Source of the DNA: Phycisphaeraceae bacterium
Lineage (GTDB): Bacteria; Planctomycetota; Phycisphaerae; Phycisphaerales; Phycisphaeraceae
Direction of reading: 5' to 3'
Length of the DNA: 64,000 nucleotides
Assembly: GCA_029260595.1 (NCBI GenBank)
Contig: JAJDCY010000024.1
Location: 372,001 to 436,000 of the forward strand
Below the pieces are notes generated by a model. It was not told the origin of the DNA. It ran no database searches and saw nothing but the letters and a program-made list of their open reading frames with translations. Made by a program: the position numbers and the translations under genes. Within the stretch, counting starts at the first letter, position 1; each line of letters opens with the position of its first letter. Shown here in pieces: positions 1 to 64,000 of this stretch.

Positions 1-758
1 GTCTCGCGGAACGGCTCGGCTTCGGACTCGGTCAGGTACTTATCGAGCTCGAGCATGAGCTCCATCGCCACATCGACATCGTCGCGCTGGGCGGCTTCGA
101 GGAACTTGCGTTCCAGGTCGTGTTTGTGTTGCTCGCGAGCTTCGATGATCCGGCGGTTGAGCGTCTTGACCCTGGGCGAGTCGGGGTAAAGCCGCTGGAT
201 TTTCGCCGCCAAAGGCAGTGCCTTGTCCCACTCGTGACTGGCGAGCACCTGGTCGAGCCGGGTGATGCCCTCGGTGACCTTCGTCTCCATCTCCGCGGCG
301 CGTGCGGTCTGGATCTCGTCGCGGTAGTCCTCGGCTTCCTTGTGATACCCGTAGGCCTGGCTCATCTGCGTGACCATCGCCAGCGCGGCGTCGAAGTCAC
401 CCTTGTCCATGTCGTCGCGGATCGCGCGTCGCAGTGCGTCGCGCTCGCGTGCCCGGCTGCGGATGCTCTTGGCCTTGTCGCTGATCATCAGGCGGTCGTT
501 GATCGATTCGAGCACGACAACCATCCGGTCCAGCCGTGCCAGGGATTTACTGAAGTTCGCCGCGTGGCTGCTCTGTGCGATTGCAATCGGCAGCAGCGCG
601 GCGACCAGGATCAGCCCGAGCACGCCGATGCTCAACTCGGTCGCGGCACCGGTTTCAGCGACTTGTAGCGAGCCATCCCAAACAACAACAGCGCCCACGC
701 CAAAGAGCAGGACGTAGTAGCCGATCAGCCAGCCGTTGTGTTTTCCGCGTTCGGCCAT
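1..758 (-). CDS. Partial membrane protein with TPR-like helical region
   Basis: The frame runs off the left edge, so only the first 252 residues are seen. From the ATG at 758 there are two hydrophobic segments (about residues 10-30 and 43-62), then a charged, all-helical region (from about residue 75) with phrases such as KGDFDAALAMVTQMSQAYG and HEWDKALPLAAKIQRLYPDS. These look like tetratricopeptide-type repeats facing the cytoplasm. AAGGGA lies directly before the start codon. No enzyme motif is visible. It could be a scaffold or stress-related membrane protein; the function is unknown. The clean codon pattern, the alternation of hydrophobic and helical parts and the promoter upstream make the gene itself fairly certain. 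Confidence 0.75.
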   Translation of the reverse strand, partial: MAERGKHNGWLIGYYVLLFGVGAVVVWDGSLQVAETGAATELSIGVLGLILVAALLPIAIAQSSHAANFSKSLARLDRMVVVLESINDRLMISDKAKSIRSRARERDALRRAIRDDMDKGDFDAALAMVTQMSQAYGYHKEAEDYRDEIQTARAAEMETKVTEGITRLDQVLASHEWDKALPLAAKIQRLYPDSPRVKTLNRRIIEAREQHKHDLERKFLEAAQRDDVDVAMELMLELDKYLTESEAEPFRE

Positions 759-815
759 TCCCTTGGGGTGTTCCTGATGATCAGCCCGATCAAGCCCGGA
801 TCAAGGCAAAAGTAT

Positions 816-845
816 AAAATACATAGGCTTGCAGTCGTCCGTCAA
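816..845 (-). promoter_or_regulatory. Candidate sigma-70 promoter for the partial membrane protein gene
   Basis: On the minus strand TTGACG (845-840) and TATTTT (821-816) are separated by 18 bp, about 55 bp before the start codon at 758. A second -10-like box, TATACT, overlaps just downstream. Prediction from consensus only. Confidence 0.4.
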
Positions 846-1054
846 TCAAGCGGCACCGAGATTCGTTCGTCGGCCGTTGGTCCGGCAGACTCGCTCACCC
901 TCGCCTGATTCTACTATCGGCAACCGTATCCTATCAATCAATCCACTCACGGCCGAGGCATCCCGCCCGCGGCGGTCCAATCCTACCCTGCCAGGTGTAT
1001 TCTAGGCAACGGCTTGCGTCATTTTCACGGTAACAAGGCAGTCGCCGGCCAAAT
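846..1054. other. Intergenic region without recognised gene
   Basis: This stretch separates the RNase H gene from the left-edge gene. I see no convincing open frame, RNA gene or repeat. It is relatively AT-rich near 915-940. No strong hairpin with a T-run follows the RNase H stop codon. Confidence 0.4.
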
Positions 1055-1765
1055 TTATGCCGGGTCGATCCGCAGCCCGGCATCGCAGCGTGGGCAGGCC
1101 GCTTTGCTTGGCCCCGCACCCGCCTCCGGCTCGGGCCGCCGATCGGGCATCGCCGCGACGGCGGCCTCGACGCACATCCCCGACGGGGTGATCGGGCCGA
1201 ACCGGAACTTCTGCCCGACGTGGTGACCAACCGGGCACTGTGGGCCGGCCGGCGAGGTGAAGCACACCTCCCAGCAACGGACCGCGGCTGGCTCAGGCAG
1301 CCGCCCGGGCGGCGCAGGCTGTTCGTCATTATCGCCGCCTTCGCCGGTGATGACCACGTCGTCCTTGGCATCCATCGCCATGTTCGCCAGTTGGTCCGCC
1401 CGGCGGTTTTGTTCGCGCGGGATGTGGTGTATCCGCCACGCGGGGACCTGGCCGAGCAGCGCCTGGGCTTGCTCATGAAACGGCTTGAGCAGCGGCGACT
1501 TGACCCGGTACTCGCCCGTGAGCTGGCGGGCCATCAACTGCGAGTCGGTGAACACCTGCGCATCCTGGACGCCCAGCCGCACGGCATGCTGCAGCGCGAG
1601 CACCAGGGCTTTGTACTCGGCAACATTATTAGTCATCCGACCGAGGTAGTACCCGGCTTCGTGGACCGGCTCGCCGGTGGATTGATCGCGGATCTCGACG
1701 CCGCCCGCAGCCGGGCCGGGGTTGCCTCGAGCGCCGCCGTCGACGTGGATCGTAACTTTGCTCAT
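1055..1765 (-). CDS. RNase HI-family protein with C-terminal TIGR04076-like Cys domain
   Basis: Residues 1-135 form an RNase H fold of the type found in RnhA-like and Rv2228c-like proteins: VDGGARGNPGPAA near the start holds the first catalytic Asp, NNVAEYKAL the Glu, FTDSQL the second Asp, and EQNRRADQLA the last acidic site. The enzyme should cut RNA in RNA-DNA hybrids. After a linker, residues 165-236 carry CPVGHHVGQKF, a GMCVEAAVAAMP stretch and ACPRCDAGL. This resembles the TIGR04076 family (CPxGHKVG, GLCxxA, ACP), which would be an unusual fusion. The gene lies 77 bp downstream of a C4 zinc-ribbon gene on the same strand. That pairing also occurs in actinobacteria (Rv2229c-Rv2228c). Confidence 0.85.
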   Translation of the reverse strand: MSKVTIHVDGGARGNPGPAAGGVEIRDQSTGEPVHEAGYYLGRMTNNVAEYKALVLALQHAVRLGVQDAQVFTDSQLMARQLTGEYRVKSPLLKPFHEQAQALLGQVPAWRIHHIPREQNRRADQLANMAMDAKDDVVITGEGGDNDEQPAPPGRLPEPAAVRCWEVCFTSPAGPQCPVGHHVGQKFRFGPITPSGMCVEAAVAAMPDRRPEPEAGAGPSKAACPRCDAGLRIDPA

Positions 1766-1842
1766 CTTGTCAGGCGGTGGGGGCGGGGTGTTGGCGGAGT
1801 GTGCCGGGCGTGCCGGTCATGCGCTGGCCGCAGGGCGTTGTG

Positions 1843-2595
1843 TCATTTCGGCGCGATCGATGACTTGACTTCTTGATCCAAAAAAAGGATCCGCCCGCAA
1901 CACGGGCAGCCGACGATCTCGGTATCGCTGGTCATCAACGCGTTGACACGCTCGATCGGGATGTTGAGGTAGCACCCGCCGCAGGTGTATTCCTTGGCCC
2001 GCCGGTTGCCCTCGACAACGACGGCCATCGTCTCGCCGTCGTGGATATTGGCGACGCGGTTGAACTCGGTCCGGGCGGCAGGGGGGATGTTTTCCTCGGC
2101 GACCGCCCGTTGGGCGCTGAGCTCTTCGAGTTTCTGATCGACCTCGGTGTGGCATTCCGCCGAGTCGGCCTTGGCGTTTTCGAACAACCGCTGGCGTGCG
2201 GCGATGTCTTCATCGATCGCGGCGAGTTGCTCCTTGAGCCGGTCCACCTCGCCCATCTGCTCGAGCGCCTGCTCTTCGAGGTTTCCCTGCTCGAGCTTCT
2301 GGGTGTTGACCTCGACCAGCAAAGTGGAATATTCCTTGTTGTTCGTGACGCTGTTGAGCTGGGTGCGTAGTTGCGTGATGCGGTCTTCCACGCCCTTGGC
2401 CTGGTGTTCCAGACTCGAGCTTTGCACCTGGGCGGCTTTGACCTGATCGGCGACTTCCTGTCGCTGCTGCTTGAGCTGATCCATCTTGGCCTGTTGGGCC
2501 TTGAGGCGGTTCTGTGCGTTGGCCAGACGCCCCTGCATCCCCCGAACCTGCTGATCCAGGAGGAACAGCTCGTGCAACTTGTCATGCAGGGACAT
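1843..2595 (-). CDS. Coiled-coil protein with C4-type zinc ribbon (CT398-like)
   Basis: The 250-residue product has a long coiled coil (about residues 5-180, rich in Gln, Glu, Lys and Leu) and a C-terminal zinc ribbon with two Cys pairs, YTCGGCYLNIP and VGCPCCGRILF. This is the layout of the CT398/Rv2229c family (older name DUF164). Members are thought to be nucleic-acid or protein adaptors; the molecular role is not settled. It is probably co-transcribed with the RNase H gene downstream. The start at 2595 is preceded by GGAGG about 5 bases upstream, a good ribosome binding site. Confidence 0.88.
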   Translation of the reverse strand: MSLHDKLHELFLLDQQVRGMQGRLANAQNRLKAQQAKMDQLKQQRQEVADQVKAAQVQSSSLEHQAKGVEDRITQLRTQLNSVTNNKEYSTLLVEVNTQKLEQGNLEEQALEQMGEVDRLKEQLAAIDEDIAARQRLFENAKADSAECHTEVDQKLEELSAQRAVAEENIPPAARTEFNRVANIHDGETMAVVVEGNRRAKEYTCGGCYLNIPIERVNALMTSDTEIVGCPCCGRILFLDQEVKSSIAPK

Positions 2596-2739
2596 ATAGG
2601 CAACCTCCGATGCGGTCAGCGAGAATCAAGCCAGTATACCAACTGCGGCGTCGTTCGGAAACCCCCGGCTGTACTGGTGATAACGACGATTTGAAGGCGA
2701 AAACCGCGATCAGCACGGCCCGGCGCTGAGTAAAACCCG

Positions 2740-2768
2740 TTGACTCGGGCCCGGCAGGGGTCTATCGT
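2740..2768 (+). promoter_or_regulatory. Candidate sigma-70 promoter for the sugar-dehydrogenase-like gene
   Basis: TTGACT (2740-2745), a 17-bp spacer and TATCGT (2763-2768) lie about 90 bp before the preferred start codon at 2859. Consensus-based prediction. Confidence 0.45.
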
Positions 2769-2858
2769 TGGCTAGGCGTACCCCCTGCGCCCTGATCAGG
2801 CCATCGCGTATCGAGAAAGCATCGAGCCTTGACCCACCACACGAATGGGAGATTTCAG

Positions 2859-4382
2859 ATGGGAGAGCTATCCGTATCGCATCGGTTGACAGCCATACAC
2901 CCCAGCCGCCGGGATTGGCCGGGGGAGATGATCGCGGTGGTCTGTTGCCTCGGTTGGGCCATGACTGAGGCCCACGGGCAGGACCGCTTCCCCACGCCGA
3001 TCCCGACCAGCGGCCTGTCGGTGGGGATCGAGGACTTCGCCGTGATCCCCGACTCGACGCCGGGGTCGCCGCCGCGGATGAGCCTGCTCACGCCCGACCC
3101 GAGTGGTCGGCTGTTCGTCAACGATCAACGCGGCCCGCTCTACACCATTGACGCAACCGGCACGTCGGTTCAAGAGTATCTGGATCTGCGCGACTTCCCG
3201 GCGCTGCAGATCAACAGCGGAAGCGAACCGGGCTTCCAGAGCTTCGCGTTCCACCCGGACTTCAACAACGCGAGCACCGACGGGTTCGGCCGCTTCTACA
3301 CGATCCACAGTTCCAACGACACGACCCCGACCCCGGACTTCGACCCCGGCGGCTCCACGGCGTTCCACACCCTGCTGCTGGAATGGCGCACGAATACTCC
3401 GACTGCGGCGACGTTCTCCCCGGCCGACGTGTCCGCTCAGTTCCGCGAGGTGATCCGCTTCAAGCAGCCGTTCTCCAACCACAACGCCGGGCTGATCGCG
3501 TTCGATCCCAACGCCGGGCCGAGCGATCCGGATTACGGCAACCTCTATGTCGCTTTGGGCGACGGCGGGTCGTCGGGCGATCCGCAGAATAACGGGCAGG
3601 AGTCAGATAACCCTTACGGCGCGCTGCTGCGGATCAATCCGACCGGCAGTGACAGCGCCAACGGAAAGTATGGGATCGTGACCGCGAACGCGCTGGCGTC
3701 GGACGGTGACGCGAACACACTCGCGGAGATCTACGCTTTCGGGTTGCGCAACCCGCAGCGGTTCGCCTGGGACGCGGTGACGGGCGACATGTACATCGCG
3801 GATATCGGACAGAACGCGGTTGAAGAGATCGATCTTGGTTTCAACGGTGCGAACTTCGGCTGGGACGACCGCGAAGGGAGTTTCCAATTTGACAGCACCA
3901 ACACCGTCGGGCTGACCGACCCCGTCGCCGAGTACGACCACACCGGCGTCGTGGCCGACATCCCGACGGGGATCGGCAACCGCGCGATCACGACCGGCGA
4001 GGTCGCACGCGGGACGGGGATCGCGGGCCTGGACGGGCAACTGTTGCTCGGCGATTTCCCGACCGGGTTGATCTTCATGCTCGACGTTGACAGCGACCCG
4101 CTCGATGGTGGGCAGGACGGCTTTGAGGAACTAAAGCCTCTCAACACGGGCATGCAGCCGGTTCAACTGTTAGACCTGATCAATGCCGCCCGATCAGACC
4201 GCGGGCTGTCGAACAGCAGCCGGGCCGATCTGCGATTCGGGATCAACACCCCGGGCGAGGTCTACATCCTTAATAAACACGACGGGATCGTGCGGCGGCT
4301 GGTGCCCGTGCCCGAGCCGGCGACGCTGGCGATGCTCGGTGTGCTGCCACTGCTGGTCGCACGCAGAGTCCGCCCGGCCTAG
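2859..4382 (+). CDS. Secreted glucose/sorbosone dehydrogenase-like protein, PEP-CTERM
   Basis: A 507-residue beta-propeller protein of the PQQ-type glucose/sorbosone dehydrogenase (GSDH) superfamily. Typical blades are visible: NLYVALGDGGSSGDPQNNGQ, the YAFGLRNPQRFAWD motif and DMYIADIGQNAVEEID. It should oxidise sugars or related alcohols outside the cytoplasm, if it is an active enzyme. The C-terminus has VPEPATLAML, a hydrophobic helix and ARRVRPA, a PEP-CTERM sorting signal read by an exosortase. The N-terminus has a hydrophobic stretch around WPGEMIAVVCCLGWAM. I prefer the ATG at 2859 because GGGAG sits 7 bp before it; the frame also opens at a TTG at 2829. The stop codon overlaps that of convergent recX. 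Confidence 0.85.
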   Translation: MGELSVSHRLTAIHPSRRDWPGEMIAVVCCLGWAMTEAHGQDRFPTPIPTSGLSVGIEDFAVIPDSTPGSPPRMSLLTPDPSGRLFVNDQRGPLYTIDATGTSVQEYLDLRDFPALQINSGSEPGFQSFAFHPDFNNASTDGFGRFYTIHSSNDTTPTPDFDPGGSTAFHTLLLEWRTNTPTAATFSPADVSAQFREVIRFKQPFSNHNAGLIAFDPNAGPSDPDYGNLYVALGDGGSSGDPQNNGQESDNPYGALLRINPTGSDSANGKYGIVTANALASDGDANTLAEIYAFGLRNPQRFAWDAVTGDMYIADIGQNAVEEIDLGFNGANFGWDDREGSFQFDSTNTVGLTDPVAEYDHTGVVADIPTGIGNRAITTGEVARGTGIAGLDGQLLLGDFPTGLIFMLDVDSDPLDGGQDGFEELKPLNTGMQPVQLLDLINAARSDRGLSNSSRADLRFGINTPGEVYILNKHDGIVRRLVPVPEPATLAMLGVLPLLVARRVRPA

Positions 4383-5128
4383 TCGTGGTCCAGCACTAAC
4401 TCGGCCTCGTCACCAAGCGACCGCAGCGCGGCTTCGGTTGTGTGTTCGTCATACCCGCGCCGCTGGAGCAACCCCCAAAGCCTGCGTGTGCGCGACTGCG
4501 GGTCGAGGCGGGTCATCGACGCGAGCTTCGCCCTTGCCAGTGACACCGCGGCCTCAAGCGATTCGGCCGCGGCACCCTCTCCGCGATCCAACAACCGATC
4601 GATCAGGCTCGAATCGATCCCCCGTGTGGCCAACTTCTGCCGCAACAGATTGGGGCCCGCCGCCCGCCGGTCGACGGTGATCTCAATGATTGCACGACCC
4701 AGTGCCTCGTCATCGAGTAGGCCGATCTTGGAAACGTCTGTCAGCACCTGGTCGACAACAGATTCCGCGTGACCCGCAGCCGTTAACTTCTCGGCAAGTT
4801 CCCGCTTGGAAAGTGCCCGTCGATCCAACCGCCGCGTCGCGTCACGCCGGGCCTTGTCGTACGCCGCACGCTGCTCCACTCGATCGGCCAGCCGCTCATC
4901 CCACCGCTGCCCGATCGCCAGGCTCAATTCACTTAGGGTTTGTGCGGACACGACCGCCACCCGCCGCCTGCCAACCTTGACCGCGAATCGGCTGTCGTCA
5001 GGCCCGACCGATTTGATCGCGGTGATCGCTTCGCCCTTCGCCTCGCCCCTCGCCTCGCCGATCGATGCCGGACCGCTGTCTGGAGCTGATGACTCGAAAA
5101 GTTCGTCCGAAGCGGGTGACGACATCAT
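4379..5128 (-). CDS. recX: Regulatory protein RecX
   Basis: RecX proteins bind RecA filaments and tune recombination. The RecX repeats of three-helix units are visible from about residue 105 on: RRLDRRALSKRELAEKL, then VVDQVLTDVSKIGLLDDEAL, RRAAGPNLLRQKLATRGID and a third unit containing RRLWGLLQRRGYDEHTTEAAL. The protein (249 residues) is longer than usual because of an N-terminal extension of some 80 residues that includes GEARGEAKGEA, a small repeat. The start is at one of two adjacent ATG codons (5128 or 5125). The frame is open further upstream, but that part lies in the thiC promoter and riboswitch on the other strand. No recA gene is in the window. Confidence 0.82.
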   Translation of the reverse strand: MMSSPASDELFESSAPDSGPASIGEARGEAKGEAITAIKSVGPDDSRFAVKVGRRRVAVVSAQTLSELSLAIGQRWDERLADRVEQRAAYDKARRDATRRLDRRALSKRELAEKLTAAGHAESVVDQVLTDVSKIGLLDDEALGRAIIEITVDRRAAGPNLLRQKLATRGIDSSLIDRLLDRGEGAAAESLEAAVSLARAKLASMTRLDPQSRTRRLWGLLQRRGYDEHTTEAALRSLGDEAELVLDHD

Positions 5129-5149
5129 CTGATTGTACCGCCCGCGTGG

Positions 5150-5178
5150 TTGGTGCCCGCACCGTGTGGTGGTAGACT
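5150..5178 (+). promoter_or_regulatory. Candidate promoter of the thiC operon
   Basis: TTGGTG (5150-5155), a 17-bp spacer and TAGACT (5173-5178). The predicted start of transcription, near 5185, falls at the 5' edge of the TPP riboswitch, which supports the call. Confidence 0.5.
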
Positions 5179-5184
5179 TAACCG

Positions 5185-5273
5185 GTTCGCTAGGGGTGCG
5201 CCCAGCCGTCGGCTGTGTGCTGAGATCAGACCCTGGAACCTGAACCGGTTCGCACCGGCGTAGGAAAGCGGGC
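5185..5273 (+). ncRNA. TPP riboswitch (THI element)
   Basis: All conserved blocks are present in order: CGCTAGGGGTGC, CTGAGATCAGACCC, GAACCTGAACCGG and CACCGGCGTAGGAAAGCG. The P1 helix can be closed by CGCT (5188-5191) with AGCG (5267-5270). The element lies about 115 bp upstream of thiC, the classical target. I see no hairpin followed by a T-run between it and thiC, so control by masking the ribosome binding site (AGGAG at 5376) seems likelier than termination. Thiamine pyrophosphate should switch the operon off. Confidence 0.95.
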
Positions 5274-5386
5274 GGCATGATGGGCGTCGAAGACACCTTC
5301 CAACCACCAACACTTACCCGAGGCGATCGATGCGCGGCGAACCCTGCAATGGGCCCGCGGGCGATTGGCACGGCGAGGAGCACTCC

Positions 5387-7266
<1,880 letters not shown>

Positions 7267-7270
<4 letters not shown>

Positions 7271-7626
7271 AGCGTTCCTCCGTCACGCTACTGATCCTGG
7301 TGCTGAGTCTGTCGGCGGTCTTCGCCGGGTGCACCACGCGCCGCGACGTGCAAACCGGCCAGGTGTTGCCCGCCAACGATCAGCGGTACGACTTTGAACA
7401 GGTCACCGAACGGGCGGCCTACCTGCAACCGGGGATGTCCAAGGGGCAGGTGTTGATTCTGCTCGGTTCACCCGCCCGGCGTGACAACGACCTGTGGGTG
7501 TATGTCCCGGAGAGGCCGGCGCTGCTGATCCCCGCGGCCGCGATGAATGTGCGTTTCCAAAGCAATCGGTACGTCGAGCACAATTTCTCGCCGATCGTCC
7601 TGGGTGAGCGCATCGCGGACCAGTAA
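7267..7626 (+). CDS. Small lipoprotein with BamE/SmpA-like fold
   Basis: The 119-residue product has a lipoprotein signal peptide ending LSAVFAGC, so Cys21 should be lipidated. The mature part contains [18 protein letters not shown] followed by DLWVYV, which matches the SmpA/OmlA (BamE) pattern of a helix-turn with an MTxxQVxxLLGxP core. BamE-like lipoproteins work in outer-membrane assembly, but this fold is used widely and the role here is not proven. The GTG start overlaps the thiC stop codon (GTGA), so it is translationally coupled to thiC and falls under the TPP riboswitch. That is an odd partner for a thiamine gene. Confidence 0.8.
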
Positions 7627-7648
7627 TCGAATGGTGTGGATCGCAACG

Positions 7649-7948
7649 CTACCAACTCTCCGCGCGGTGGCTTAGCCACGCCCAGACGCGTCGGCTGAGC
7701 GGCTGACAGACGATCGGCAACACGACGGCGAGCAACAACCCGACCTTGACCACCGTCCGGAACCCACCGAACCAGTGGCCGACATAAAAACACCACAGCC
7801 CGACCGGCAACATCGATAACGCCATGTTGACCGAGATCGCCCCGGTCATCTCGCCGTGGCGGTCCTCACGCCCGTCCGCCACGGTGTAGGCGGGCGCGGC
7901 CTGACCCGCCGCCCATTTCGATCTGTCCCGGCCGGTTGCTCCGCCCAT
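7649..7948 (-). CDS. Small two-helix membrane protein, hypothetical
   Basis: About 99 residues. Two hydrophobic segments are visible, SMLPVGLWCFYVGHWFGG and VVKVGLLLAVVLPIVC, followed by a basic C-terminus (SRRVWAWLSHRAESW). This fits a small inner-membrane protein. The start is uncertain: ATG at 7948 is used here, but an ATG just before the first helix (MTGAISVNM) would leave a shorter, more plausible protein. It converges on the thiC operon. No family is recognised. Confidence 0.5.
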   Translation of the reverse strand: MGGATGRDRSKWAAGQAAPAYTVADGREDRHGEMTGAISVNMALSMLPVGLWCFYVGHWFGGFRTVVKVGLLLAVVLPIVCQPLSRRVWAWLSHRAESW

Positions 7949-8086
7949 TTCGTGGTCCAATCCAACCGCCGGCCGTGGTCGTGCACCGACGGTCCATAAC
8001 GGACTTCAGATCCCCGGCGATTGATAAGATAATAGGGTGGGGATCGCCCGATCGCCGGGTTGGCGTATTCAATAGAGGAGTCGGCT

Positions 8087-8587
8087 ATGCCAAGACAATT
8101 TACTTCACCGGTTCTCGTCGTCGCGGCTGTGTTATTGGCCCTCTCGGCTGGGTGCGAAACGCAGGAGGTCGTGACGGACGCCCCTCGGTTCGCCATCGAA
8201 CACTACAACCTCTCCGACGACGGCCCCGTGATCGGCGGGTACAGCCCGGTATCGTATTTCGAGGCCGGCCGAGCCGAGCGCGGCAGCAGCGAATTCGCCG
8301 TGACACACGAGGGGATCATCTACTGGATGAACTCCGCCGAGCAGGTCACGAAGTTTAAAGCAGACCCGCAGAAGTACGAGCCCACCTTCGGTGGCTGGTG
8401 CGCCTACGGCATGGCCAAGAACAAAAAGTTCTCCGTCGACCCGACCAGCTTTAAGATCGTCGATGGCAAGCTCTATCTGTTTCACAAAGACAACGAGGTC
8501 GACGCACTGAAGCTGTGGAACCAGGAAGACCGGGTCGAGAACGCCTGGAAAGCCGCCCGCAACTGGAACGAATTCAAAGTCAACTAG
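8087..8587 (+). CDS. YHS-domain lipoprotein
   Basis: The 166-residue product has a lipoprotein signal peptide (hydrophobic stretch ending ALSAGC). Then comes IGGYSPVSYFEAGRAERGSSEFAVTHEGIIYWMNS, and FKADPQKYEPTFGGWCAYGM with FKIVDGKLYLFH. This is the YHS-like pattern of secreted proteins (gYsPVaYF ... Y.P.yGGyCA.a) of unknown biochemical role; YHS domains elsewhere can hold metals. GAGGAG lies 6 bp before the ATG at 8087, which sets the start. Its stop codon overlaps the convergent mutS stop codon. Confidence 0.87.
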   Translation: MPRQFTSPVLVVAAVLLALSAGCETQEVVTDAPRFAIEHYNLSDDGPVIGGYSPVSYFEAGRAERGSSEFAVTHEGIIYWMNSAEQVTKFKADPQKYEPTFGGWCAYGMAKNKKFSVDPTSFKIVDGKLYLFHKDNEVDALKLWNQEDRVENAWKAARNWNEFKVN

Positions 8588-11367
8588 CTCGGTTGCTCCG
8601 CGCCCGCCTCCGCCGCCAACCGGCTAAGCCGCCGCAGCGCGTCGAATGCTTCGAGCGGGGTGAGCGTGTCCATTTTCATCTCGCGCAACTCGCTGACAGC
8701 TGGGTGGCTCAGATACTCGGTGAACAGCGACATCTGCGACTCAGTCGCGCGTCGCGCGGAACCGGCCACATCGGCCGACACCACCACCGGTTGATGGTTC
8801 ACCGCCAGCTCACTCAAGAGATCACCGGCCCGACGCACGACCTGATCGGGCAGCCCCGCGATCTTCGCGACATGGATCCCGTAGCTGCGGTCGGTCGCGC
8901 CGGGCACGATCCGGTGCAGGAACACAATCTTGTCGCCCCACTCCCGCACGGTCACATTTAGATTTGTCACCTGGTCAAACCGCTCGGCCAAGGCGGTCAA
9001 CTCGTGGTAGTGCGTCGCGAACAATGTCCGACACCCGCACGCCGCTAAATGCTCGGTGATTGCCCACGCCAGCGACAACCCGTCGAGTGTGCTCGTTCCG
9101 CGTCCAATCTCATCGAGGATCACCAAGCTCGCCGCCGTCGCGTGGTGACAGATGTTCGCCGTCTCGATCATCTCAACCATGAACGTCGACCGCCCCGCGT
9201 GCAACTCATCGCTGGCGCCGACGCGTGTAAAAACGCGGTCGCACAGACCGACCGTTGCCGCGTCGGCCGGCACGAAGCTGCCGGTGTGCGCCATCAGTGT
9301 GATCAGCGCGGCCTGTCGGATATAGGTCGATTTGCCCGCCATATTCGGCCCGGTGATCAAGCCCAGCGTCGGCCTGTCGGCCGAACCATTTCCGTTCGCC
9401 GCTCCACCCGACTCCCCCTCGCCGGACCGCCGACCCAACACCACGTCGTTGGCGACAAACCGATCCTTCAATAGCCCGTCCAACACCGGGTGACGCCCCG
9501 CGCGGATATCCAAAACCGGCTCCGCCACGATCGTCGGCTGTACGTAACGGTGATACCGCGCACGCTGCGCGAAGCACGCCAACACATCCAGTTCCGCAAT
9601 CACCTCGGCAAACTCGTGCAACTCCGCCAGGTGATCGCGAGCAGCCGTGCATAGCTCGGCGAACAACACCTGCTCCCGCTCGGTCGCGTGCTGCTTGGCC
9701 GAGAGCACCTTGCCCTCGTATTGCTTGAGGTCGGGCGTGATGAATCGCTCGGCGTTCTTTAGCGTCTGCTTGCGGGTCCATGAGTCGGGCGCGCGGTCGC
9801 GGTTCGCGGCGCTCAGCTCGATGTAATACCCGAACACCTTGTTGAACCCGATCTTGAGGTTGTTGATCTTGGTCTCGCGCGCCAGGTCGGTCTGATACCC
9901 CGCTAACCACGCGTGGCTGTCCGATTGCAGCGACCGCTGCTCGTCCAACTCGCTGTCGTACCCATCGCGGATCAGCCCGCCTTCACGCAGGTGCGGCGGG
10001 GGGGACTCGACGCAGGCTTTGCGGATCGACTTCGATAACACGTTCAACCGTTTTGCGACTGATTTGAGCCGCCGATGGTGATCCCGCACCGCCGGCCGGT
10101 CGGCTGTGAACTCAACGAGCGCTTGCGCCCCTGCGGCGCTGCCGCCGAGCGCGACCAGATCGCGCGGCGTCGCCCTGCCGATTGCGATCCGTCCGACGAT
10201 CCGCTGCACGTCCTGTATCACACCGAGCACCTGGCGCATCCCTTCAAGAAATCGATCGTCCTCGCGCATCGCGCCGACGACGCGTTGGCGGCGCTCGATC
10301 GGTTCCAGCCGTCGCAGCGGGTAGCACAGCCACTGGCGCAGCATCCGCTTGCCCATCGGTGTGACGCAGAACTGCAGCGTGCCCAGCAGGCTCCCGTCTG
10401 TGGACCCCGAGCGCAGCGTCGTCTCAATCTCCAGGCTGCGCAGCGAGATCTGATCAATAACAAGGTGATCTTCACGCGAAAGACGCCGTGGTGGCTGTAG
10501 GTGGCCGAGGCGTTTACCCGATGGGGCGGCGCTGGCCGGGGCTGACGGATCGGTCAGCTCACCGGGGTCGTTCGGTCGATCGCCGGGTGACTGTGTTTCG
10601 AGAAGATAAAAAACCACCGCACCACACGCCCCTAGCGCCGCGTCGTCGCGCGTCAGCCCGAACCCCTCCAACGTCCGGACATCGAATTGTTCGCATAGCG
10701 TCCGGTACGCGTCGCCGGTTTGAAATTGCCAACTCGGCCGCAGCGCCGCGACGCAACCCAATTGTTGCACCAATCCATCAACAACCGTGCCTGTCTCGCG
10801 CCCCGCGCCCCCTTCGGCATCCGTGTACAGAAGCTCACGCGGCCCGATGCGCGCCAACTCATCCGCGGCCTCATCTCGGCTGACCGTTGCGAACTGAAAC
10901 CGCCCCGTGCTCAACTCGGCCCACGCGAGCGACGCGGCTCCGTCGCGACCGAAATGGATCGCGGCCAACGGGTTTTCCTGCCCCTCATCAAGCAGCGACT
11001 CGTCTGTCAGCGTCCCCGGCGTGATCACGCGCGTCACGTCGCGACGCACCACCCCCTTGGCCGCGGAGGCTTCTTCCATCTGATCGCAGATCGCCACGCG
11101 GTGCCCGGCCTGGATCATCCGCCGGATGTACCCCTCGACGCTGTGGTACGGCACCCCCGCCATCGGCACGCCCTCGCTGCGCTGGGTCAGGGTGATCCCA
11201 AGCGTCTTGTGCGCCAGCAGCGCATCGTCGTGGAACATCTCATAGAAGTCACCCATCCGAAAAAACAAGACGCATTGCGGGTGACGCTCTTTGAAGTTCC
11301 GGTACTGCCGCATCGCCGGTGTCTCGGCTTTGGGCGGTTCGGATGGGTTGGATTCTCCGGCGTTCAC
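8584..11367 (-). CDS. mutS: DNA mismatch repair protein MutS
   Basis: MutS recognises mispairs as a clamp and uses ATP to signal repair. The mismatch-binding Phe-x-Glu is in MGDFYEMFHDD (about residues 38-48). The ATPase domain shows GPNMAGKST (Walker A, about residue 673), DEIGRGTSTLDG (Walker B, about 750) and FATHYHEL. The length of 927 residues is somewhat above the usual 850-880, because of inserts such as the Pro/Ser-rich stretch near residue 270 and a Gly-rich one near 655. No mutL is in the window. It is a single gene between the convergent YHS gene and tRNA-Glu. Confidence 0.98.
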   Translation of the reverse strand: MNAGESNPSEPPKAETPAMRQYRNFKERHPQCVLFFRMGDFYEMFHDDALLAHKTLGITLTQRSEGVPMAGVPYHSVEGYIRRMIQAGHRVAICDQMEEASAAKGVVRRDVTRVITPGTLTDESLLDEGQENPLAAIHFGRDGAASLAWAELSTGRFQFATVSRDEAADELARIGPRELLYTDAEGGAGRETGTVVDGLVQQLGCVAALRPSWQFQTGDAYRTLCEQFDVRTLEGFGLTRDDAALGACGAVVFYLLETQSPGDRPNDPGELTDPSAPASAAPSGKRLGHLQPPRRLSREDHLVIDQISLRSLEIETTLRSGSTDGSLLGTLQFCVTPMGKRMLRQWLCYPLRRLEPIERRQRVVGAMREDDRFLEGMRQVLGVIQDVQRIVGRIAIGRATPRDLVALGGSAAGAQALVEFTADRPAVRDHHRRLKSVAKRLNVLSKSIRKACVESPPPHLREGGLIRDGYDSELDEQRSLQSDSHAWLAGYQTDLARETKINNLKIGFNKVFGYYIELSAANRDRAPDSWTRKQTLKNAERFITPDLKQYEGKVLSAKQHATEREQVLFAELCTAARDHLAELHEFAEVIAELDVLACFAQRARYHRYVQPTIVAEPVLDIRAGRHPVLDGLLKDRFVANDVVLGRRSGEGESGGAANGNGSADRPTLGLITGPNMAGKSTYIRQAALITLMAHTGSFVPADAATVGLCDRVFTRVGASDELHAGRSTFMVEMIETANICHHATAASLVILDEIGRGTSTLDGLSLAWAITEHLAACGCRTLFATHYHELTALAERFDQVTNLNVTVREWGDKIVFLHRIVPGATDRSYGIHVAKIAGLPDQVVRRAGDLLSELAVNHQPVVVSADVAGSARRATESQMSLFTEYLSHPAVSELREMKMDTLTPLEAFDALRRLSRLAAEAGAEQPS

Positions 11368-11443
11368 CGCACCATGTTAGTGGCTCCGCCGACGCCGCAA
11401 AACCGCGTCCCACCTGGCATCGCGTAAAGACGTGGCCGCCATG

Positions 11444-11473
11444 TTGACGCGTCCCAGCCGCATCAGCTAACCT
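11444..11473 (+). promoter_or_regulatory. Candidate promoter of tRNA-Glu
   Basis: TTGACG (11444-11449), an 18-bp spacer and TAACCT (11468-11473), with the mature tRNA starting at 11501, about 28 bases after the -10 box. Confidence 0.45.
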
Positions 11474-11500
11474 AAACCACTGCAATCAGAAGGTCGCTTC

Positions 11501-11573
11501 GCCCCCTTCGTCTAGTGGCCTAGGACATCGGATTCTCAGTCCGAGAACAGGGGTTCGACTCCCCTAGGGGGTA
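11501..11573 (+). tRNA. tRNA-Glu (anticodon CTC)
   Basis: A 73-base cloverleaf can be drawn. The acceptor arm is GCCCCCT with AGGGGGT, the first pair being a G-U wobble. The anticodon stem is TCGGA/TCCGA around the loop TTCTCAG, which reads anticodon CTC (glutamate, GAG). The T arm is AGGGG-TTCGACT-CCCCT. CCA is not encoded. Confidence 0.96.
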
Positions 11574-11661
11574 TTCACCATCGAGAACGATAGGCGCCGA
11601 TTCTTAAAGTGACGCGAACGCGGTCAGCAGCAGCGGCCGCGTTGACATGTATCGGCCGGTT

Positions 11662-14238
11662 TCAGCCCGGCGATGTTACCCGAGGCCCACGATACTTTAA
11701 GAGATCAGCCCAGAGGGGCCATTTGTTCTTGTCTATCTGGCGGTCGGTCCAGAAAAATTCCGGTAGCGCGGTTTGGATCTTTCTGCGCAGCGTTTCGGCG
11801 CTGGGGCCGGGGGTGCTGCGTATGTCGTTCCAACGGCTAATCTGGTTGCCCAGGCGCGACCAGCGGGTCCGCTCCGGGTCGTTTGGGGATCGTAGGTGCT
11901 GTCGCAGACATTGGCCCTCGAACTCGCGCCAGCGGGAATGATTCATGAAGTAGTCACTGGCGTGCCAGCGGCCGGTGACGAACTCTTTGCCCGCGGTCAG
12001 TTCGACCCACGCGTTGCCCAGCGTGTTCAGTTGCTCGGGGGTTTGGCCGTCTGCGGTTGCCGGGCCGAGGTAGAGCATGGCGATGCCCTCGTGCTGGCGG
12101 ATAACCGGGTCGGTGATCTTTGCGGCTTCACGTACGGCGCGGCAGCGCTCGGGGAGGCCGGGCCAATCGATTTGTTGGGTGTCGTCCTTCAGGCCGACAA
12201 TCGCCAGGACAGGCATGCCGGAGTCGAAGCCGAGCCGGAAGAGGTGGGCTTTTGGGAAGACGGTCGTGAACGTGTCGACCACGACCTGCATCTGGTCGCG
12301 GCTGAACTGATACATCGGGAGCATCTGGCAGTAGAGCCCGCCGGCTCGGAGGGACATTCTTACCGATTGGAAATGCTCGATGCTGAACAGGCGCCCGACC
12401 CCCGGTCGCCAGGGAAGGAACAGGTCGCCCATAACGACGTCGAACCGATCCACACAGGAAGCGATGTAGGTCCGCCCGTCTTCAACGACGATGTTGGCAC
12501 GCGGGTCGGCCGCGATGTCGTTGGTGAATTCCTTGAAGTGCCTCTTGCACGCTTCGGCCACCAGACGCGACAGCTCGATAGCCGTGACGGTTTCGATATC
12601 GTCGTGGAGCAGGGCGGCGCCCGCGGTAATGCCGGTGGCCAGGCCTATAAACGCGACGTCACGCGGACGGGCGTGCAGCAGGATCGGCAGATGGGCCTGG
12701 CGCTGTTCGTCAGCCATGCCGGCCGTGGACCCTAGAACGTACTGGTTGAACATGACGATGCCACGGCCAAGCTCATCGCTTTCGGTGACGGCGACAACGC
12801 CTTCACTACCCGCGGAGATGGCCAGAGTCTTAAACTGGATCTTCTCTGTCGGAGCCGGGTGGATCAGCGGGAGCCGTATCAACCACACCACGCCGATGAC
12901 GAAAATCATGAGCATGATGCCGACCGGTCGCCACACCGGGCCGCGCAGCCCCCGTGGGCCTTCGATGATCAAGACCATCAGGCCCGCCAACGCGGCGTAG
13001 CCCAAGCCGAATACACCCAGCCCGGCGTGCATCCCGACCGCGGGCAAGATCAGCCGCTGGGCGGCTTCGGCGCCTAAGACGCCGCCCAGCCCGTTGACCG
13101 CGAGCAGCCACCCCCACCTGCGGCCGTGCGGGTCGCCGCCTTCACTGCCGTACCAGGAAAAAACCAGCGGGAGCACGAGCCCGGCCATCAGGATGCCCGG
13201 TCCGAGCGAGACAAGCACGTAACCGGTCATTTTCAGGTTGAACCCGAGCAGCGTCGTGCTTGGCTTGATCGTTGTCATCCCGCTGGTCATCCACATAAAT
13301 ATCAGCGGGGTCGATGCGGTGGCCAGGCCGGTGACCATCATCACCGGTGTGAGTAGCTCGCGCGCCTGGTTCCCTTTCTTGGCCAGGTAGGGCGTGAGAA
13401 ACGCTGATACGGCCAACATCAGAATGATCGCCGCCAGTACAGCGGCCGTCGCGTGGATGGCGGACGGGGCGACCTGCATGAACAAGTGCATGCTTAGGAC
13501 CTCAACACCGAGCACGCCGGCGCCGGAGGCGAAGGCTATCAGGAACATCGCGGTCGACACGCGATCGGATTTTGAGCTTGAGGTGCTTCGCCCTTCGTGA
13601 TCGGGGGCCGTCCGAGTGGTTGGCTTGGACGTCCGCTTCTCCATGCAAAGACATAGCCCCGCGATCAGGAGGTTCATCACGACGGCAAGGCCGATCGATC
13701 CGGAGACACCAAACCAGGGCAAAGCAACCGTGGTGGTCCATAGCAGGCCGGCGACACCGCCGAACGTGTTCGCCGAGTAAAGCCAGACACCTTGGCGGCC
13801 GAGCTTGTTATCACCCGTGAGAATCGCGCGGGCCATGAACGGCAGCGTCATCCCCATCAGGAACGTCGGCGGGATCATGACCAGTACCGAGATGGCGAGT
13901 TTGACCGCTGTGCCCGTGCCGGAGACGAGTGTCTGCGGGCCGAGCCAAGGCCAGATCCAGCCGGTCCAGCTTGGCAGTGTTAACGCAGGAATGCTCAAGA
14001 GGGCGATGCCGAGCTCGATTTTCGCGACCGCGTGCCAGGGCTTTTGGACCCGTCGGGCCAGACCTGTTGAACAGGCGGCTCCAAGTGCCAGGCCCAGGAA
14101 GAAGCACTCGAAGACGAGGGTGGTGGATGTCGTCGAGGCGCCCAGCAGGTCGATCAGGCGGCGCGTCCAGAGCAGCTCGTGTGAGAGCGCGGCACAACCG
14201 CTCAATCCCGCTATGAGAAGTGCTATGAAGTAGCTCAT
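11662..14238 (-). CDS. Multi-helix membrane protein fused to spermidine-synthase-like domain (copy 1)
   Basis: An 858-residue protein. The first half holds ten or more hydrophobic helices (start MSYFIALLIAGLSGCAALSH), interrupted by a charged loop near residue 210. The second half, from about residue 500, is an SAM-methyltransferase-like fold of the spermidine synthase type: VAFIGLATGITAGAALL, TAIELS and DVVMGDLFLPWRPG. The usual catalytic Asp-x-x-Asp site of SpeE is not kept, so production of spermidine is doubtful. The annotation in databases is usually 'fused MFS/spermidine synthase'. It lies behind the terminator of the neighbouring operon. A second, diverged copy is at 16803-19454. Confidence 0.85.
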   Translation of the reverse strand: MSYFIALLIAGLSGCAALSHELLWTRRLIDLLGASTTSTTLVFECFFLGLALGAACSTGLARRVQKPWHAVAKIELGIALLSIPALTLPSWTGWIWPWLGPQTLVSGTGTAVKLAISVLVMIPPTFLMGMTLPFMARAILTGDNKLGRQGVWLYSANTFGGVAGLLWTTTVALPWFGVSGSIGLAVVMNLLIAGLCLCMEKRTSKPTTRTAPDHEGRSTSSSKSDRVSTAMFLIAFASGAGVLGVEVLSMHLFMQVAPSAIHATAAVLAAIILMLAVSAFLTPYLAKKGNQARELLTPVMMVTGLATASTPLIFMWMTSGMTTIKPSTTLLGFNLKMTGYVLVSLGPGILMAGLVLPLVFSWYGSEGGDPHGRRWGWLLAVNGLGGVLGAEAAQRLILPAVGMHAGLGVFGLGYAALAGLMVLIIEGPRGLRGPVWRPVGIMLMIFVIGVVWLIRLPLIHPAPTEKIQFKTLAISAGSEGVVAVTESDELGRGIVMFNQYVLGSTAGMADEQRQAHLPILLHARPRDVAFIGLATGITAGAALLHDDIETVTAIELSRLVAEACKRHFKEFTNDIAADPRANIVVEDGRTYIASCVDRFDVVMGDLFLPWRPGVGRLFSIEHFQSVRMSLRAGGLYCQMLPMYQFSRDQMQVVVDTFTTVFPKAHLFRLGFDSGMPVLAIVGLKDDTQQIDWPGLPERCRAVREAAKITDPVIRQHEGIAMLYLGPATADGQTPEQLNTLGNAWVELTAGKEFVTGRWHASDYFMNHSRWREFEGQCLRQHLRSPNDPERTRWSRLGNQISRWNDIRSTPGPSAETLRRKIQTALPEFFWTDRQIDKNKWPLWADLLKYRGPRVTSPG

Positions 14239-14284
14239 GGTTGATGGGAGCCCGTCGTGGGGGGAGTGTAAGCCGGATCGATAT

Positions 14285-14314
14285 AAAAAAAACGGCGCCC
14301 TTCTCAGGGCGCCG
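14285..14314 (-). terminator. Rho-independent terminator of the PEP-CTERM gene cluster
   Basis: Read on the minus strand, a 9-bp perfect stem (CGGCGCCCT with AGGGCGCCG) with a four-base loop is followed by eight T. It lies 21 bp after the stop codon at 14335 and separates that gene from the downstream membrane protein. Confidence 0.9.
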
Positions 14315-14334
14315 CTTCGGGTGCGTGTCCGCGG

Positions 14335-15177
14335 TTAGGAAACCGCCTTTCGGCTGCGTCGGACCAACGCAAGGCCGGCACCCGCCGCGAGGATCAGCCC
14401 CGCGGTAGGCTCCGGCACCAGGTTGCTGTTTACGTATGAAACGGCGTTGATGAAGCCGGTTGTGATCGCGCCGCTGCCGGAAAAGTTTTTATGCAGAAGA
14501 ACGTGCACGAGACCGGATTCGAGGAAACCATCCATGCCGACGGTGTGCCCGAGCAGGTAGGTCCCGTCCGGTGCCTCTTCATCGACACCGCCGGGGCTTC
14601 CGACAATGTCGTAGATCATGTGGTAGTGGCCGTTGCGTGCGCCGCTGGCCAGCGTGGTGTCCACGACGAAGGTGAAGTCGCCGGAGGCGTTGTCGAGAAC
14701 GACGGGGACCGGTGGCATGTCGACCGTCTCGTACGCGTACTCGATCACGTCATGGTTGTATCTCGACATGGTGATCTTGGTGTTCGTCCCCACCGCCCCG
14801 AATGTCCCGGCCGTGTCGTCCCACTTGAGAAGGCTGCCCGAAGCGTCGAAATCGGGATGCGCGAGCGTGGGCATCGTGAGAATCAGGTCCTCTTCGCCGG
14901 CCAGGGTTTCGTAGCCGGCTGGGATGCTGGCGTCGCCTGACGCGACGGTAAAGGCGTTGGGTCCGAACGACCGGAAGATGTTGGTGCCGGTGACGGGGAT
15001 GTTATCGTCGCCGCCAAAGAGGTGGATCATGACCCTGACCGGGTCACCGTCGTGGAATGCCTCGATGGTGGTGTCGCCGCCGGTCTTAGTGACCGGGAGG
15101 TAGCTGTGTTGGGCGTGTACGGCCCCGCTAATGGCGAGCACCGCCAGGGTTGAAAAACAAAGTCTTGAAAGCTTCAC
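14335..15177 (-). CDS. PEP-CTERM secreted protein with HxH motif
   Basis: The 280-residue product starts at a GTG (15177) behind AAGGA, giving a clear signal peptide that ends in GAVHAQ. The body is a beta-rich domain with several His: EAFHDGDPVRVMIHLFGG, RYNHDVIEYAY, NGHYHMIYDI and SGLVHVLLHKN. The end has VPEPTAGLI, a hydrophobic helix and RRSRKAVS, a PEP-CTERM signal. No known enzyme motif is seen. The His pairs (HYH) recall, without proof, metal-related PEP-CTERM proteins such as the Zur-repressed all3515 family. It is the last gene before a strong terminator. Confidence 0.85.
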   Translation of the reverse strand: MKLSRLCFSTLAVLAISGAVHAQHSYLPVTKTGGDTTIEAFHDGDPVRVMIHLFGGDDNIPVTGTNIFRSFGPNAFTVASGDASIPAGYETLAGEEDLILTMPTLAHPDFDASGSLLKWDDTAGTFGAVGTNTKITMSRYNHDVIEYAYETVDMPPVPVVLDNASGDFTFVVDTTLASGARNGHYHMIYDIVGSPGGVDEEAPDGTYLLGHTVGMDGFLESGLVHVLLHKNFSGSGAITTGFINAVSYVNSNLVPEPTAGLILAAGAGLALVRRSRKAVS

Positions 15178-15403
15178 GATTAATTCCTTTTCTCTATCTG
15201 TTTCCCGATCAATAACACTGAGTGAGTCACAAACATTTATTAACAATTGATTGGAGCACATCTCTGATCGTCGCGCTTTTACCACGTAGGCAGCTCCTTC
15301 GTGATGGCCGCCAGATACCACAAGCGCATTCACACCGCTCCCATCGGAAGGGCTCCCGGTATGGCACCCGGTTGCTATCAGCGGTTTCAACGATCACTCG
15401 GGG

Positions 15404-15823
15404 TTAGATGATGGGCGGCGCGCGGGCCCGGCGGGGTTGGGTCGAATCGCCCCACGGCAGGCCCGTGTTGGCGGGCCGTTGTATGCGTTCGCTTAAGTCC
15501 AGACACAGCGGAGCGTCGGGTTGGACGTCGATGACCTGGCGCGCCGTGGCGAACATATGACAGGTCGGGCAGTCTTCGGGTGCGAAGGGCGTGGGCGGTG
15601 GTTCGGCCGGCTCGGGGTTGGGCGCGGTGGCGGCACACGGGGCGTCCGTGTGGATCGCCTGTGCACTGGTCGACTGGCAATGTGAGCCGGTGGCTGTGGA
15701 TGCCCCGAGAACGGGGCAGCGGGGTGCAAGCTGGAAGTAGAGGTACGTCCACCGGTTCAGGTCGGTCGCCTGAATGGCGAACACCGCTAGCAGCGGGATG
15801 CAGATTAGGCGGGCTTTTCTCAA
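15404..15823 (-). CDS. Small secreted CxxC/RAPP protein, copy 1
   Basis: The 139-residue product belongs to a family with three members in this window (others at 21733-22158 and 26078-26497). Shared sites are an N-terminal hydrophobic helix ending (A/T)(T/S)D..R, then L-P-x-CPVLG, a Pro-rich linker, EDCPTCHMFA and a C-terminal RARAPPI. The start is a TTG at 15823; it is used because copy 2 begins at the same place in the alignment and no ATG is near. The layout (signal, CxxC, RAPP tail) recalls DUF2946-type proteins found beside copper genes, but this is an impression only. It probably lies in one transcript with its neighbours. Confidence 0.72.
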   Translation of the reverse strand: MRKARLICIPLLAVFAIQATDLNRWTYLYFQLAPRCPVLGASTATGSHCQSTSAQAIHTDAPCAATAPNPEPAEPPPTPFAPEDCPTCHMFATARQVIDVQPDAPLCLDLSERIQRPANTGLPWGDSTQPRRARAPPII

Positions 15824-15912
15824 TTCCTTCTCTGCGTCTTCTGTCTACCCTTGGGCTGTTTCCGATACGTCTTTCTCGATCACTCCGCCCCGTGTCGCGT
15901 CGAGTGCCAATT

Positions 15913-16776
15913 TCAACTCCGTCGTCGTGACAGCAGCATCGCACCGCCCACGGCCAGCAGAGCCACCGATGCGGGTTCGGGGATGCCCGGCTGAAGAGCC
16001 GCGCCGTTCTCAAATCCGACATACGCGTAATTGGCACTCCCGGTGTCCGCGAAGTAGCTGCCGAACTGAACGAAATCAAAGTTTGGTCGGGGGTGACCGT
16101 TATCCTCGTGCACACCTTTGTAGTTGTCTTCTACCTTTACCCCGTCGATGTACAGGGCCACCGCGCCGTCACCCTCGGCGTTGTTAACGGGGTTAACCCC
16201 CGCGGCATCCAGATCTCGGTCGGCATCACGCAGGAAGATCATCTCAAACAGGTGGTAGCCCGTGGTAGGAGCAGTGTGGGATTTGAAAGAGCCTTCAAGG
16301 CTTACTCTTGTGCGCCCGTCAGCTGTAGAACCGAACCGCATCATGTAGGCGTGATCCAAGGGATCGATGCCGTTTACGGTGTTAAAGTAATCGTAGACCT
16401 CGACCACGGTGTCCAGGTCGGAGCTGGAATCTGGGATTTGGGTGACATTGACGATAACGCTTGCTTTCCACCCGTCCTCACCGGCGACTTCGGGCGCGGC
16501 CGCGTACCTGATCTGTGTCCCTATCTCGCCGTTCGTCTGGACGGTCGTGTCGATCCTCCAGGCGTCCACGCCTCCATCATCGAAAATCGGTTCACCCACA
16601 TCGTTGATGTCAAGCGTTACTTTCGTTGTTGGGTTGTCCTGTGACCAACCCTCGGTGAGGGGATCGTTAGCACCCTTGTGCTTGAGGATGGGTGCGCCCA
16701 ATGCCGCCGCCGGCGCCAGCGAGATGGCGGCCAGGGCGATCCAGCCGGTCATTTTGTGTGCGTACTTGTGTCCCAT
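15913..16776 (-). CDS. PEP-CTERM secreted protein, unknown function
   Basis: A 287-residue product starting at the ATG at 16776 with AGGAG 8 bp upstream. The signal peptide is SLAPAAALGA. The body looks like a concanavalin/LamG-type beta sandwich (EVYDYFNTVNGIDPLDHAYMMRFG, GDGAVALYIDGVKVEDN, FDFVQFGSYFADTG), which often binds glycans; this is weak evidence. The C-terminus is IPEPASVALL, a helix and LSRRRS. It begins 27 bp after the stop codon of the fused membrane protein gene, so the two should share one transcript. Confidence 0.82.
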   Translation of the reverse strand: MGHKYAHKMTGWIALAAISLAPAAALGAPILKHKGANDPLTEGWSQDNPTTKVTLDINDVGEPIFDDGGVDAWRIDTTVQTNGEIGTQIRYAAAPEVAGEDGWKASVIVNVTQIPDSSSDLDTVVEVYDYFNTVNGIDPLDHAYMMRFGSTADGRTRVSLEGSFKSHTAPTTGYHLFEMIFLRDADRDLDAAGVNPVNNAEGDGAVALYIDGVKVEDNYKGVHEDNGHPRPNFDFVQFGSYFADTGSANYAYVGFENGAALQPGIPEPASVALLAVGGAMLLSRRRS

Positions 16777-16802
16777 GGGATGAACTCCTGTCGTGTTGGC
16801 CC

Positions 16803-19454
16803 TCAGCCCGCGGTCTCGTCGGTGGCGGTGTTTCGCGTCAGGCTTTGCAGTAGCGTTTTGGCGTCGGTTCGTTCCGGACGGGCGTCGATCACCCGCTGGA
16901 TGAGTGCTCGGGCGGCCGTGGGGTCGGACTTCATGTAGTGCTGGGCGATCGCAAGACAATGGGCGTAGCTGGTGGTGAACTGAACGCTCGCCTCGATGCT
17001 TTCGATGAACAGGTCGATGGCGAGTTGCTCTTCGCCCTCCGCGGCGGCGACCAGACCATTCAGGTAGGCGTCACGGGCTACGATGAACTGGGCAAGCCGG
17101 GCCTTGAAGCGGTCGCCGTCGGGCCCGGCGGCGGGGTCGATCAGATTGTCGAGATCGACGTCACACTTTTCGAGCATCGCAATCAACCGGCCGTACATCG
17201 TGATGTCGAGTTGGCTGGTGAAGCGCGGGGCACTGAACAGGACCACCGGGTGGTCGTCGGTGTTGATCGGGGCGTCGGCTGCGAAGCGTTGGAGGGATTC
17301 GGTGTCCGCGATGAATGAGCCGAACAGCCGCACGCCGTTTTGGAGCAGCGCGCCGCGGAGCATACCGGCGAGTGTTTTGTCCTTGACGCGGTTGCGGTAC
17401 CAGTCAGGCCCGTAGCTGACCGGCTCGGTGGTGGCGATGAGTCCGAGCATGGGGTGATCGAGCTTGAAGTCCACAACGCAGGCGCGGGCGTTGGGGAAGA
17501 CCTGCATGAGGGTGCGGATGATCACGGCGGCCGTGGGTTCGTCCAGTTGGTAAAGCGGCAGCCACTGGCAGAAGACCCCGCCTGGGTTCAGGCGCTGCTT
17601 GACGGCCTCAAAGTGTTCGATGGTGTACAGCCAACCGGCGCCGTCGCGGCCGGGGTGGAAGAGGTCGGCGACGATCACGTCGTACCGGTGGTCGGTGACT
17701 CGAACGAAACGGCGGGCGTCGGCGACATACGTGTTCAGCGATTGTTCGTACCCGGGCGGCAGATTGGCCGGCTCGAAATGGTGAGAAACGGCGACGACCT
17801 CGGGGATGAGTTCGACGCCATCGGCGGTGAGGCCGGGCATGAACGATGCAGCGCGGAACGTAATCGATGAGCCCAGGCCGAGGAACAAAGCGCGCTGGGG
17901 TTGCTCGTGCAGCAGCAGCGGGACGTAGGCCTGGAGGCACTCATCGACGGCGCCGCGGGTGGTGCCCATCTGGAACCGGTTGTTCACACGCAGCGACTTG
18001 TGGCCGTCGGATTCCTGAACGACCGCGACCGAGGCCATGACGCCCTCGCGGTAATCGAGGACCTTGGATTCGGGGTAGAGGGTGAGCAGTTGCAGGTTCG
18101 CGGGCAACGCGAGAACCAGCAGGACCGGGATGGCTTGGAGCGCCCAGCGGATGTTGGAGTTGTTCGGGATCAGCAACAGGTAGCCGAGCGACGCGGCGAC
18201 CAGCGACCACTTGGCGCCGATCCAGGGAAGCAGGATGACGCCGAACACCAGCGGGGCCAACGCCGCACCCAGCGTGTTAATGGCCATCGCCCTGCCGACG
18301 CCGCCTCTGTCGTGTTTGGCGGCTTGCACCAGGTGACTGAACGTGGCGCCCATCAGCATGGTGGGGATCGCGAACACCATCAGCGCGACGGCCATCTCGG
18401 CGGCGCCGACGCCTAAGAGGCTGTCGCCGAATAATTCGCGGCGTGCGTTGGCGTAGACCGTTTTCGTGTGCGGCATCGCCAGGATGCCGAGCATGCAGGC
18501 CGTGGCGATGCTCAAGAGTAGGTAGCTGAGCAGCGTCGATGGGGCCGCGGTACGGCCGAAACGTTGGTACAACGCGGCGCCGATCGCGGTGCCGATCAAG
18601 TAGATCGAGAGAACAGCCGCAAACGTGTAGACCGTATTCTCGAGCACCTGTGAGATCACGCGCACGCCCAGGGCCTCATAGCCAATCCCCAGCAGCCCGG
18701 TGAGAAACACCGTCGCGACCACACGCCGCATCGGGAGGGCGTTGGCGGCGCTGACGGTGGGTTGGGGCTGGGGGTTGGAGTGCGTGAGTTTTGGGGTTGG
18801 TTGTTGTGCGATCGCTGCGGCGGCCGCGGCGCAGAGAAGGTTGACGACAGCGAGCAGAACAACCGTAGCCGTGAAACCGAATCGAGGCATGATGACGAAG
18901 GCGCTGGCGAGTGTGCCGATGACGGCGCCGGCGGTGTTGGCGGCGTAGAGGCCGCCGACGCAGCGGCCGCCTCTGACCAGCGGGGCGACGAGTCGCTCGA
19001 CCGCGGGGAGCGTCGCGCCCATCGCGGTGGTGGCGGGCAACAAACATATAAAAGGCAGTGCGAAAGCGACGGCCCATTGGCGCAGCGGGGTCGGTTCGAC
19101 GCCGGTCAGGTCCAGCGCCAGTGTGTTGAAGCGACCGATCAGCGCGATCGAGACCAGACCCCAGACGCCGATCATTGTCTCGAGTCCGGCGTACCAGCGC
19201 CCGGGGTGCGGCGAGCGGCTGACCTTGCCGTCGAGCGCCCATGCGCCCAATGCCAGCCCGCCAAAGAAAGCGGCGACCACCGCCAGAACGCTGGGCATCT
19301 CGTGGCCCAAGCCGATGGCGAACATGCGTGCCCAGGCAATTTGGTACCCCAGCCCGGCGGCACCGGACATGAAGCAGATGGCGTAGATCAGCCTCACACG
19401 CCGGACGTGCCGGGTGTCCCCGTAATCGTGCAGGGGTGTGGCGGGGCTATTCAT
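16803..19454 (-). CDS. Multi-helix membrane protein fused to spermidine-synthase-like domain (copy 2)
   Basis: The 883-residue product has about ten to twelve hydrophobic helices in two blocks (residues 20-215 and 245-475). From about residue 510 a spermidine-synthase-like domain follows with RALFLGLGSSITFRAA (SAM-type Gly loop), YDVIVADLFHPGRDGAGWLY and GGVFCQWLPLYQL. A helical TPR-like tail (ALIQRVIDARPERTDAKTLLQ) closes the protein. It is homologous to the 11662-14238 gene; both keep the LFxPxRxGxGxLY motif in place of the canonical SpeE Asp site. ATG at 19454 is taken as the start; a TTG at 19463 is possible. It lies between PEP-CTERM genes with gaps of only 60 and 26 bp. Confidence 0.85.
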   Translation of the reverse strand: MNSPATPLHDYGDTRHVRRVRLIYAICFMSGAAGLGYQIAWARMFAIGLGHEMPSVLAVVAAFFGGLALGAWALDGKVSRSPHPGRWYAGLETMIGVWGLVSIALIGRFNTLALDLTGVEPTPLRQWAVAFALPFICLLPATTAMGATLPAVERLVAPLVRGGRCVGGLYAANTAGAVIGTLASAFVIMPRFGFTATVVLLAVVNLLCAAAAAAIAQQPTPKLTHSNPQPQPTVSAANALPMRRVVATVFLTGLLGIGYEALGVRVISQVLENTVYTFAAVLSIYLIGTAIGAALYQRFGRTAAPSTLLSYLLLSIATACMLGILAMPHTKTVYANARRELFGDSLLGVGAAEMAVALMVFAIPTMLMGATFSHLVQAAKHDRGGVGRAMAINTLGAALAPLVFGVILLPWIGAKWSLVAASLGYLLLIPNNSNIRWALQAIPVLLVLALPANLQLLTLYPESKVLDYREGVMASVAVVQESDGHKSLRVNNRFQMGTTRGAVDECLQAYVPLLLHEQPQRALFLGLGSSITFRAASFMPGLTADGVELIPEVVAVSHHFEPANLPPGYEQSLNTYVADARRFVRVTDHRYDVIVADLFHPGRDGAGWLYTIEHFEAVKQRLNPGGVFCQWLPLYQLDEPTAAVIIRTLMQVFPNARACVVDFKLDHPMLGLIATTEPVSYGPDWYRNRVKDKTLAGMLRGALLQNGVRLFGSFIADTESLQRFAADAPINTDDHPVVLFSAPRFTSQLDITMYGRLIAMLEKCDVDLDNLIDPAAGPDGDRFKARLAQFIVARDAYLNGLVAAAEGEEQLAIDLFIESIEASVQFTTSYAHCLAIAQHYMKSDPTAARALIQRVIDARPERTDAKTLLQSLTRNTATDETAG

Positions 19455-19514
19455 CCGTGCCAACTGCTCACTTTCTAGCGCGGTCCGATCCGCCGGGTGC
19501 TACGCCTGGGTGCT

Positions 19515-20498
19515 CTACTTCTTGTTCCTTCTAAAGCCCAGCAGCCAGAGGCCTGACCCGGCCACGATCAATGCGGTCGCGGGCTCGGGCATGGCCACTG
19601 CGACGGCGAGGGCGTCGTCGAAGACGCCGGCGGCGGACTGGTTGTCGAACAGGATAAAGATCGAGTCCGAGTCCAGAATACTGGTCGCCGAACCGTCGCT
19701 GCCGTCGCCGGCGCTCATGACCGCTTCGGCGGACAGCCGCAGCTCGATGAGGTAGGGGTTGTGCTCCGGGATACCGCCGCCAGCGCGGTCCAGCTCGTAG
19801 CGGATGTGGGCGTGGATGACGCCGCCGGGGTCGGCGGTGCCGTCGTTTAAGAAGCCGGAGACGCCGACGTTGATGGTGCCCTGGTCGCCGACGCTGGTGG
19901 CGTCGAGGATTGCCACGTTGCTTGCGGGTGAGGCGCCGCTGAAGTTGGTGGCGATGTCGATGCCGTCAAAGTCGCTGATGCGTAGGCGCTCACCACCGGT
20001 GGGGGCGGTGAAGGCCATGGTGGCGTCGTCAAAGATGCGCAGCGGGCCGATGAACGTGGCCTTGAGGAGGAATCCGTCGGGTAATGCACCCATCAGAAAG
20101 CCGGGGTCGTCGGCTTGGAGGAATTCGGCGTCGCCGGCCGTGTCAAGGGAGTCCGGTCCAAACGCGAAGGGCGCGGAGGCGGAGTCGAAGCCGGCCAGTC
20201 GTTCGGCGATGCCCCCCGCGGTTTTCGGAAATGCATGGCCGTCAATGATGCCGGGGACGGTCCCGGCAAAGTCGTGTGGGAGGATGGTCTGGCCGGCCTG
20301 GTTCATGGGCAGCGCGCCCAGGCCCGCGAAGATGCCGGCGCCCTGGAGGACGACGATCTTGTTATCCGAGTTGAGGATGGGTTGGAGCAGGCCGTGCGGT
20401 GGGGCAAAGAACGGCCCGTCGCTGGTGGCCGCGGCGGGGCCGGCGGTTAAGGCCAGCACGGTGGTCGCGGCCAAGATTGATGTTAGGTAACGATGCAT
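19515..20498 (-). CDS. PEP-CTERM secreted protein with HxH motif, tandem copy B
   Basis: The 327-residue product begins at the ATG at 20498 (AGGAG 8 bp upstream) with a signal peptide ending AGPAAA. It is homologous to the adjacent upstream gene: both share PPHG near the start, N(Q/D)AG(Q/N)TIL(P/A)H, GGIAER, ADDPGF, an APTGGERL or QPTGEKL motif, IHAHIRYEL or IHSHLVYEL, L(I/T)LSAE and ILFxN. The C-terminus is MPEPATALIVAGSGLWLLGF then RRNKK. No enzyme motif is seen; the HxH and nearby acids could bind a metal. The two copies came from an old duplication, judging by identity that I estimate at only about one third. Confidence 0.86.
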   Translation of the reverse strand: MHRYLTSILAATTVLALTAGPAAATSDGPFFAPPHGLLQPILNSDNKIVVLQGAGIFAGLGALPMNQAGQTILPHDFAGTVPGIIDGHAFPKTAGGIAERLAGFDSASAPFAFGPDSLDTAGDAEFLQADDPGFLMGALPDGFLLKATFIGPLRIFDDATMAFTAPTGGERLRISDFDGIDIATNFSGASPASNVAILDATSVGDQGTINVGVSGFLNDGTADPGGVIHAHIRYELDRAGGGIPEHNPYLIELRLSAEAVMSAGDGSDGSATSILDSDSIFILFDNQSAAGVFDDALAVAVAMPEPATALIVAGSGLWLLGFRRNKK

Positions 20499-20526
20499 CT
20501 CAAGATCTCCTTTTTGGCCTGCTGAT

Positions 20527-21603
20527 TTAGGCCCTGCTGCCATGTGTGTTGGTTTGGATCAGTGCGTGAGTTCTGGGAGAACCCGTCTTCGATGCCCGGC
20601 GGCGTAGCCCGAGCAGGCCCGTGCCGACCGCGGCAACGATCATCGCGGTCGTCGGCTCGGGGACGGTGGCGGACTTGGCCTGTTCGATCGCGTCGGCGAA
20701 TTCTCCGATGTCGCCGATGACCGGGTCCTGGTCGAGGCGGTTGTTAAAAAGGATGAACAGCGGGTCGGAATCTTCGAGGATCGGGCCGACGCCTTCCTCA
20801 AAAACAAACACCTGTTCTGCGGAGAGTGTCAGCTCAATCATGTACGCGCCGCGCGCTGGGGCGGCGCCGTCCTCTCTGCGGAGTTCATAGACAAGGTGGC
20901 TGTGGATCGAGCTGCCCGGGGGTGAGATCCCCAGGTTCACAGTCCCTACTAGCCCCGAGGTTGTCGCGTCGAGAACGAGGGGGTCGACCGTAGGATTCTC
21001 ACCGTTTCCGTCCGTAACGGTTTCGTCCTTTCCCGTGTGATCGATAACGGACAGTTTCTCGCCGGTGGGCTGGGTCCACGCCATGATGTCGGGATCGAAG
21101 AACATCAGCGATCCGTGGAAACTGGCGGTCAGCCGGTAGCCTGACGGGAAAAGCACGTTGCCGGGGAACGGGGTCGCGTCGGACATAAATCCCGGGTCGT
21201 CGGCCATGAGCACGGTGGATTCCGCGGTGGCTGCGGGCATCTGCCCCTTGGGCAGCGGCTGATTGGACAGGGACAGGCTCGGATCGATGAGTGTACGCTC
21301 GGCAATGCCGCCGAGGATGGGGGTCGGCGGGTCCGGGTCGGGGTTGATGATCTGCCCGCCGAGGTTGTGGGCCAGGATCGTGTTGCCGGCGTCGTTGAAA
21401 AAGAACACCTGAGGGTCGTCGGGCTCCTGGGGGGGTTTGAAGTCGACGGCCCCGAACTGGGACACGATCTTGTCGTCGACCACGTCGACGAAGAACATCC
21501 CGTGCGGCGGCCCCCACAGCGGGTCGTCGCCGCGCGCGGTGTGGGCGGCATTCGCCCATACGAGAGCCGCGGTCATTGAAATTGTGAGAATCCGGCGTGT
21601 CAC
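20527..21603 (-). CDS. PEP-CTERM secreted protein with HxH motif, tandem copy A
   Basis: The 358-residue product begins at GTG 21603 behind AGGGG, with a signal peptide ending AAHTARG. It shares the motif order of its downstream neighbour (PPHG, NTILAH, GGIAER, ADDPGF, IHSHLVYEL). The sorting region VPEPTTAMIVAAVGTGLLG is followed by RRRASK, but 20 more residues come after the basic cluster, ending THGSRA. Most PEP-CTERM proteins stop within a few residues of the arginines, so this tail is unusual. It begins 129 bp after the CxxC/RAPP copy 2 gene and should belong to its transcript. Confidence 0.84.
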   Translation of the reverse strand: MTRRILTISMTAALVWANAAHTARGDDPLWGPPHGMFFVDVVDDKIVSQFGAVDFKPPQEPDDPQVFFFNDAGNTILAHNLGGQIINPDPDPPTPILGGIAERTLIDPSLSLSNQPLPKGQMPAATAESTVLMADDPGFMSDATPFPGNVLFPSGYRLTASFHGSLMFFDPDIMAWTQPTGEKLSVIDHTGKDETVTDGNGENPTVDPLVLDATTSGLVGTVNLGISPPGSSIHSHLVYELRREDGAAPARGAYMIELTLSAEQVFVFEEGVGPILEDSDPLFILFNNRLDQDPVIGDIGEFADAIEQAKSATVPEPTTAMIVAAVGTGLLGLRRRASKTGSPRTHALIQTNTHGSRA

Positions 21604-21644
21604 TTGCTTATCCCCTTTTTCTGCCTCACCACGGAACGGACACC

Positions 21645-21663
21645 CGCCGATGTTGGATCGGCG
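21645..21663 (-). other. Intercistronic hairpin between CxxC/RAPP copy 2 and PEP-CTERM copy A
   Basis: A 7-bp perfect stem, CGCCGAT with ATCGGCG, around a 5-base loop. There is no T-run on either strand, so it is more likely an RNA-processing or stability element than a terminator. Confidence 0.35.
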
Positions 21664-21732
21664 CTGCTCTGCTTCTGCGGGCGCGCGGCAAAACTTAGAT
21701 TTCGATTGAAGAACGCTTTGAAAAGAGGTGTA

Positions 21733-22158
21733 TTAGACGGCTGGCGGGGCACGGCCGTGGAACGGGCCGAAGGCATTCACGCAGTAGCGGAGTACCGGTC
21801 GGTGGAGTCTTGGCCCGTGAACGGCGAACTCAATGCCGGGTAGCTCGGCGACTTGCGCGGACACATACGCCCGCATCATCGCGAGCATGGAGCAGGTCTC
21901 ACACTCGTCTTGCGGACCCGTAGGAGATTGCTGCGGAGCACCCTCGTCACTTTGATTGGCGACCGGCGTGGGTGGCGTTTGAGGGCAGCAACCGTGCGTG
22001 GGGACCGCGCCTTCACCGGATGCACTGTAGGCCTGCGTTCCAACGATCGGGCAATCGGGGAATAGCTCTAACTGGGTGTAAACAACCCGCACGACATCGC
22101 TGGTTTGGAATGCCAGTGCCGCGGCGAGGACGATCGGGATGTAACGCGTATTTCTCAT
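21733..22158 (-). CDS. Small secreted CxxC/RAPP protein, copy 2
   Basis: The 141-residue product starts MRNTRYIPIVLAAALAFQTS, a signal-like helix, then LFPDCPIVG, a Cys-containing linker with HGCCPQTPP, DECETCSMLA and a C-terminal GRAPPAV. All three family sites (CP(V/I)(V/L)G, CxTCxM(L/F)A and RAPP) are present. It is the first gene of a run of minus-strand genes reaching 14335 and has its own strong promoter and a Fur-type dyad upstream. A periplasmic, metal-handling or thiol-redox role is possible; it is not shown. Confidence 0.75.
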   Translation of the reverse strand: MRNTRYIPIVLAAALAFQTSDVVRVVYTQLELFPDCPIVGTQAYSASGEGAVPTHGCCPQTPPTPVANQSDEGAPQQSPTGPQDECETCSMLAMMRAYVSAQVAELPGIEFAVHGPRLHRPVLRYCVNAFGPFHGRAPPAV

Positions 22159-22194
22159 TTCCAGATGTCACGGTAAGCCGCGTGAACTTTTGAG

Positions 22195-22205
22195 ACGCAA
22201 TGCGT
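22195..22205. promoter_or_regulatory. Dyad ACGCAATGCGT overlapping the -10 region
   Basis: An 11-bp perfect inverted repeat (5-1-5) that covers part of the -10 box and the expected transcription start of the minus-strand promoter at 22203-22231. This is a position typical for a repressor site. Confidence 0.35.
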
Positions 22206-22231
22206 ATAACGAGGAGACGTGAAGCTGTCAA
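22203..22231 (-). promoter_or_regulatory. Strong candidate sigma-70 promoter of the CxxC/RAPP-PEP-CTERM gene run
   Basis: On the minus strand a consensus TTGACA (22231-22226), a 17-bp spacer and TATACG (22208-22203), about 45 bp before the start codon at 22158. This is the best promoter match in the window. Confidence 0.7.
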
Positions 22232-22247
22232 GGAAAAAAGTGGTTTT

Positions 22248-22262
22248 TTAGAATGATTCTAA
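22248..22262. promoter_or_regulatory. Fur-family-type 7-1-7 palindrome
   Basis: TTAGAATGATTCTAA is a perfect 15-bp inverted repeat around a central G. It has the architecture of Fur, PerR and Zur boxes (for example the PerR box TTATAATNATTATAA). It lies 16 bp upstream of the -35 box of the minus-strand promoter, and it overlaps the stop codon of the peroxidase gene. The flanks are AT-rich within a GC-rich background. Confidence 0.5.
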
Positions 22263-24179
22263 ATTGTAGGCCGCAGGGCGATCTCTTGTCTTGTCCCTTG
22301 TGATAGCACGGCCCGCGGCTGGGTGTGACCCCGGGGCCGGCCCGCAAATGATGCGGGATCGCCGCCTGGTGAGCACGCCGCCTGTCGCGATCGCCAGCAC
22401 CAATGCGGTCGATGGCTCGGGGACGGCGAAGAACACGTTTTCCTGGATCTCGCCGATCCCGGTGTTGGCCAGGATGATGTCGGCGAGCGTGATGTTCTCC
22501 AGGTCGATCAGCTCGCCGACCGTGCTCAGCAGTGTCTCAGAATTAAGGTCATAGAGGTCGGGGTCGTTGAGGTAGAAGAAGCGATCGCCGTCGCGCAGGC
22601 GGCGGAATTGATCCTGTAAGACGGAAAACGTCAGCAGGCCGATGCTCATGCCCTCGACGGGGTCCTCGGCAAGCGCCCCGACGAACAGGTCGATGTCGTT
22701 GATGTTGAACCGCTTGATGGGGTCGTTCTCGTCGATGTCATAAAGATCGCGCAAGGCCTGCTGCAGGTCAGGGTCCGAGGTGATCTGGGTGACGCTGGTG
22801 ATAACGACTTGCGGCAGGTATGCGCTGAGGGATTCGGTGTAGCTGGGTAGCCCGTGGTCGCGGCCGCGCATGATGTCGAGCGTCAACAGGTCCAGGCCTA
22901 CGCCGCCGATCGGAGGGCCAAACAGGACGTTGCGCAGTTCATCGACAATCTGGGCGTCGTTTTGTTGAGCCTTCTGCGTGGCCAGCCCGCGGAAGATCTG
23001 GTCCACCAGGGTCGGATCATTTTTGAGCAGGTCGGGGTTGAAAAATGCCTGGCCTAGTGACAGGGCGCTCGCGTTGCCGTTGTTGTCGACAAGCCGGAGG
23101 TTGGCGTTGTTCATGCTATGCCCGAAGCGGAACAGGGCGTGGGCGAATGTCTGCGTGATCGCGGCGTTGGCCTGGGGGTCGTAGTTAAAATCGTCTGCCT
23201 CAGGGGCGAAATCGCCCATCAGCGCGGGGAGAAACTCGTTGTAGGTGATTACCTGCATCTGGGCACCGACGATCTTTCTTGCCCGCTGATAGATCTCCTC
23301 ATCGCGGGCGCCGGGGTCTGTCTGGGCCGACGGAAGGTTGTGGTCCTGGGTGTCGATCAAAGCCGCCAGGCGGTTGTGTTCGCGGGTAAACAGCACATGC
23401 ATCGAGGTCAGCCCGACGTGTTCATTCGCGCGCACGTCACCGGCGAGGAAGAGCTGGTTGGCCGGGGTCGGGCCGTTGTTGTCGTTGGGCAGCAGGGTCG
23501 TGTTCAGCCCCATCATGCCGTTGGCGTCGACGAGGAGCCTGCCGCCCGACATCTCGCGGAGCGTATCGGCGCGTGTCGTGTCCGACCCGTAGACGTTCGA
23601 GGCATCGATGAAACTCGTCACGTCGTTGATCTGTTCACGCTTGTTGTCATTGGGGTTGATCCCGAACTTTGAGCGGTTGAACGGGATGATCGTGCCCGGC
23701 GCGAAAAACGGGTCGTCGCTGGGGACCGTGATGTCGAACGACCTTGGCTGGTTGTTCTCGTCCAGGTTGAACGCGCTGCCGGTAAAGGTCAGGTCCATGT
23801 CGTGTGTCAGGAACTGACCCCACTGCCAGATAAAATCGCTCAAGCCCCGCGGGTCAACCGGGAACGGGTTGGACCCATCCCGGACGGGCAATGAGTTGAG
23901 TGTGTTGCTGATCAGCCGGGCGTTGGGCACACCCGGCGGCTCAAGGATCATCCCGCCCAAGCCGTCCGATCCACCCGTGGAATCAGGGTAAAAGGCGGGG
24001 TAGTTGATCCGGATGATCTGCGTGCCCGCCGCGCCCCAGTCTGGGTTGCTCACGTTGTTCCCGGCCCCGTCGACCGTGCGGGTGTCCATCACGGCCTTGG
24101 CCGGCTGACCCGCCCATAGCGGGATCGTCAGGCAAGCCGATGTGAAATACTTCGCTAGCTGCTTGTTCCAGTACACCAT
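22248..24179 (-). CDS. Animal-type haem peroxidase with PEP-CTERM signal
   Basis: The 643-residue product is of the animal haem peroxidase family (peroxidasin/myeloperoxidase superfamily). The distal His is in WGQFLTHDMDLT, REHNRLA and RKIVGAQMQVITYNEFLP are family motifs, the proximal His is in FRFGHSMNNANL, and IMRGRDHGLPSY follows. It should oxidise halides or phenols with hydrogen peroxide at the cell surface. The N-terminus is signal-like. VPEPSTALVLAIATGG and RRRSR form the sorting signal, but some 35 residues follow to the stop codon. TAGGAG lies 4 bp before the ATG at 24179. Confidence 0.93.
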   Translation of the reverse strand: MVYWNKQLAKYFTSACLTIPLWAGQPAKAVMDTRTVDGAGNNVSNPDWGAAGTQIIRINYPAFYPDSTGGSDGLGGMILEPPGVPNARLISNTLNSLPVRDGSNPFPVDPRGLSDFIWQWGQFLTHDMDLTFTGSAFNLDENNQPRSFDITVPSDDPFFAPGTIIPFNRSKFGINPNDNKREQINDVTSFIDASNVYGSDTTRADTLREMSGGRLLVDANGMMGLNTTLLPNDNNGPTPANQLFLAGDVRANEHVGLTSMHVLFTREHNRLAALIDTQDHNLPSAQTDPGARDEEIYQRARKIVGAQMQVITYNEFLPALMGDFAPEADDFNYDPQANAAITQTFAHALFRFGHSMNNANLRLVDNNGNASALSLGQAFFNPDLLKNDPTLVDQIFRGLATQKAQQNDAQIVDELRNVLFGPPIGGVGLDLLTLDIMRGRDHGLPSYTESLSAYLPQVVITSVTQITSDPDLQQALRDLYDIDENDPIKRFNINDIDLFVGALAEDPVEGMSIGLLTFSVLQDQFRRLRDGDRFFYLNDPDLYDLNSETLLSTVGELIDLENITLADIILANTGIGEIQENVFFAVPEPSTALVLAIATGGVLTRRRSRIICGPAPGSHPAAGRAITRDKTRDRPAAYNLESF

Positions 24180-24227
24180 TGTTCTCCTAACTCCTGTTCA
24201 GACCCCATGACCACCGGCTACTTTCAT

Positions 24228-24298
24228 ATCCATTTCATGGTCGCGGATCTAATTGACTATAGGCTCCGTCTCCAAATGGAAGTCAAGCATCCATTTCA
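24228..24298 (-). promoter_or_regulatory. Repeat-flanked promoter region of the peroxidase gene
   Basis: On the minus strand TTGACT (24286-24281) and TATAGT (24261-24256) are 19 bp apart, a little long. The 10-mer ATCCATTTCA (plus strand) occurs twice in the same direction, at 24228-24237 and 24289-24298, one on each side of the promoter. A related TCCA-AA-TGGA dyad lies in the spacer at 24271-24280. The pattern suggests operators, but no regulator is known. Confidence 0.4.
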
Positions 24299-24302
24299 AC
24301 TT

Positions 24303-25148
24303 TTACCGCTTGATCTTCTCACCATTCAAAACTACTTCACAACGCCGCCTGCGGCCATGTACAGCCAAAAGCAAACCCGAAGCGAACAGAACCAGGCCCG
24401 TGGCCGGCTCGGGAACCAGCGATTGGCCCCTCTGGGTTGCTTCCGCGAACTGCCCGGAAGTCATCCCGTTCGACGGGAGAGGGTCCACGACCGGCCTGTT
24501 CCTGAACGACAGAAAGAACGGAGATGACAGGCCATAGTCCTCGATCAGGTTGCCCGTCTCGTCCGCTTGCCACAGGTGGATCCGCATCCCGAACCCGTAA
24601 GCACCGACGCGGCCGCTGGCGGTCTGGCCGCCTACTCCGTTGGGCGTGAACAGGAAAAACGCATTGAGGTGGTCCTCGGATTCATCCACGGTCGTGCTCT
24701 TCTGCCCGCCCACATAGGCATCATCAACGGCCATGGAATCCGGCGACGCCGTGGACACACCGTCCGTGATCACCGCCACCAGTTCCACCCCATCGCGGAC
24801 CTGCATGAACTCCCCATTCAATGTCGGGCCCCATCCGGGGTCCGTCTCGAGGTGGTCCCAGTAATGGAGCGGCGTGGTGATTTCGAACGAGTACGCAAGA
24901 TGCTGCGGCGTGCTATCGGCCATGAAACGGAACGCGGGGGAGAACGTGCCCGCGTCGCTGATATCCAGCGTCCGCCCGTAAGGGGGGTCCTCGCCAAGGA
25001 AAGAGATCGAGTTGTCCCAGGCCACGGCCGCGTGCCCGTCCTGCAACGACATCTGCACGGCCGGGCCGTTGTGCCCGGCGTGCGCTTGCAATGGCAGCAG
25101 ACCACACATGACCACCGTAAGTATCGTAATGTTGGCTGTTTTCATCAT
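24303..25148 (-). CDS. PEP-CTERM secreted protein, unknown function
   Basis: The 281-residue product has a signal peptide (LTVVMCGLLPLQAHAG) and a beta-rich domain with LAYSFEITTPLHYWDHL, FMQVRDGVELVAVITDG, EDHLNAFFLFTPNG and YGFGMRIHLWQ. The end is VPEPATGLVLFASGLLLAV, HGRRRRC and a 12-residue tail. The start is at one of two adjacent ATG codons, 25148 or 25145. It lies between the pseudopilin and peroxidase genes on the same strand. The domain is not recognised. Confidence 0.82.
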   Translation of the reverse strand: MMKTANITILTVVMCGLLPLQAHAGHNGPAVQMSLQDGHAAVAWDNSISFLGEDPPYGRTLDISDAGTFSPAFRFMADSTPQHLAYSFEITTPLHYWDHLETDPGWGPTLNGEFMQVRDGVELVAVITDGVSTASPDSMAVDDAYVGGQKSTTVDESEDHLNAFFLFTPNGVGGQTASGRVGAYGFGMRIHLWQADETGNLIEDYGLSSPFFLSFRNRPVVDPLPSNGMTSGQFAEATQRGQSLVPEPATGLVLFASGLLLAVHGRRRRCEVVLNGEKIKR

Positions 25149-25218
25149 TCAATTGCCCGGAAGTCGGGCCTCTCTCTGCTCGATTAGGTATCGATCTTCT
25201 TTAACGCATGCCCACTTA

Positions 25219-25941
25219 TTAGTAGGCGGCGGCTGGGTCGAACTTATTCCACGACCCGTCCGTGGCGTACACCTCGCTGAATCTAAGCGTCCCCGCGTGC
25301 CCATCGAGAAACCCGTAGTTGCTGACCGACGACCACGACTCGGCCGGTCCGCCGTGGGCGTGTGTTTCCAGTTGCTGAGCGGCCGCGCCCGCGATGCCCG
25401 CCTCCGGGTACAGCGGCGCGGTCGCAGCCCACTGTTCCGCGTGTGGGTGGTCCACCACTGCGTAGCTCGGGTTGGATTCCGACATGTACAGAAAGTGCAC
25501 CGTTGACGACGGGCGACGCACGTGTGCTAGCTGGGTGACCTGGGTCGGGACACCACCGCTCGGCGACAGGTAGTTGTTGATACCGTAGCTGGAAACACGA
25601 AAGTCGCCGCTCGGTGCCTGAGTCGTCCAATACCTGCTGTCGTCCACAGGTGACCGGTGAAGCAGCTCACTCCCGTAATACCTGGCCAGCGTGTTGATCC
25701 AGGAGTTCGCCGCGTCGTGCCCGCCACCGCCAAGACCCACATCAATCAACCGGTCGTCGTTGTCCGTCATGTACATCCAATGCGCGATCTGCATGCTCCG
25801 CATGTTGCTCAGGCACTGCATCGTGCGCGCGGAATGACGGGCCGCCCCGAGCGCCGGCATCAGGATGCTGATCAGCATCCCGATGACCGCGATCGTCACC
25901 AACAACTCGACTAATGTGAACCCGCCGCTGCGACGCAACAC
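25219..25941 (-). CDS. Type II secretion-like pseudopilin (H-X9-DG type)
   Basis: The 240-residue product begins with a prepilin signal, RRSGG then FTLVELLVTIAVIGMLISIL, cut before Phe by a prepilin peptidase. The C-terminal region contains SNYGFLDGHAGTLRF, which fits the H-X9-DG-like end that is abundant in Planctomycetota and Lentisphaerae. The GTG at 25941 is used as the start (AGGA 8 bp upstream); the frame is open much further upstream but without protein-like features. Two stop codons end the gene. No other secretion or pilus gene is nearby, so it probably uses a system encoded elsewhere. Confidence 0.85.
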   Translation of the reverse strand: MLRRSGGFTLVELLVTIAVIGMLISILMPALGAARHSARTMQCLSNMRSMQIAHWMYMTDNDDRLIDVGLGGGGHDAANSWINTLARYYGSELLHRSPVDDSRYWTTQAPSGDFRVSSYGINNYLSPSGGVPTQVTQLAHVRRPSSTVHFLYMSESNPSYAVVDHPHAEQWAATAPLYPEAGIAGAAAQQLETHAHGGPAESWSSVSNYGFLDGHAGTLRFSEVYATDGSWNKFDPAAAY

Positions 25942-26077
25942 AAAATTATTCCTAACCCCGCACAACCCCTGAACGGGGTGGTATAGCAGTTGGGTATGGT
26001 TTCGGACACGCACAGCCTGACCAGCCGGTTGGTGCACGGGCTGGTTGTGAGGATGTCGTGATCCCAAAAACTTTGGG

Positions 26078-26497
26078 TTAGCCGTAGATCGGTGGGGCGC
26101 GGGGTCTGGAAGATAGGGCGGTGTCGGCAATGCGTGGCTGATCCGTCAGTATGTGAGGCCGGTCGATCGCCACATCCAAGGTCAGCGTTTCCGCGGCGCT
26201 GGACGCGGTGAAGGTTTGCACCACCGCGAGCATGCGGCACGTGGGGCAGTTCTCTGGGTCGTTTCTCTCTTGGTCGGACGGGGCGTGATCCGGCGCCGCC
26301 GGGGCGTCAGGATGAGTGTTGGCCTTGCTGTGGCAGATGGCCGGTGGGTCTTGGAGGTTGCTATGGCAAGCAGTGGGGACGTCGTTACGACCCACCACCG
26401 GGCAGTCGGGGGCAAGGTCGAACCAGACATAGACGAAGCGAGACGCGTCACTAGCGTGTAGAGCGAGAACGGCGGCAAGGAGGTAGTAGCGGATCAT
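26078..26497 (-). CDS. Small secreted CxxC/RAPP protein, copy 3
   Basis: The 139-residue product starts MIRYYLLAAVLALHASDASR and carries LAPDCPVVG, ENCPTCRMLA and a C-terminal PRAPPIYG. These are the three sites of the family seen at 15404-15823 and 21733-22158. The linker between the Cys sites has extra Cys and His (TACHSNLQ, ICHSKANTH). An in-frame GTG at 26503 is an alternative start. It is the most upstream member of the minus-strand island and appears to have its own promoter. Confidence 0.75.
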   Translation of the reverse strand: MIRYYLLAAVLALHASDASRFVYVWFDLAPDCPVVGRNDVPTACHSNLQDPPAICHSKANTHPDAPAAPDHAPSDQERNDPENCPTCRMLAVVQTFTASSAAETLTLDVAIDRPHILTDQPRIADTALSSRPRAPPIYG

Positions 26498-26545
26498 GGT
26501 CACTCTGGGTCACGTCTCGTAGCCCGGCGGGTATGCTAATTCATC

Positions 26546-26574
26546 TTAGTACCCAAGTGTGTTGATTTCTACAA
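26546..26574 (-). promoter_or_regulatory. Candidate promoter of CxxC/RAPP copy 3
   Basis: On the minus strand TTGTAG (26574-26569), a 17-bp spacer and TACTAA (26551-26546). A partial dyad CTAA-N6-TTAG overlaps the -10 box (26536-26549), which is weakly reminiscent of the site upstream of copy 2. Confidence 0.4.
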
Positions 26575-26665
26575 GTTTACCCTTTCCACAGCCGGTGTTC
26601 CGCCGATACGTGGCTGGAACTGGTGCCCGATAAAACGCCGACGTGGTTATCAACACTATATAAGG

Positions 26666-27211
26666 TTACAGGACACCCCGTACGCAATGCGGGTGTATCA
26701 GGGTACAGCCTTGCTCAAATCCACTCACACCAACCGCGCAGCGATCAACCCCGCTAGCGGTTACGCCCAATGAGCTTAAACGCGCGCTGCCGTATGACCC
26801 CGACAGACGGGCCAAACGCCGGCTCCGCAGGTCCAGCGGAACGTGCTGCCCATTCGGGTCCTCGACCAACACGAACGGCCTGCACAGGCTCACCACCTTC
26901 AGCGGACGACCCGCCTCATCAGAAATCAGCGTAAGACGCGGAGGCTCAATCACACGCTCACACCCGAATCGCAGGTACTCAATTTTGAGGTCTTGGATCT
27001 GCTGGGCCATTTCAGTCTGTGTCGCGCGGCCGAAATGAACAACCACTGACTGATGATACGAGCCATGAATGATCTCCCAATTCGCCGCACCCCGATACCT
27101 GGTTGGGAGATGACATTCACACCACTGGGAGGCGCTGAGGAGCAGCTCCCAGGCGTGAACCAACTGCTCACTGGCCTGTTCAAAGGTGGCCGGGGGTGTC
27201 GCCACATTCAT
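26666..27211 (-). CDS. Hypothetical protein
   Basis: From ATG 27211 the frame gives 181 residues. The first two thirds look like a folded soluble protein (AWELLLSASQWCECHL, IIHGSYHQSVVVHFGRA, LKIEYLRFGCERV, VVSLCRPFVLVEDPNGQHV). The last 45 residues are low in structure and look less like coding sequence. Codon use has a lower third-position GC content than the neighbouring genes. There is no clear ribosome binding site, and no family is recognised. It may be a recently acquired or decaying gene. Confidence 0.45.
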   Translation of the reverse strand: MNVATPPATFEQASEQLVHAWELLLSASQWCECHLPTRYRGAANWEIIHGSYHQSVVVHFGRATQTEMAQQIQDLKIEYLRFGCERVIEPPRLTLISDEAGRPLKVVSLCRPFVLVEDPNGQHVPLDLRSRRLARLSGSYGSARLSSLGVTASGVDRCAVGVSGFEQGCTLIHPHCVRGVL

Positions 27212-27534
27212 AATAGATGTCGATGGCCGGTTTGTGCGTATGTACCGGCTTTTCACGCGCGGTTGTTGTGTTGGACCGGTCGTTATATTCGGGTATTTAA
27301 CCAAACGGTGAGCTTTGGGTCGGCGTTTGCCGGCTGACGGTGGGCGTGTACTCGTACTGAATTGAGCAGCTACAGGTCATCCAATCTATTATTAAACCCG
27401 CATCGCACGTAAATTAACCCGGCGCTTCAAACAATTGGCTTCAGGAGAAACGCTGCATTTGCTCTGGGTAACCGGGCTAATTGCTGGTTCGCCAAGACTG
27501 GCTTAACTAGACTTTATGAATGGCGTTGTAGCCA
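27212..27534. other. Intergenic region with a candidate plus-strand promoter
   Basis: This divergent region of about 320 bp is more AT-rich than its surroundings. At 27481-27509 there is TTGCTG, a 17-bp spacer and TAACTA, a fair promoter for the gene starting at 27535. Nothing else is recognised. Confidence 0.4.
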
Positions 27535-28848
27535 ATGGCAGGCTCGACGCCACACCCTTGCCTTGGCAGGCGAGTCAGGCGACTATCTGATCCGGCTAAT
27601 GAAAAGGACACAGCCCTGAACGTTTTTGCTCTGCTACACGGTGTTGGCTCGATCGGGTTGTTTTCGTCGCGGGCGTTCGTCACGGCGTTTGTCACGGCGA
27701 TGCTGATGCGTTTCGGCGCTGAGCTGCCGTGGGTGTCCGGTTCGGAGATGATCGTTAACGTGCAGGGGGCGCCGAGCTGGTTCACCAGCGATATGACGTT
27801 GACGGTGCTCGGGATCCTCGCGGCGCTCGAGGTGCTCGCAACCAAGAACGCGGACATCCGTGCGGCCATCGAGCAGTTCGATCCTTACGTCAAACCGACC
27901 ATCGCTTTCCTAACCCATCTCGGCGTGGTGAGCGCGACCGACGCGAAGTTTATCGAGGAGGCTTCGCAAGCCGGGTACGTCGACTATCTCGCGACGTTCG
28001 TGATCGTGCCCGGTGTCTGGTTCCTGACGCAGGCACGCACCGCGCTTTTTGGCTTACTCAGCGAGGCGGATGAGGACGACGACATTGGGATTCAGAAATT
28101 GATCAGTTGGGCGGAGGACATCGGCGTTATTGGCGGGCTGGTTTTGCTGGTGCTGTTCCCGCTCGCGATGCTGGTATTGATCGGGATTGTGTCCGGGACA
28201 CTCGTGCTGGTTCGCCGCCGTGCCGAGACGCGCGAGCAGAAGTCCAAGCAGCCATGTGGGGCATGTGGTCAGCCGATGTATCCGAGCGCTTTGGCGTGCC
28301 CGTCGTGCGCGGCGAAGAACCCGAGCCCGCGCGCGATCGGGTTCCTTGGTCAATCGCTCGATACGCCCGCGCCGGGGCCGGACGCCCAGGCGTATCGATT
28401 GGTTGAGAAGAAGCGATGCCCGGTCTGCGCCGAGCGGCTCACCGATCGCACCGCGCCGCAAGACTGCCCGGCGTGCGGGCATCGGGTGTTGGCCGATCAG
28501 GCGTTCGTCGATGGTTATGTCGCCAACGTGGCCAGCCGGGTTCCGGGTGTATTGTCGATTTGTGCGGTTTTGAGTTCGATCCCGGTGATCGGCCTGATCC
28601 CCGGCGTGATTATTTATCGCGTGCAACTGGTCTCGCCGTTTCGACGGTACATGCCGTTTGCCCGCCGCATGTTCCTCAAGGGGGTCGTGGCGATACTGCT
28701 GTTCATCTTGATCGCGTTCCAGTGGGTGCCGGTCGCCGGTGCAGCCGTCGTCCCCCTCATGGCCATCATCAACTACACCGCCTACCGCGGCGCATTGAGC
28801 AAACAACTTGCGTCCGCCGCGTCCGCCGTCCAAGCATCGGCCGGATAA
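27535..28848 (+). CDS. DUF4126-like membrane protein with zinc ribbons
   Basis: The 437-residue product has an N-terminal membrane part (LLHGVGSIGLFSSRAFVTAFV, LTVLGILAALEVLATKN, a pair of helices near residues 200-230) of the DUF4126 type. Then come Cys-pair zinc ribbons, CGACGQPMYPSALACPSC and CPVCAERL with CPACGHRV, and two or three more helices near the end. It is probably an integral membrane protein with cytoplasmic metal ribbons; the function is unknown. The start is uncertain: the ATG at 27535 opens the frame, but homology-like sequence begins only at about residue 28 (LNVFALLHG), where AAAAGGA precedes a CTG codon. Confidence 0.75.
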   Translation: MAGSTPHPCLGRRVRRLSDPANEKDTALNVFALLHGVGSIGLFSSRAFVTAFVTAMLMRFGAELPWVSGSEMIVNVQGAPSWFTSDMTLTVLGILAALEVLATKNADIRAAIEQFDPYVKPTIAFLTHLGVVSATDAKFIEEASQAGYVDYLATFVIVPGVWFLTQARTALFGLLSEADEDDDIGIQKLISWAEDIGVIGGLVLLVLFPLAMLVLIGIVSGTLVLVRRRAETREQKSKQPCGACGQPMYPSALACPSCAAKNPSPRAIGFLGQSLDTPAPGPDAQAYRLVEKKRCPVCAERLTDRTAPQDCPACGHRVLADQAFVDGYVANVASRVPGVLSICAVLSSIPVIGLIPGVIIYRVQLVSPFRRYMPFARRMFLKGVVAILLFILIAFQWVPVAGAAVVPLMAIINYTAYRGALSKQLASAASAVQASAG

Positions 28849-28935
28849 AATCAATCGCAGCGAAACACGGTTCTTCAGCCCGCCGCGTGTTTTCGCCGGT
28901 GTGACCGAGTCGGATTAACGCGAGGAGTTGGCCGC

Positions 28936-31155
28936 TTGCTTGGAGGCGTTGAGCTATTGAACCCGGCGTGGCTGTGGGCGGCGCCCCTGGTGCTGATCCC
29001 GGCTGCGGCCCACCTGTTTGCGCGTGGTGTTCAGCGCACAGCGGTGTTCCCCGCCGCGCGATTCGTCCGCGAGGCACATGCCGGGCGGTCGCGCTGGGCG
29101 CGGACGCACCACCGATGGTTGATGGCGTTGCGGACCGTGATGCTTGTCGCGCTGATCGCCGCGTTCTGCCGCCCGGTCTGGTCATATTACCGGCCGGGCA
29201 TTGGCACAGAGGAAGGCATCGTCACGGTGCTGGTCGTTGACCGGTCCGCATCGATGCGTCGCATCCACCGCGGCGCGACGCTGTTCGACGAAGCACGCCG
29301 CCGAGCGATCGAATCTCTGCGCGCGTTGGATCCGAACCTCGATTTGGCAACGGTCATCCTGCTCGACGCGAATCCCAAGCCACTGCTGCCACGCCCGACG
29401 GCCGACGCCCAGCGACTGATCGAACTACTCGAATCGGTGGAGCCGAGCTATGAACACGGTGATGCAGCGGCTGCGCTCGCAATCGCGAAGCAGCAACACT
29501 CGGTGCGGGGCGGCGACGTTGATGGGTCGGCGATCGGCACCACCCGTGTCGAGGTCTACTCAGATATGCAGGCATCTCAATGGACATCGGGCCTGCTCGA
29601 CGAGGTGAGGCGAGGCGTCGACACGCTTCAGGTCGATCAGATCCACGGGCCGATCCTGAACGCGGTGCTACGCGATCCGGCCGTCTCGCCCGCGCAGCCG
29701 GCCGTGGGTCAGTCCGTCGAAGTGGTTGTAGAGGCACACTGCTTTTCTATCGACCCGGATACGCAGCTCACCGCACACGTCAACATGTCGGTCAACGCGA
29801 TCGTGCAGACCCAATCGGTGAGCCTCGGCCCTGATGCGCCTCGGTCAGTCAGGTTCTCGTTCACGCCCGTCGAGCCCGGTGTGCACGATATCCGTTTCCA
29901 GATGCATACGAACCCGGACGACGGATTCGATGCGGACAACGCGGTTGGCATTGCGTTGACGATCGCGCCCTTCCGAGAGGTTCTGTTATTAACCGAGTCT
30001 GATCCAAACGATTCGAACTCGGCGGCGTACTACGTTGCCCGGGCGCTGGTCCCCGACCCGGCCGCATCAGCGGGTGTCGGCCTCCGTGTCAGCGACACCA
30101 CAGGCGTTGCCCTGCGTGTCGGGTCGCCGCTCGATTCTGATCAACTGCTGCAGGCCGATTCGACCGCCGCGCCAGCCGCCATGCTTCTTGTCGAAGCCGG
30201 CGCACCCGGTGCAGCCGTGAAGGAGCGGGTCCGCCGCTACCTGATCGATGGCGGGTCGGTGATCTGGGTCCTCGACCACCCCGATGTGGTTGCCGCTGTG
30301 CAACAACTCTTTCACGCTATACCGCCGTCGGCCACCACACCGCAGGTGCTCACAGGCCCGCCGCGGTGGACGGCGAACACTCGGCTCACCTGGTCGCCCG
30401 CCACCGTGGATGGCCGGATCACCGAAATCTTCAATGGGTCAGCCATGGCTGGACTCATCGCTGTCAGCTTCCGCGATACCGCGCGCATTGCACCAGCGCC
30501 GACCGCTTCTGTTCCGATGGTTTTTTCCGACGGGTCCCCAGCCGTCGTTGTTAGTCGCGTCGGAAAAGGGAGTCTGACGATCATCGCCGCCAACCTGGCG
30601 CCCGACGCCTCGACACTGGTCAAGACGTCGTACCTGCTCCCTCTGATCCATGAGTTATTGCGCGGTGCGTCGACACAGTCGGTGGTGCCGAGACACCGGC
30701 CGGGCGAGCAGCCGACACTGCGACTTCCCCCCGACGGTCGGCGCGATCGGTTGACCGGCAATGGGCCGGGTGGCCGGATCGCGCTTGATGCTCACACCGA
30801 CCCCACCGGTGTGACCTCGATCCGTTTTCCGCCAATCATCCAGCCCGGCCGTTATGAGGTGCGCGAGACGGGGGCCGCGCAGCCACACGCGGCTTTCTAC
30901 GCACACATCGATCCAACCGAAAGCGATTGGCGTGTCGATCATCCGACCGTGCATCCGAGCAGTCAGAGGCAGCCCGCCGCCACACCGATCGGTCCCAAGC
31001 CGCCGCAGAAGACCGCGCGACGATCCACCGAGCTATGGCCTTGGTTCATCGGCCTGCTCGCGGCGCTGGTGGTCGCTGAGCCAATCCTTTCGCGACCGCT
31101 TCGCACCACGCGCCTACCTGCGAGACCTCGACCCACCCATGCCGGACTGGCTTAG
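28936..31155 (+). CDS. BatA-type membrane protein with von Willebrand A domain
   Basis: The 739-residue product starts at a TTG behind GAGGAG. Residues 5-85 match the N-terminal domain of aerotolerance regulators (PAWLWAAPLVLIPAAAHLF, then a second helix). A vWA domain follows with TVLVVDRSASMRR, a DxSxS metal site. The middle is beta-rich and a last helix (LWPWFIGLLAALVVAEPIL) anchors the C-terminus. Proteins like this sit in MoxR/BatA operons, thought to help assemble or protect envelope complexes. It overlaps the next gene by 17 bp and opens a four-gene operon. Confidence 0.85.
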   Translation: MLGGVELLNPAWLWAAPLVLIPAAAHLFARGVQRTAVFPAARFVREAHAGRSRWARTHHRWLMALRTVMLVALIAAFCRPVWSYYRPGIGTEEGIVTVLVVDRSASMRRIHRGATLFDEARRRAIESLRALDPNLDLATVILLDANPKPLLPRPTADAQRLIELLESVEPSYEHGDAAAALAIAKQQHSVRGGDVDGSAIGTTRVEVYSDMQASQWTSGLLDEVRRGVDTLQVDQIHGPILNAVLRDPAVSPAQPAVGQSVEVVVEAHCFSIDPDTQLTAHVNMSVNAIVQTQSVSLGPDAPRSVRFSFTPVEPGVHDIRFQMHTNPDDGFDADNAVGIALTIAPFREVLLLTESDPNDSNSAAYYVARALVPDPAASAGVGLRVSDTTGVALRVGSPLDSDQLLQADSTAAPAAMLLVEAGAPGAAVKERVRRYLIDGGSVIWVLDHPDVVAAVQQLFHAIPPSATTPQVLTGPPRWTANTRLTWSPATVDGRITEIFNGSAMAGLIAVSFRDTARIAPAPTASVPMVFSDGSPAVVVSRVGKGSLTIIAANLAPDASTLVKTSYLLPLIHELLRGASTQSVVPRHRPGEQPTLRLPPDGRRDRLTGNGPGGRIALDAHTDPTGVTSIRFPPIIQPGRYEVRETGAAQPHAAFYAHIDPTESDWRVDHPTVHPSSQRQPAATPIGPKPPQKTARRSTELWPWFIGLLAALVVAEPILSRPLRTTRLPARPRPTHAGLA

Positions 31156-33532
31156 CCATATTCGCTTCGACCCGCCGTTGGGCTGGCCCGCAACGATCAG
31201 CATGGTGATCGCCATGCTCGCCGCGGCGGTCTGGCAGTACGCATCGCGACCGGGGGATGTCCAGCGGGCGCGGCGCATCGTCCTGTGCATCATCCGAGGC
31301 GTCGCGCTCGTCGCAATTGCCTGGGCGCTCGCCGGTCCGACCGCGCTCGTCCCCTCCCGTACACAGCGGGTTAGACAGCGACTGATTGTGCTCGTCGACA
31401 CGTCCGCCAGCATGGCACGGCGGGACACCTTCACCGCGCCAACAGTCGAACAAAGCCGAGTCTCCGCGGCGTCGCGGATCGAGCTGCTGCGCGACACATG
31501 GCTAACCCACGACTTCCTGTCACGGCTGCGACGCGGGTTCGCAGACCTGAAGATCTATGCATTCGACGCCGAGTTGAACGCGATCGATCCCGATGTGCTG
31601 GCGTCGCGCGAACCGGAGGGTCAGGCAACGAATCTCTTTGAAGTTCTTCAAACGGCAGCCGAAAGTGCTGTGCCTGGCGATCTTGGAAACGCGGCTGCCC
31701 CCGCACCGCCTGCTTGGATCCTCCTGCTAAGCGATGGACACGATACATCAGGCACGCCGCTCGCCGCCGCGATCGATGGTCTTAAGCAGTCGGGATGCGC
31801 GGTCATCTCGGTCCCGACCGGCTCGGCCAATCCCCGACCTGACGTCGCCCTCACCGCGTGGCCGGATGCGGAGGTGTTGCTGAAAAATCAGTCCACCGCT
31901 ATCCACGCGGTCGTCAGCCGGACGGACGATAGTTATCCCGTAGCACGGATTGACCTGTTTAAGGATGATCTTCCGATCGATAGCCGCACCGTGGCGTTTG
32001 ACGGGCGCAGTTTGGTCAAGACGAGGTTCTCGGTCTCGCCGTCAACTCCGCCGGGCCGTCCGTCGGCTGTTCACACTTACCGCGTCGTGGTTACGCCGGT
32101 CACATCTGATCAACCCGCCGACTCCGGCCGCCTTAAGCCGCCTGTGCAACTCGCCCAGGAGGCGTCCACGGTTAACAACTCCCGCTGGGTCATCATCCAG
32201 ACTTCCAACGAGCGCGTTCGAGTAATCCTCTACGAAGGGAGCCCCAATTGGGACACGCGATTCCTCGCCCGTGCCTTGCGTAGCGATGACAGGATCGACC
32301 TGACGACGGTCTACGCGCTTGGGCCGCAGCGCACCGTGATTCAAGCATCCGACACGCCCAGACCAGGCCCGGACCTTCAGGGGTATGTTGCTCCGGATCA
32401 ACCCACGGAGAGGTCGCTGAACCGTTTTGACGCCGTGATCCTTGGCAACGGTATTGAGCGGTTTTTTCCCGGACCGCACGCCGATTTGCTTGTCAACTAC
32501 GTGCGGGCGCACGGCGGCGCACTCGTGCTAGCGCGGGGCCAACCCATCAGCGACACGACCGAACCCGCCCGTGACGCACGCGCCCGTCTTGGGATGATCG
32601 AGCCGGTCGAGTGGAGCCATGGCGTTGCGGTCCACACTGAGATCCAGCCCACGCCGGCGGCGGTCACCGATCCTCTGATGCGCTTCGACGGGATCGAGTC
32701 ACTCGCCGACATGCTCCGTGACCTGCCGGATATCCAGGTCGTGACGACGGTTAGTGGCGTGAAGCCCGCCGCGATTGTTCTGCTCCGCCAGGAATCATCG
32801 GATGCTCGCACCCCGTCAGAGGCACCAACGCCCGCGCTCGCGTACCACTCGGTTGGGCAAGGCCGCGTCCTTGCCATGCTCGGCAGTGGTCTGTGGCGGT
32901 GGTCGTTGTTGCCCGATCGCCTGTCGATCTATGACGCGGTCTACCGCCGCTTCTGGACACGCGCGGTCCATTGGCTTGCCTTGGGCGGTCGCTTCCTGCC
33001 CGGGAGTGATCTATCGATTCACCTTAGCACTCTGTCCGCCCATCCTGGCGAGACAGTCGTCGCAACTGTAGCGGCTCGCGATCCCGAGGCACTGGCGCGA
33101 TCGTTAGACCTGACGCTGACCCACCCGGACGGGCGAGCTGAAATCGTTGGTCTGACGAGCACCGCGGAGGCCGACTCTCGGATGATCGCGACACTGTCTC
33201 CGCGCCACCCCGGCCTTTATCGATTGTCGGTCAGCGCGCGTCAGTCCGACGCGACCGCGGCCGCGGCATTCACGGTGTACGATCGCTCGATCGAGCACCT
33301 GGACACGGCTGCGCGACCGGGCAACCTCGCGGCGATCAGCGAGGCGACCGGTGGCGCCGTGCTCGGCATCGATGAGCGAGAGAAGCTATTCGACTTGATC
33401 GAGAGCACGGGCGGGAAACGAGGCGAGGCCGACACCTGGCGACCTGTGTTTGATCAGCCTATTGTTTTGATACTGATCGCCGGGCTGCTTGGCGTCGAGT
33501 GGTTCGCGCGGCGGCGGAGCGGCATGGCTTAG
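31139..33532 (+). CDS. Membrane vWA protein with glutamine-amidotransferase-like domain
   Basis: The 797-residue product begins at the ATG at 31139, inside the end of the previous gene. Two N-terminal helices are followed by a vWA-like domain with LIVLVDTSASMARR (DTSAS) and WILLLSDGHDTSG. From about residue 350 a class-I amidotransferase-like segment follows (VRVILYEGSPNWDTRFLARAL, FDAVILGNG, LLVNYVRAHGGALVLARG), without an obvious catalytic Cys. A C-terminal helix precedes ARRRSGMA. The layout fits the second large protein of planctomycete vWA/DUF4159 operons. Confidence 0.85.
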   Translation: MPDWLSHIRFDPPLGWPATISMVIAMLAAAVWQYASRPGDVQRARRIVLCIIRGVALVAIAWALAGPTALVPSRTQRVRQRLIVLVDTSASMARRDTFTAPTVEQSRVSAASRIELLRDTWLTHDFLSRLRRGFADLKIYAFDAELNAIDPDVLASREPEGQATNLFEVLQTAAESAVPGDLGNAAAPAPPAWILLLSDGHDTSGTPLAAAIDGLKQSGCAVISVPTGSANPRPDVALTAWPDAEVLLKNQSTAIHAVVSRTDDSYPVARIDLFKDDLPIDSRTVAFDGRSLVKTRFSVSPSTPPGRPSAVHTYRVVVTPVTSDQPADSGRLKPPVQLAQEASTVNNSRWVIIQTSNERVRVILYEGSPNWDTRFLARALRSDDRIDLTTVYALGPQRTVIQASDTPRPGPDLQGYVAPDQPTERSLNRFDAVILGNGIERFFPGPHADLLVNYVRAHGGALVLARGQPISDTTEPARDARARLGMIEPVEWSHGVAVHTEIQPTPAAVTDPLMRFDGIESLADMLRDLPDIQVVTTVSGVKPAAIVLLRQESSDARTPSEAPTPALAYHSVGQGRVLAMLGSGLWRWSLLPDRLSIYDAVYRRFWTRAVHWLALGGRFLPGSDLSIHLSTLSAHPGETVVATVAARDPEALARSLDLTLTHPDGRAEIVGLTSTAEADSRMIATLSPRHPGLYRLSVSARQSDATAAAAFTVYDRSIEHLDTAARPGNLAAISEATGGAVLGIDEREKLFDLIESTGGKRGEADTWRPVFDQPIVLILIAGLLGVEWFARRRSGMA

Positions 33533-33607
33533 GTGTGCGTGGACAATCCAGTATCGGCAGCACGGCGATCGGTCCGGCCACTGCGTGCCCCATGAACCCG
33601 ACACCAC

Positions 33608-35245
33608 GTGATGCAAGAACGTCCTAACCTGGCTCGAGCATTAGCGGATATCCGTCGGCGCCGCCGCCGACTGTCGCGTGCAGCCGAGATCGCTCGCATT
33701 GGGTGGGCATGGGGCGGGTTTACCCTCGCAACGCTGCTGGCGGACGCTGTTTGGCCGCTCCCGCCTATCGTGCGTGTCGCGCTGGCCGGATCGATTGTCG
33801 CCGGGCTGTTCATTGCCGTTTGGCGCTCTATGCGACCGACGACACACCATCGACTCCATGACGCTCAGGCAATCGAACACCGCAACGCAATGGTTGGTAA
33901 CCCTCTTATCAATGCGGCATCACTCTATCACGTTGGCGCGCACAACGCTCGATCGCTGTCGAGCGTACTGCGCGCGCGCAGCGCTGATCGAGGCGCAGCG
34001 CTGCTCACGGATCTCGATATCACACCGAGGCCACAGATGATCGGTCTTGTTCGGCAACTCATCGCTCTTGCGGCGATTGCCGCGGTGGGGCTGTGCATTG
34101 CGCTCGTCCAACCGCGATTACTTGCCGCCGAGTGGGCACGCTTCACGACTCCCCTGGGCGATCACCCGCCGTTTAGCACGACCCGGATCACGCTTGCGAT
34201 CGATCCGACGGAACCCATGCTCGGTGCCGATGTGACGGTCTACGCAGATCTCTCATCTAACACCCCTCACCCGCTCGAGCTGGTCGAGCTCGACGACGAT
34301 CACCAGCCCACGCGCCGCTGGCCGATGCGCCGCGACTCAACGGGCCGATTCCATCGCCGCCTCCTCGGGCTCGATCAACCGATCACGGTCCATGTGGAAT
34401 CAGGCGCCACGCGCTCTCGCCGCCACCGGATCGCTCCCGCACCACTGCGGCAAGAAGCTCGGCGCGACCAAACGTCGGACCCTGCAGCCATCAACACCAG
34501 TGCTCGGCTCATCTCGCGATCTGGTCAATCGACTGACGCCGCACACCTGGCCAATCTCGCCGAGGCTCACCTGCAAGCACTCGCGGACACCGCTTCAGCG
34601 ATCCGGAAACTCGCTGACACATTGGCGGACAATGGGTCTGCACTGAACGACGACCAGCTCGCCGGCGTTCTCGGGCAGGCGGCGGAGCTCCTGGCCGAGT
34701 TCACACGTCGCCGCGACGCACTCACTGCCAGCCTCGGCGCGGATCGCACGGGCCGGCAAGGATCATCTGCGGCGGCGGAGCCCGAAAATGATCTGTTGCT
34801 AGCGCAAACTCATGAGACCTTGGCGCGCCTCGAGCTGCCGCGACTGAGTCGACACAGGGGTCAAGCAAAGTCCGCCACAGCTAACGAATTCGCCGCCGAC
34901 TGGTTCGGCACAGTCCGCCCAGCCGTCGACCACGACCTCGACCTGCTCCGAGAACAGCTACAGCGTCTTCGTGCGGCCGGTGCGAATCGGATCGGCGCGC
35001 GTCGGATAGACGCACAGGAGTCGGACGAAGCCCCTGGCGACCAACCATCGACGCGATTGGCTGTTGTGAGCGACTCGTCTGCCGCGGCGCGGCCGTCGCA
35101 AGCAGCCATGGCCGGCGTCCCGCTGCGGTATCGCGAAGCGGTAGGGCGGTACTTCCAAACCCTCGCGTCGGACAAACCGCTTTACAATCTGCCAGTGGAT
35201 AGCACCGCCGATTCAGATACAACCCTACGATCGACCGACCCATGA
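33608..35245 (+). CDS. DUF4175-like membrane protein of the vWA operon
   Basis: The 545-residue product has two N-terminal helices (GGFTLATLLADAVW and VRVALAGSIVAGLFIAVW), a third around residue 145, then a beta-rich part and a long helical C-terminal region rich in Ala, Leu, Arg and Glu (coiled coil likely). This arrangement is that of the DUF4175-like proteins that occur between vWA and DUF4159 genes. The start is GTG 33608 or ATG 33611. The stop codon overlaps the next start codon (ATGA). The function is unknown. Confidence 0.75.
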   Translation: MMQERPNLARALADIRRRRRRLSRAAEIARIGWAWGGFTLATLLADAVWPLPPIVRVALAGSIVAGLFIAVWRSMRPTTHHRLHDAQAIEHRNAMVGNPLINAASLYHVGAHNARSLSSVLRARSADRGAALLTDLDITPRPQMIGLVRQLIALAAIAAVGLCIALVQPRLLAAEWARFTTPLGDHPPFSTTRITLAIDPTEPMLGADVTVYADLSSNTPHPLELVELDDDHQPTRRWPMRRDSTGRFHRRLLGLDQPITVHVESGATRSRRHRIAPAPLRQEARRDQTSDPAAINTSARLISRSGQSTDAAHLANLAEAHLQALADTASAIRKLADTLADNGSALNDDQLAGVLGQAAELLAEFTRRRDALTASLGADRTGRQGSSAAAEPENDLLLAQTHETLARLELPRLSRHRGQAKSATANEFAADWFGTVRPAVDHDLDLLREQLQRLRAAGANRIGARRIDAQESDEAPGDQPSTRLAVVSDSSAAARPSQAAMAGVPLRYREAVGRYFQTLASDKPLYNLPVDSTADSDTTLRSTDP

Positions 35246-35952
35246 CACGCTCAGCTCGCTACAACCTCGCCACGTTCGCATGGATCGTTGGGTTGGCAGT
35301 CAGCATCCATCTTGTGACAGCTCAGGCGTCGGGTCAGCCTGACGCGGACCTTGCCGCCGACGCGACGGATGCGATCCGTGTCGGGCTGTTGGTCTACGGC
35401 GGCGATCAATCGGGCCAGTGTTTCTCCGACGGGTTCCTGGCCGATGCGGCGCGCCGCGCCAGCCTGAACGTTAGCCGAGAGTTGCACCCGATTGCGTTGG
35501 ATAGTGAAACAGTCTTTGAGTTCCCTTTGGTTGTGTTCGCCGGTGCCGGCCCGTTCACGCTAACGCCGCGGGAGCAGGAGCGCCTTGGAAACTACCTTAC
35601 GCGCGGTGGGATGGTTCTCGCATCGGCGCGCTGCTCAGACGCCGGCTGGGCCGAGTCGTTCAGGCATACCATGAACAAGATCTTTCCCGACACGCCCATG
35701 ATGCCGCTCGACACAACCCATCCCGTGTTTCACACGCTGTATGACATCGGGCGGCTGCGCACCCGCAAGACATCACGGCAAGCGCAGCTTTGGGGTCTGA
35801 CGCAGGGCGATCGATTGGTTGTGGTGTTCAGCCCCGACGGCTTGCACGACGCCCGCAGTGCCGGGCCCGGTTGCTGTTGTTGCGGTGGCAACGAAGTCCG
35901 CGACGCTCATCGTGTCAACGCGAATATCCTCGGTTACGCCCTGACGCATTGA
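35242..35952 (+). CDS. Secreted DUF4159 domain protein
   Basis: The 236-residue product has a signal peptide (FAWIVGLAVSIHLVTAQASG). The body has FEFPLVVFAGAGPFTLTPRE, LGNYLTRGGMVLASARCSDAGW, PLDTTHPVFHTLYDI and a C-terminal SAGPGCCCCGGNEVRDAH. These match DUF4159, with the rare CCCCGG cluster near the end. DUF4159 proteins are usual partners of MoxR, DUF58 and vWA genes. Translational coupling to the previous gene is suggested by the 4-bp overlap. The Cys cluster might hold a metal. Confidence 0.85.
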   Translation: MTRSARYNLATFAWIVGLAVSIHLVTAQASGQPDADLAADATDAIRVGLLVYGGDQSGQCFSDGFLADAARRASLNVSRELHPIALDSETVFEFPLVVFAGAGPFTLTPREQERLGNYLTRGGMVLASARCSDAGWAESFRHTMNKIFPDTPMMPLDTTHPVFHTLYDIGRLRTRKTSRQAQLWGLTQGDRLVVVFSPDGLHDARSAGPGCCCCGGNEVRDAHRVNANILGYALTH

Positions 35953-35977
35953 CCTGGGCGGACTGTCTTCGAGCCCG

Positions 35978-36583
35978 CTATTGTTCGACCACGGAATAGA
36001 ACCCGTGACCGTCGGTCGTCAGCCGGCCTTGCTTGACCAGCTCGTCCCAGACCGCCTGCGGAAACTGCGTCGGTGGGTTGATCGCGACGACCTTTGATTG
36101 TTTCCCGCCGCTTAACGGGCCGACGCCGATCTTGGATTCCTCGTCCAGCCGCGTCAGCTTCAGTCGCTTGCGAAAAGCCTTCATCGCGCGCTTGAGCACC
36201 TGTTTGTCGCCAATATCCACCGGTTCATCCGAACCGCTGGATTGCTCTGCGGGTCGTGCGGGTATTCCGCGGGTGGTCGATGCCGACGATGGCGATGCGG
36301 TCGAGGCTGCCCCGGACGCTGGGCGCCCCGGCGCAGTCAGTTCATTGACCAACCGTGTCAAACCTTTGACATCCTGCTGCGAAACAATCTCACCGGCCCG
36401 CGCGGCATCCGCATCAACATGTTGCAGCGCTTTGCCTACACGATCCCACAGCCGTTTCGCCTGGCTGGTGTCCTCACACAGAAACAGGTCCGACGCCAGC
36501 TCTGCCAGCGTCTGCAGTGACTTGGTGTCGCGGTTGGCGTAGTAGCGTTTGATCGCCCCGTCCTGGTAGCTCGAATCGGCCAT
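35978..36583 (-). CDS. Hypothetical planctomycete-type cytosolic protein
   Basis: The 201-residue product begins MADSSYQDGAIKRYYANRDTK, followed by a helical region (LQTLAELASDLFLCEDTSQAKRLWDRVGKAL), a low-complexity Ser/Pro/Ala linker (about residues 83-117) and a small, basic C-terminal domain (MKAFRKRLKLTRLDEESKIG, FPQAVWDELVKQGRLT). The C-terminal part looks like a small winged-helix or RNA-binding fold. I do not recognise a named family, although such N-termini seem common in this phylum. Confidence 0.75.
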   Translation of the reverse strand: MADSSYQDGAIKRYYANRDTKSLQTLAELASDLFLCEDTSQAKRLWDRVGKALQHVDADAARAGEIVSQQDVKGLTRLVNELTAPGRPASGAASTASPSSASTTRGIPARPAEQSSGSDEPVDIGDKQVLKRAMKAFRKRLKLTRLDEESKIGVGPLSGGKQSKVVAINPPTQFPQAVWDELVKQGRLTTDGHGFYSVVEQ

Positions 36584-36670
36584 GCACGGTGCCCCTTTCG
36601 GACCGCATCATACCCGCCCCAACCCGCCTCGCCGATCAGAGGGCCGCACCCCTCACCGCCGCGCACGAAA

Positions 36671-36695
36671 ACCCCCCGGGAACTCCCCGGGGGGT
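36671..36695 (-). terminator. Rho-independent terminator of the sigma-factor cassette
   Basis: A 10-bp perfect GC-rich stem (ACCCCCCGGG with CCCGGGGGGT) around a 5-base loop, with a short T-run on the minus strand. It lies 42 bp after the stop codon at 36737. Confidence 0.75.
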
Positions 36696-36736
36696 ATTGG
36701 TCGATCTCACTAGCGGGACAGGTTCTCGCCGTCACA

Positions 36737-37384
36737 TCAATAATGCACGCCGGTGCGAACCGAACACGACGGCCCGTGATTGTGCGGGCGTATCACCTTG
36801 TGGGTCTCCCAGTACCCGGGCACCCAGACGCTGACCTTGCGTCGCGTCGTGTAGCCGTACTGAGTGTGCACGCGCGTCTTTCGCCATTCATGGTGCCCGG
36901 CAACCCACCGCTTGCGGACCTCATAACGCGGCCTGGTGTTGCAATGAACGCCGACATGCACGCCACTGCCACCGTCATGGTGTCCGAAACTGAACGAGAA
37001 CCCGGTTGATCGGTTGCGTCGTGCATGCCGATCATGATCGCGGTGGTCTCGGTGCACCCGGTGGGTGGGTTTCGGGTGAGCGTTGTGCCGGGCGTGATCG
37101 CGGCGCGGGTTTGGCCCATGCCACGCTCCGCGCGTCCGGTCACGGTGGTAGTTGCTCTTCGCGGCTTGATAGGCCGTGTGCCCGTTCTGCACGCTGGGGG
37201 GCCGTTGCAACCCCAACTGCTTTGGCCGATGAACCACCGGTTTCTCAACACGGTGGTTTTCATTCACACTGCCCTCTCGCCTGCCGCCCCGTTCAGCTGC
37301 CGCCTGAGAAACCATCGGCCCCGCAGCCAACAGGCACGCGATTGCCCCGGCGACCCATCGAGCTTTTCGTTTTCGGTTCAGCAT
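36737..37384 (-). CDS. His/Arg-rich secreted protein
   Basis: The 215-residue product starts at the ATG at 37384 with AAAGGAG 7 bp upstream. It has a signal peptide (AGAIACLLAAGPMVSQAAA). The mature part is very rich in His and Arg (RDHARHNAHPKPTHRVHRDH), then a Tyr/Trp/His-rich end with YEVRKRWVAGHHEWRKTRVH and VSVWVPGYWETHKV. Such compositions can bind metals or polyanions. It follows a Spy-like gene and sits at the end of a sigma-factor cassette. The domain around VPGYWE resembles the YXWY repeats of envelope proteins. The function is unknown. Confidence 0.78.
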   Translation of the reverse strand: MLNRKRKARWVAGAIACLLAAGPMVSQAAAERGGRREGSVNENHRVEKPVVHRPKQLGLQRPPSVQNGHTAYQAAKSNYHRDRTRGAWHGPNPRRDHARHNAHPKPTHRVHRDHRDHDRHARRNRSTGFSFSFGHHDGGSGVHVGVHCNTRPRYEVRKRWVAGHHEWRKTRVHTQYGYTTRRKVSVWVPGYWETHKVIRPHNHGPSCSVRTGVHY

Positions 37385-37427
37385 GATCAATCTCCTTTCA
37401 AAAAACCTGCTTCGAACAACCCAATCG

Positions 37428-37862
37428 CTACGAACGCTTGGTCCAGCGCTCCCGCATCAGCTCCAGACATTTCTGTCGCTGCTCGGGCGTCAATACGTCC
37501 ATCAGTCGTCGCATCTGTGAGACCATCTCGCGGGCCCGCTGGGGCGTGAATGCCTCCGTGATCAACTGCTCGATGGCCGCGTCATCGGGCTCATCCTTGC
37601 CCAACTCCTCCATGAGTTGCTGCTTCCACTCACGACGCTGGCTGCGCATTTGTTCGCGCTGCTTAGCGATCTCCTCGGCCACTTGATCGAACGCCTCGCG
37701 CTGCTCACCCTCCAGCCCAAGGTGGTGCGCCATCCACTGCGTCCGCCGCTCGAACGATCGGCGTCCACCCCGGTCGTGACTGGCTTGCCAGTACCCGGCA
37801 ACGAACATCGCGTTGAACACCAACGACACACTCAGCGTCAGCCACAGCCATTTACGTTTCAC
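37428..37862 (-). CDS. Spy/CpxP-like periplasmic protein
   Basis: A 144-residue helical protein with a membrane anchor or signal (WLWLTLSVSLVFNAMFVAGYW). The mature part has a charged helix pair with FERRTQWMAHHLGLEGEQREAFD and MRRLMDVLTPEQRQKCLELM, an LTPEQR motif that is typical of Spy/CpxP and CnrX/ZraP-type periplasmic sensors and chaperones. It starts at GTG 37862 with GGAGG upstream and overlaps the anti-sigma stop codon by 4 bp (GTGA). It is likely part of envelope stress signalling. Confidence 0.83.
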   Translation of the reverse strand: MKRKWLWLTLSVSLVFNAMFVAGYWQASHDRGGRRSFERRTQWMAHHLGLEGEQREAFDQVAEEIAKQREQMRSQRREWKQQLMEELGKDEPDDAAIEQLITEAFTPQRAREMVSQMRRLMDVLTPEQRQKCLELMRERWTKRS

Positions 37863-38425
37863 ATCCCACCTCCCGGCGATACTGCCAACAGAGAGAATCC
37901 CGAGTCATCGAACATCTCATCTAATCCCCAATCCGCAACGGCTGCGGCAGCCGCGGCCGATTCGTCGCCACCGTTCGTGCCCATTCCCGTTTGATAGCCG
38001 ACGGTCCCGGCCAGCATCAGCACAGCCGCCGCCGCAACCTGCCCGAGGCGCTGTGCCCACCGGCGCGGTGCGTAGTCAGTGAATTTCAACGACGGCTCAC
38101 GCAGGCCGATTGCAACTCGCAAGACGCGGTGCGGAACCTCGCGGCTTTGGGCAGACTCGGCGTCGGCTCGTGCCGTACGCAACTCGATCACTGCATCTAA
38201 AAAGTCTGCATCGTCCGCCATTCGCTGCTCGATCTGTGCGGTCAACTCATCCGCCGCACGCCCGTCCAGGTACGCAGCCAGATCAATCTCATCGAAGCCG
38301 CTGTCTGGCACGCCTGACTGCTCAGGATCCTTGTCATGGCCGGCCCCGTTCTCATTCGCCGCGGCGTATTGCTGCCAAAGCCGCCGCTGCGAGTCGTCAT
38401 CGAGATGTTCAAATTGCTCGTTCAT
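37859..38425 (-). CDS. Anti-sigma factor, membrane-anchored
   Basis: The 188-residue product has an N-terminal cytosolic part with FDEIDLAAYLDGRAADELTA and IEQRMADDADFLDAVIEL, the pattern of anti-sigma N-terminal domains without a zinc site. One helix follows (AAAAVLMLAGTVGYQTG, about residues 130-150), and a short periplasmic tail. It lies directly behind a sigma factor gene and overlaps the Spy-like gene, which supports its role as the inhibitor of that sigma factor. Confidence 0.8.
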   Translation of the reverse strand: MNEQFEHLDDDSQRRLWQQYAAANENGAGHDKDPEQSGVPDSGFDEIDLAAYLDGRAADELTAQIEQRMADDADFLDAVIELRTARADAESAQSREVPHRVLRVAIGLREPSLKFTDYAPRRWAQRLGQVAAAAVLMLAGTVGYQTGMGTNGGDESAAAAAAVADWGLDEMFDDSGFSLLAVSPGGGM

Positions 38426-38487
38426 TGTGCTCCACCTTGTTCTACGCGGCGTGGCGGAGATTCATCCCCGCAGCCGCTTGGCTGGGA

Positions 38488-39018
38488 TCACTTTTTTTCG
38501 AAGTATTCTCGTAACTTCAATATCGCCTTGTGTTTGGTGCTCCGAATTGTTTGAGCGTCCACGCCCAACACACCGGCCGCCTCGGCCACTGTCATCTCTT
38601 TTTCGAACAGCAGCGTCATCACCAGGTGCTGTCGAGGGCTGAGCAAGTCAGCCGGCAGTGCGATCGGCTCCGCGGGACCATCCGCGTCGGCCAAGGGCTC
38701 GGGGACCGCATCCAACGGTTGCGTCGGGATACGCAGCCGCCGCGTCTGGTCGATCGCGGTGCTGTGGGCGATCACGGTTAGATAGGTCACGATTGATGCA
38801 CGTGCCGGGTCAAACGCCCGCAACAGCCGCGAGTCCTCCCGCACCAACCGCACGAACACCTCCTGGGCGATATCGTTTGCCGTCTCGGTATCGCCCGCTC
38901 GGCCTCGCTTCTCAAGCACCCGCCGCACGGCTGTGTAGATCACCGGCGCGTAGCGGTCCACGAACCGCCGCCATGCGTCCTGGTCGCCCGTGATACATCG
39001 ATCGATCATCTCGCTCAC
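38488..39018 (-). CDS. ECF-type RNA polymerase sigma factor
   Basis: The 176-residue product has region 2 (AWRRFVDRYAPVIYTAVRR, DIAQEVFVRLVRE, VTYLTVIAHSTAIDQTRR) and region 4 (LSPRQHLVMTLLFEKEMTVAEAAGVLGV and IRSTKHKAILKLREYF). It should direct transcription of an envelope-stress regulon. It is the first gene of a four-gene cassette with an anti-sigma factor, a Spy-like protein and a His/Arg-rich secreted protein. It is divergent from zwf across only 95 bp. Confidence 0.93.
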   Translation of the reverse strand: MSEMIDRCITGDQDAWRRFVDRYAPVIYTAVRRVLEKRGRAGDTETANDIAQEVFVRLVREDSRLLRAFDPARASIVTYLTVIAHSTAIDQTRRLRIPTQPLDAVPEPLADADGPAEPIALPADLLSPRQHLVMTLLFEKEMTVAEAAGVLGVDAQTIRSTKHKAILKLREYFEKK

Positions 39019-39098
39019 GCCTGGGATTCTCCCTCAAGACCAGCGATGATGACAGCGAGACCCGATCCGCCGGACTGTCACCCCAAATGGCCACTCGT

Positions 39099-39107
39099 TG
39101 GTATGAT
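39099..39107 (+). promoter_or_regulatory. Extended -10 element just before zwf
   Basis: TG-G-TATGAT matches the extended -10 pattern (TGnTATAAT). It would start RNA at about 39114, exactly at the first base of the preferred zwf start codon. No good -35 box is seen. Confidence 0.4.
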
Positions 39108-39113
39108 GCCCGC

Positions 39114-40649
39114 ATGCCCAACCTCGATGAGCCTAGCCCCTGCCTGATTGTGATCTTCGGTGCGTCCGGAGACCTGACCAAACGCAAGCTGATCCCTTCG
39201 CTCTACCACCTGCACGTAACCGGCTCACTCCCGGCCAACTGCGCGATTCTCGGGATCAGCCGCACCGAGATGTCCGACGACGCCTTCCGCGAGAAGCTAC
39301 GCGAAGCCGCCGAGAAACACGCACAGGGATACACCGCCGCCGCCTGGCAAAAGTTCGCCGGCTCTCTCTATTACCACGCCGCCGATTCGACCAAGCAGAC
39401 CGCGTACGCCGGCATCAAAAAGCGCATGGCCGAGTTGTCCGACCGTCACAAGACCGGCCAAAACTCGCTGCTCTACCTTGCGATGGCACCGCATTTGTAC
39501 GAACCGACGATCATCCAGTTCGGCGAGAACAACATGATCGTCGAGGGCAAGCGCTGGTGCAGCATCAACCGCGACAACCCGCCGTGGCAGCGCATCGTCG
39601 TCGAAAAACCCTTCGGCAACGACCCCGAATCAGCGGGCCACCTCAACCGTGTGCTCGGCCGCGTGTTCGAGGAAGAAAGCATCTACCGCATCGACCACTA
39701 CCTCGGCAAAGAGACTGTCCAGAACCTGATGGTCTTCCGCTTCGCCAATACCATCTTCGAGCCGATCTGGAACCAGCACTACATCGACCACGTCCAGGTT
39801 ACGGCAACCGAAACCGTCGGTGTCGAAGGACGCGGCTCGTACTACGACTCTCCCGGCGGCGGCGCACTCCGCGACATGATCCAGAGCCACCTGCTCCAGG
39901 TCATGGCTGTCGTCGCCATGGAACCCCCGGTCAGCCTCAAGGCCGACGACATCCGACTCGAGAAATCCAAAGTCCTCGGCGCCGCACGACAGCACCGCGA
40001 GCAGGACCTGCCCGACATCGCCGTCCGCGGCCAATACGGCCCCGGCACTATCGGCGGTAGGTCCAATCCCGGCTACCGAAACGAGCCCGGCGTCAACCCT
40101 GAGAGTCAAACCGATACCTTCGCCGCGATCCAGGTGATGATCGACACCTGGCGGTGGGGCGGTGTCCCGTTCTATCTTCGCTCCGGCAAGGGCATGGCCC
40201 GCAAGCTCACCGAGATCGTGATCAGCTTCAAGCCCACGCCTCACTGCATCTTCCGCGATCAGACCCAAGGGGCGGGCTGCCTCCCGCCCAACCAGATCGT
40301 CATCAACGTCCAGCCGGACGAGGGCATCCGCATACGGTTCGAAGGCAAAGTCCCCGGATCGGGGATGAAGATCAAAGACGTTGTGATGGACTTCGATTAT
40401 GTCGAGCAGTTTCAGTCCGAACCGCCCGAGGCCTACGCGACGCTGCTGCTCGACGCGATGCGCGGCGACCAGACCCTTTACAAACACCGAGACGAGATCG
40501 AACAAGCCTGGCGCATCGTGCAGCCGGTGCTCGACTACTGGGATGCGAATCCGCAGAGCGACCTACCTAACTACGCGGCCGGAACCTGGGGTCCGCAGGC
40601 CAGCGATAAGATGATGGCACGCGACGGGCGACAGTGGCACAACCCGTAG
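39114..40649 (+). CDS. zwf: Glucose-6-phosphate dehydrogenase
   Basis: This 511-residue enzyme oxidises glucose 6-phosphate to 6-phosphogluconolactone with NAD(P)+, the first step of the oxidative pentose phosphate pathway. The nucleotide site is GASGDLTKRK (about residues 16-25), EKPFG (164-168) and the active-site RIDHYLGKE (192-200). It is followed after 31 bp by pgl, the next enzyme, so an operon is likely. The start is ATG 39114; an in-frame ATG at 39087 lies upstream of the -10-like box. If that promoter is right, the transcript is leaderless. Confidence 0.97.
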   Translation: MPNLDEPSPCLIVIFGASGDLTKRKLIPSLYHLHVTGSLPANCAILGISRTEMSDDAFREKLREAAEKHAQGYTAAAWQKFAGSLYYHAADSTKQTAYAGIKKRMAELSDRHKTGQNSLLYLAMAPHLYEPTIIQFGENNMIVEGKRWCSINRDNPPWQRIVVEKPFGNDPESAGHLNRVLGRVFEEESIYRIDHYLGKETVQNLMVFRFANTIFEPIWNQHYIDHVQVTATETVGVEGRGSYYDSPGGGALRDMIQSHLLQVMAVVAMEPPVSLKADDIRLEKSKVLGAARQHREQDLPDIAVRGQYGPGTIGGRSNPGYRNEPGVNPESQTDTFAAIQVMIDTWRWGGVPFYLRSGKGMARKLTEIVISFKPTPHCIFRDQTQGAGCLPPNQIVINVQPDEGIRIRFEGKVPGSGMKIKDVVMDFDYVEQFQSEPPEAYATLLLDAMRGDQTLYKHRDEIEQAWRIVQPVLDYWDANPQSDLPNYAAGTWGPQASDKMMARDGRQWHNP

Positions 40650-40680
40650 CGACGGGTCAATCCGTAACGGAGCGATCACC

Positions 40681-41529
40681 GTGACCGACAACCCGCGCGA
40701 GCCGAAGACCGTGATCGATGGCGAACTTAGTCTGCCCGGCAAGTTGCGCGCACGGCCGACTGCGGACAAACTCTACGACGACCTCGCGGCCGCGCTGCTC
40801 ACAGCGGCTTGGCAAGCGGTCAAGGACCGCGGCGTATTCCACCTCGCACTCTCCGGCGGGTCGACGCCTGAACCGTTCTTCGTGCGGCTGGTCATCGACC
40901 CGCGCTACCGCGAGATCCCCTGGCGGCAGACCCACGCCTGGATCGTCGACGAACGCTGCGTCCCCGAGGAAGACCCGCGATCCAACTTCCGAATGATCCG
41001 CGAGTCACTGCTCGACCACCTCCCGCTTCGCCGCGCCGACACCCACCCGATCCCCGTTCTCGACGACGATCCTGCCAACACATACGAGAAGGAGTTGCTC
41101 AGCGTCATCCCCGTCGACATCGATTCAGCCGCGCCCCATCCCAAGTCAGGCGATGCCGGCCCGATCAACGCCTCCGCGATCCCTCGCCTCGACTTCGTCC
41201 TGCTCGGCATGGGCGGCGACTGTCACACCGCCAGCCTCTTCCCCGGCTCCCCCGCGCTTGACGCCGGCGACCTTCTGATTGCGAGCAACCAGGTTCCACC
41301 CGGTACCATCCCCGATGTGCCTCGCGTCACGATGACCTATCGCCTGCTCAACGCCGCCCGCTCCATCGCGGTGCTGGTCACCGGTGCCGCCAAAGCCGCC
41401 GCACTCACCCGCGTCAGCCAACAACTCGCCGCGGCCGGCCCCGACCCCGCAACTCTGCCGATCACAGGGATCAACCCGGTGGATGGCAAACTGATCTGGT
41501 ACGTCGACGAACCCGCGCTCGGCCGCTAG
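40681..41529 (+). CDS. pgl: 6-phosphogluconolactonase
   Basis: Hydrolyses 6-phosphogluconolactone, the product of Zwf. Visible motifs are FHLALSGGSTPEPFF (sugar-phosphate loop) and FVLLGMGGDCHTASLFPGS, in which the usual DGHTAS is DCHTAS. HAWIVDERCVPEEDPRSNFR follows the Pgl (DevB) pattern of W.DER.vP...SN. The length of 282 residues is slightly above normal, owing to an insert near residue 150. The GTG start at 40681 follows GGAG by 8 bp. Confidence 0.94.
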   Translation: MTDNPREPKTVIDGELSLPGKLRARPTADKLYDDLAAALLTAAWQAVKDRGVFHLALSGGSTPEPFFVRLVIDPRYREIPWRQTHAWIVDERCVPEEDPRSNFRMIRESLLDHLPLRRADTHPIPVLDDDPANTYEKELLSVIPVDIDSAAPHPKSGDAGPINASAIPRLDFVLLGMGGDCHTASLFPGSPALDAGDLLIASNQVPPGTIPDVPRVTMTYRLLNAARSIAVLVTGAAKAAALTRVSQQLAAAGPDPATLPITGINPVDGKLIWYVDEPALGR

Positions 41530-41707
41530 CGCCCCCGTTTGTGGCCAACGGATCAGGCTGCGTGCCGTCAGAGATTCGTGGCCCCTTCACCAAACTGCTG
41601 AATACCCGCCAGCGGCTAATCGATAAACCCCTAAGGTATCCGGTCGGACCGGCGGGTCTGTGGCCATCTTGCGTCACCGGCCGATAAGACCCCCGGAGTT
41701 GCTGCTG

Positions 41708-42865
41708 ATGGGCCAGGACTTGACGTCGCCAAAACAACCCGCCGGGGCCATGGCCTACATGAGCCAACTCGACGGGCTTCGCGGCATCGCGATTGTCGGC
41801 CCGCTTCTGACGCATTTTCTGCCGGCGGATCACGCCCTCCGCACATCGGTTCCCTGGGGCGACATCGGCGTCGATCTGTTTTTCGTGCTCAGCGGGTTCC
41901 TGATCACCGCCATCCTGCTGCGTTGCCGCGACCTGACCGAAACCGGCAAGCAGGGCCTGGGCTTCACACTTGGCCGGTTCTACATCCGCCGGTTCCTGCG
42001 GATATTTCCCTTGTTCTATGCGCTCCTCGCAATCGCGGCTGTCCTCAACCTGGACGAAGTCCGCAACACCTTCTACTGGCACTTCCTCTACCTCTCCAAC
42101 ATTGTGATGACCATCCACGACCGTGGCTTCGGCCACGCGACACACTTCTGGTCGCTCGCCGTCGAGGAGCAGTTCTACCTCGTCTGGCCGCTCTTCATTC
42201 TCCTGGCACCCAAGCACAGGCTGATCCAGTTGACCGCGCTCATGGTCGTTCTGGCGATCATGTTCCGCTTGGGTGCGAGTGTGTTGCCGCTGCCCTGGTT
42301 GGCGCGGCGCATCCTCCCCATTGCGTGCGTCGATGCCCTTGGCCTGGGTTCGTTGCTCGCGCTCTACCGCGCCGACGCGTCGCACACGCGGGCGTTGACG
42401 CGGCTGACCAGCCTCGGCCTCCGAGTGGGCGCCCCGTTAACCGTCCTGTTAACGATCGTCGCGCCACTCCATGTGGCCGGCAGCGCTGCGCACATCCTGC
42501 TCGGCCGATTCGCTCACGGGCTGTTTTCGGTCTGGCTGATCCACCGCGCCGCAATCGGCTTCAACGGTGTCCCGGGGCTGATCCTCGGCCGCGGCCCGTT
42601 GCCGTATCTCGGCAAGATCACTTATGGCATCTATGTCATCCACCACTTTGTCCCCGAGGTCATGAAGAAGTTCATGCCCGGATACGATGCGTTCTCAAAC
42701 TGGCCGCTCACCGCTAAGTTCGCCGTTTGGACCGGGGTCTCGGTCGCGATTTCGGCTGTCAGTTGGCACCTGTTCGAGAGCCCGATCAACAATCTAAAAG
42801 CCAAATACCCCTACAAGAATCGCAAGAACGAACCGGGCGGCACCGTCCAGGCCGCTCCGCCGTAA
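41708..42865 (+). CDS. Acyltransferase 3 family membrane protein
   Basis: The 385-residue product has about ten hydrophobic helices. FLTHF, DLFFVLSGFLITAIL, RRFLRIFPLFYALL and FGHATHFWSLAVEEQFYLVWPL are classical acyltransferase-3 (OafA/NodX) motifs. Such enzymes O-acetylate surface sugars or peptidoglycan. The start is ATG 41708 (GGAG 9 bp upstream); a GTG start at 41660 is possible. The substrate cannot be told from sequence. Confidence 0.9.
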   Translation: MGQDLTSPKQPAGAMAYMSQLDGLRGIAIVGPLLTHFLPADHALRTSVPWGDIGVDLFFVLSGFLITAILLRCRDLTETGKQGLGFTLGRFYIRRFLRIFPLFYALLAIAAVLNLDEVRNTFYWHFLYLSNIVMTIHDRGFGHATHFWSLAVEEQFYLVWPLFILLAPKHRLIQLTALMVVLAIMFRLGASVLPLPWLARRILPIACVDALGLGSLLALYRADASHTRALTRLTSLGLRVGAPLTVLLTIVAPLHVAGSAAHILLGRFAHGLFSVWLIHRAAIGFNGVPGLILGRGPLPYLGKITYGIYVIHHFVPEVMKKFMPGYDAFSNWPLTAKFAVWTGVSVAISAVSWHLFESPINNLKAKYPYKNRKNEPGGTVQAAPP

Positions 42866-42946
42866 CAGTGCAGAACCCCCACTGTCGGTCGCGTGTCCCA
42901 TCGAGTACCTTCCAAGCGCTGAAGCTCACCCCAACCAGCGCCCGGC

Positions 42947-44215
42947 ATGCTCGACTTTTCCGATAAGCCGTACCAGTACTTCCCGCCGCGCGGCCTGGGT
43001 CTGTTCGCAACCGTGCTGACCCTCGGCAACCGCTGGTATTACCTGCCGCGCGTCCACAAGATCGCATCGGTCCAGATCACCCGCGCCGATCGCATCCAAC
43101 CGCTCGCAGCGGCCGGCGACCGGTTGATCTTCCTGCCGAACCACCCGTCACACAGCGACCCCGCCATCTGGATCGAGGCCCTGCGCATCGCCGGCCTCAA
43201 GACCCGCATCATGGCCGCATACGACGTCTTCCTGCGCAGCCGATTCAACGCCTGGGTCATGCAGTATCTTGGCGCGTTCTCCGTCGATCGCGAAGGCTCG
43301 GACCCACGCGGCATGGCACACGCGCGCGACACAATTATGAACGGGCGACGTGGGCTTACGATTTTTCCCGAGGGCAACGTCTACCTCCAGAACGACGCGG
43401 TCACCCCGTTACACGAGGGGGCCGCGATGATCGGCCTGCGCGCCGCGAAAGAACTCGCCGAACGAGGTACGCGAATCTGGGCCGTCCCCGTCTCCATCAA
43501 GCTCACCTACCTGGCCGATGCACAGCCGCGCGTCCTGGCCCTGCTCGCCGACCTCGAACGCGATCTCAAAGACGACTTGCCCGCCGCGCCCGTCGAGTCG
43601 TTCCCGCTGGCCCGCCTCCGCCGCGTCGCGACGGCGGCCCTGCACCGCAACCTGCGCCAGCGCGGCTTCGACATCCCGGCGCACGACGACCCAACCGAAC
43701 TAATCAACGCCACCGCCGAGTCGGTTCTCACCCGACTCGAATCGAAGATGGGTCAAGCCCCGCGCCCGCGCGATTCGCTGATCGACCGCGTCCGCCGCGC
43801 CCGCCGGGTGATCCACCAGGTCAGGCTCGACCCCGAGCGCACCGCCGACCACGCCCCCGCCCGCGTCTGGGCCGACGAAGCCATGCTCGCCTACCGCGTG
43901 CTCAGCTACACCGGCAACTACACCGCCTCCAATCCGACGCTCGATCGGTTCGCCGAGACCGTCAGCAAAGTCGCCGAGGACGTCTACAGCCAGGAGCCGA
44001 CGCCGCTCGGCCGGCGTGTTGCGATGGTGCGTTTTAACGACCCGATCGACCTGACCACCTACCTCGATTCCTTCAAACAGAAAGCTCGCCACGCCGTCCG
44101 CGACCTCACCGATGCGGTCGAAGAAGCCGTGCAGGACGGGATTGACCGACTCAATCAGGCCAATCCTCACCCCGGCGGTTCGATCCACCTCGGATCCGCA
44201 GCCGACACGATTTGA
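42947..44215 (+). CDS. PlsC-type acyltransferase with extended C-terminus
   Basis: The 422-residue product has the lysophosphatidic acid acyltransferase motifs LIFLPNHPSHSDPAIW (H-x4-D, catalytic) and GLTIFPEGNVYL (substrate site). It probably acylates a glycerolipid or related carrier at the membrane. The last 170 residues are a helical extension that I cannot assign. The gene begins 81 bp after the acyltransferase-3 gene on the same strand. Confidence 0.86.
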   Translation: MLDFSDKPYQYFPPRGLGLFATVLTLGNRWYYLPRVHKIASVQITRADRIQPLAAAGDRLIFLPNHPSHSDPAIWIEALRIAGLKTRIMAAYDVFLRSRFNAWVMQYLGAFSVDREGSDPRGMAHARDTIMNGRRGLTIFPEGNVYLQNDAVTPLHEGAAMIGLRAAKELAERGTRIWAVPVSIKLTYLADAQPRVLALLADLERDLKDDLPAAPVESFPLARLRRVATAALHRNLRQRGFDIPAHDDPTELINATAESVLTRLESKMGQAPRPRDSLIDRVRRARRVIHQVRLDPERTADHAPARVWADEAMLAYRVLSYTGNYTASNPTLDRFAETVSKVAEDVYSQEPTPLGRRVAMVRFNDPIDLTTYLDSFKQKARHAVRDLTDAVEEAVQDGIDRLNQANPHPGGSIHLGSAADTI

Positions 44216-44250
44216 CCCGGTACACATAGGCACATTCGACGCATCGACGA

Positions 44251-44279
44251 TTGACTCGACTTCGCGAGCCCACTAGAGT
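44251..44279 (+). promoter_or_regulatory. Candidate promoter of ilvC
   Basis: TTGACT (44251-44256), a 17-bp spacer and TAGAGT (44274-44279). A transcript from here would have a leader of about 84 bases. Confidence 0.55.
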
Positions 44280-44369
44280 CCAGCCCTCCGTTTCGCGGCT
44301 GTCGCAGCCTCGCCGGATCCAAACAAAACACCGCACCCCAATCGCGGCCGACCCAGCCAGGAGAGACAC

Positions 44370-45374
44370 ATGGCCATCGAAACCCTTTACGACAAAGACG
44401 GTTCCATCGACGCGCTCAGCGGCAAGACCGTGGCCGTCCTCGGATACGGCTCGCAAGGCCACGCCCACGCTCAGAACCTGCGCGACTCCGGGGTCAACGT
44501 GATCGTCGCCAACCGGCCCGACTCGGCCAATGGCAAGCTCGCGAAAACCAACGGGTTCGACCCGCTCTCCGTCGCCGATGCGGTGAAGAAAGCCGACGTG
44601 GTCATCATCGCGCTGCCCGACGAGGTTCAGCCCGATGTCTACGAGGCCTCGATCAAGCCCAACCTGCGACCCGGCATGACGCTCGGCTGGACGCACGGTT
44701 TTAACGTCCACTTCAAGACAATCGTCCCGCCGGTAGATGTGGACGTGATCATGGTCGCCCCCAAAGGCCCCGGCCACACGGTGCGCGGCGAGTTCGAAGG
44801 CGGTGGGGGGGTGCCCTGCCTGCTGTCGGTCCACCAGGACGCATCGGGCAATGCCCGCGGCACCGCGCTCGCTTGGGCGATCGGCGTTGGCGGCGGGCGC
44901 AGCGGCGTGCTGGTCTGCACGTTCAAGGACGAATGCGAAACGGATCTGTTCGGCGAGCAAGCCGTGCTGTGTGGCGGTTTGAGCGAGATGATCAAGACCG
45001 GTTTCGAGGTTCTGACCGAAGCCGGCTACCCCGAGGAGATGGCCTACTTCGAGGTCTGCCACGAGCTCAAGCTGATCATCAATCTGATCGAGCGCGGCGG
45101 GCTCAACTACATGCGATACTCGATCAGCAACACCGCCGAGTTCGGCGACTACCACACCGGCCCGAAGATCGTCAACGACCAGACCCGCGCCGCCATGAAG
45201 CAGGTTCTGGCCGACATCCAGTCCGGCCAGTTCGCCAAGACCTTCCGCGACGACTACGCCAACGGCTTCAAGTGGTTCAAGGCCCAGCGCGAGAAAGACC
45301 ACAGCCACCCGGTCGAGAAAACCGGCAAAAGACTCCGCGCCCTGATGCCCTGGCTCAACCCGGTTGAGATGTAG
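44370..45374 (+). CDS. ilvC: Ketol-acid reductoisomerase
   Basis: Second enzyme of valine, leucine and isoleucine synthesis. It moves an alkyl group in acetolactate and reduces it with NADPH and Mg2+. The 334-residue class I form has VLGYGSQGHAHAQNLRDSG (NADPH loop, about residues 21-39), VVIIALPDEVQPDVY, MVAPKGPGHTVR and EMAYFEVCHELKLI. AGGAGAG precedes the start by 5 bp. No other ilv gene is nearby. Confidence 0.98.
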   Translation: MAIETLYDKDGSIDALSGKTVAVLGYGSQGHAHAQNLRDSGVNVIVANRPDSANGKLAKTNGFDPLSVADAVKKADVVIIALPDEVQPDVYEASIKPNLRPGMTLGWTHGFNVHFKTIVPPVDVDVIMVAPKGPGHTVRGEFEGGGGVPCLLSVHQDASGNARGTALAWAIGVGGGRSGVLVCTFKDECETDLFGEQAVLCGGLSEMIKTGFEVLTEAGYPEEMAYFEVCHELKLIINLIERGGLNYMRYSISNTAEFGDYHTGPKIVNDQTRAAMKQVLADIQSGQFAKTFRDDYANGFKWFKAQREKDHSHPVEKTGKRLRALMPWLNPVEM

Positions 45375-45794
45375 GCGTCGCCGACGAAGATGGCGCCACA
45401 CGGGCGGGGCAGAGGCCCGTTATGCCAGACCGCAAGGTCGGCGAACCGTATAAAAAAAACTTCAAAAAGTGCCCGGTGAGGGGTTGAAACGCCGAGGTAA
45501 TTTGGTAGATTAGTAGCAACATCTATCGATGTTCTAGTAGGCCATTCGGCCGACCGTTCGGTGAAATCAGTCTGTTGGGCGGAAGAGAAACCAGCTCGTC
45601 CCACCAGGCAAGACAACGGCAGAAACGTTCAGCCCGTGTGAGGGGTCCGATCCGTCGATCGTCTCTAAGCGCGTGAATCGTTTCTACACGTGACAAGCGT
45701 ACAAGCGCCGACGCGCTGGTTGTGTCTGTGCAGCTATCAGTCTATCTGTCGCAATAGTTCGAACACCGTCTCGAAATCATTTTAAGGAGAATCC
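45375..45794 (+). promoter_or_regulatory. 420-bp intergenic region with a candidate promoter and long leader
   Basis: At 45484-45511 there is TTGAAA, a 16-bp spacer and TAGATT, a candidate promoter for the PEP-CTERM gene at 45795. It would give a leader of about 275 bases. A weak hairpin (ACGGGC with GCCCGT) follows ilvC at about 45399-45420 but has no T-run. I see no open frame or known RNA family here. Confidence 0.4.
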
Positions 45795-46691
45795 ATGAAC
45801 GTCAGACCCATTGTCACAGCCTTGCTGGTCGCCGCGGCCGTATCCGTCCTCGCCCCCAACGCTCACGCGGTCAAGCTCTACAACCAGGGATTTGAAGTCG
45901 ACGTCTCCGATTGGGATAGCTTCCTGCCCGGCATTGCTGCGCCGGTCCGGGTGCCCACAGGCACCAACGGCATCCCCTCGTCCGCAGGCGTGTTTCATGC
46001 TGAACTCAGCCCCGGCGCCGGCCTGAACAGCGGCGTGACCGGTGGCGTGACACGGTGGGGCGGATACAACCTGATCCCCGGCAACACGGCAAGCGTCCCG
46101 GGCGTGCCGTTTCCCTCGGCCGGTTATTCAACCTCGCTCGATATCTACCTGGACGTAGACGGCGGATTCGCCAATGACACCCGCGTCGATTTCAGCTCCG
46201 CGATCAACAGGACCTCGACTGGGGCCCACCTGCGAGACTTCGCGTTTCATCTCGGTTTTTATGACGACGCAACCGGTCCGGGTGCCGGGACCGATCGGTT
46301 TGTGATCAGCGCCAGCAATACCCCAGGCCGGGCGAACAGCTTCCCCAAAAACCCCGGCCGTGACCCCATTGCGATCGACACCACAGGCTGGTATACCTTC
46401 GAGCATCACTTCCGCAACGCCGCGGGCGTACTCGCGGTTGACCTGGTCCTGCTCGACTCGTCCAGCACCGTTCTCAACACCTGGACACTTAGCGATCTTA
46501 CGGACACGATCCCCGGCATCGTCAGCGCGAACCGATACGGGTGGGTGCTCAACAACGAGTTCTCGCTGCTCGCAGTAGACGAGGCCATGCTCATCGTCAA
46601 CGATGTTGTCCCCGAACCGATCACCGCGACCCTGGGGTTGATCGGTCTGGGCGGGATGGCGATCGCCACGCGACGGCGACGATCGGCCTGA
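45795..46691 (+). CDS. PEP-CTERM secreted protein, unknown function
   Basis: The 298-residue product has a signal peptide (LLVAAAVSVLAPNAHA), then a beta-sandwich-like region (GFEVDVSDWDSF, YSTSLDIYLDVDGGF, WYTFEHHFRNAAGVLAVDLVLLDS) that looks like a carbohydrate-binding or LamG-type fold. The C-terminus is VPEPITATLGLIGLGGMAIA and RRRRSA. AAGGAG lies 7 bp before the ATG. A terminator follows at 46799. Confidence 0.88.
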   Translation: MNVRPIVTALLVAAAVSVLAPNAHAVKLYNQGFEVDVSDWDSFLPGIAAPVRVPTGTNGIPSSAGVFHAELSPGAGLNSGVTGGVTRWGGYNLIPGNTASVPGVPFPSAGYSTSLDIYLDVDGGFANDTRVDFSSAINRTSTGAHLRDFAFHLGFYDDATGPGAGTDRFVISASNTPGRANSFPKNPGRDPIAIDTTGWYTFEHHFRNAAGVLAVDLVLLDSSSTVLNTWTLSDLTDTIPGIVSANRYGWVLNNEFSLLAVDEAMLIVNDVVPEPITATLGLIGLGGMAIATRRRRSA

Positions 46692-46798
46692 CGAGATCGG
46701 CTTTGGGTGTGGACGGCTTTGACGGCGCGAGCTCGCCGATCAGTTCCCGCCACAACACCCAACGCAACTCGAACTAATGACAACGAAGCTCCACGACG

Positions 46799-46830
46799 CC
46801 GGGCGGTCAAACCGCCCGGTGTTATTGTTA
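46799..46830 (+). terminator. Rho-independent terminator
   Basis: A 9-bp perfect stem (CCGGGCGGT with ACCGCCCGG) around the loop CAA, followed by TGTTATTGTTA, a T-rich but imperfect tail. It lies about 110 bp after the PEP-CTERM gene. Confidence 0.65.
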
Positions 46831-46910
46831 TGGCCCAGTATCTTCTCGCAACCGGCCCAGTCTTCAATCAGTCGTTGGCCGATAGGTCTACGTCGGCCTA
46901 GGATGCCACG

Positions 46911-49517
46911 ATGGTTCGACCCGCTCTAATAAACAGCAGGATCGCACGGCTGCTCGTCTCGGCCTTGCTTGTCGGAGTCTTTGTTATGCCACAGCCCACC
47001 GCCGAGTCCAAGCCGCCCGTCCACCCGCACGAAGCCGAACTAAAAAACCCCGACGGTTCATGGAAATACACCAACTCGCTCATCAACGAGACCAGCCCGT
47101 ATCTGCTCCAGCATGCGCACAACCCGGTCGACTGGATGCCCTGGGGCCAAAAAGCCTTCGACACCGCCCGGCGAACCGGCAAGCCGATCTTCCTGAGCAT
47201 CGGGTACTCGACCTGCTACTGGTGCCACGTCATGGAGCGGCAGGTCTTCGAGAACCCCAAGCTCGCCGCGCTCGCCAACGAACACTTCGTCTGCATCAAG
47301 GTCGATCGCGAGGAGCGCCCCGATGTCGACGACCTCTACATGGCCGCGACGCAGATGATGACCGGTCACGGCGGTTGGCCGATGAGTGTCTTCCTCACCC
47401 CGCCGGGTGCCGCCGGCCCTGACGATCCCGGCCTGCAGCCGTTCTGGGCGGGCACCTACATCCCGCCCGAACCCAAGCAGGGGATGCCCGGCTTCGCCCA
47501 GATCGTCCAGGGCCTGTCCACCGCGTGGAGGATGCAGCAGGAACAGGTGATCGAGCAAGCCCAGCGCGTCACTGACGGCGTGTCCGAGCACCTGTCTCGC
47601 CGCGACCGCGACGTCGCGTTGCGGCCGGAGCTGATCCAGGCCGCGGCGAACCAGCTCGCGCAGATGTTCGACACCAAACACGGCGGTTTCGGCCAGGCCC
47701 CCAAGTTCCCTCAGCCGAACAACCTCCTGTTCCTGATCAAGATTTACCGAAATAACCCCAACGAAGCGCTATGGCGAGAGATCGCGCGCACGCTCGAGCA
47801 CATGGCTCGCGGCGGGATGTACGACCAGGTCGGCGGCGGGTTCCACCGCTATTCGACCGACGAAAAATGGCTCGTCCCCCACTTCGAGAAGATGCTCTAC
47901 GACAATGCGCAGCTTCTCGAGGTCTACCTGATCGCGCATGAGACCCGCCCGGACCCGGCCGACCCCGATCTGTATGCGCGTGTCGCCCGCGAGACCTGCG
48001 AGTACGTACTCCGCGAGATGACCGAGCCAGACGATCAGCCGACGGCCGGCGTGTTCTGGTCGGCCCAGGATGCCGAAGTCGATGCACGCGAGGGGCTGAA
48101 CTATCTCTGGACACCGGCACAGGTCCGCGACGCGATCGTGGATCGGGCGTTGGCCAGCCTGGCCCAGAGCCTCTACGGGCTCGATCGCGGGACGAACTTC
48201 CAGGACCCGCACCACGGCGATGAGCCGCCACGCAACGTCCTGTACCTGCCACGCCGCTTGGACGAACTCGCCAACAGCCAGGAAACCACACTGACCAGGT
48301 TGGCCGACCAGCGCCGCGAAATCAACCGCCTCCTGCTCGCCATCCGCGACCAGCGCAAACAGCCCGGCACCGACGACAAAACAATTGTCGCGTGGAACGG
48401 GATGATGATCGCCGGCTTCGCCCGCGCCGGGCGGGTGCTCGATGAGCCTCGCTACACCGCCGCGGCCGAGCGCGCGGCGACGGTCATCCTCGACCACATG
48501 TGGGTGCAGCCGGACGCGAATGCACCACGCCAGTTGCTGCGAACCATGCGGCGAGGCGAAGCGAAGATCCCTGCATTTCTCGAGGACTACGCCTACCTCA
48601 CCCACGGTCTGCTCGAGCTGGCCCGCGCGAGCGAACCCGATGAGTCGACCGGGTGGATCGACACCGCCAAGCAACTGATGAGCGAAGCCGACCAGCTATT
48701 CAGCGCACAGGCCGACCGAGGTGGCGGGTACTACGACACACGTGCGGATCAACCCGACCTGCTTGTGCGCACGATCGCGACCTACGACGGCGCGATCCCC
48801 TCGGCCAACAGCCAGATGGCGCACAACCTGATCACGCTGAGCGAGCTGACCGGTGACCGCGCCTACCTCGACCGCGCCGTCAACGATCTGAGGGCCTTCG
48901 CCGGCGCGATGACCCGCAACGGCGCCGGCATGGCCCACATGCACCACGCGCTCTTAAGGGCGCTCGAATCAGCACCCAAACAAGATTTTCAACCCGCCGG
49001 TGGCGCAGCGACTGATCAATCCGCCGAGACCGACACGACGATATTCGATATGAAACATCCCGGCCCACCCGCGGCCGGCGATGTCACAGTCAGCGCAACG
49101 ACGTTTCGCGTGGACCCATCCGGCGCGTTCGCGGCCGGCACGGTGGCAATCGTGATCCCCGATGGTTACCACCTGAACGGCCCGTCCGGCGCACAACAAG
49201 GCCTGATCCCAACCGCGATCAAGGCAGAGGCCGCGGCCGACGGTGTGCGCACGATACGCGTTGAGGCCCGTTACCCCGACGCCATAGAAAAGGTCTTCCC
49301 TTACGCGGATCAACCCCTTCGCGTGTACGAAGAGCGGGTTGAGATTCCCGTGGTCCTGCGCTGGTCGAATGATCCCGACCCCCAGCGCGACGCGGATGCA
49401 GCGAGCACAGTGCCTGACGCGGCGGTGCTGCTCGTCACCTATCAGGCATGCAGTGATACGGCCTGCCTGGCGCCCAGCACGGTCCGCCTGTCGGTGAGGA
49501 TCGAGCCCAATCCCTAA
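46911..49517 (+). CDS. DUF255 thioredoxin-like protein fused to a DsbD-N-like domain
   Basis: The 868-residue product starts with a signal-like helix. Residues 50-220 form the DUF255/YyaL thioredoxin-like domain: [18 protein letters not shown] and [16 protein letters not shown] (Cys102, Cys105). The middle (to about 690) is an alpha-barrel region with [10 protein letters not shown] and [15 protein letters not shown], as in the YyaL/SPATA20 family. The last 140 residues (from about 727) resemble the periplasmic N-terminal domain of Dsb[10 protein letters not shown] and [17 protein letters not shown], with two Cys. That domain accepts electrons in DsbD. The combination suggests a secreted thiol-redox protein. 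No DsbD membrane domain is in the window. Confidence 0.85.
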
Positions 49518-49583
49518 CGTGATCTGGATCGGACTCCGCGTGGTGGTGGAAGCCACGATAGACCGATGCGTCGAGAACCCGGA

Positions 49584-49612
49584 TTGGCAGCGTTCCGCGC
49601 GGGCAGTACTAT
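49584..49612 (+). promoter_or_regulatory. Candidate promoter of rpsR
   Basis: TTGGCA (49584-49589), a 17-bp spacer and TACTAT (49607-49612), about 88 bp before the start codon of rpsR. Confidence 0.45.
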
Positions 49613-49700
49613 ACAAGATTGTCGCGGGAGCACCGCGAATTGAGACTCGCCGCCCCGGCCGGTGTGTCGGGGCTACTAACCCAAGGCGGAGCATTCAAGC

Positions 49701-49943
49701 ATGGCTGATTTCAACCGATTCGGAGCAGCACCCCGCGTCAAGGTCGTCAAGACCTCCACTACGGGCACGCTTTATGTCGATTACCTCGACACCGAGGACC
49801 TGCGGCGGCTACTGACACCCAATGGCAAGATCCAAAGCCGCAAGCGAACCGGGATGACCGCCCGTGAGCAGCGCCTGGCCGCTCAAGCGATCAAGCGCGC
49901 ACGGTATATGGCCTTGCTGCCGTTCACCTCGGCAACGCTCTAG
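49701..49943 (+). CDS. rpsR: 30S ribosomal protein bS18
   Basis: This 80-residue protein of the small subunit platform has the S18 pattern [38 protein letters not shown] and [10 protein letters not shown]. In most bacteria rpsR lies between rpsF/ssb and rplI; here it stands alone, between the DUF255 gene and uvrA. The start codon ATG 49701 is preceded by GGCGGAG 8 bp upstream. Confidence 0.96.
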
Positions 49944-50021
49944 CGGCGCCCGGATTGCGACAGTGGGTCGGTGGCAGTTGGCGGTGGAGTATTGAGGCGG
50001 GGAGAACCTCGCTCTTTTCCG

Positions 50022-52937
50022 ATGGCATCTAGAACGATCTCGATCCGCGGCGCCCGGGAGCACAACCTCCAGAGCGTGGATGTCGATATCCCGCGCGACC
50101 AACTGGTTGTCGTGACCGGCCTGTCGGGCAGCGGAAAGAGCAGCCTGGCCTTCGACACGATCTATGCCGAGGGCCAGCGAAAGTACGTCGAGAGTCTCTC
50201 GGCCTACGCCCGTCAGTTCCTCGATCAACTGCAAAAACCGGACATCGATTCGATCGAGGGCCTACCGCCGACGATCGCGATCGAGCAGCGCGCGGTTTCG
50301 CGCAACCCGCGCTCCACCGTTGCGACGACCACCGAGGTCTACGACTACCTGCGGCTGCTCTTCGCCCGCGTCGGTCAGCCACACTGCTGGCATACCGACG
50401 AGAAGGGGCATGTCTGTGGGCTGCCGATCAGCGGGCAGTCCGCGACGCAGATTGTCGATCAGGTCTGGGCGATGCCCGAGGGCACACGGCTGATGGTGCT
50501 GTCGCCCCTGGTCCGCGGCAAGAAGGGACAACACCGCGAGGTCCTGGCCGGGATGGCCAAGCAAGGCTTTGTCCGCGCAAGGATCAACGGCGAGGTGATC
50601 GATCTTCGCCACAGCGGCGCCGACCAGGTCAAGCTCGCACGCTACCAGGCACACAACATCGAAGCCGTCATCGATCGCATCGTCATCAAACGCGACGGCG
50701 ATGACTCGGTCCGCGCCCGCCTGGCCGACTCCATCGAGTTAGCGCTAAAGCTCGCAGGCGGCCTGGTGATCATCAACGTTCTGGAGCAACCGGGTAATGG
50801 CGACTCGGTTGCGCCGGTCGGCGACACAACATTCAGCGAGCACTACGCGTGCGCCGAACACCCCGAGTGCGGTCTTGAGGGTCTTGAGCCGAGGCTGTTC
50901 AGTTTCAATAGCCCCTATGGCGCCTGCCCGTCATGCGGCGGGCTCGGCACGATCATGGAGTTCGATGCGGACCTGATTGTCGGCGACGACACCCTGGGGC
51001 TTTCCGAGGGCGCGATCGAGGCGTGGCGGCGGCACGGCAAGCGGATGAACATCTATTACAGCCGCATCATCCGTCGGTTCTGCCGTGACTTCGGCGTCGA
51101 CGCCAAGGCTCCTTACAAGACACTCTCGAAGACGATCAAACGCATCCTGATGCGCGGAACACGTCCAGGTGATGAGACAAAGTACGGCACCCACTTCGAG
51201 GGCGTGCTCCCAAACCTGCACCGCCGGTGGGACAGCACCGACAGCGAGTACGTCAAGGCCCGGCTGCACCAGTATCTTTCCGAGTCACCGTGCGAGGCCT
51301 GCGGCGGTGCACGGCTGCGCTCCGAGTCGCTCAATGTTCGTTTGCCTTCGCGCAAGAACGACCCGGTCAACATCGCGACGCTGACCGGAATGACGATTAG
51401 CCGGGCGATCGAGTACATCGCACAGATCCAGCTCAACGACGAGCAACGCCAGATCGCCGAACCGATTCTCAAAGAGGTCGCGGCGCGGCTGGGTTTCATG
51501 CAGAGCGTTGGCCTGGGCTACCTGACGCTCGACCGGGCGACGGGCACGCTGTCCGGCGGTGAGGCGCAGCGCATCCGATTGGCCACGCAGGTCGGGTCGG
51601 GCCTGGTCGGTTGCTGCTACGTACTCGATGAGCCCACGATTGGGCTGCACCAGCGCGACAACGACCGGCTGATTGGGACGCTGCGCCAACTGACCGACAT
51701 CGGCAACACCGTGCTGGTCGTCGAGCACGACGAAGACACCATCCGCGCTGCCGACTGGCTCGTGGACATCGGGCCGGGCCCGGGGCGACACGGCGGGCGC
51801 GTCGTCGCGGCGGGAACTGTCGCGGAGGTCGAGCAGGTTGCCGATTCCATCACTGCGCAGTTCCTAACGGGGCGCCGGCAGATCGCCACACCCGAAGTAC
51901 GCCGCACCTTGGACCACCGCAAGCCGTTGATCGTGCGTGGCGCCCGACAGAACAACCTCAAGTCGATCGACGCGAGCTTCCCGCTTGGCGGGATTATCTG
52001 CGTGACCGGCGTGTCGGGCTCCGGCAAGAGCACACTGGTGAATCAGATCCTGCTGCGCGCGTTACGCCGACACCTGTACGGCTCGCGCGAGAAGCCGGGC
52101 ACGCACGACCGCATGAACGGGTGGAAATCAATCGACCGGGTGATCGAGGTCGATCAATCCCCGATTGGGCGCACGCCCCGGTCGAATCCCGCGACCTACA
52201 CCGGCGCGTTCGACGCGGTGCGTCAGGTCTTCACCCAGACCAAGGAGTCGAAGATGCGCGGGTACAAGCCCGGGCGGTTCAGCTTCAACGTCAAGGGCGG
52301 GCGCTGCGAGGCCTGCCAGGGTCAGGGGACCAAGAAGATCGAGATGCACTTCCTCCCGGATGTGTACGTCACCTGTGAGCAGTGTGGCGGCAAACGCTAC
52401 AACCGCGAGACGTTGGAGGTCCGCTACCGTGGCAAGTCGATTGCGGACGTGATCGACATGACGGTTGAGGACGCGCTTGACTTCTTCGAGAACTTCCCCG
52501 TCATCAAGCGCATGCTAGAAGCGTTGCGCGATGTCGGGCTAAGCTACATGCAACTCGGGCAGAGCTCGATCACACTCTCCGGCGGCGAGGCTCAGCGAGT
52601 CAAGCTCGCAACTGAACTCGGCAAGCGCTCCACCGGGCACACGCTGTATGTACTCGACGAGCCGACCACCGGCCTGCATATGGCTGACATCGAGATGCTC
52701 CTGGGTGTGCTCGCCCGCCTGGCCGACCAGGGCAACACGCTAATCGTGATTGAACACCACTTGGACGTGATCAAGTGCGCTGATTGGGTGATTGATCTCG
52801 GTCCGGAAGGTGGTGACGGTGGAGGGACGATCGTCGCAGAGGGCACGCCCGAAGCCATCGCCGAAGTTGAGGCGTCTTATACCGGTGCGGCGCTGCAACG
52901 CCACCTGTCGATGGCGTTGGCGGAGGCCGTGGGTTGA
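50022..52937 (+). CDS. uvrA: UvrABC excinuclease subunit A
   Basis: Damage-recognising ATPase of nucleotide excision repair. From the ATG at 50022 (971 residues) the two ABC modules are complete: GLSGSGKSS (about residue 33), the first zinc finger (CAEHPEC and CPSCGG), [14 protein letters not shown], then GVSGSGKST (about residue 660), a second zinc finger (CEACQGQG and CEQCGGKR) and [15 protein letters not shown]. The frame is open from a GTG at 49971, but the added 17 residues do not look conserved. It converges on a PEP-CTERM gene with a 22-bp gap. Confidence 0.98.
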
Positions 52938-52959
52938 CGTTGGCAGGTGCGTCGAGAGA

Positions 52960-55146
52960 TTAATCGGTCGCACGTCGGCGTCGCACAAACGCGGGCGCGA
53001 GCGCAATCAAAACACACCCCGTCGCCGGCTCGGGGATCAGAAAATCGCTGAGCACGATACTGTTGGAATTGAACGGGCTGCCGGCTCCGTAGCTGACGCG
53101 GAACGTCCCGTGGTGACCCGCCGTGTCCAGCCGATTTCCGCTGAGCACATTGGTGAACGCCCCCGCGATCTCGGTGTCCGCCGTAGCGATGACGAAGGTG
53201 TCACTAGCATCTACCAGCGCCTCAAACCCGTCGATCAACGCGATGATCAACTCGCCGCCGATCGCCAGGTCCGCATTCACATCAAGATGATCGTGCTCGG
53301 TCCCCGCCGCGGTTCCGCCGATCTCAAACTCGCTCTGTGCTGTGCCCAGCAGCGTCACGTCGCCGTTGACCGTCAATAGCCCGGCTGACTCACCGACCGA
53401 GAGCGTGTCCGCGATGCTGACCGGCGCGGTCACCACGCCGCTGCCCTCCAGACTCCCGCCCAGGATATCGATCAATGCCATCGCCGTTTCAATAGTCCCA
53501 CCTGAGAGGCGCGTCACACCGCCGGTCTGGGTGTACCCGCCTGGGATGCTCAGCGTCGCGTTGTTCTTGGATTCGATCGTCCCGCCATCCTGGCTAAAGC
53601 CGTGCGGATCGATCGTCATGGTCAACGCGTCGCCCTCTGCGTCCGCTGAAATCGTGCCCTGATTGATGACCTGTCCGACCCCCGGGTCGGAGTGGATCCC
53701 CGCATCCGGGCCGCGCAGGTTCACCGTCGCGCCGGGTCCGAGCGTCAGCGTATTGTTCCCACTGACATCCAACTCAGCCGTCGTGCCGTCAAGATTGATC
53801 GTCGTCGTGTCCAATATCTGAGTGTCCTCGATGATCAACCGTGCGCTGTTGCCGAGGTTCGCGTCCCCTGTAAAGCCCGACCCATTGAGCAGCCGGACGC
53901 GCGCCCCATTGCCCGTATCCAGGTGCAGGTCGCCAAGCACTATTACCCCGTCAAGCCGATTCGTGTTGGCGAACGCAAACGCGAGCACCGCGCCGCCTTC
54001 CTGCGAGACCTCCCCGCCGGTGATCTTGCCCGTCCGCACCGTGTACGTGCCCGTCGCGGCCGTCAGCGCGAGCGTATCGCCGGTGTTGTCAAGGTTGCCC
54101 TGGATGAAGATCCCCGTCGATCCCGATCGCGTGATCACGCCGATGTCAGCCGTCAAAAAGTCGTTGTTCAACTCCATCGTCGAGTCGGTCAGCAGCACCG
54201 TCCCGTCGTTGTCCCAATCACCGTTGAACCGCAGCAGCCCACCGGTCGCCTGGATCGTGCCGCCGGCCTCGTTGACCCACGAACGCCCGGTGCGCCCGAT
54301 CTGTACACGCGCATTCTCGACGGCCGAGACCACGCCGCCTGACGCGTTGGTGAACACGTCCGGGTCGATCGTCATGTTGCGGATATTCCCATCGGCGTCT
54401 GCCGCGATCGTGCCCCGGTTGACCACCTGCCCGTTCCCCCCGAGAAAAAGGTCAGCCGTGATCTGTGCGTTGGCGCCGCGCAGGTTGACCAACGCGTTCG
54501 GCCCCAGCGTCAGCGTGTTGTCGCCGCTGACACCGAAGTCCGAATCATTGCCCTCAAGGTGGATACTTGTGTTGTCGAGCGTGCGCGTGTCGTCGATGAT
54601 CAGTTTCGCACCCGTGCCGAGTGTCGCATCGCCCGTGTACCCGGCACCGTTGATCAGCCGGGCCAGCGGTTCGGTGCCGGTCATCAGGTCGAGCCCGTTC
54701 TGCACCGTCGCCCCGTCGAGAAGATTTGCCGGGTTGCTTGTGAACACCAGACCGCCGCCGTTCTGGTTGACAACCGTGTTCGCGATCGTCCCGCCATCGA
54801 CGCGGTACGTCCCGCCGAGCAGATCCGCCGCGCCTGTTGCGGTAAACGTGCCCGCGGTATGAGCGACCGTGGCTGACGCAGAGTTGAGCGTGAGATCCTC
54901 GATCGCGACGGTCGTATCAAGTGTGACGGTGTAGTCCGGTCCGCCGGCGTCGATCACCGCGTCGAAGGTCTGCCCGCCGTTGTTGGGGAACTGCGGGTTG
55001 CTATCCCAGTTGGCCGGGTTATCCCAATCGCCGTTCGCCGCCGTCCAGGTCGAGGTGATGTCAGCCGCGCGGGCAGCGTGCCCAACAACACCGACGACCA
55101 AGGCACCAACCACCGTCGTCATGAGCCGGTTGTGTTCTCGCCGCAT
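52960..55146 (-). CDS. PEP-CTERM protein with autotransporter-like beta-helix repeats
   Basis: The 728-residue product has a signal peptide (LVVGVVGHAARA), a start like other planctomycete surface proteins (WTAANGDWDNPANWDSN) and a long Gly/Thr/Asn-rich repeat region that should form a beta helix. A module of about 155 residues is duplicated (about 111-270 and 366-520): each has ARLINGAGYTGDATLG or VRLLNGSGFTGDANLG, and NTLTLGP. The part near residue 590-690 (GLLTVNGDVTLLGTAQSEFEI) is like the autotransporter-associated repeat. The end is IPEPATGCVLIALAPAFV and RRRRATD. AGGAGG lies 6 bp before the start. It is likely an exported surface adhesin or structural protein. Confidence 0.88.
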   Translation of the reverse strand: MRREHNRLMTTVVGALVVGVVGHAARAADITSTWTAANGDWDNPANWDSNPQFPNNGGQTFDAVIDAGGPDYTVTLDTTVAIEDLTLNSASATVAHTAGTFTATGAADLLGGTYRVDGGTIANTVVNQNGGGLVFTSNPANLLDGATVQNGLDLMTGTEPLARLINGAGYTGDATLGTGAKLIIDDTRTLDNTSIHLEGNDSDFGVSGDNTLTLGPNALVNLRGANAQITADLFLGGNGQVVNRGTIAADADGNIRNMTIDPDVFTNASGGVVSAVENARVQIGRTGRSWVNEAGGTIQATGGLLRFNGDWDNDGTVLLTDSTMELNNDFLTADIGVITRSGSTGIFIQGNLDNTGDTLALTAATGTYTVRTGKITGGEVSQEGGAVLAFAFANTNRLDGVIVLGDLHLDTGNGARVRLLNGSGFTGDANLGNSARLIIEDTQILDTTTINLDGTTAELDVSGNNTLTLGPGATVNLRGPDAGIHSDPGVGQVINQGTISADAEGDALTMTIDPHGFSQDGGTIESKNNATLSIPGGYTQTGGVTRLSGGTIETAMALIDILGGSLEGSGVVTAPVSIADTLSVGESAGLLTVNGDVTLLGTAQSEFEIGGTAAGTEHDHLDVNADLAIGGELIIALIDGFEALVDASDTFVIATADTEIAGAFTNVLSGNRLDTAGHHGTFRVSYGAGSPFNSNSIVLSDFLIPEPATGCVLIALAPAFVRRRRATD
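53587..54816 (-). repeat. Two diverged in-frame modules of the beta-helix protein
   Basis: Module 1 spans about 54337-54816 and module 2 about 53587-54051. The match is at protein level, through motifs such as NGAGYTGDATLG, II(D/E)DT, (V/L)SG(D/N)NTLTLGP and VNLRG. The DNA copies have diverged. Confidence 0.6.
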
Positions 55147-55456
55147 CCGCAGCCTCCTACTGTCCGTGTGAGTTCGAGCGGGGCGACCGTTGTGGTGATC
55201 GGATCAGCAACACCCGGGACGGGTCTGCCTGAGCACGGCGTCGCCTGTTGCCCGACGGCGCCTGCTTGCGCCGTCAACCCGGTACGATGTTCGAGGCACC
55301 CTGATTCGCTCCGATTGCGGACAGTGCTTATAACGTATCACATTGCTACCCCGTCGGGATAGGCCGAACCGGCGGTGTTAAACTAGGTAAAGTAGGCCGA
55401 TCGCCCAGGCCCGTCCCAAGACCGGGCTCAAACGCTAAGCACGATGGAGGCTCCCT
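55147..55456. other. Intergenic region with a strong hairpin
   Basis: A divergent region of about 310 bp. At 55254-55275 an 8-bp perfect stem (GACGGCGC with GCGCCGTC) encloses a six-base loop. It lies about 110 bp upstream of the minus-strand PEP-CTERM gene and could be in its leader. TATAAC at 55329 is a possible -10 box for atpC, with only a weak -35. I see no gene here. Confidence 0.4.
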
Positions 55457-55867
55457 GTGCCCGACTCATTCCGCTGCACCCTGGTGACGCCTAAACAGCA
55501 GGTGTTTGATGAACAAGTGAGTTATGTCTCGATTCCCTCATGGGACGGGCAGGTCGGCTTGATGAGCAAACGTGCGCCGCTGGTGACGAAACTCGGCCAG
55601 GGTGTGCTGCGGTTGGCTTCGCCCCAGGGCGGGACGCAGCGATTTTATGTTGGCGGCGGGTTCGCTCAGATGAAGCGAGGCACACTGTCGCTCGTTGCCG
55701 AGGAGGCCGTGCCCGAGGATCAGGTGCAACACACAGACGCCAAAGCCGCGCTGGCTGAGGCCCAGGCATTCAAGCCGCGCACCGAAGAAGACTTCACCAA
55801 GAATCAGCGCGACCTGACGCGCGCCCGCGCGATGCTCGCATTGTCAGATACGCGCGGCGATGCGTAG
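55457..55867 (+). CDS. atpC: ATP synthase F1 epsilon subunit
   Basis: The 136-residue product has the epsilon-subunit beta sandwich: FRCTLVTPKQQVFDEQVSYVSIPSWDGQVGLM and APLVTKLGQGVLRL, then a C-terminal helix pair (LAEAQAFKPRTEEDFTKNQ). Epsilon inhibits ATP hydrolysis by the ATP synthase. The usual neighbours atpA, atpG and atpD are absent, so atpC is separated from its operon here. GTG start at 55457 behind GGAGG. Confidence 0.9.
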   Translation: MPDSFRCTLVTPKQQVFDEQVSYVSIPSWDGQVGLMSKRAPLVTKLGQGVLRLASPQGGTQRFYVGGGFAQMKRGTLSLVAEEAVPEDQVQHTDAKAALAEAQAFKPRTEEDFTKNQRDLTRARAMLALSDTRGDA

Positions 55868-55902
55868 GGCCAGTCCTCGGTCGCGCCATCCGCAATCAAT
55901 AA

Positions 55903-57753
55903 TCATTTTTTCAGCGCTACCGACAACAGCATCAGGTCCGCCGGGGTGATACCCGCCAGCCGACCCGCCTGCCCAAAGGTGCTCGGTCGATACCGGTTCA
56001 GGGCGATGCCGGCCTCGCGACGCAGCCCGGTGATGGCTGCATAGTCAAACCCTCCCGGCAACGGCGCGGATTCCTGCTTCGCCAACCGCTCGACATCACG
56101 ACGCTGGCGATCGACATACCCCGTGTACCGCGCCTCGGCGATCAGCTTGTCAATGATGCGGCGATCGCGTGCCTGATCGGGCAGCGCATCGGCGTCAATT
56201 CTCGCCCGTATCCAATCGGCGTCGACGCCCGGCCGGCGCAGGCGGTCCAGTAGTGTGATGCCGTCGTCGCGGCGCTCCGCTAGCCAGGCGCGTAATCGAT
56301 TCACCTGGTCGCGGCGACTTTCAAATCCCCTCCACCGGTCCGAGTCGACCAACCCCAACTCGTGGCCGACCGGCGTCAGTCGGTCATCACTGTTATCCGC
56401 GCGCAGCAACAACCGATACTCGGCCCGGCTGGTGAACATCCGATAAGGCTCGCGCGGTGTCTTGGTCACCAGGTCGTCCATCATCACCCCGATATATGCC
56501 TGTTCGCGCCCCAGGCGGATGAGCGACCGCCCCTGCGCATGACGGACCGCATTGAGCCCGGCGAGCAGCCCCTGCCCGGCCGCCTCCTCATACCCGCTGG
56601 TCCCGTTGATCTGCCCGGCCAGGAACAGCCCGGCGACCCGCTTGGTCATACACGTCGCATCGATCTGATGAGGCCAAACCATGTCGTATTCGACCGCATA
56701 ACCGTGTCGAAGAATCCGCGCACGCTCGCACCCGGGCAACCGCCGCACGATCTCGTCCTGAACATCCGCCGGCAGAGACGTGCTGATCCCATTGCAATAG
56801 ACCTCGTCCGTGTCCAGCCCCTCGGGTTCGAGGAACACGTGGTGCGATGCTTTGTCGGCGAAGCGCACCACCTTGTCTTCGATGCTCGGGCAGTACCGCG
56901 GCCCCGCCGTCTCGATCTGCCCGTTGTACATCGGCGCACGGTCGAGGTTGTCGCGGATCAACCGGTGGATCGCCTCGTCGGTGTGGGTGATGTGGCAGTC
57001 GCGCTGCTCGATCGCGGGGAACCCGGATCGCGGCGTCATATCGCTGAACGGGATCGGCTCGGCGTCGCCCGGCTGATTCTCGAGCCCGGCAAAGTCGATT
57101 GTCGACCCGGCCAACCGCGGCGGCGTCCCGGTCTTTAGCCGCCCAAGCTCGAACCCGAGCGATTCCAACGCAGAGCTGATCCCGGTTGCCGGGTCCTCAC
57201 CGACACGGCCGCCCGGCGTGCGGCGGTCACCCGTGTGCATCAGCCCCCGCATAAACGTGCCCGTGGTTAGCACGACCGAATCCGCGCACAATCGCACCGC
57301 CTCGGCACGCGCAGACTGATCGGTGTTGGGTTGTACGAGTACACCGGTCGCCCGATCGGATTCAACCAGGATTTGCAGCACCGTGCCCGCGACGATCGTG
57401 ATCTCGCCCCGCGTCGTCAGCAGCCGACGTACCTCAGCCGCATACCGGTGCTTGTCGGCCTGCGCCCGCGGCCCGCGCACTGCCGGCCCCTTCGACGCGT
57501 TCAACACACGGAACTGGATCCCCGTCGCGTCGATCGCCAAACCCATCAGCCCGCCGAGCGCATCGATCTCGCGCACGATCTGACCCTTGGCCAACCCACC
57601 AATCGCCGGGTTGCAACTCATCGCCCCGATGCGGGTCGGGTCCATCGTGACCAATGCGGTGCGCGCACCCAGATTCGCCGCCGCCCACGCCGCTTCCGCG
57701 CCCGCGTGCCCGCCGCCGATCACGATGATGTCAAAATGATCCGTAGCCATCAT
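55903..57753 (-). CDS. mnmG: tRNA U34 carboxymethylaminomethyl-modification enzyme MnmG
   Basis: MnmG (GidA) works with MnmE to modify the wobble uridine of tRNAs, using FAD, methylenetetrahydrofolate and glycine or ammonium. The FAD loop is IIVIGGGHAGAEAA near residue 10, followed by MSCNPAIGGLAKGQIVREID, and the redox Cys motif is near MRGLMHTGDRRTPGGRVGE and YCPSIEDKV. The 616-residue length is typical. The start is one of two adjacent ATG codons. It is convergent with atpC. Confidence 0.97.
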   Translation of the reverse strand: MMATDHFDIIVIGGGHAGAEAAWAAANLGARTALVTMDPTRIGAMSCNPAIGGLAKGQIVREIDALGGLMGLAIDATGIQFRVLNASKGPAVRGPRAQADKHRYAAEVRRLLTTRGEITIVAGTVLQILVESDRATGVLVQPNTDQSARAEAVRLCADSVVLTTGTFMRGLMHTGDRRTPGGRVGEDPATGISSALESLGFELGRLKTGTPPRLAGSTIDFAGLENQPGDAEPIPFSDMTPRSGFPAIEQRDCHITHTDEAIHRLIRDNLDRAPMYNGQIETAGPRYCPSIEDKVVRFADKASHHVFLEPEGLDTDEVYCNGISTSLPADVQDEIVRRLPGCERARILRHGYAVEYDMVWPHQIDATCMTKRVAGLFLAGQINGTSGYEEAAGQGLLAGLNAVRHAQGRSLIRLGREQAYIGVMMDDLVTKTPREPYRMFTSRAEYRLLLRADNSDDRLTPVGHELGLVDSDRWRGFESRRDQVNRLRAWLAERRDDGITLLDRLRRPGVDADWIRARIDADALPDQARDRRIIDKLIAEARYTGYVDRQRRDVERLAKQESAPLPGGFDYAAITGLRREAGIALNRYRPSTFGQAGRLAGITPADLMLLSVALKK

Positions 57754-57857
57754 TCCGGGTCATTCTAGACCGGGACAACACGACGGCAATGCGCACGATG
57801 AACGCAAACGTGAAAAAGCCTGTTGTTTTGGTGAGGGGTCAGCTCCGCGACCGAGCC

Positions 57858-58241
57858 TTAGGAGTCCGCCATCAGTAACGACGGCGACGTCGCCATGGCG
57901 ATCTGGCGGATGCCGTTAGCCATATCGGCGGTCACGTTAGTGAAGTGCAGACCAATCTCAAACTGCTTCGAGTCGATGGTCTTGACCCAGACGACCTCGG
58001 CCTCGATCGGCAGGTGGTAGTGGGCGTTGGACAGGATCAGTGAGACCTGATCCTTGGCCTTGACCGTCACTTTCCCAGCGCCGAGAACCTTCATACCCGT
58101 CGATGAGATATTGAGAGCCCGACCGAATTCACAGCCGACGCCCTGGGTGGTGAACCGGCCGCGCTTGCGCTTATCCGCGTCGGCCTCATCTTCGGCCAGC
58201 AAGACACGAGTCAGAGACTTGGCGTTACGAGTTGGCTCCAT
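57858..58241 (-). CDS. PilZ-domain protein
   Basis: The 127-residue product has the PilZ pattern of a basic N-terminus (KRKRGRFTTQGVGCEFGRALNISSTGMKV) followed by a beta barrel (VSLILSNAHYHLPIEAEVVWVK, FEIGLHFTNV). PilZ domains bind cyclic di-GMP through RxxxR and (D/N)xSxxG; here NISSTG is present and the Arg motif is KRKRGR. It lies between mnmG and thiE on the same strand and may respond to c-di-GMP. Confidence 0.85.
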   Translation of the reverse strand: MEPTRNAKSLTRVLLAEDEADADKRKRGRFTTQGVGCEFGRALNISSTGMKVLGAGKVTVKAKDQVSLILSNAHYHLPIEAEVVWVKTIDSKQFEIGLHFTNVTADMANGIRQIAMATSPSLLMADS

Positions 58242-58361
58242 GAGTACTTTATCGGTCTGGCCGCGGGGAGGCTTAACCCGCAGCGTGATTTACAGCCGGT
58301 CAGGGCCAGTAATGTGCCTGCTGGATCGGCCTTGCCGGGTGGCAAAACCGCTGTGACCCGC

Positions 58362-59459
58362 TCAGGACGCCCCCACGGCTGCATCTCGCGGTGCCCATGC
58401 CCGCCGCAGGGCGCCAACCATCCCGGCTGGATCGTCCGCCTGACACACGATGCTGCTGACCGCGACCCCTTGGGCACCGGCTTCGACCGCTTGGGCGATG
58501 TTGCCCGGCGTGATCCCGCCGATGGCCAGGTGGGCGGTGTGGGGGTGCGTCGAGGTGAACTCCCGCACGTACCCAGGCCCGGCGATCAAGGGCTTGTGCT
58601 TCGTGGCGGTCGCGAAGACCGGGCCGACACCGCAGTAATCGGCACCGTCGCGGATCGCCGCTTCGGCCTCACTGAGGTTGGACGTGCTCACCCCGACAAG
58701 CAGCGCCCGCCCGGCGACCCGCCGAATGTCGCCGCATGTCAGATCCTCTTGCCCATCGTGCACGCCATCAGCCGACGCAAGCAGGGCAATATCAGGCCGG
58801 TCATTGATGATCGTGCTAACGCCGCGGGGCTTGCAGTACGCGACAAGTTTGTGCGCACGGCTGAGCAGTTCGCGGTCGCCAAGCGACTTCTCGCGTAGCT
58901 GGATGCAATCGGCCAACGGCTCACCGTCGCGGTCACGTTGCACGACCGCCTCGACGACCCGCCACCAGTCGCCGCCGGGGCACAGCGCTTCACTGATGAT
59001 CACACACACCCGCCACTGCCGCGCACGCCCGGTCGCGAGCGCCCCATCAAGCCGCCGGGTCCACTCATACCCACGGTACCGGATCGCCTCGATCACCGGT
59101 GAAAGTGGCTCGCCGTCGGGTGATTGGCCGCCGACCACCTTGCTGTACTCTTCGAGCACCCGCAACGCCTCACCCAGCCGCTTGCCCGCCGCGGTGGCCA
59201 ACTCGCTGAGCGACCGCGGCTGTGTCTCCTGCGGCGTGCTGATCGTGGTTCCAACGTCCGCCGGTGTATCGCGATTAGCCACACGCGCGTCAAGTGCCGC
59301 CAGCGCGTGTGATAGATCGTGACGCGCTGATTTGATCGCCAGCGCGAGCTCGCGGTCATCAAGCACCAGCCGCGCGGTATCCTCCATCACCCGCAGCGCT
59401 TCGCACGCCCGGTTGGTATTCACATCGACCACGCGATACACGCCGATCCTCGACGACAT
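58362..59459 (-). CDS. thiE: Thiamine phosphate synthase with N-terminal extension
   Basis: ThiE joins the pyrimidine and thiazole parts to thiamine phosphate. Residues 170-355 are the TIM barrel: DCIQLREKSL, STIINDRPDIALLASADGVHDGQEDL, LLVGVSTSNLSEA, YCGVGPVFATATK and AIGGITPGNIAQAVEAGAQGVAVSS. HDGQ replaces the usual HxGQ with no loss of the pattern. The first 155 residues (RVVDVNTNRACEALRVMEDTAR) match the extra domain of the long ThiE of cyanobacteria and planctomycetes. ATG 59459 is the preferred start. No TPP riboswitch lies before this gene. Confidence 0.94.
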   Translation of the reverse strand: MSSRIGVYRVVDVNTNRACEALRVMEDTARLVLDDRELALAIKSARHDLSHALAALDARVANRDTPADVGTTISTPQETQPRSLSELATAAGKRLGEALRVLEEYSKVVGGQSPDGEPLSPVIEAIRYRGYEWTRRLDGALATGRARQWRVCVIISEALCPGGDWWRVVEAVVQRDRDGEPLADCIQLREKSLGDRELLSRAHKLVAYCKPRGVSTIINDRPDIALLASADGVHDGQEDLTCGDIRRVAGRALLVGVSTSNLSEAEAAIRDGADYCGVGPVFATATKHKPLIAGPGYVREFTSTHPHTAHLAIGGITPGNIAQAVEAGAQGVAVSSIVCQADDPAGMVGALRRAWAPRDAAVGAS

Positions 59460-59654
59460 CCTGGGATCCTGTCTATGCACACCAGCCTACCGGATCGTTG
59501 CCGCCACCCGCCGCCCGGAACGGACACCTCGCCGGTAGGGAGCTTCGAGGCCTAGTGATTCGCCCGCACGCGTGATAAACTCACATTCTGGTTCGGCTTT
59601 GGGCTTGCATCCCGAGCGAACCGCCGCAGACACACGCGCAGGATACACGCTGAC

Positions 59655-60413
59655 ATGATAGACACGTTGATCACCGGTTGGACTGATCTCTCACGGATCA
59701 TCACCGCGCAACTGCCCATCACGCAGGAAGCCATCGAGGCCCTGCGCGCGGTCAAGACCAGCCTCCAACGCAGCGAGCGGATCGAGCTGGCGACCTTCCT
59801 GGGCGATCTGTTCTGGGCCGGCCTGCTGTCGGCACTGCTGGGGCTGCTGTACGTCAAGTTCGGCCGGTCGTTGTCCAACCGCCGCCAGTTCGCGTCACAC
59901 TTCGTGCTGATCGCGATGACCACCATGCTGGTGATCACACTCGTCAAGGCGTCGCTCGCGCTGTCATTAGGGTTGGTCGGCGCGCTGTCGATCGTCCGAT
60001 TCCGTACCGCAATCAAGGAGCCGGAGGAGCTGGCATACCTCTTCGTCGCCATCGCGATCGGCCTGGGCTACGGGGCCCATCAGGGCTTAATCACGCTCGC
60101 CGCCGTCGTGGTGATCGCGCTGGTGATCATCGCGCGTGGCCTGTGGTTTCGCGGCGACGACCACAAAACTCTCAACCTGTTGGTGTCGGCGCCGAAGGAA
60201 CTCGGTGTCTCGTTCGAGCAGATCGAGCAGGTGCTCAAGGGCCACTGCCGGTCACTGCGTCTGCGCCGGCTGGATCAATCCGGCGGTGATCTCGAGGCGT
60301 CGTTCCTGGTCGAGTTCGACAAGTTTGACGATTTCAAGAAAAACCGATCCGGGCTGCTCGCCTTGCATGAAAACCTATCGATCAGCTACCTCGACAGCCG
60401 GGGGCTCTCATAA
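59655..60413 (+). CDS. DUF4956 membrane protein
   Basis: The 252-residue product has four or five helices (LFWAGLLSALLGLLYVKFG, HFVLIAMTTMLVITLVK, LGLVGALSIVRFR and VAIAIGLGYGAHQGLITLAAVVV) with the conserved SIVRFRTAIKEPEE loop, then a cytosolic C-terminal domain. DUF4956 proteins are often beside VTC-type polyphosphate polymerases and CotH kinases. The stop codon touches the next start codon (TAATG). Confidence 0.9.
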   Translation: MIDTLITGWTDLSRIITAQLPITQEAIEALRAVKTSLQRSERIELATFLGDLFWAGLLSALLGLLYVKFGRSLSNRRQFASHFVLIAMTTMLVITLVKASLALSLGLVGALSIVRFRTAIKEPEELAYLFVAIAIGLGYGAHQGLITLAAVVVIALVIIARGLWFRGDDHKTLNLLVSAPKELGVSFEQIEQVLKGHCRSLRLRRLDQSGGDLEASFLVEFDKFDDFKKNRSGLLALHENLSISYLDSRGLS

Positions 60414-62995
60414 TGCAGATCCCGACGTCCCGTGGTGGGCGCGGTCGGGGCAAGACGCTGCGGCGGATCGCCGCAAGCCTCGTGGTGTTCCTGCTCCTGC
60501 TGATCATGCTCGCGGGCGCGTTCGGTGCGGGCATGCTCAACCATGAGATCATGACCGACTACTTCCATCCGGCCCGGATGTGGGCCAACCGGTTCAAACG
60601 CCGGGTCGGCAACCCCGCGCGATGGGTTGCCGCGTCGTGGCGGGCGCAGCCGCAGCGTCTGATCCTGGACATCAAGCACCAACACTACGAGAAGCTCGTC
60701 GAGAAGCGGGCCGATGCAATGGAGCTGGGCATCCTCCACGCGGCGCCGGATGACTACGTCTCCGCGACGCTCTCGTACGGCGACGAATCGGTCAAGGTCA
60801 AGGTGCGGCTCAAGGGTGATTGGGTCGATCACCTCGCCGGCAGCAAGTGGTCATTCCGGGTCAAGGTGCGCGGCGACAACACTTTTATGCGGATGAAGCG
60901 CTTCTCGTTGCAGCACCCGGCCACACGCAACTACGCCCACGAGTGGCTGTTCCACCGCGTCCTGCGGCGTGAGGGATTGATCGGTCTGCGATACAAGTTC
61001 GTGGTACTCACCGTCAACGGTAAGGACCTGGGCGTCTACGCCATGGAGGAGCATTTCGAGAAACGACTCATCGAGGAGCAGCACCGGCGGGAGGGCCCGA
61101 TCGTCCGGTTCAACGAAGACCTTTTCTGGGCCGGTACCGGCCAGGATGTCTACCACGCCAGCCACGTGGACGGGTTCAGCATCGAGCGCAGCCTCCGCGA
61201 CGAATCATCCCGCCCGGCGATGGTCAAAGCCGTGTCTTTGCTAACCGCGTTTCAGCGCGGCGAGTTGGATGTCGCCGAGGTATTCGATGTGCCGCAACTC
61301 GCCCGGTACTACGCGCTGTCCGATCTTCTCAGCGCCGAGCACAACATCCACTACCACAACCTGCGCTTCTACTACAACCCCGTCACCTCGCGCCTCGAGC
61401 CGATCGGGTTCGACGCACAGGGCTGGGGCGTTACCGACGAGATCCTCGAGCACACCCAGACCAAAGACCCCACCCGGCCGTTTTTCACCTTTAACCGCCG
61501 GCTCTTCGCCAATCCGATTTTCGTCGCCGCCTATCACCGTGAGCTGCGCCGGGTCTCGCAGCCAAGCTACCTCGACGCGCTCCTGGAGGAACTTCAGGAC
61601 GACCTGGACGAATCACTCGAGATCCTTTACACCGAGTTCCCCGGAGCGTTGTTCACCACCGACTACCTTCGGATAAATCAACAGAACATCCGCCGGACGC
61701 TCGATCCGCCGAAGCTCATCCACGCCTGGTTGGGTGACGCCCCGGCCGGCGACGGCTCGCAGGCGACACTGCGGCTGGCCAACCTTTGCGCACTGACCGT
61801 TGAGGTGTCCGCCCTGGTCCGGGATGATGGCTATGAGACCCCGATCGGACCGCGTGTGTTACTCGGGCGAAAAACGGCCAAAGACCCTCTCGAGTACCAC
61901 GAGATCCACATCCCCCGGCCACCCGACACCGCGAGCGCGCCGCCGCGCGTGCTCGCGCGAGTATTGGGTTTGGAGAAGCAGCACGAAGTCCAAGTGTTTG
62001 TCTGGGCACCCGTCAGCGCGGCGGCCCTGAGGTCGGACACGCTCCGTGCCGACGCCAATGCCGAGAGCTTTGACTTCGTCGACGTAAACCACACCGATCA
62101 CACGATCGACTTGCTCCCCGGGACTTGGGCGGTCAATCGCGACCTGATTTTTCCCGCCGGTTTCGAGGTGCGGGCCGGACCGGGTGTAACGCTTGACCTG
62201 GGTGCCGGCGTCAGCATCATCTCGCGGTCGCCGTTGCGGTGGCGCGGTGACGAGATCAGCCCCGTGACGATCCGGTCGTCGCAGGGGCAAGGCCAGGGGC
62301 TGGTTGTCCTCGGTGCGCAGACGACCAGCATCCTCGAACACGTAAACTTTGAGAACCTCGCAAGCCCGCAGCGCCAGGGGTGGTCGCTACCGGGTGCAGT
62401 AACCTTCTACGAATCTCCTGCCGCCCTGCACCGTTGCCGTTTCGTGGCCAATCGCTCGGAGGACGCGCTGAACATCATCCGAGGCGAAGTTCAGCTTTCG
62501 AATTGCGATTTTGTACGCACGCAGGCCGACGCGCTGGATGCGGACTTCGCCCGGGGCACGATCGATCACTGCCGGTTCATCGAGGCCGGCAACGACGCGA
62601 TCGATGTGTCCGGGTCGGTATTCGATGTCGCCGACGTCGTGATCCGCCGGGCCGGCGACAAAGCCATCAGCGCCGGCGAGAACAGCACCCTCAACCTCCG
62701 CCGCCTGCGAATCACCGATTCGGAGATCGCCATCGCCAGTAAGGACCTTTCGACGGTCAACCTCTGGGAATCTCAGATCATCGACACCACCGTGGGCCTG
62801 GTGGCCTATCAGAAGAAGCCTGAGTTCGGCCCCGGCACGATCGCGGCCCGCGGATTGGAGATGCGCGGCATCGAGCGCACATCCCTGCTCGAGCAAGGCT
62901 CGGCCATCACCATCGACGGCCGCGCGATCCCACCGGGCAAAGACAAAGTCGAGGAGATTCTCTACGGCGCGTTGTACGGCAAAAAATCGGACTAA
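60413..62995 (+). CDS. CotH-kinase protein with C-terminal beta helix
   Basis: The 860-residue product has an N-terminal transmembrane helix (LVVFLLLLIMLAGAFGAGML). The CotH-kinase domain covers about residues 100-430: KWSFRVKVRGDNTFMRMKRF, EWLFHRVLRREGLIGLRYKFVVL, NGKDLGVYAMEEHF and LEPIGFDAQGWG (the Asp expected to bind metal). From about 560 there is a right-handed beta helix (NCDFVRTQADALDADFARGTIDHCRF and related turns). CotH proteins phosphorylate spore coat or surface proteins in other species. It lies between DUF4956 and VTC genes in one operon. Confidence 0.88.
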   Translation: MQIPTSRGGRGRGKTLRRIAASLVVFLLLLIMLAGAFGAGMLNHEIMTDYFHPARMWANRFKRRVGNPARWVAASWRAQPQRLILDIKHQHYEKLVEKRADAMELGILHAAPDDYVSATLSYGDESVKVKVRLKGDWVDHLAGSKWSFRVKVRGDNTFMRMKRFSLQHPATRNYAHEWLFHRVLRREGLIGLRYKFVVLTVNGKDLGVYAMEEHFEKRLIEEQHRREGPIVRFNEDLFWAGTGQDVYHASHVDGFSIERSLRDESSRPAMVKAVSLLTAFQRGELDVAEVFDVPQLARYYALSDLLSAEHNIHYHNLRFYYNPVTSRLEPIGFDAQGWGVTDEILEHTQTKDPTRPFFTFNRRLFANPIFVAAYHRELRRVSQPSYLDALLEELQDDLDESLEILYTEFPGALFTTDYLRINQQNIRRTLDPPKLIHAWLGDAPAGDGSQATLRLANLCALTVEVSALVRDDGYETPIGPRVLLGRKTAKDPLEYHEIHIPRPPDTASAPPRVLARVLGLEKQHEVQVFVWAPVSAAALRSDTLRADANAESFDFVDVNHTDHTIDLLPGTWAVNRDLIFPAGFEVRAGPGVTLDLGAGVSIISRSPLRWRGDEISPVTIRSSQGQGQGLVVLGAQTTSILEHVNFENLASPQRQGWSLPGAVTFYESPAALHRCRFVANRSEDALNIIRGEVQLSNCDFVRTQADALDADFARGTIDHCRFIEAGNDAIDVSGSVFDVADVVIRRAGDKAISAGENSTLNLRRLRITDSEIAIASKDLSTVNLWESQIIDTTVGLVAYQKKPEFGPGTIAARGLEMRGIERTSLLEQGSAITIDGRAIPPGKDKVEEILYGALYGKKSD

Positions 62996-63043
62996 CACCC
63001 AACAGGCCTGCGGGCTTAAGCTGTTGACCGGAGCGCATCAGGA

Positions 63044-63724
63044 GTGACACAGGCGTACCGCTACGAACGTAAGTTCATGACAACGCTCACGCGTCCTGAC
63101 GCTCAGTGCGTGCTGCGTCACCACCCGTCGATGTTCCGGGCGATCTTTCAGCCGCGACAGGTTAACAACATCTATCTCGACGACGCCGCCTGCTCGAATT
63201 ACACGGAGAACGTCGACGGAGCCGCCCAACGCCGCAAGATCAGAGTCCGCTGGTACGGCGATCTGTTCGGATCGATTCATAAGCCCGTTTTGGAGATCAA
63301 ACTCAGGGAGGGCTATCTGGGCCGGAAGGTCTCGTACGCTCTGGCGGGGTTCGAAATGACCGAACGGGCTCCGGGCCCGCTCCTACGCCGGGTGTTCACG
63401 GATTCTTCGCTACCTGATGCGTTGCGGGCGGAGTTAGCTGTCCACGAGCCCCAGCTCGTTAACTCCTACTCCCGTTCGTACGCGCTGTCCGCGGACAGCC
63501 GATTCCGAGCTACGCTCGACTCGGACCTTACCTACTACTCGCGGGGCCAACTCGGAAACAGCCTCCGACACAAACACGCCGACCGCGCGCACCGGATCAT
63601 CGAGTTGAAGTACAGCGCCGCCGATGACCACGACGCGAACCGGGTCTCGGATCATTTCCCGTTTCGGATGACGCGCAGCTCAAAGTATGTGATGGGGCTT
63701 GATACTGTCGGTGCGGTGTCATGA
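63044..63724 (+). CDS. VTC-domain protein, polyphosphate polymerase-like
   Basis: The 226-residue product has the VTC triphosphate-tunnel pattern: YRYERKFMTT, VNNIYLDDAACSNYTENVDG, RKIRVRWYGDLFGS and PVLEIKLREGYLGRK. These residues (RYERKF, R/K pairs and LEIK) bind polyphosphate in yeast Vtc4. It should make or bind polyphosphate in the cytosol, beside the DUF4956 membrane protein. GTG start at 63044 with GGAG upstream. It completes a three-gene operon. Confidence 0.88.
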   Translation: MTQAYRYERKFMTTLTRPDAQCVLRHHPSMFRAIFQPRQVNNIYLDDAACSNYTENVDGAAQRRKIRVRWYGDLFGSIHKPVLEIKLREGYLGRKVSYALAGFEMTERAPGPLLRRVFTDSSLPDALRAELAVHEPQLVNSYSRSYALSADSRFRATLDSDLTYYSRGQLGNSLRHKHADRAHRIIELKYSAADDHDANRVSDHFPFRMTRSSKYVMGLDTVGAVS

Positions 63725-63752
63725 GACGAGCAATCCCAGCCGTGCTGTGGCA

Positions 63753-64000
63753 TCAGGGACTCGCCCACGGTTGGTCCAGCCGATACAGGTGCCTGCCGGT
63801 CGCCGGGAGCTGTGTGATCAGTCGTGGCGACGGGTGCTCCCGCAGCGACCCCGGTACGGCGAGCAGGTACACCGGCCGACCGTCTGCGCCCACACCGGGC
63901 AGGTCGCCGACGGTCAGGCTGAGCATGTCGCGGTTCGAGTAGAGCAGCAGCGCCGGCGGTGGACCGGCCGTGGTCGCCGGCGTCGGCGAGACCCAGAAAA
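63753..64000 (-). CDS. Partial hypothetical protein (C-terminal end)
   Basis: The frame enters from the right edge and ends at 63753, leaving the last 82 codons. The visible part reads PALLLYSNRDMLSLTVGDLPG and VYLLAVPGSLREHPSPRLIT, a plausible soluble or periplasmic domain with a strong coding pattern. No family is recognised from so short an end. It is convergent with the VTC operon. Confidence 0.6.
   Translation of the reverse strand, partial: FWVSPTPATTAGPPPALLLYSNRDMLSLTVGDLPGVGADGRPVYLLAVPGSLREHPSPRLITQLPATGRHLYRLDQPWASP

Follow-up and report, generated by a model that had tools for sequence, protein, structure and literature searches.

What would a DUF4956 membrane protein, a CotH-like domain fused to a beta-helix and a VTC-type polyphosphate polymerase do together? 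Their genes lie side by side in the window, the 64,000-nucleotide stretch of Phycisphaeraceae DNA that was analyzed. The reading that we favor, with a probability of about 0.4, is that the operon encodes a membrane-anchored extracytoplasmic machine that modifies a polymer and is fed by, or coupled to, polyphosphate.

Operon layout and distribution

The DUF4956 and CotH-like genes overlap by 1 base, and a gap of 48 bases separates the CotH-like gene from the VTC gene (Table 1). The operon comprises these three genes alone, because the ORF upstream of DUF4956 (58362-59480, thiamine-phosphate-synthase-like by eye) runs in the opposite direction and the ORF after VTC is convergent. The original prediction of a three-gene operon with overlapping or almost touching genes is thus borne out, as are its four domain calls (DUF4956, CotH, beta helix and VTC), which correspond to Pfam families PF16316, PF08757, PF13229 and PF09359. 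A search of all three proteins against NCBIfam gave no family above its cut-off. Surface-polysaccharide genes are absent directly alongside the window's operon.

Table 1. Features of the operon, with positions in the window
Feature	Position	Strand	Basis or content
DUF4956 gene, 252 aa	59655..60413	+	PF16316, E 3.1e-21, 76.3 bits, cut-off 30.6
DUF4956, C-terminal ferredoxin-like (ACT-like) domain, residues 172-247	60168..60395	+	VIA; fold class only
CotH-like/beta-helix fusion gene, 860 aa	60413..62995	+	PF08757 and PF13229; model mean pLDDT 91.2
Predicted N-terminal membrane anchor, residues 15-42, behind basic N-terminus	60455..60538	+	Hydropathy 2.83 at residues 19-37; model helix 15-42
CotH kinase-like domain, residues 78-435	60644..61717	+	B. 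cereus CotH 5jd9 profile match; 5jda fold match
His310, aligned with catalytic Asp D228 of B. subtilis CotH	61340..61342	+	Alignment
Asp334, aligned with D251 of B. subtilis CotH	61412..61414	+	Alignment
Middle beta-rich region, residues 436-548	61718..62056	+	Strands in model; poorly conserved
Right-handed beta-helix, residues 549-845, with conserved Asp/Lys cluster	62057..62947	+	AlgG fold match; conservation
Charged cluster D684-K802	62462..62818	+	D684, D706, D709, D711, D728, D731, D749, K750, S753, E756, K777, D778, K801, K802
VTC-type polyphosphate polymerase gene, 226 aa, GTG start	63044..63724	+	PF09359, E 4.7e-18

Proteins with the same CotH-like/beta-helix architecture are found in many phyla, including archaea and Prochlorococcus, and gene order is conserved between distant phyla. 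Aureispira sp. CCB-QB1 is one cultured carrier of the cassette, and Methanosarcina acetivorans gave CotH and VTC matches in control searches. Among 80 named loci, the gene directly upstream of the fusion is DUF4956 in 59, and VTC follows the fusion directly in 46. Sixty-one loci extend for 800 bases or more to either side, and 36 of these show both neighbors. These frequencies indicate that the gene order is not due to chance. VTC does not adjoin the fusion in 28 of the 80 loci, and 14 of these 28 were followed up; VTC was found elsewhere in 13/13 genomes tested. Across 392 planctomycete genomes, VTC occurs in 27/27 from the fusion lineage and in 76 of the 365 others (Fisher p 1.3e-17, uncorrected for relatedness). 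Whether the fusion always occurs with VTC, a check proposed at the outset, can therefore be answered with a clear yes at the genome level, both for the planctomycetes and for the 13 genomes with a separate VTC. Neither the fusion nor VTC had a match in plasmid searches.

The flanks of 22 loci (112 ORFs, with no control set) contain many glycosyltransferases and nucleotide-sugar enzymes; of the 112 ORFs, 11 have Glyco_trans_1_4, 6 have Glycos_transf_2 and 6 have Epimerase.

The CotH-like/beta-helix fusion protein

The fusion begins with a basic N-terminus followed by a candidate anchor, so its body is predicted to be extracytoplasmic: the CotH-like domain and the beta-helix would both lie outside the cytoplasm, held by one N-terminal helix. 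PF08757 matches residues 131-400 (E 4.8e-12). Searched against the PDB as a single sequence, the fusion retrieved no CotH chain and one match at chance level only, and the alignment profile of the fusion matches B. cereus CotH 5jd9 with an E-value of 1.8e-23. The predicted structure of the domain matches Bacillus spore-coat CotH 5jda over 321 residues (VIA Z 27.2, rmsd 3.5).

Fusion proteins were compared in an alignment (A2) of 65 sequences, omitting truncated rows, near-copies, copies of the window (L001, L002, L086) and a copy (L017) of L003. At the position of the catalytic aspartate, D228 in B. subtilis CotH, they have His in 61, Glu in 3 and Gln in 1, and Asp in none. In contrast, non-fusion planctomycete CotH proteins have Asp there in 29/29; these comparators were the best-scoring PF08757 matches (L116-L145, all planctomycete; 30 fetched, with L141 dropped for want of the domain). 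One comparator, L132, reads Ile at this position in the profile alignment of the held-out set and Asp in the comparator alignment. An alignment slip at His310 is ruled out, as the alignment runs unbroken from the conserved A301 to position 310 in both groups, and the held-out fusions agree. The other motif residues are mostly retained: Asn316 in 58/65, Lys145 in 51/65 and Asp at the D251 position in 56/65 (Asn in 5, Glu in 4). In the 18 rows not found via the search motifs, N316 is present in 18/18 and D334 in 16/18. The Bacillus proteins thus share the fold, the Asn and the second Asp with most fusions, but have Asp at D228 and differ from the fusion in its His, its membrane anchor and its beta-helix. 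The loss of this aspartate across the group makes ordinary protein kinase activity doubtful, and the fusion is accordingly classed as CotH-like rather than as an active CotH kinase. Among the papers listed by literature searches, none dealt with a fusion of CotH to a beta-helix or with CotH proteins that lack the catalytic Asp as a group.

The middle region has a mean top-residue frequency of 0.28, compared with 0.45-0.47 in the flanking domains. The beta-helix beyond it is the most conserved part of the protein. Pfam places PF13229 at residues 692-800 with a score just under the threshold (25.8 bits, cut-off 25.9; E 9.2e-6). The nearest fold is that of the alginate epimerase AlgG (VIA Z 27.6, rmsd 2.7, 277 aligned), followed by AlgE4 (Z 26.1) and other beta-helix enzymes (Z 23-25). 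Six positions are invariant in 65/65 aligned relatives and all lie within the helix, which has 17 near-invariant positions (at least 62/65), 13 of them Asp, Glu or Lys. Loci L006-L085 were retrieved with two peptide patterns; D749, K750, S753, G755 and E756 are part of one of them, GDK[AG]ISxGE, and are thus partly conserved by choice. However, helix conservation is also seen in held-out fusions, and D684, D706, D709, D731, S753, G755, E756 and K777 are each present in 18/18 rows free of pattern-found loci. The shape shared with AlgG and AlgE4 comes with only 10-11% identity. AlgG has a catalytic histidine, for which the helix offers no conserved counterpart, with no column containing His in more than 21/65 rows; its conserved cluster consists of Asp and Lys instead.

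The strong conservation, the charge and the epimerase-like fold suggest that the helix holds an active or metal-binding site and is not a passive binder. The initial proposal that it could bind a surface polymer therefore appears understated. The helix had also been called unusual behind a kinase, whereas it is the rule here: it defines a set of CotH-like proteins that occur across many phyla. An accidental fusion was considered and rejected, since the fusion recurs. A stand-alone helix (L113) carries nearly the same cluster, with Beta_helix and NosD as its only Pfam families, and a search of its genome (G603) found no VTC.

Two accounts of the fusion compete with our reading. The less likely of them, and an improbable one in our judgment, is an ordinary extracytoplasmic protein kinase in which His310 replaces Asp as the general base and surface proteins held by the helix are phosphorylated. 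The original prediction assumed that CotH transfers phosphate to proteins, and named a missing kinase core or a lost active-site Lys or Asp as grounds for refutation. The core is present, the Lys-like residue, the Asn and the second Asp are mostly kept, and both His and Glu are possible bases; the catalytic Asp is His, and phosphate transfer to proteins is in doubt to that extent. ATP is normally scarce, if not absent, outside the cytoplasm, which also speaks against a kinase, as do the consistent Asp of non-fusion CotH and the Asn or Glu at the D251 position in 9/65 fusions. In B. subtilis CotH, D228Q and D251A are both described as inactive (PMC7821199), and the inactivity of D228Q is a further point against a kinase. 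It is also possible, though doubtful, that the beta-helix does the enzymatic work, as a polysaccharide lyase or epimerase, on a pseudokinase scaffold formed by the CotH domain. The lost aspartate, the confinement of all invariant positions to the helix and the stand-alone helix in a genome with no VTC found are consistent with this, but the persistence of N316 and D334 in rows not found via the motifs would be unusual in a dead scaffold.

The DUF4956 and VTC proteins

The description of DUF4956 as a membrane protein stands: besides its Pfam match, the predicted structure (pLDDT 88.3) has transmembrane helices followed by strands at residues 172-247. This C-terminal part resembles many ferredoxin-like domains (VIA Z about 9-10 for alignments of 72-83 residues), among them the ACT domain 3ibw (Z 9.2), while the fold search left the membrane part unmatched and a profile search of solved structures gave no match. 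The block SLGL.GALS..R.R...K at residues 103-121 is invariant in 48/48 sequences. A weak match to MgtC (E 0.36) falls below its cut-off.

As judged from its sequence, the VTC domain is soluble and cytosolic, with residues for polyphosphate synthesis. A single-sequence search of solved structures gave no match, and the VTC profile matches yeast Vtc2 and Vtc4 structures (E about 1e-10). R67, R69 and E187 are invariant in 28/28 and align with Vtc4 R264, R266 and E426, although the E426 stretch alone is not significant. These three belong to the active site of the Vtc4 catalytic TTM domain according to PMC9911596, and their invariance leads us to expect an active enzyme, in line with the prediction that VTC domains make polyphosphate. 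The eukaryotic VTC complex has an SPX domain and a transmembrane part of its own, whereas the bacterial protein has neither: PF09359 is the sole Pfam family over its cut-off, and hydropathy predicts no transmembrane segment.

Polymer modification, Pel and phosphate storage

In the polymer-modifying machine that we favor, VTC would convert ATP into polyphosphate, and DUF4956 would be its membrane partner for docking, gating or passage. The fusion would work on a surface polymer. Its beta-helix may be the polymer-handling, probably catalytic site, in which an Asp stack could bind a metal such as calcium and lie beside lysines, like the grooves of lyases and epimerases, and the CotH-like domain may transfer phosphate or nucleotides, or bind nucleotides only, to modify or regulate the polymer. 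The gene order kept over distant phyla, the VTC association, the VTC residues, the folds of both fusion domains, the conserved helix and the sugar-related genes around the 22 loci (a tally with no control set) are consistent with this reading. Points against it are the separation of VTC from the fusion in many loci, the lack of adjoining polysaccharide genes in the window and the missing AlgG histidine; the Asp and Lys ladders may also be purely structural or metal-binding, and polyphosphate passage through DUF4956 is a proposal only.

A known neighborhood lends the reading both support and doubt. CotH, a polyphosphate polymerase and DUF4956 occur together in Gram-positive pel clusters (PMC7112168), as the original prediction had anticipated. 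In Streptococcus intermedius, SIR_1592-SIR_1593-SIR_1594 within the pel locus are an adjacent DUF4956/MgtC-type protein, polyphosphate polymerase and CotH, and resemble the window's trio in that the membrane protein carries an ACT-type domain at its C-terminus and the CotH protein is secreted. According to PMC12345266, deleting the DUF4956-type or the CotH gene alters how much of the surface polysaccharide Pel is present and, in 10% ASM, lowers aggregation by over 50%; no change is reported for the polymerase deletion, and all three mutants still make Pel. The polyphosphate link may therefore be loose. The S. intermedius CotH also has an FN3 domain in a Pel cluster, whereas the window's CotH has a beta-helix and a His where the catalytic Asp would be, and its genome gave no PelG match. 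PelG (PF16933), the one pel gene covered, was in fact detected in 0/31 fusion genomes, including the window's own, by a search that works, as it matched once in a control genome set. The cassette is therefore not tied to Pel. That it serves a Pel-type exopolysaccharide cluster as an accessory operon, the situation in streptococci and clostridia, is very improbable despite the shared families, given the missing PelG and the different C-terminal module. The authors of the 2025 study state that the Pel locus is the only place where they found the arrangement; in the genomes analyzed here, the trio does occur elsewhere. Phosphate storage or homeostasis, with VTC filling an internal store and DUF4956 and CotH merely regulating, is decidedly unlikely: the intact VTC residues and the weak MgtC resemblance would fit, but an anchored extracytoplasmic fusion with the helix as its most conserved part would be left unexplained.

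A bolder version of the favored reading is a speculative long shot. It would be a Pel-independent system of Bacteria and Archaea in which VTC and DUF4956 form a minimal synthase/translocase that exports polyphosphate, and the altered CotH, with His for Asp, uses polyphosphate in place of ATP, or nucleotidylates, to (poly)phosphorylate a surface polymer that a new kind of Asp/Lys beta-helix enzyme holds and processes. More broadly, a supposed Pel accessory trio becomes a general, often transferred envelope module. It raises the questions of what chemistry a CotH fold performs with a conserved His for its catalytic Asp and what substrate the invariant Asp/Lys cluster of the helix acts on. Because a polyphosphate synthase belongs to the same module, it also bears on extracytoplasmic phosphate transfer where ATP is scarce.

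Two CotH-like ORFs lacking the fusion architecture differ again at the His/Asp position. L079:2485-4053, which has no helix, looks degenerate because it has Pro there and most motif residues are missing, and the non-fusion L081:1924-3555 has Ser.

Operon and predicted fusion architecture

The DUF4956, CotH-like and VTC (polyphosphate polymerase family) genes of the window share one strand, with a one-base overlap between the first two and VTC starting 48 bases past the CotH-like gene, which confirms the three-gene set and close packing of the original prediction. Because the flanking genes on both sides are in the opposite orientation, the unit comprises these three genes only. The window's genome has a single CotH match.

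Coordinates of the operon (window positions) and of the fusion protein (residues)
Feature	Position	Remark
DUF4956 gene	59655-60413	same strand as other two
CotH-like gene with C-terminal beta-helix	60413-62995	same strand as other two
VTC gene	63044-63724	same strand as other two
Anchor helix	15-42	AlphaFold model
Kinase-like domain	to about 435	AlphaFold model
Beta-rich region, poorly conserved	between kinase-like domain and helix	AlphaFold model
Beta-helix	549-845	AlphaFold model
Strands near conserved helix residues	684-689, 706-711, 730-733, 750-755, 772-777, 794-799	AlphaFold model

The AlphaFold model of the fusion protein (mean pLDDT 91.2) matches B. cereus CotH (Z 27.2, rmsd 3.5, 321 aligned) and the alginate epimerase AlgG (Z 27.6, rmsd 2.7, 277 aligned) in structure comparison, followed by other beta-helix enzymes and tailspikes (Z 22-25). 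The CotH and AlgG matches point to a shared fold and are not proof of function.

Residues matching R264, R266 and E426 of Vtc4, changes in which impair the yeast enzyme as described in PMC9911596, are invariant in 28/28 VTC sequences, although the alignment stretch holding E426 is not significant by itself. DUF4956 carries an invariant block with Arg115, Arg117 and Lys121, within or close to its membrane part, and its C-terminal domain is ferredoxin-like, as is that described for S. intermedius SIR_1592 (PMC12345266). Beyond the established gene set, domains, conservation and association, and the predicted topology of the cassette, polyphosphate would be made inside the cell, DUF4956 would be its membrane partner, and the helix groove of the fusion protein may act on a surface polymer. 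The original interpretation is supported in part.

Kinase-like site and beta-helix

B. subtilis CotH is described as requiring both D228 and D251 (PMC7821199). By profile alignment, His310 of the fusion aligns with the B. cereus CotH Asp lying 23 residues before the second Asp. This catalytic-Asp position holds His in 61 of 65 fusions (Glu in 3, Gln in 1) and Asp in 29/29 non-fusion planctomycete CotH proteins. Fusion-type ORFs outside the alignment have His in 19/19, a set in which three leave the contig before the helix and several are closely related. Exceptions to the clean split are one degenerate ORF with Pro and one non-fusion with Ser. Of the predicted CotH kinase, the model keeps the fold core, and most fusions keep the second Asp (Asp334, 56/65) and Asn316 (58/65); the catalytic Asp is not kept. 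This His-for-Asp exchange accompanying the helix is unexpected.

The non-fusion CotH-like ORF with Ser in place of the catalytic Asp is L081:1924-3555 (+). The degenerate ORF with Pro is L079:2485-4053 (+), a second CotH-like ORF located between the DUF4956 and fusion genes; it may be decayed, because it lacks most motif residues and overlaps a VTC match in the ORF census.

Unexpectedly, constraint on the protein is strongest in the helix. The same residue occurs in at least 62 of 65 rows at 17 helix positions, 13 of them Asp, Glu or Lys, and at 7 kinase-like domain positions, with none elsewhere; the six positions identical in all 65 (D706, D731, S753, G755, E756, K777) are all in the helix. 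One search pattern includes part of the conserved helix residues, and a recount on the 18 rows found otherwise gives the same picture, with D684, D706, D709, D731, S753, G755, E756 and K777 in 18/18. A301, N316 and G570 are also invariant there, so the kinase-like domain is not free of constraint. Most conserved helix residues sit on or beside a single strand in each coil of the model, suggesting that they share one face.

L113:1027-2631 (-) encodes a 535-aa stand-alone beta-helix protein without a CotH domain, with nearly the same Asp/Lys cluster as the fusions and Gln at E756. VTC had no match in its genome.

Association with VTC and DUF4956 outside Pel loci

A one-genome-per-species scan yielded 438 relatives within 488 pattern matches. 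Among the best 80 of these, DUF4956 is present at 66 loci (directly upstream of the fusion at 59) and VTC at 52 (directly downstream at 46); of the 61 loci with enough sequence on both sides, 36 have the two genes directly adjoining the fusion. The 28 VTC-less loci are mainly from Bacteroidota, and VTC occurs elsewhere in 13/13 genomes covering 14 of them. The suggested check of whether the fusion occurs with VTC in other genomes gave a clear association: across 392 planctomycete genomes, VTC is present in 27/27 with the fusion lineage versus 76/365 others (Fisher p 1.3e-17, relatedness ignored).

Some non-fusion planctomycete CotH genes also have VTC or DUF4956 close by (at 5/30 and 3/30 loci, respectively). 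The trio thus extends beyond the fusion, and trios with Asp-type CotH occur outside the fusion group.

The predicted fit to known neighbourhoods agrees with PMC7112168, which describes CotH, polyphosphate polymerase and DUF4956 as accessory genes of Gram-positive pel clusters. In S. intermedius, PMC12345266 describes Pel as rising on loss of the DUF4956-type SIR_1592, falling on loss of the CotH gene SIR_1594 and persisting in all accessory mutants; aggregation in 10% ASM drops by >50% on loss of either gene, and the passages available report no effect for the polymerase SIR_1593. Its authors state that the trio arrangement was not found outside the Pel locus. The fusion loci are a counterexample, with PelG not found in any of 31 fusion-bearing genomes.

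The flanks of 22 loci often carry glycosyltransferase and nucleotide-sugar genes (scan of 112 of the 159 flank ORFs collected, with no control set); none immediately adjoins the window operon. Window 52960-55146 (-) encodes a 728-aa repeat-rich, secreted-looking protein without a Pfam match, whose C-terminal end, PEPATGCVLIALAPAFVRRRR, resembles a PEP-CTERM sorting signal. Downstream in the window's genome, L154:8186-10227 (+) has an ORF with a Walker-A-like motif and no Pfam match; a second ORF, following it, looks nucleotidyltransferase-like by eye.

Spread of the fusion

Within the order, 4/301 genomes match, the window's included; VTC adjoins the fusion in all three others and DUF4956 is at the locus in two, the third locus ending at a contig edge. 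Phylum-wide, 29/392 genomes match, including two non-fusions (G603, helix only; G631, CotH only). In a quick, unrooted tree of the kinase-like domain, with no bootstrap and some long branches, one branch (SH-aLRT 97) parts 65 fusions from 29 non-fusions. Phyla are interleaved on the fusion side, suggesting spread by transfer. The best 80 relatives span Planctomycetota, Bacteroidota, Chloroflexota, Omnitrophota, Myxococcota, several candidate phyla, Cyanobacteriota (Prochlorococcus marinus MIT 9314), Methanosarcina, Woesearchaeota and Pacearchaeota. Many source genomes are metagenome bins; Methanosarcina sp. 2.H.T.1A.6, Prochlorococcus MIT 9314 and Aureispira sp. CCB-QB1 carry no metagenome label.
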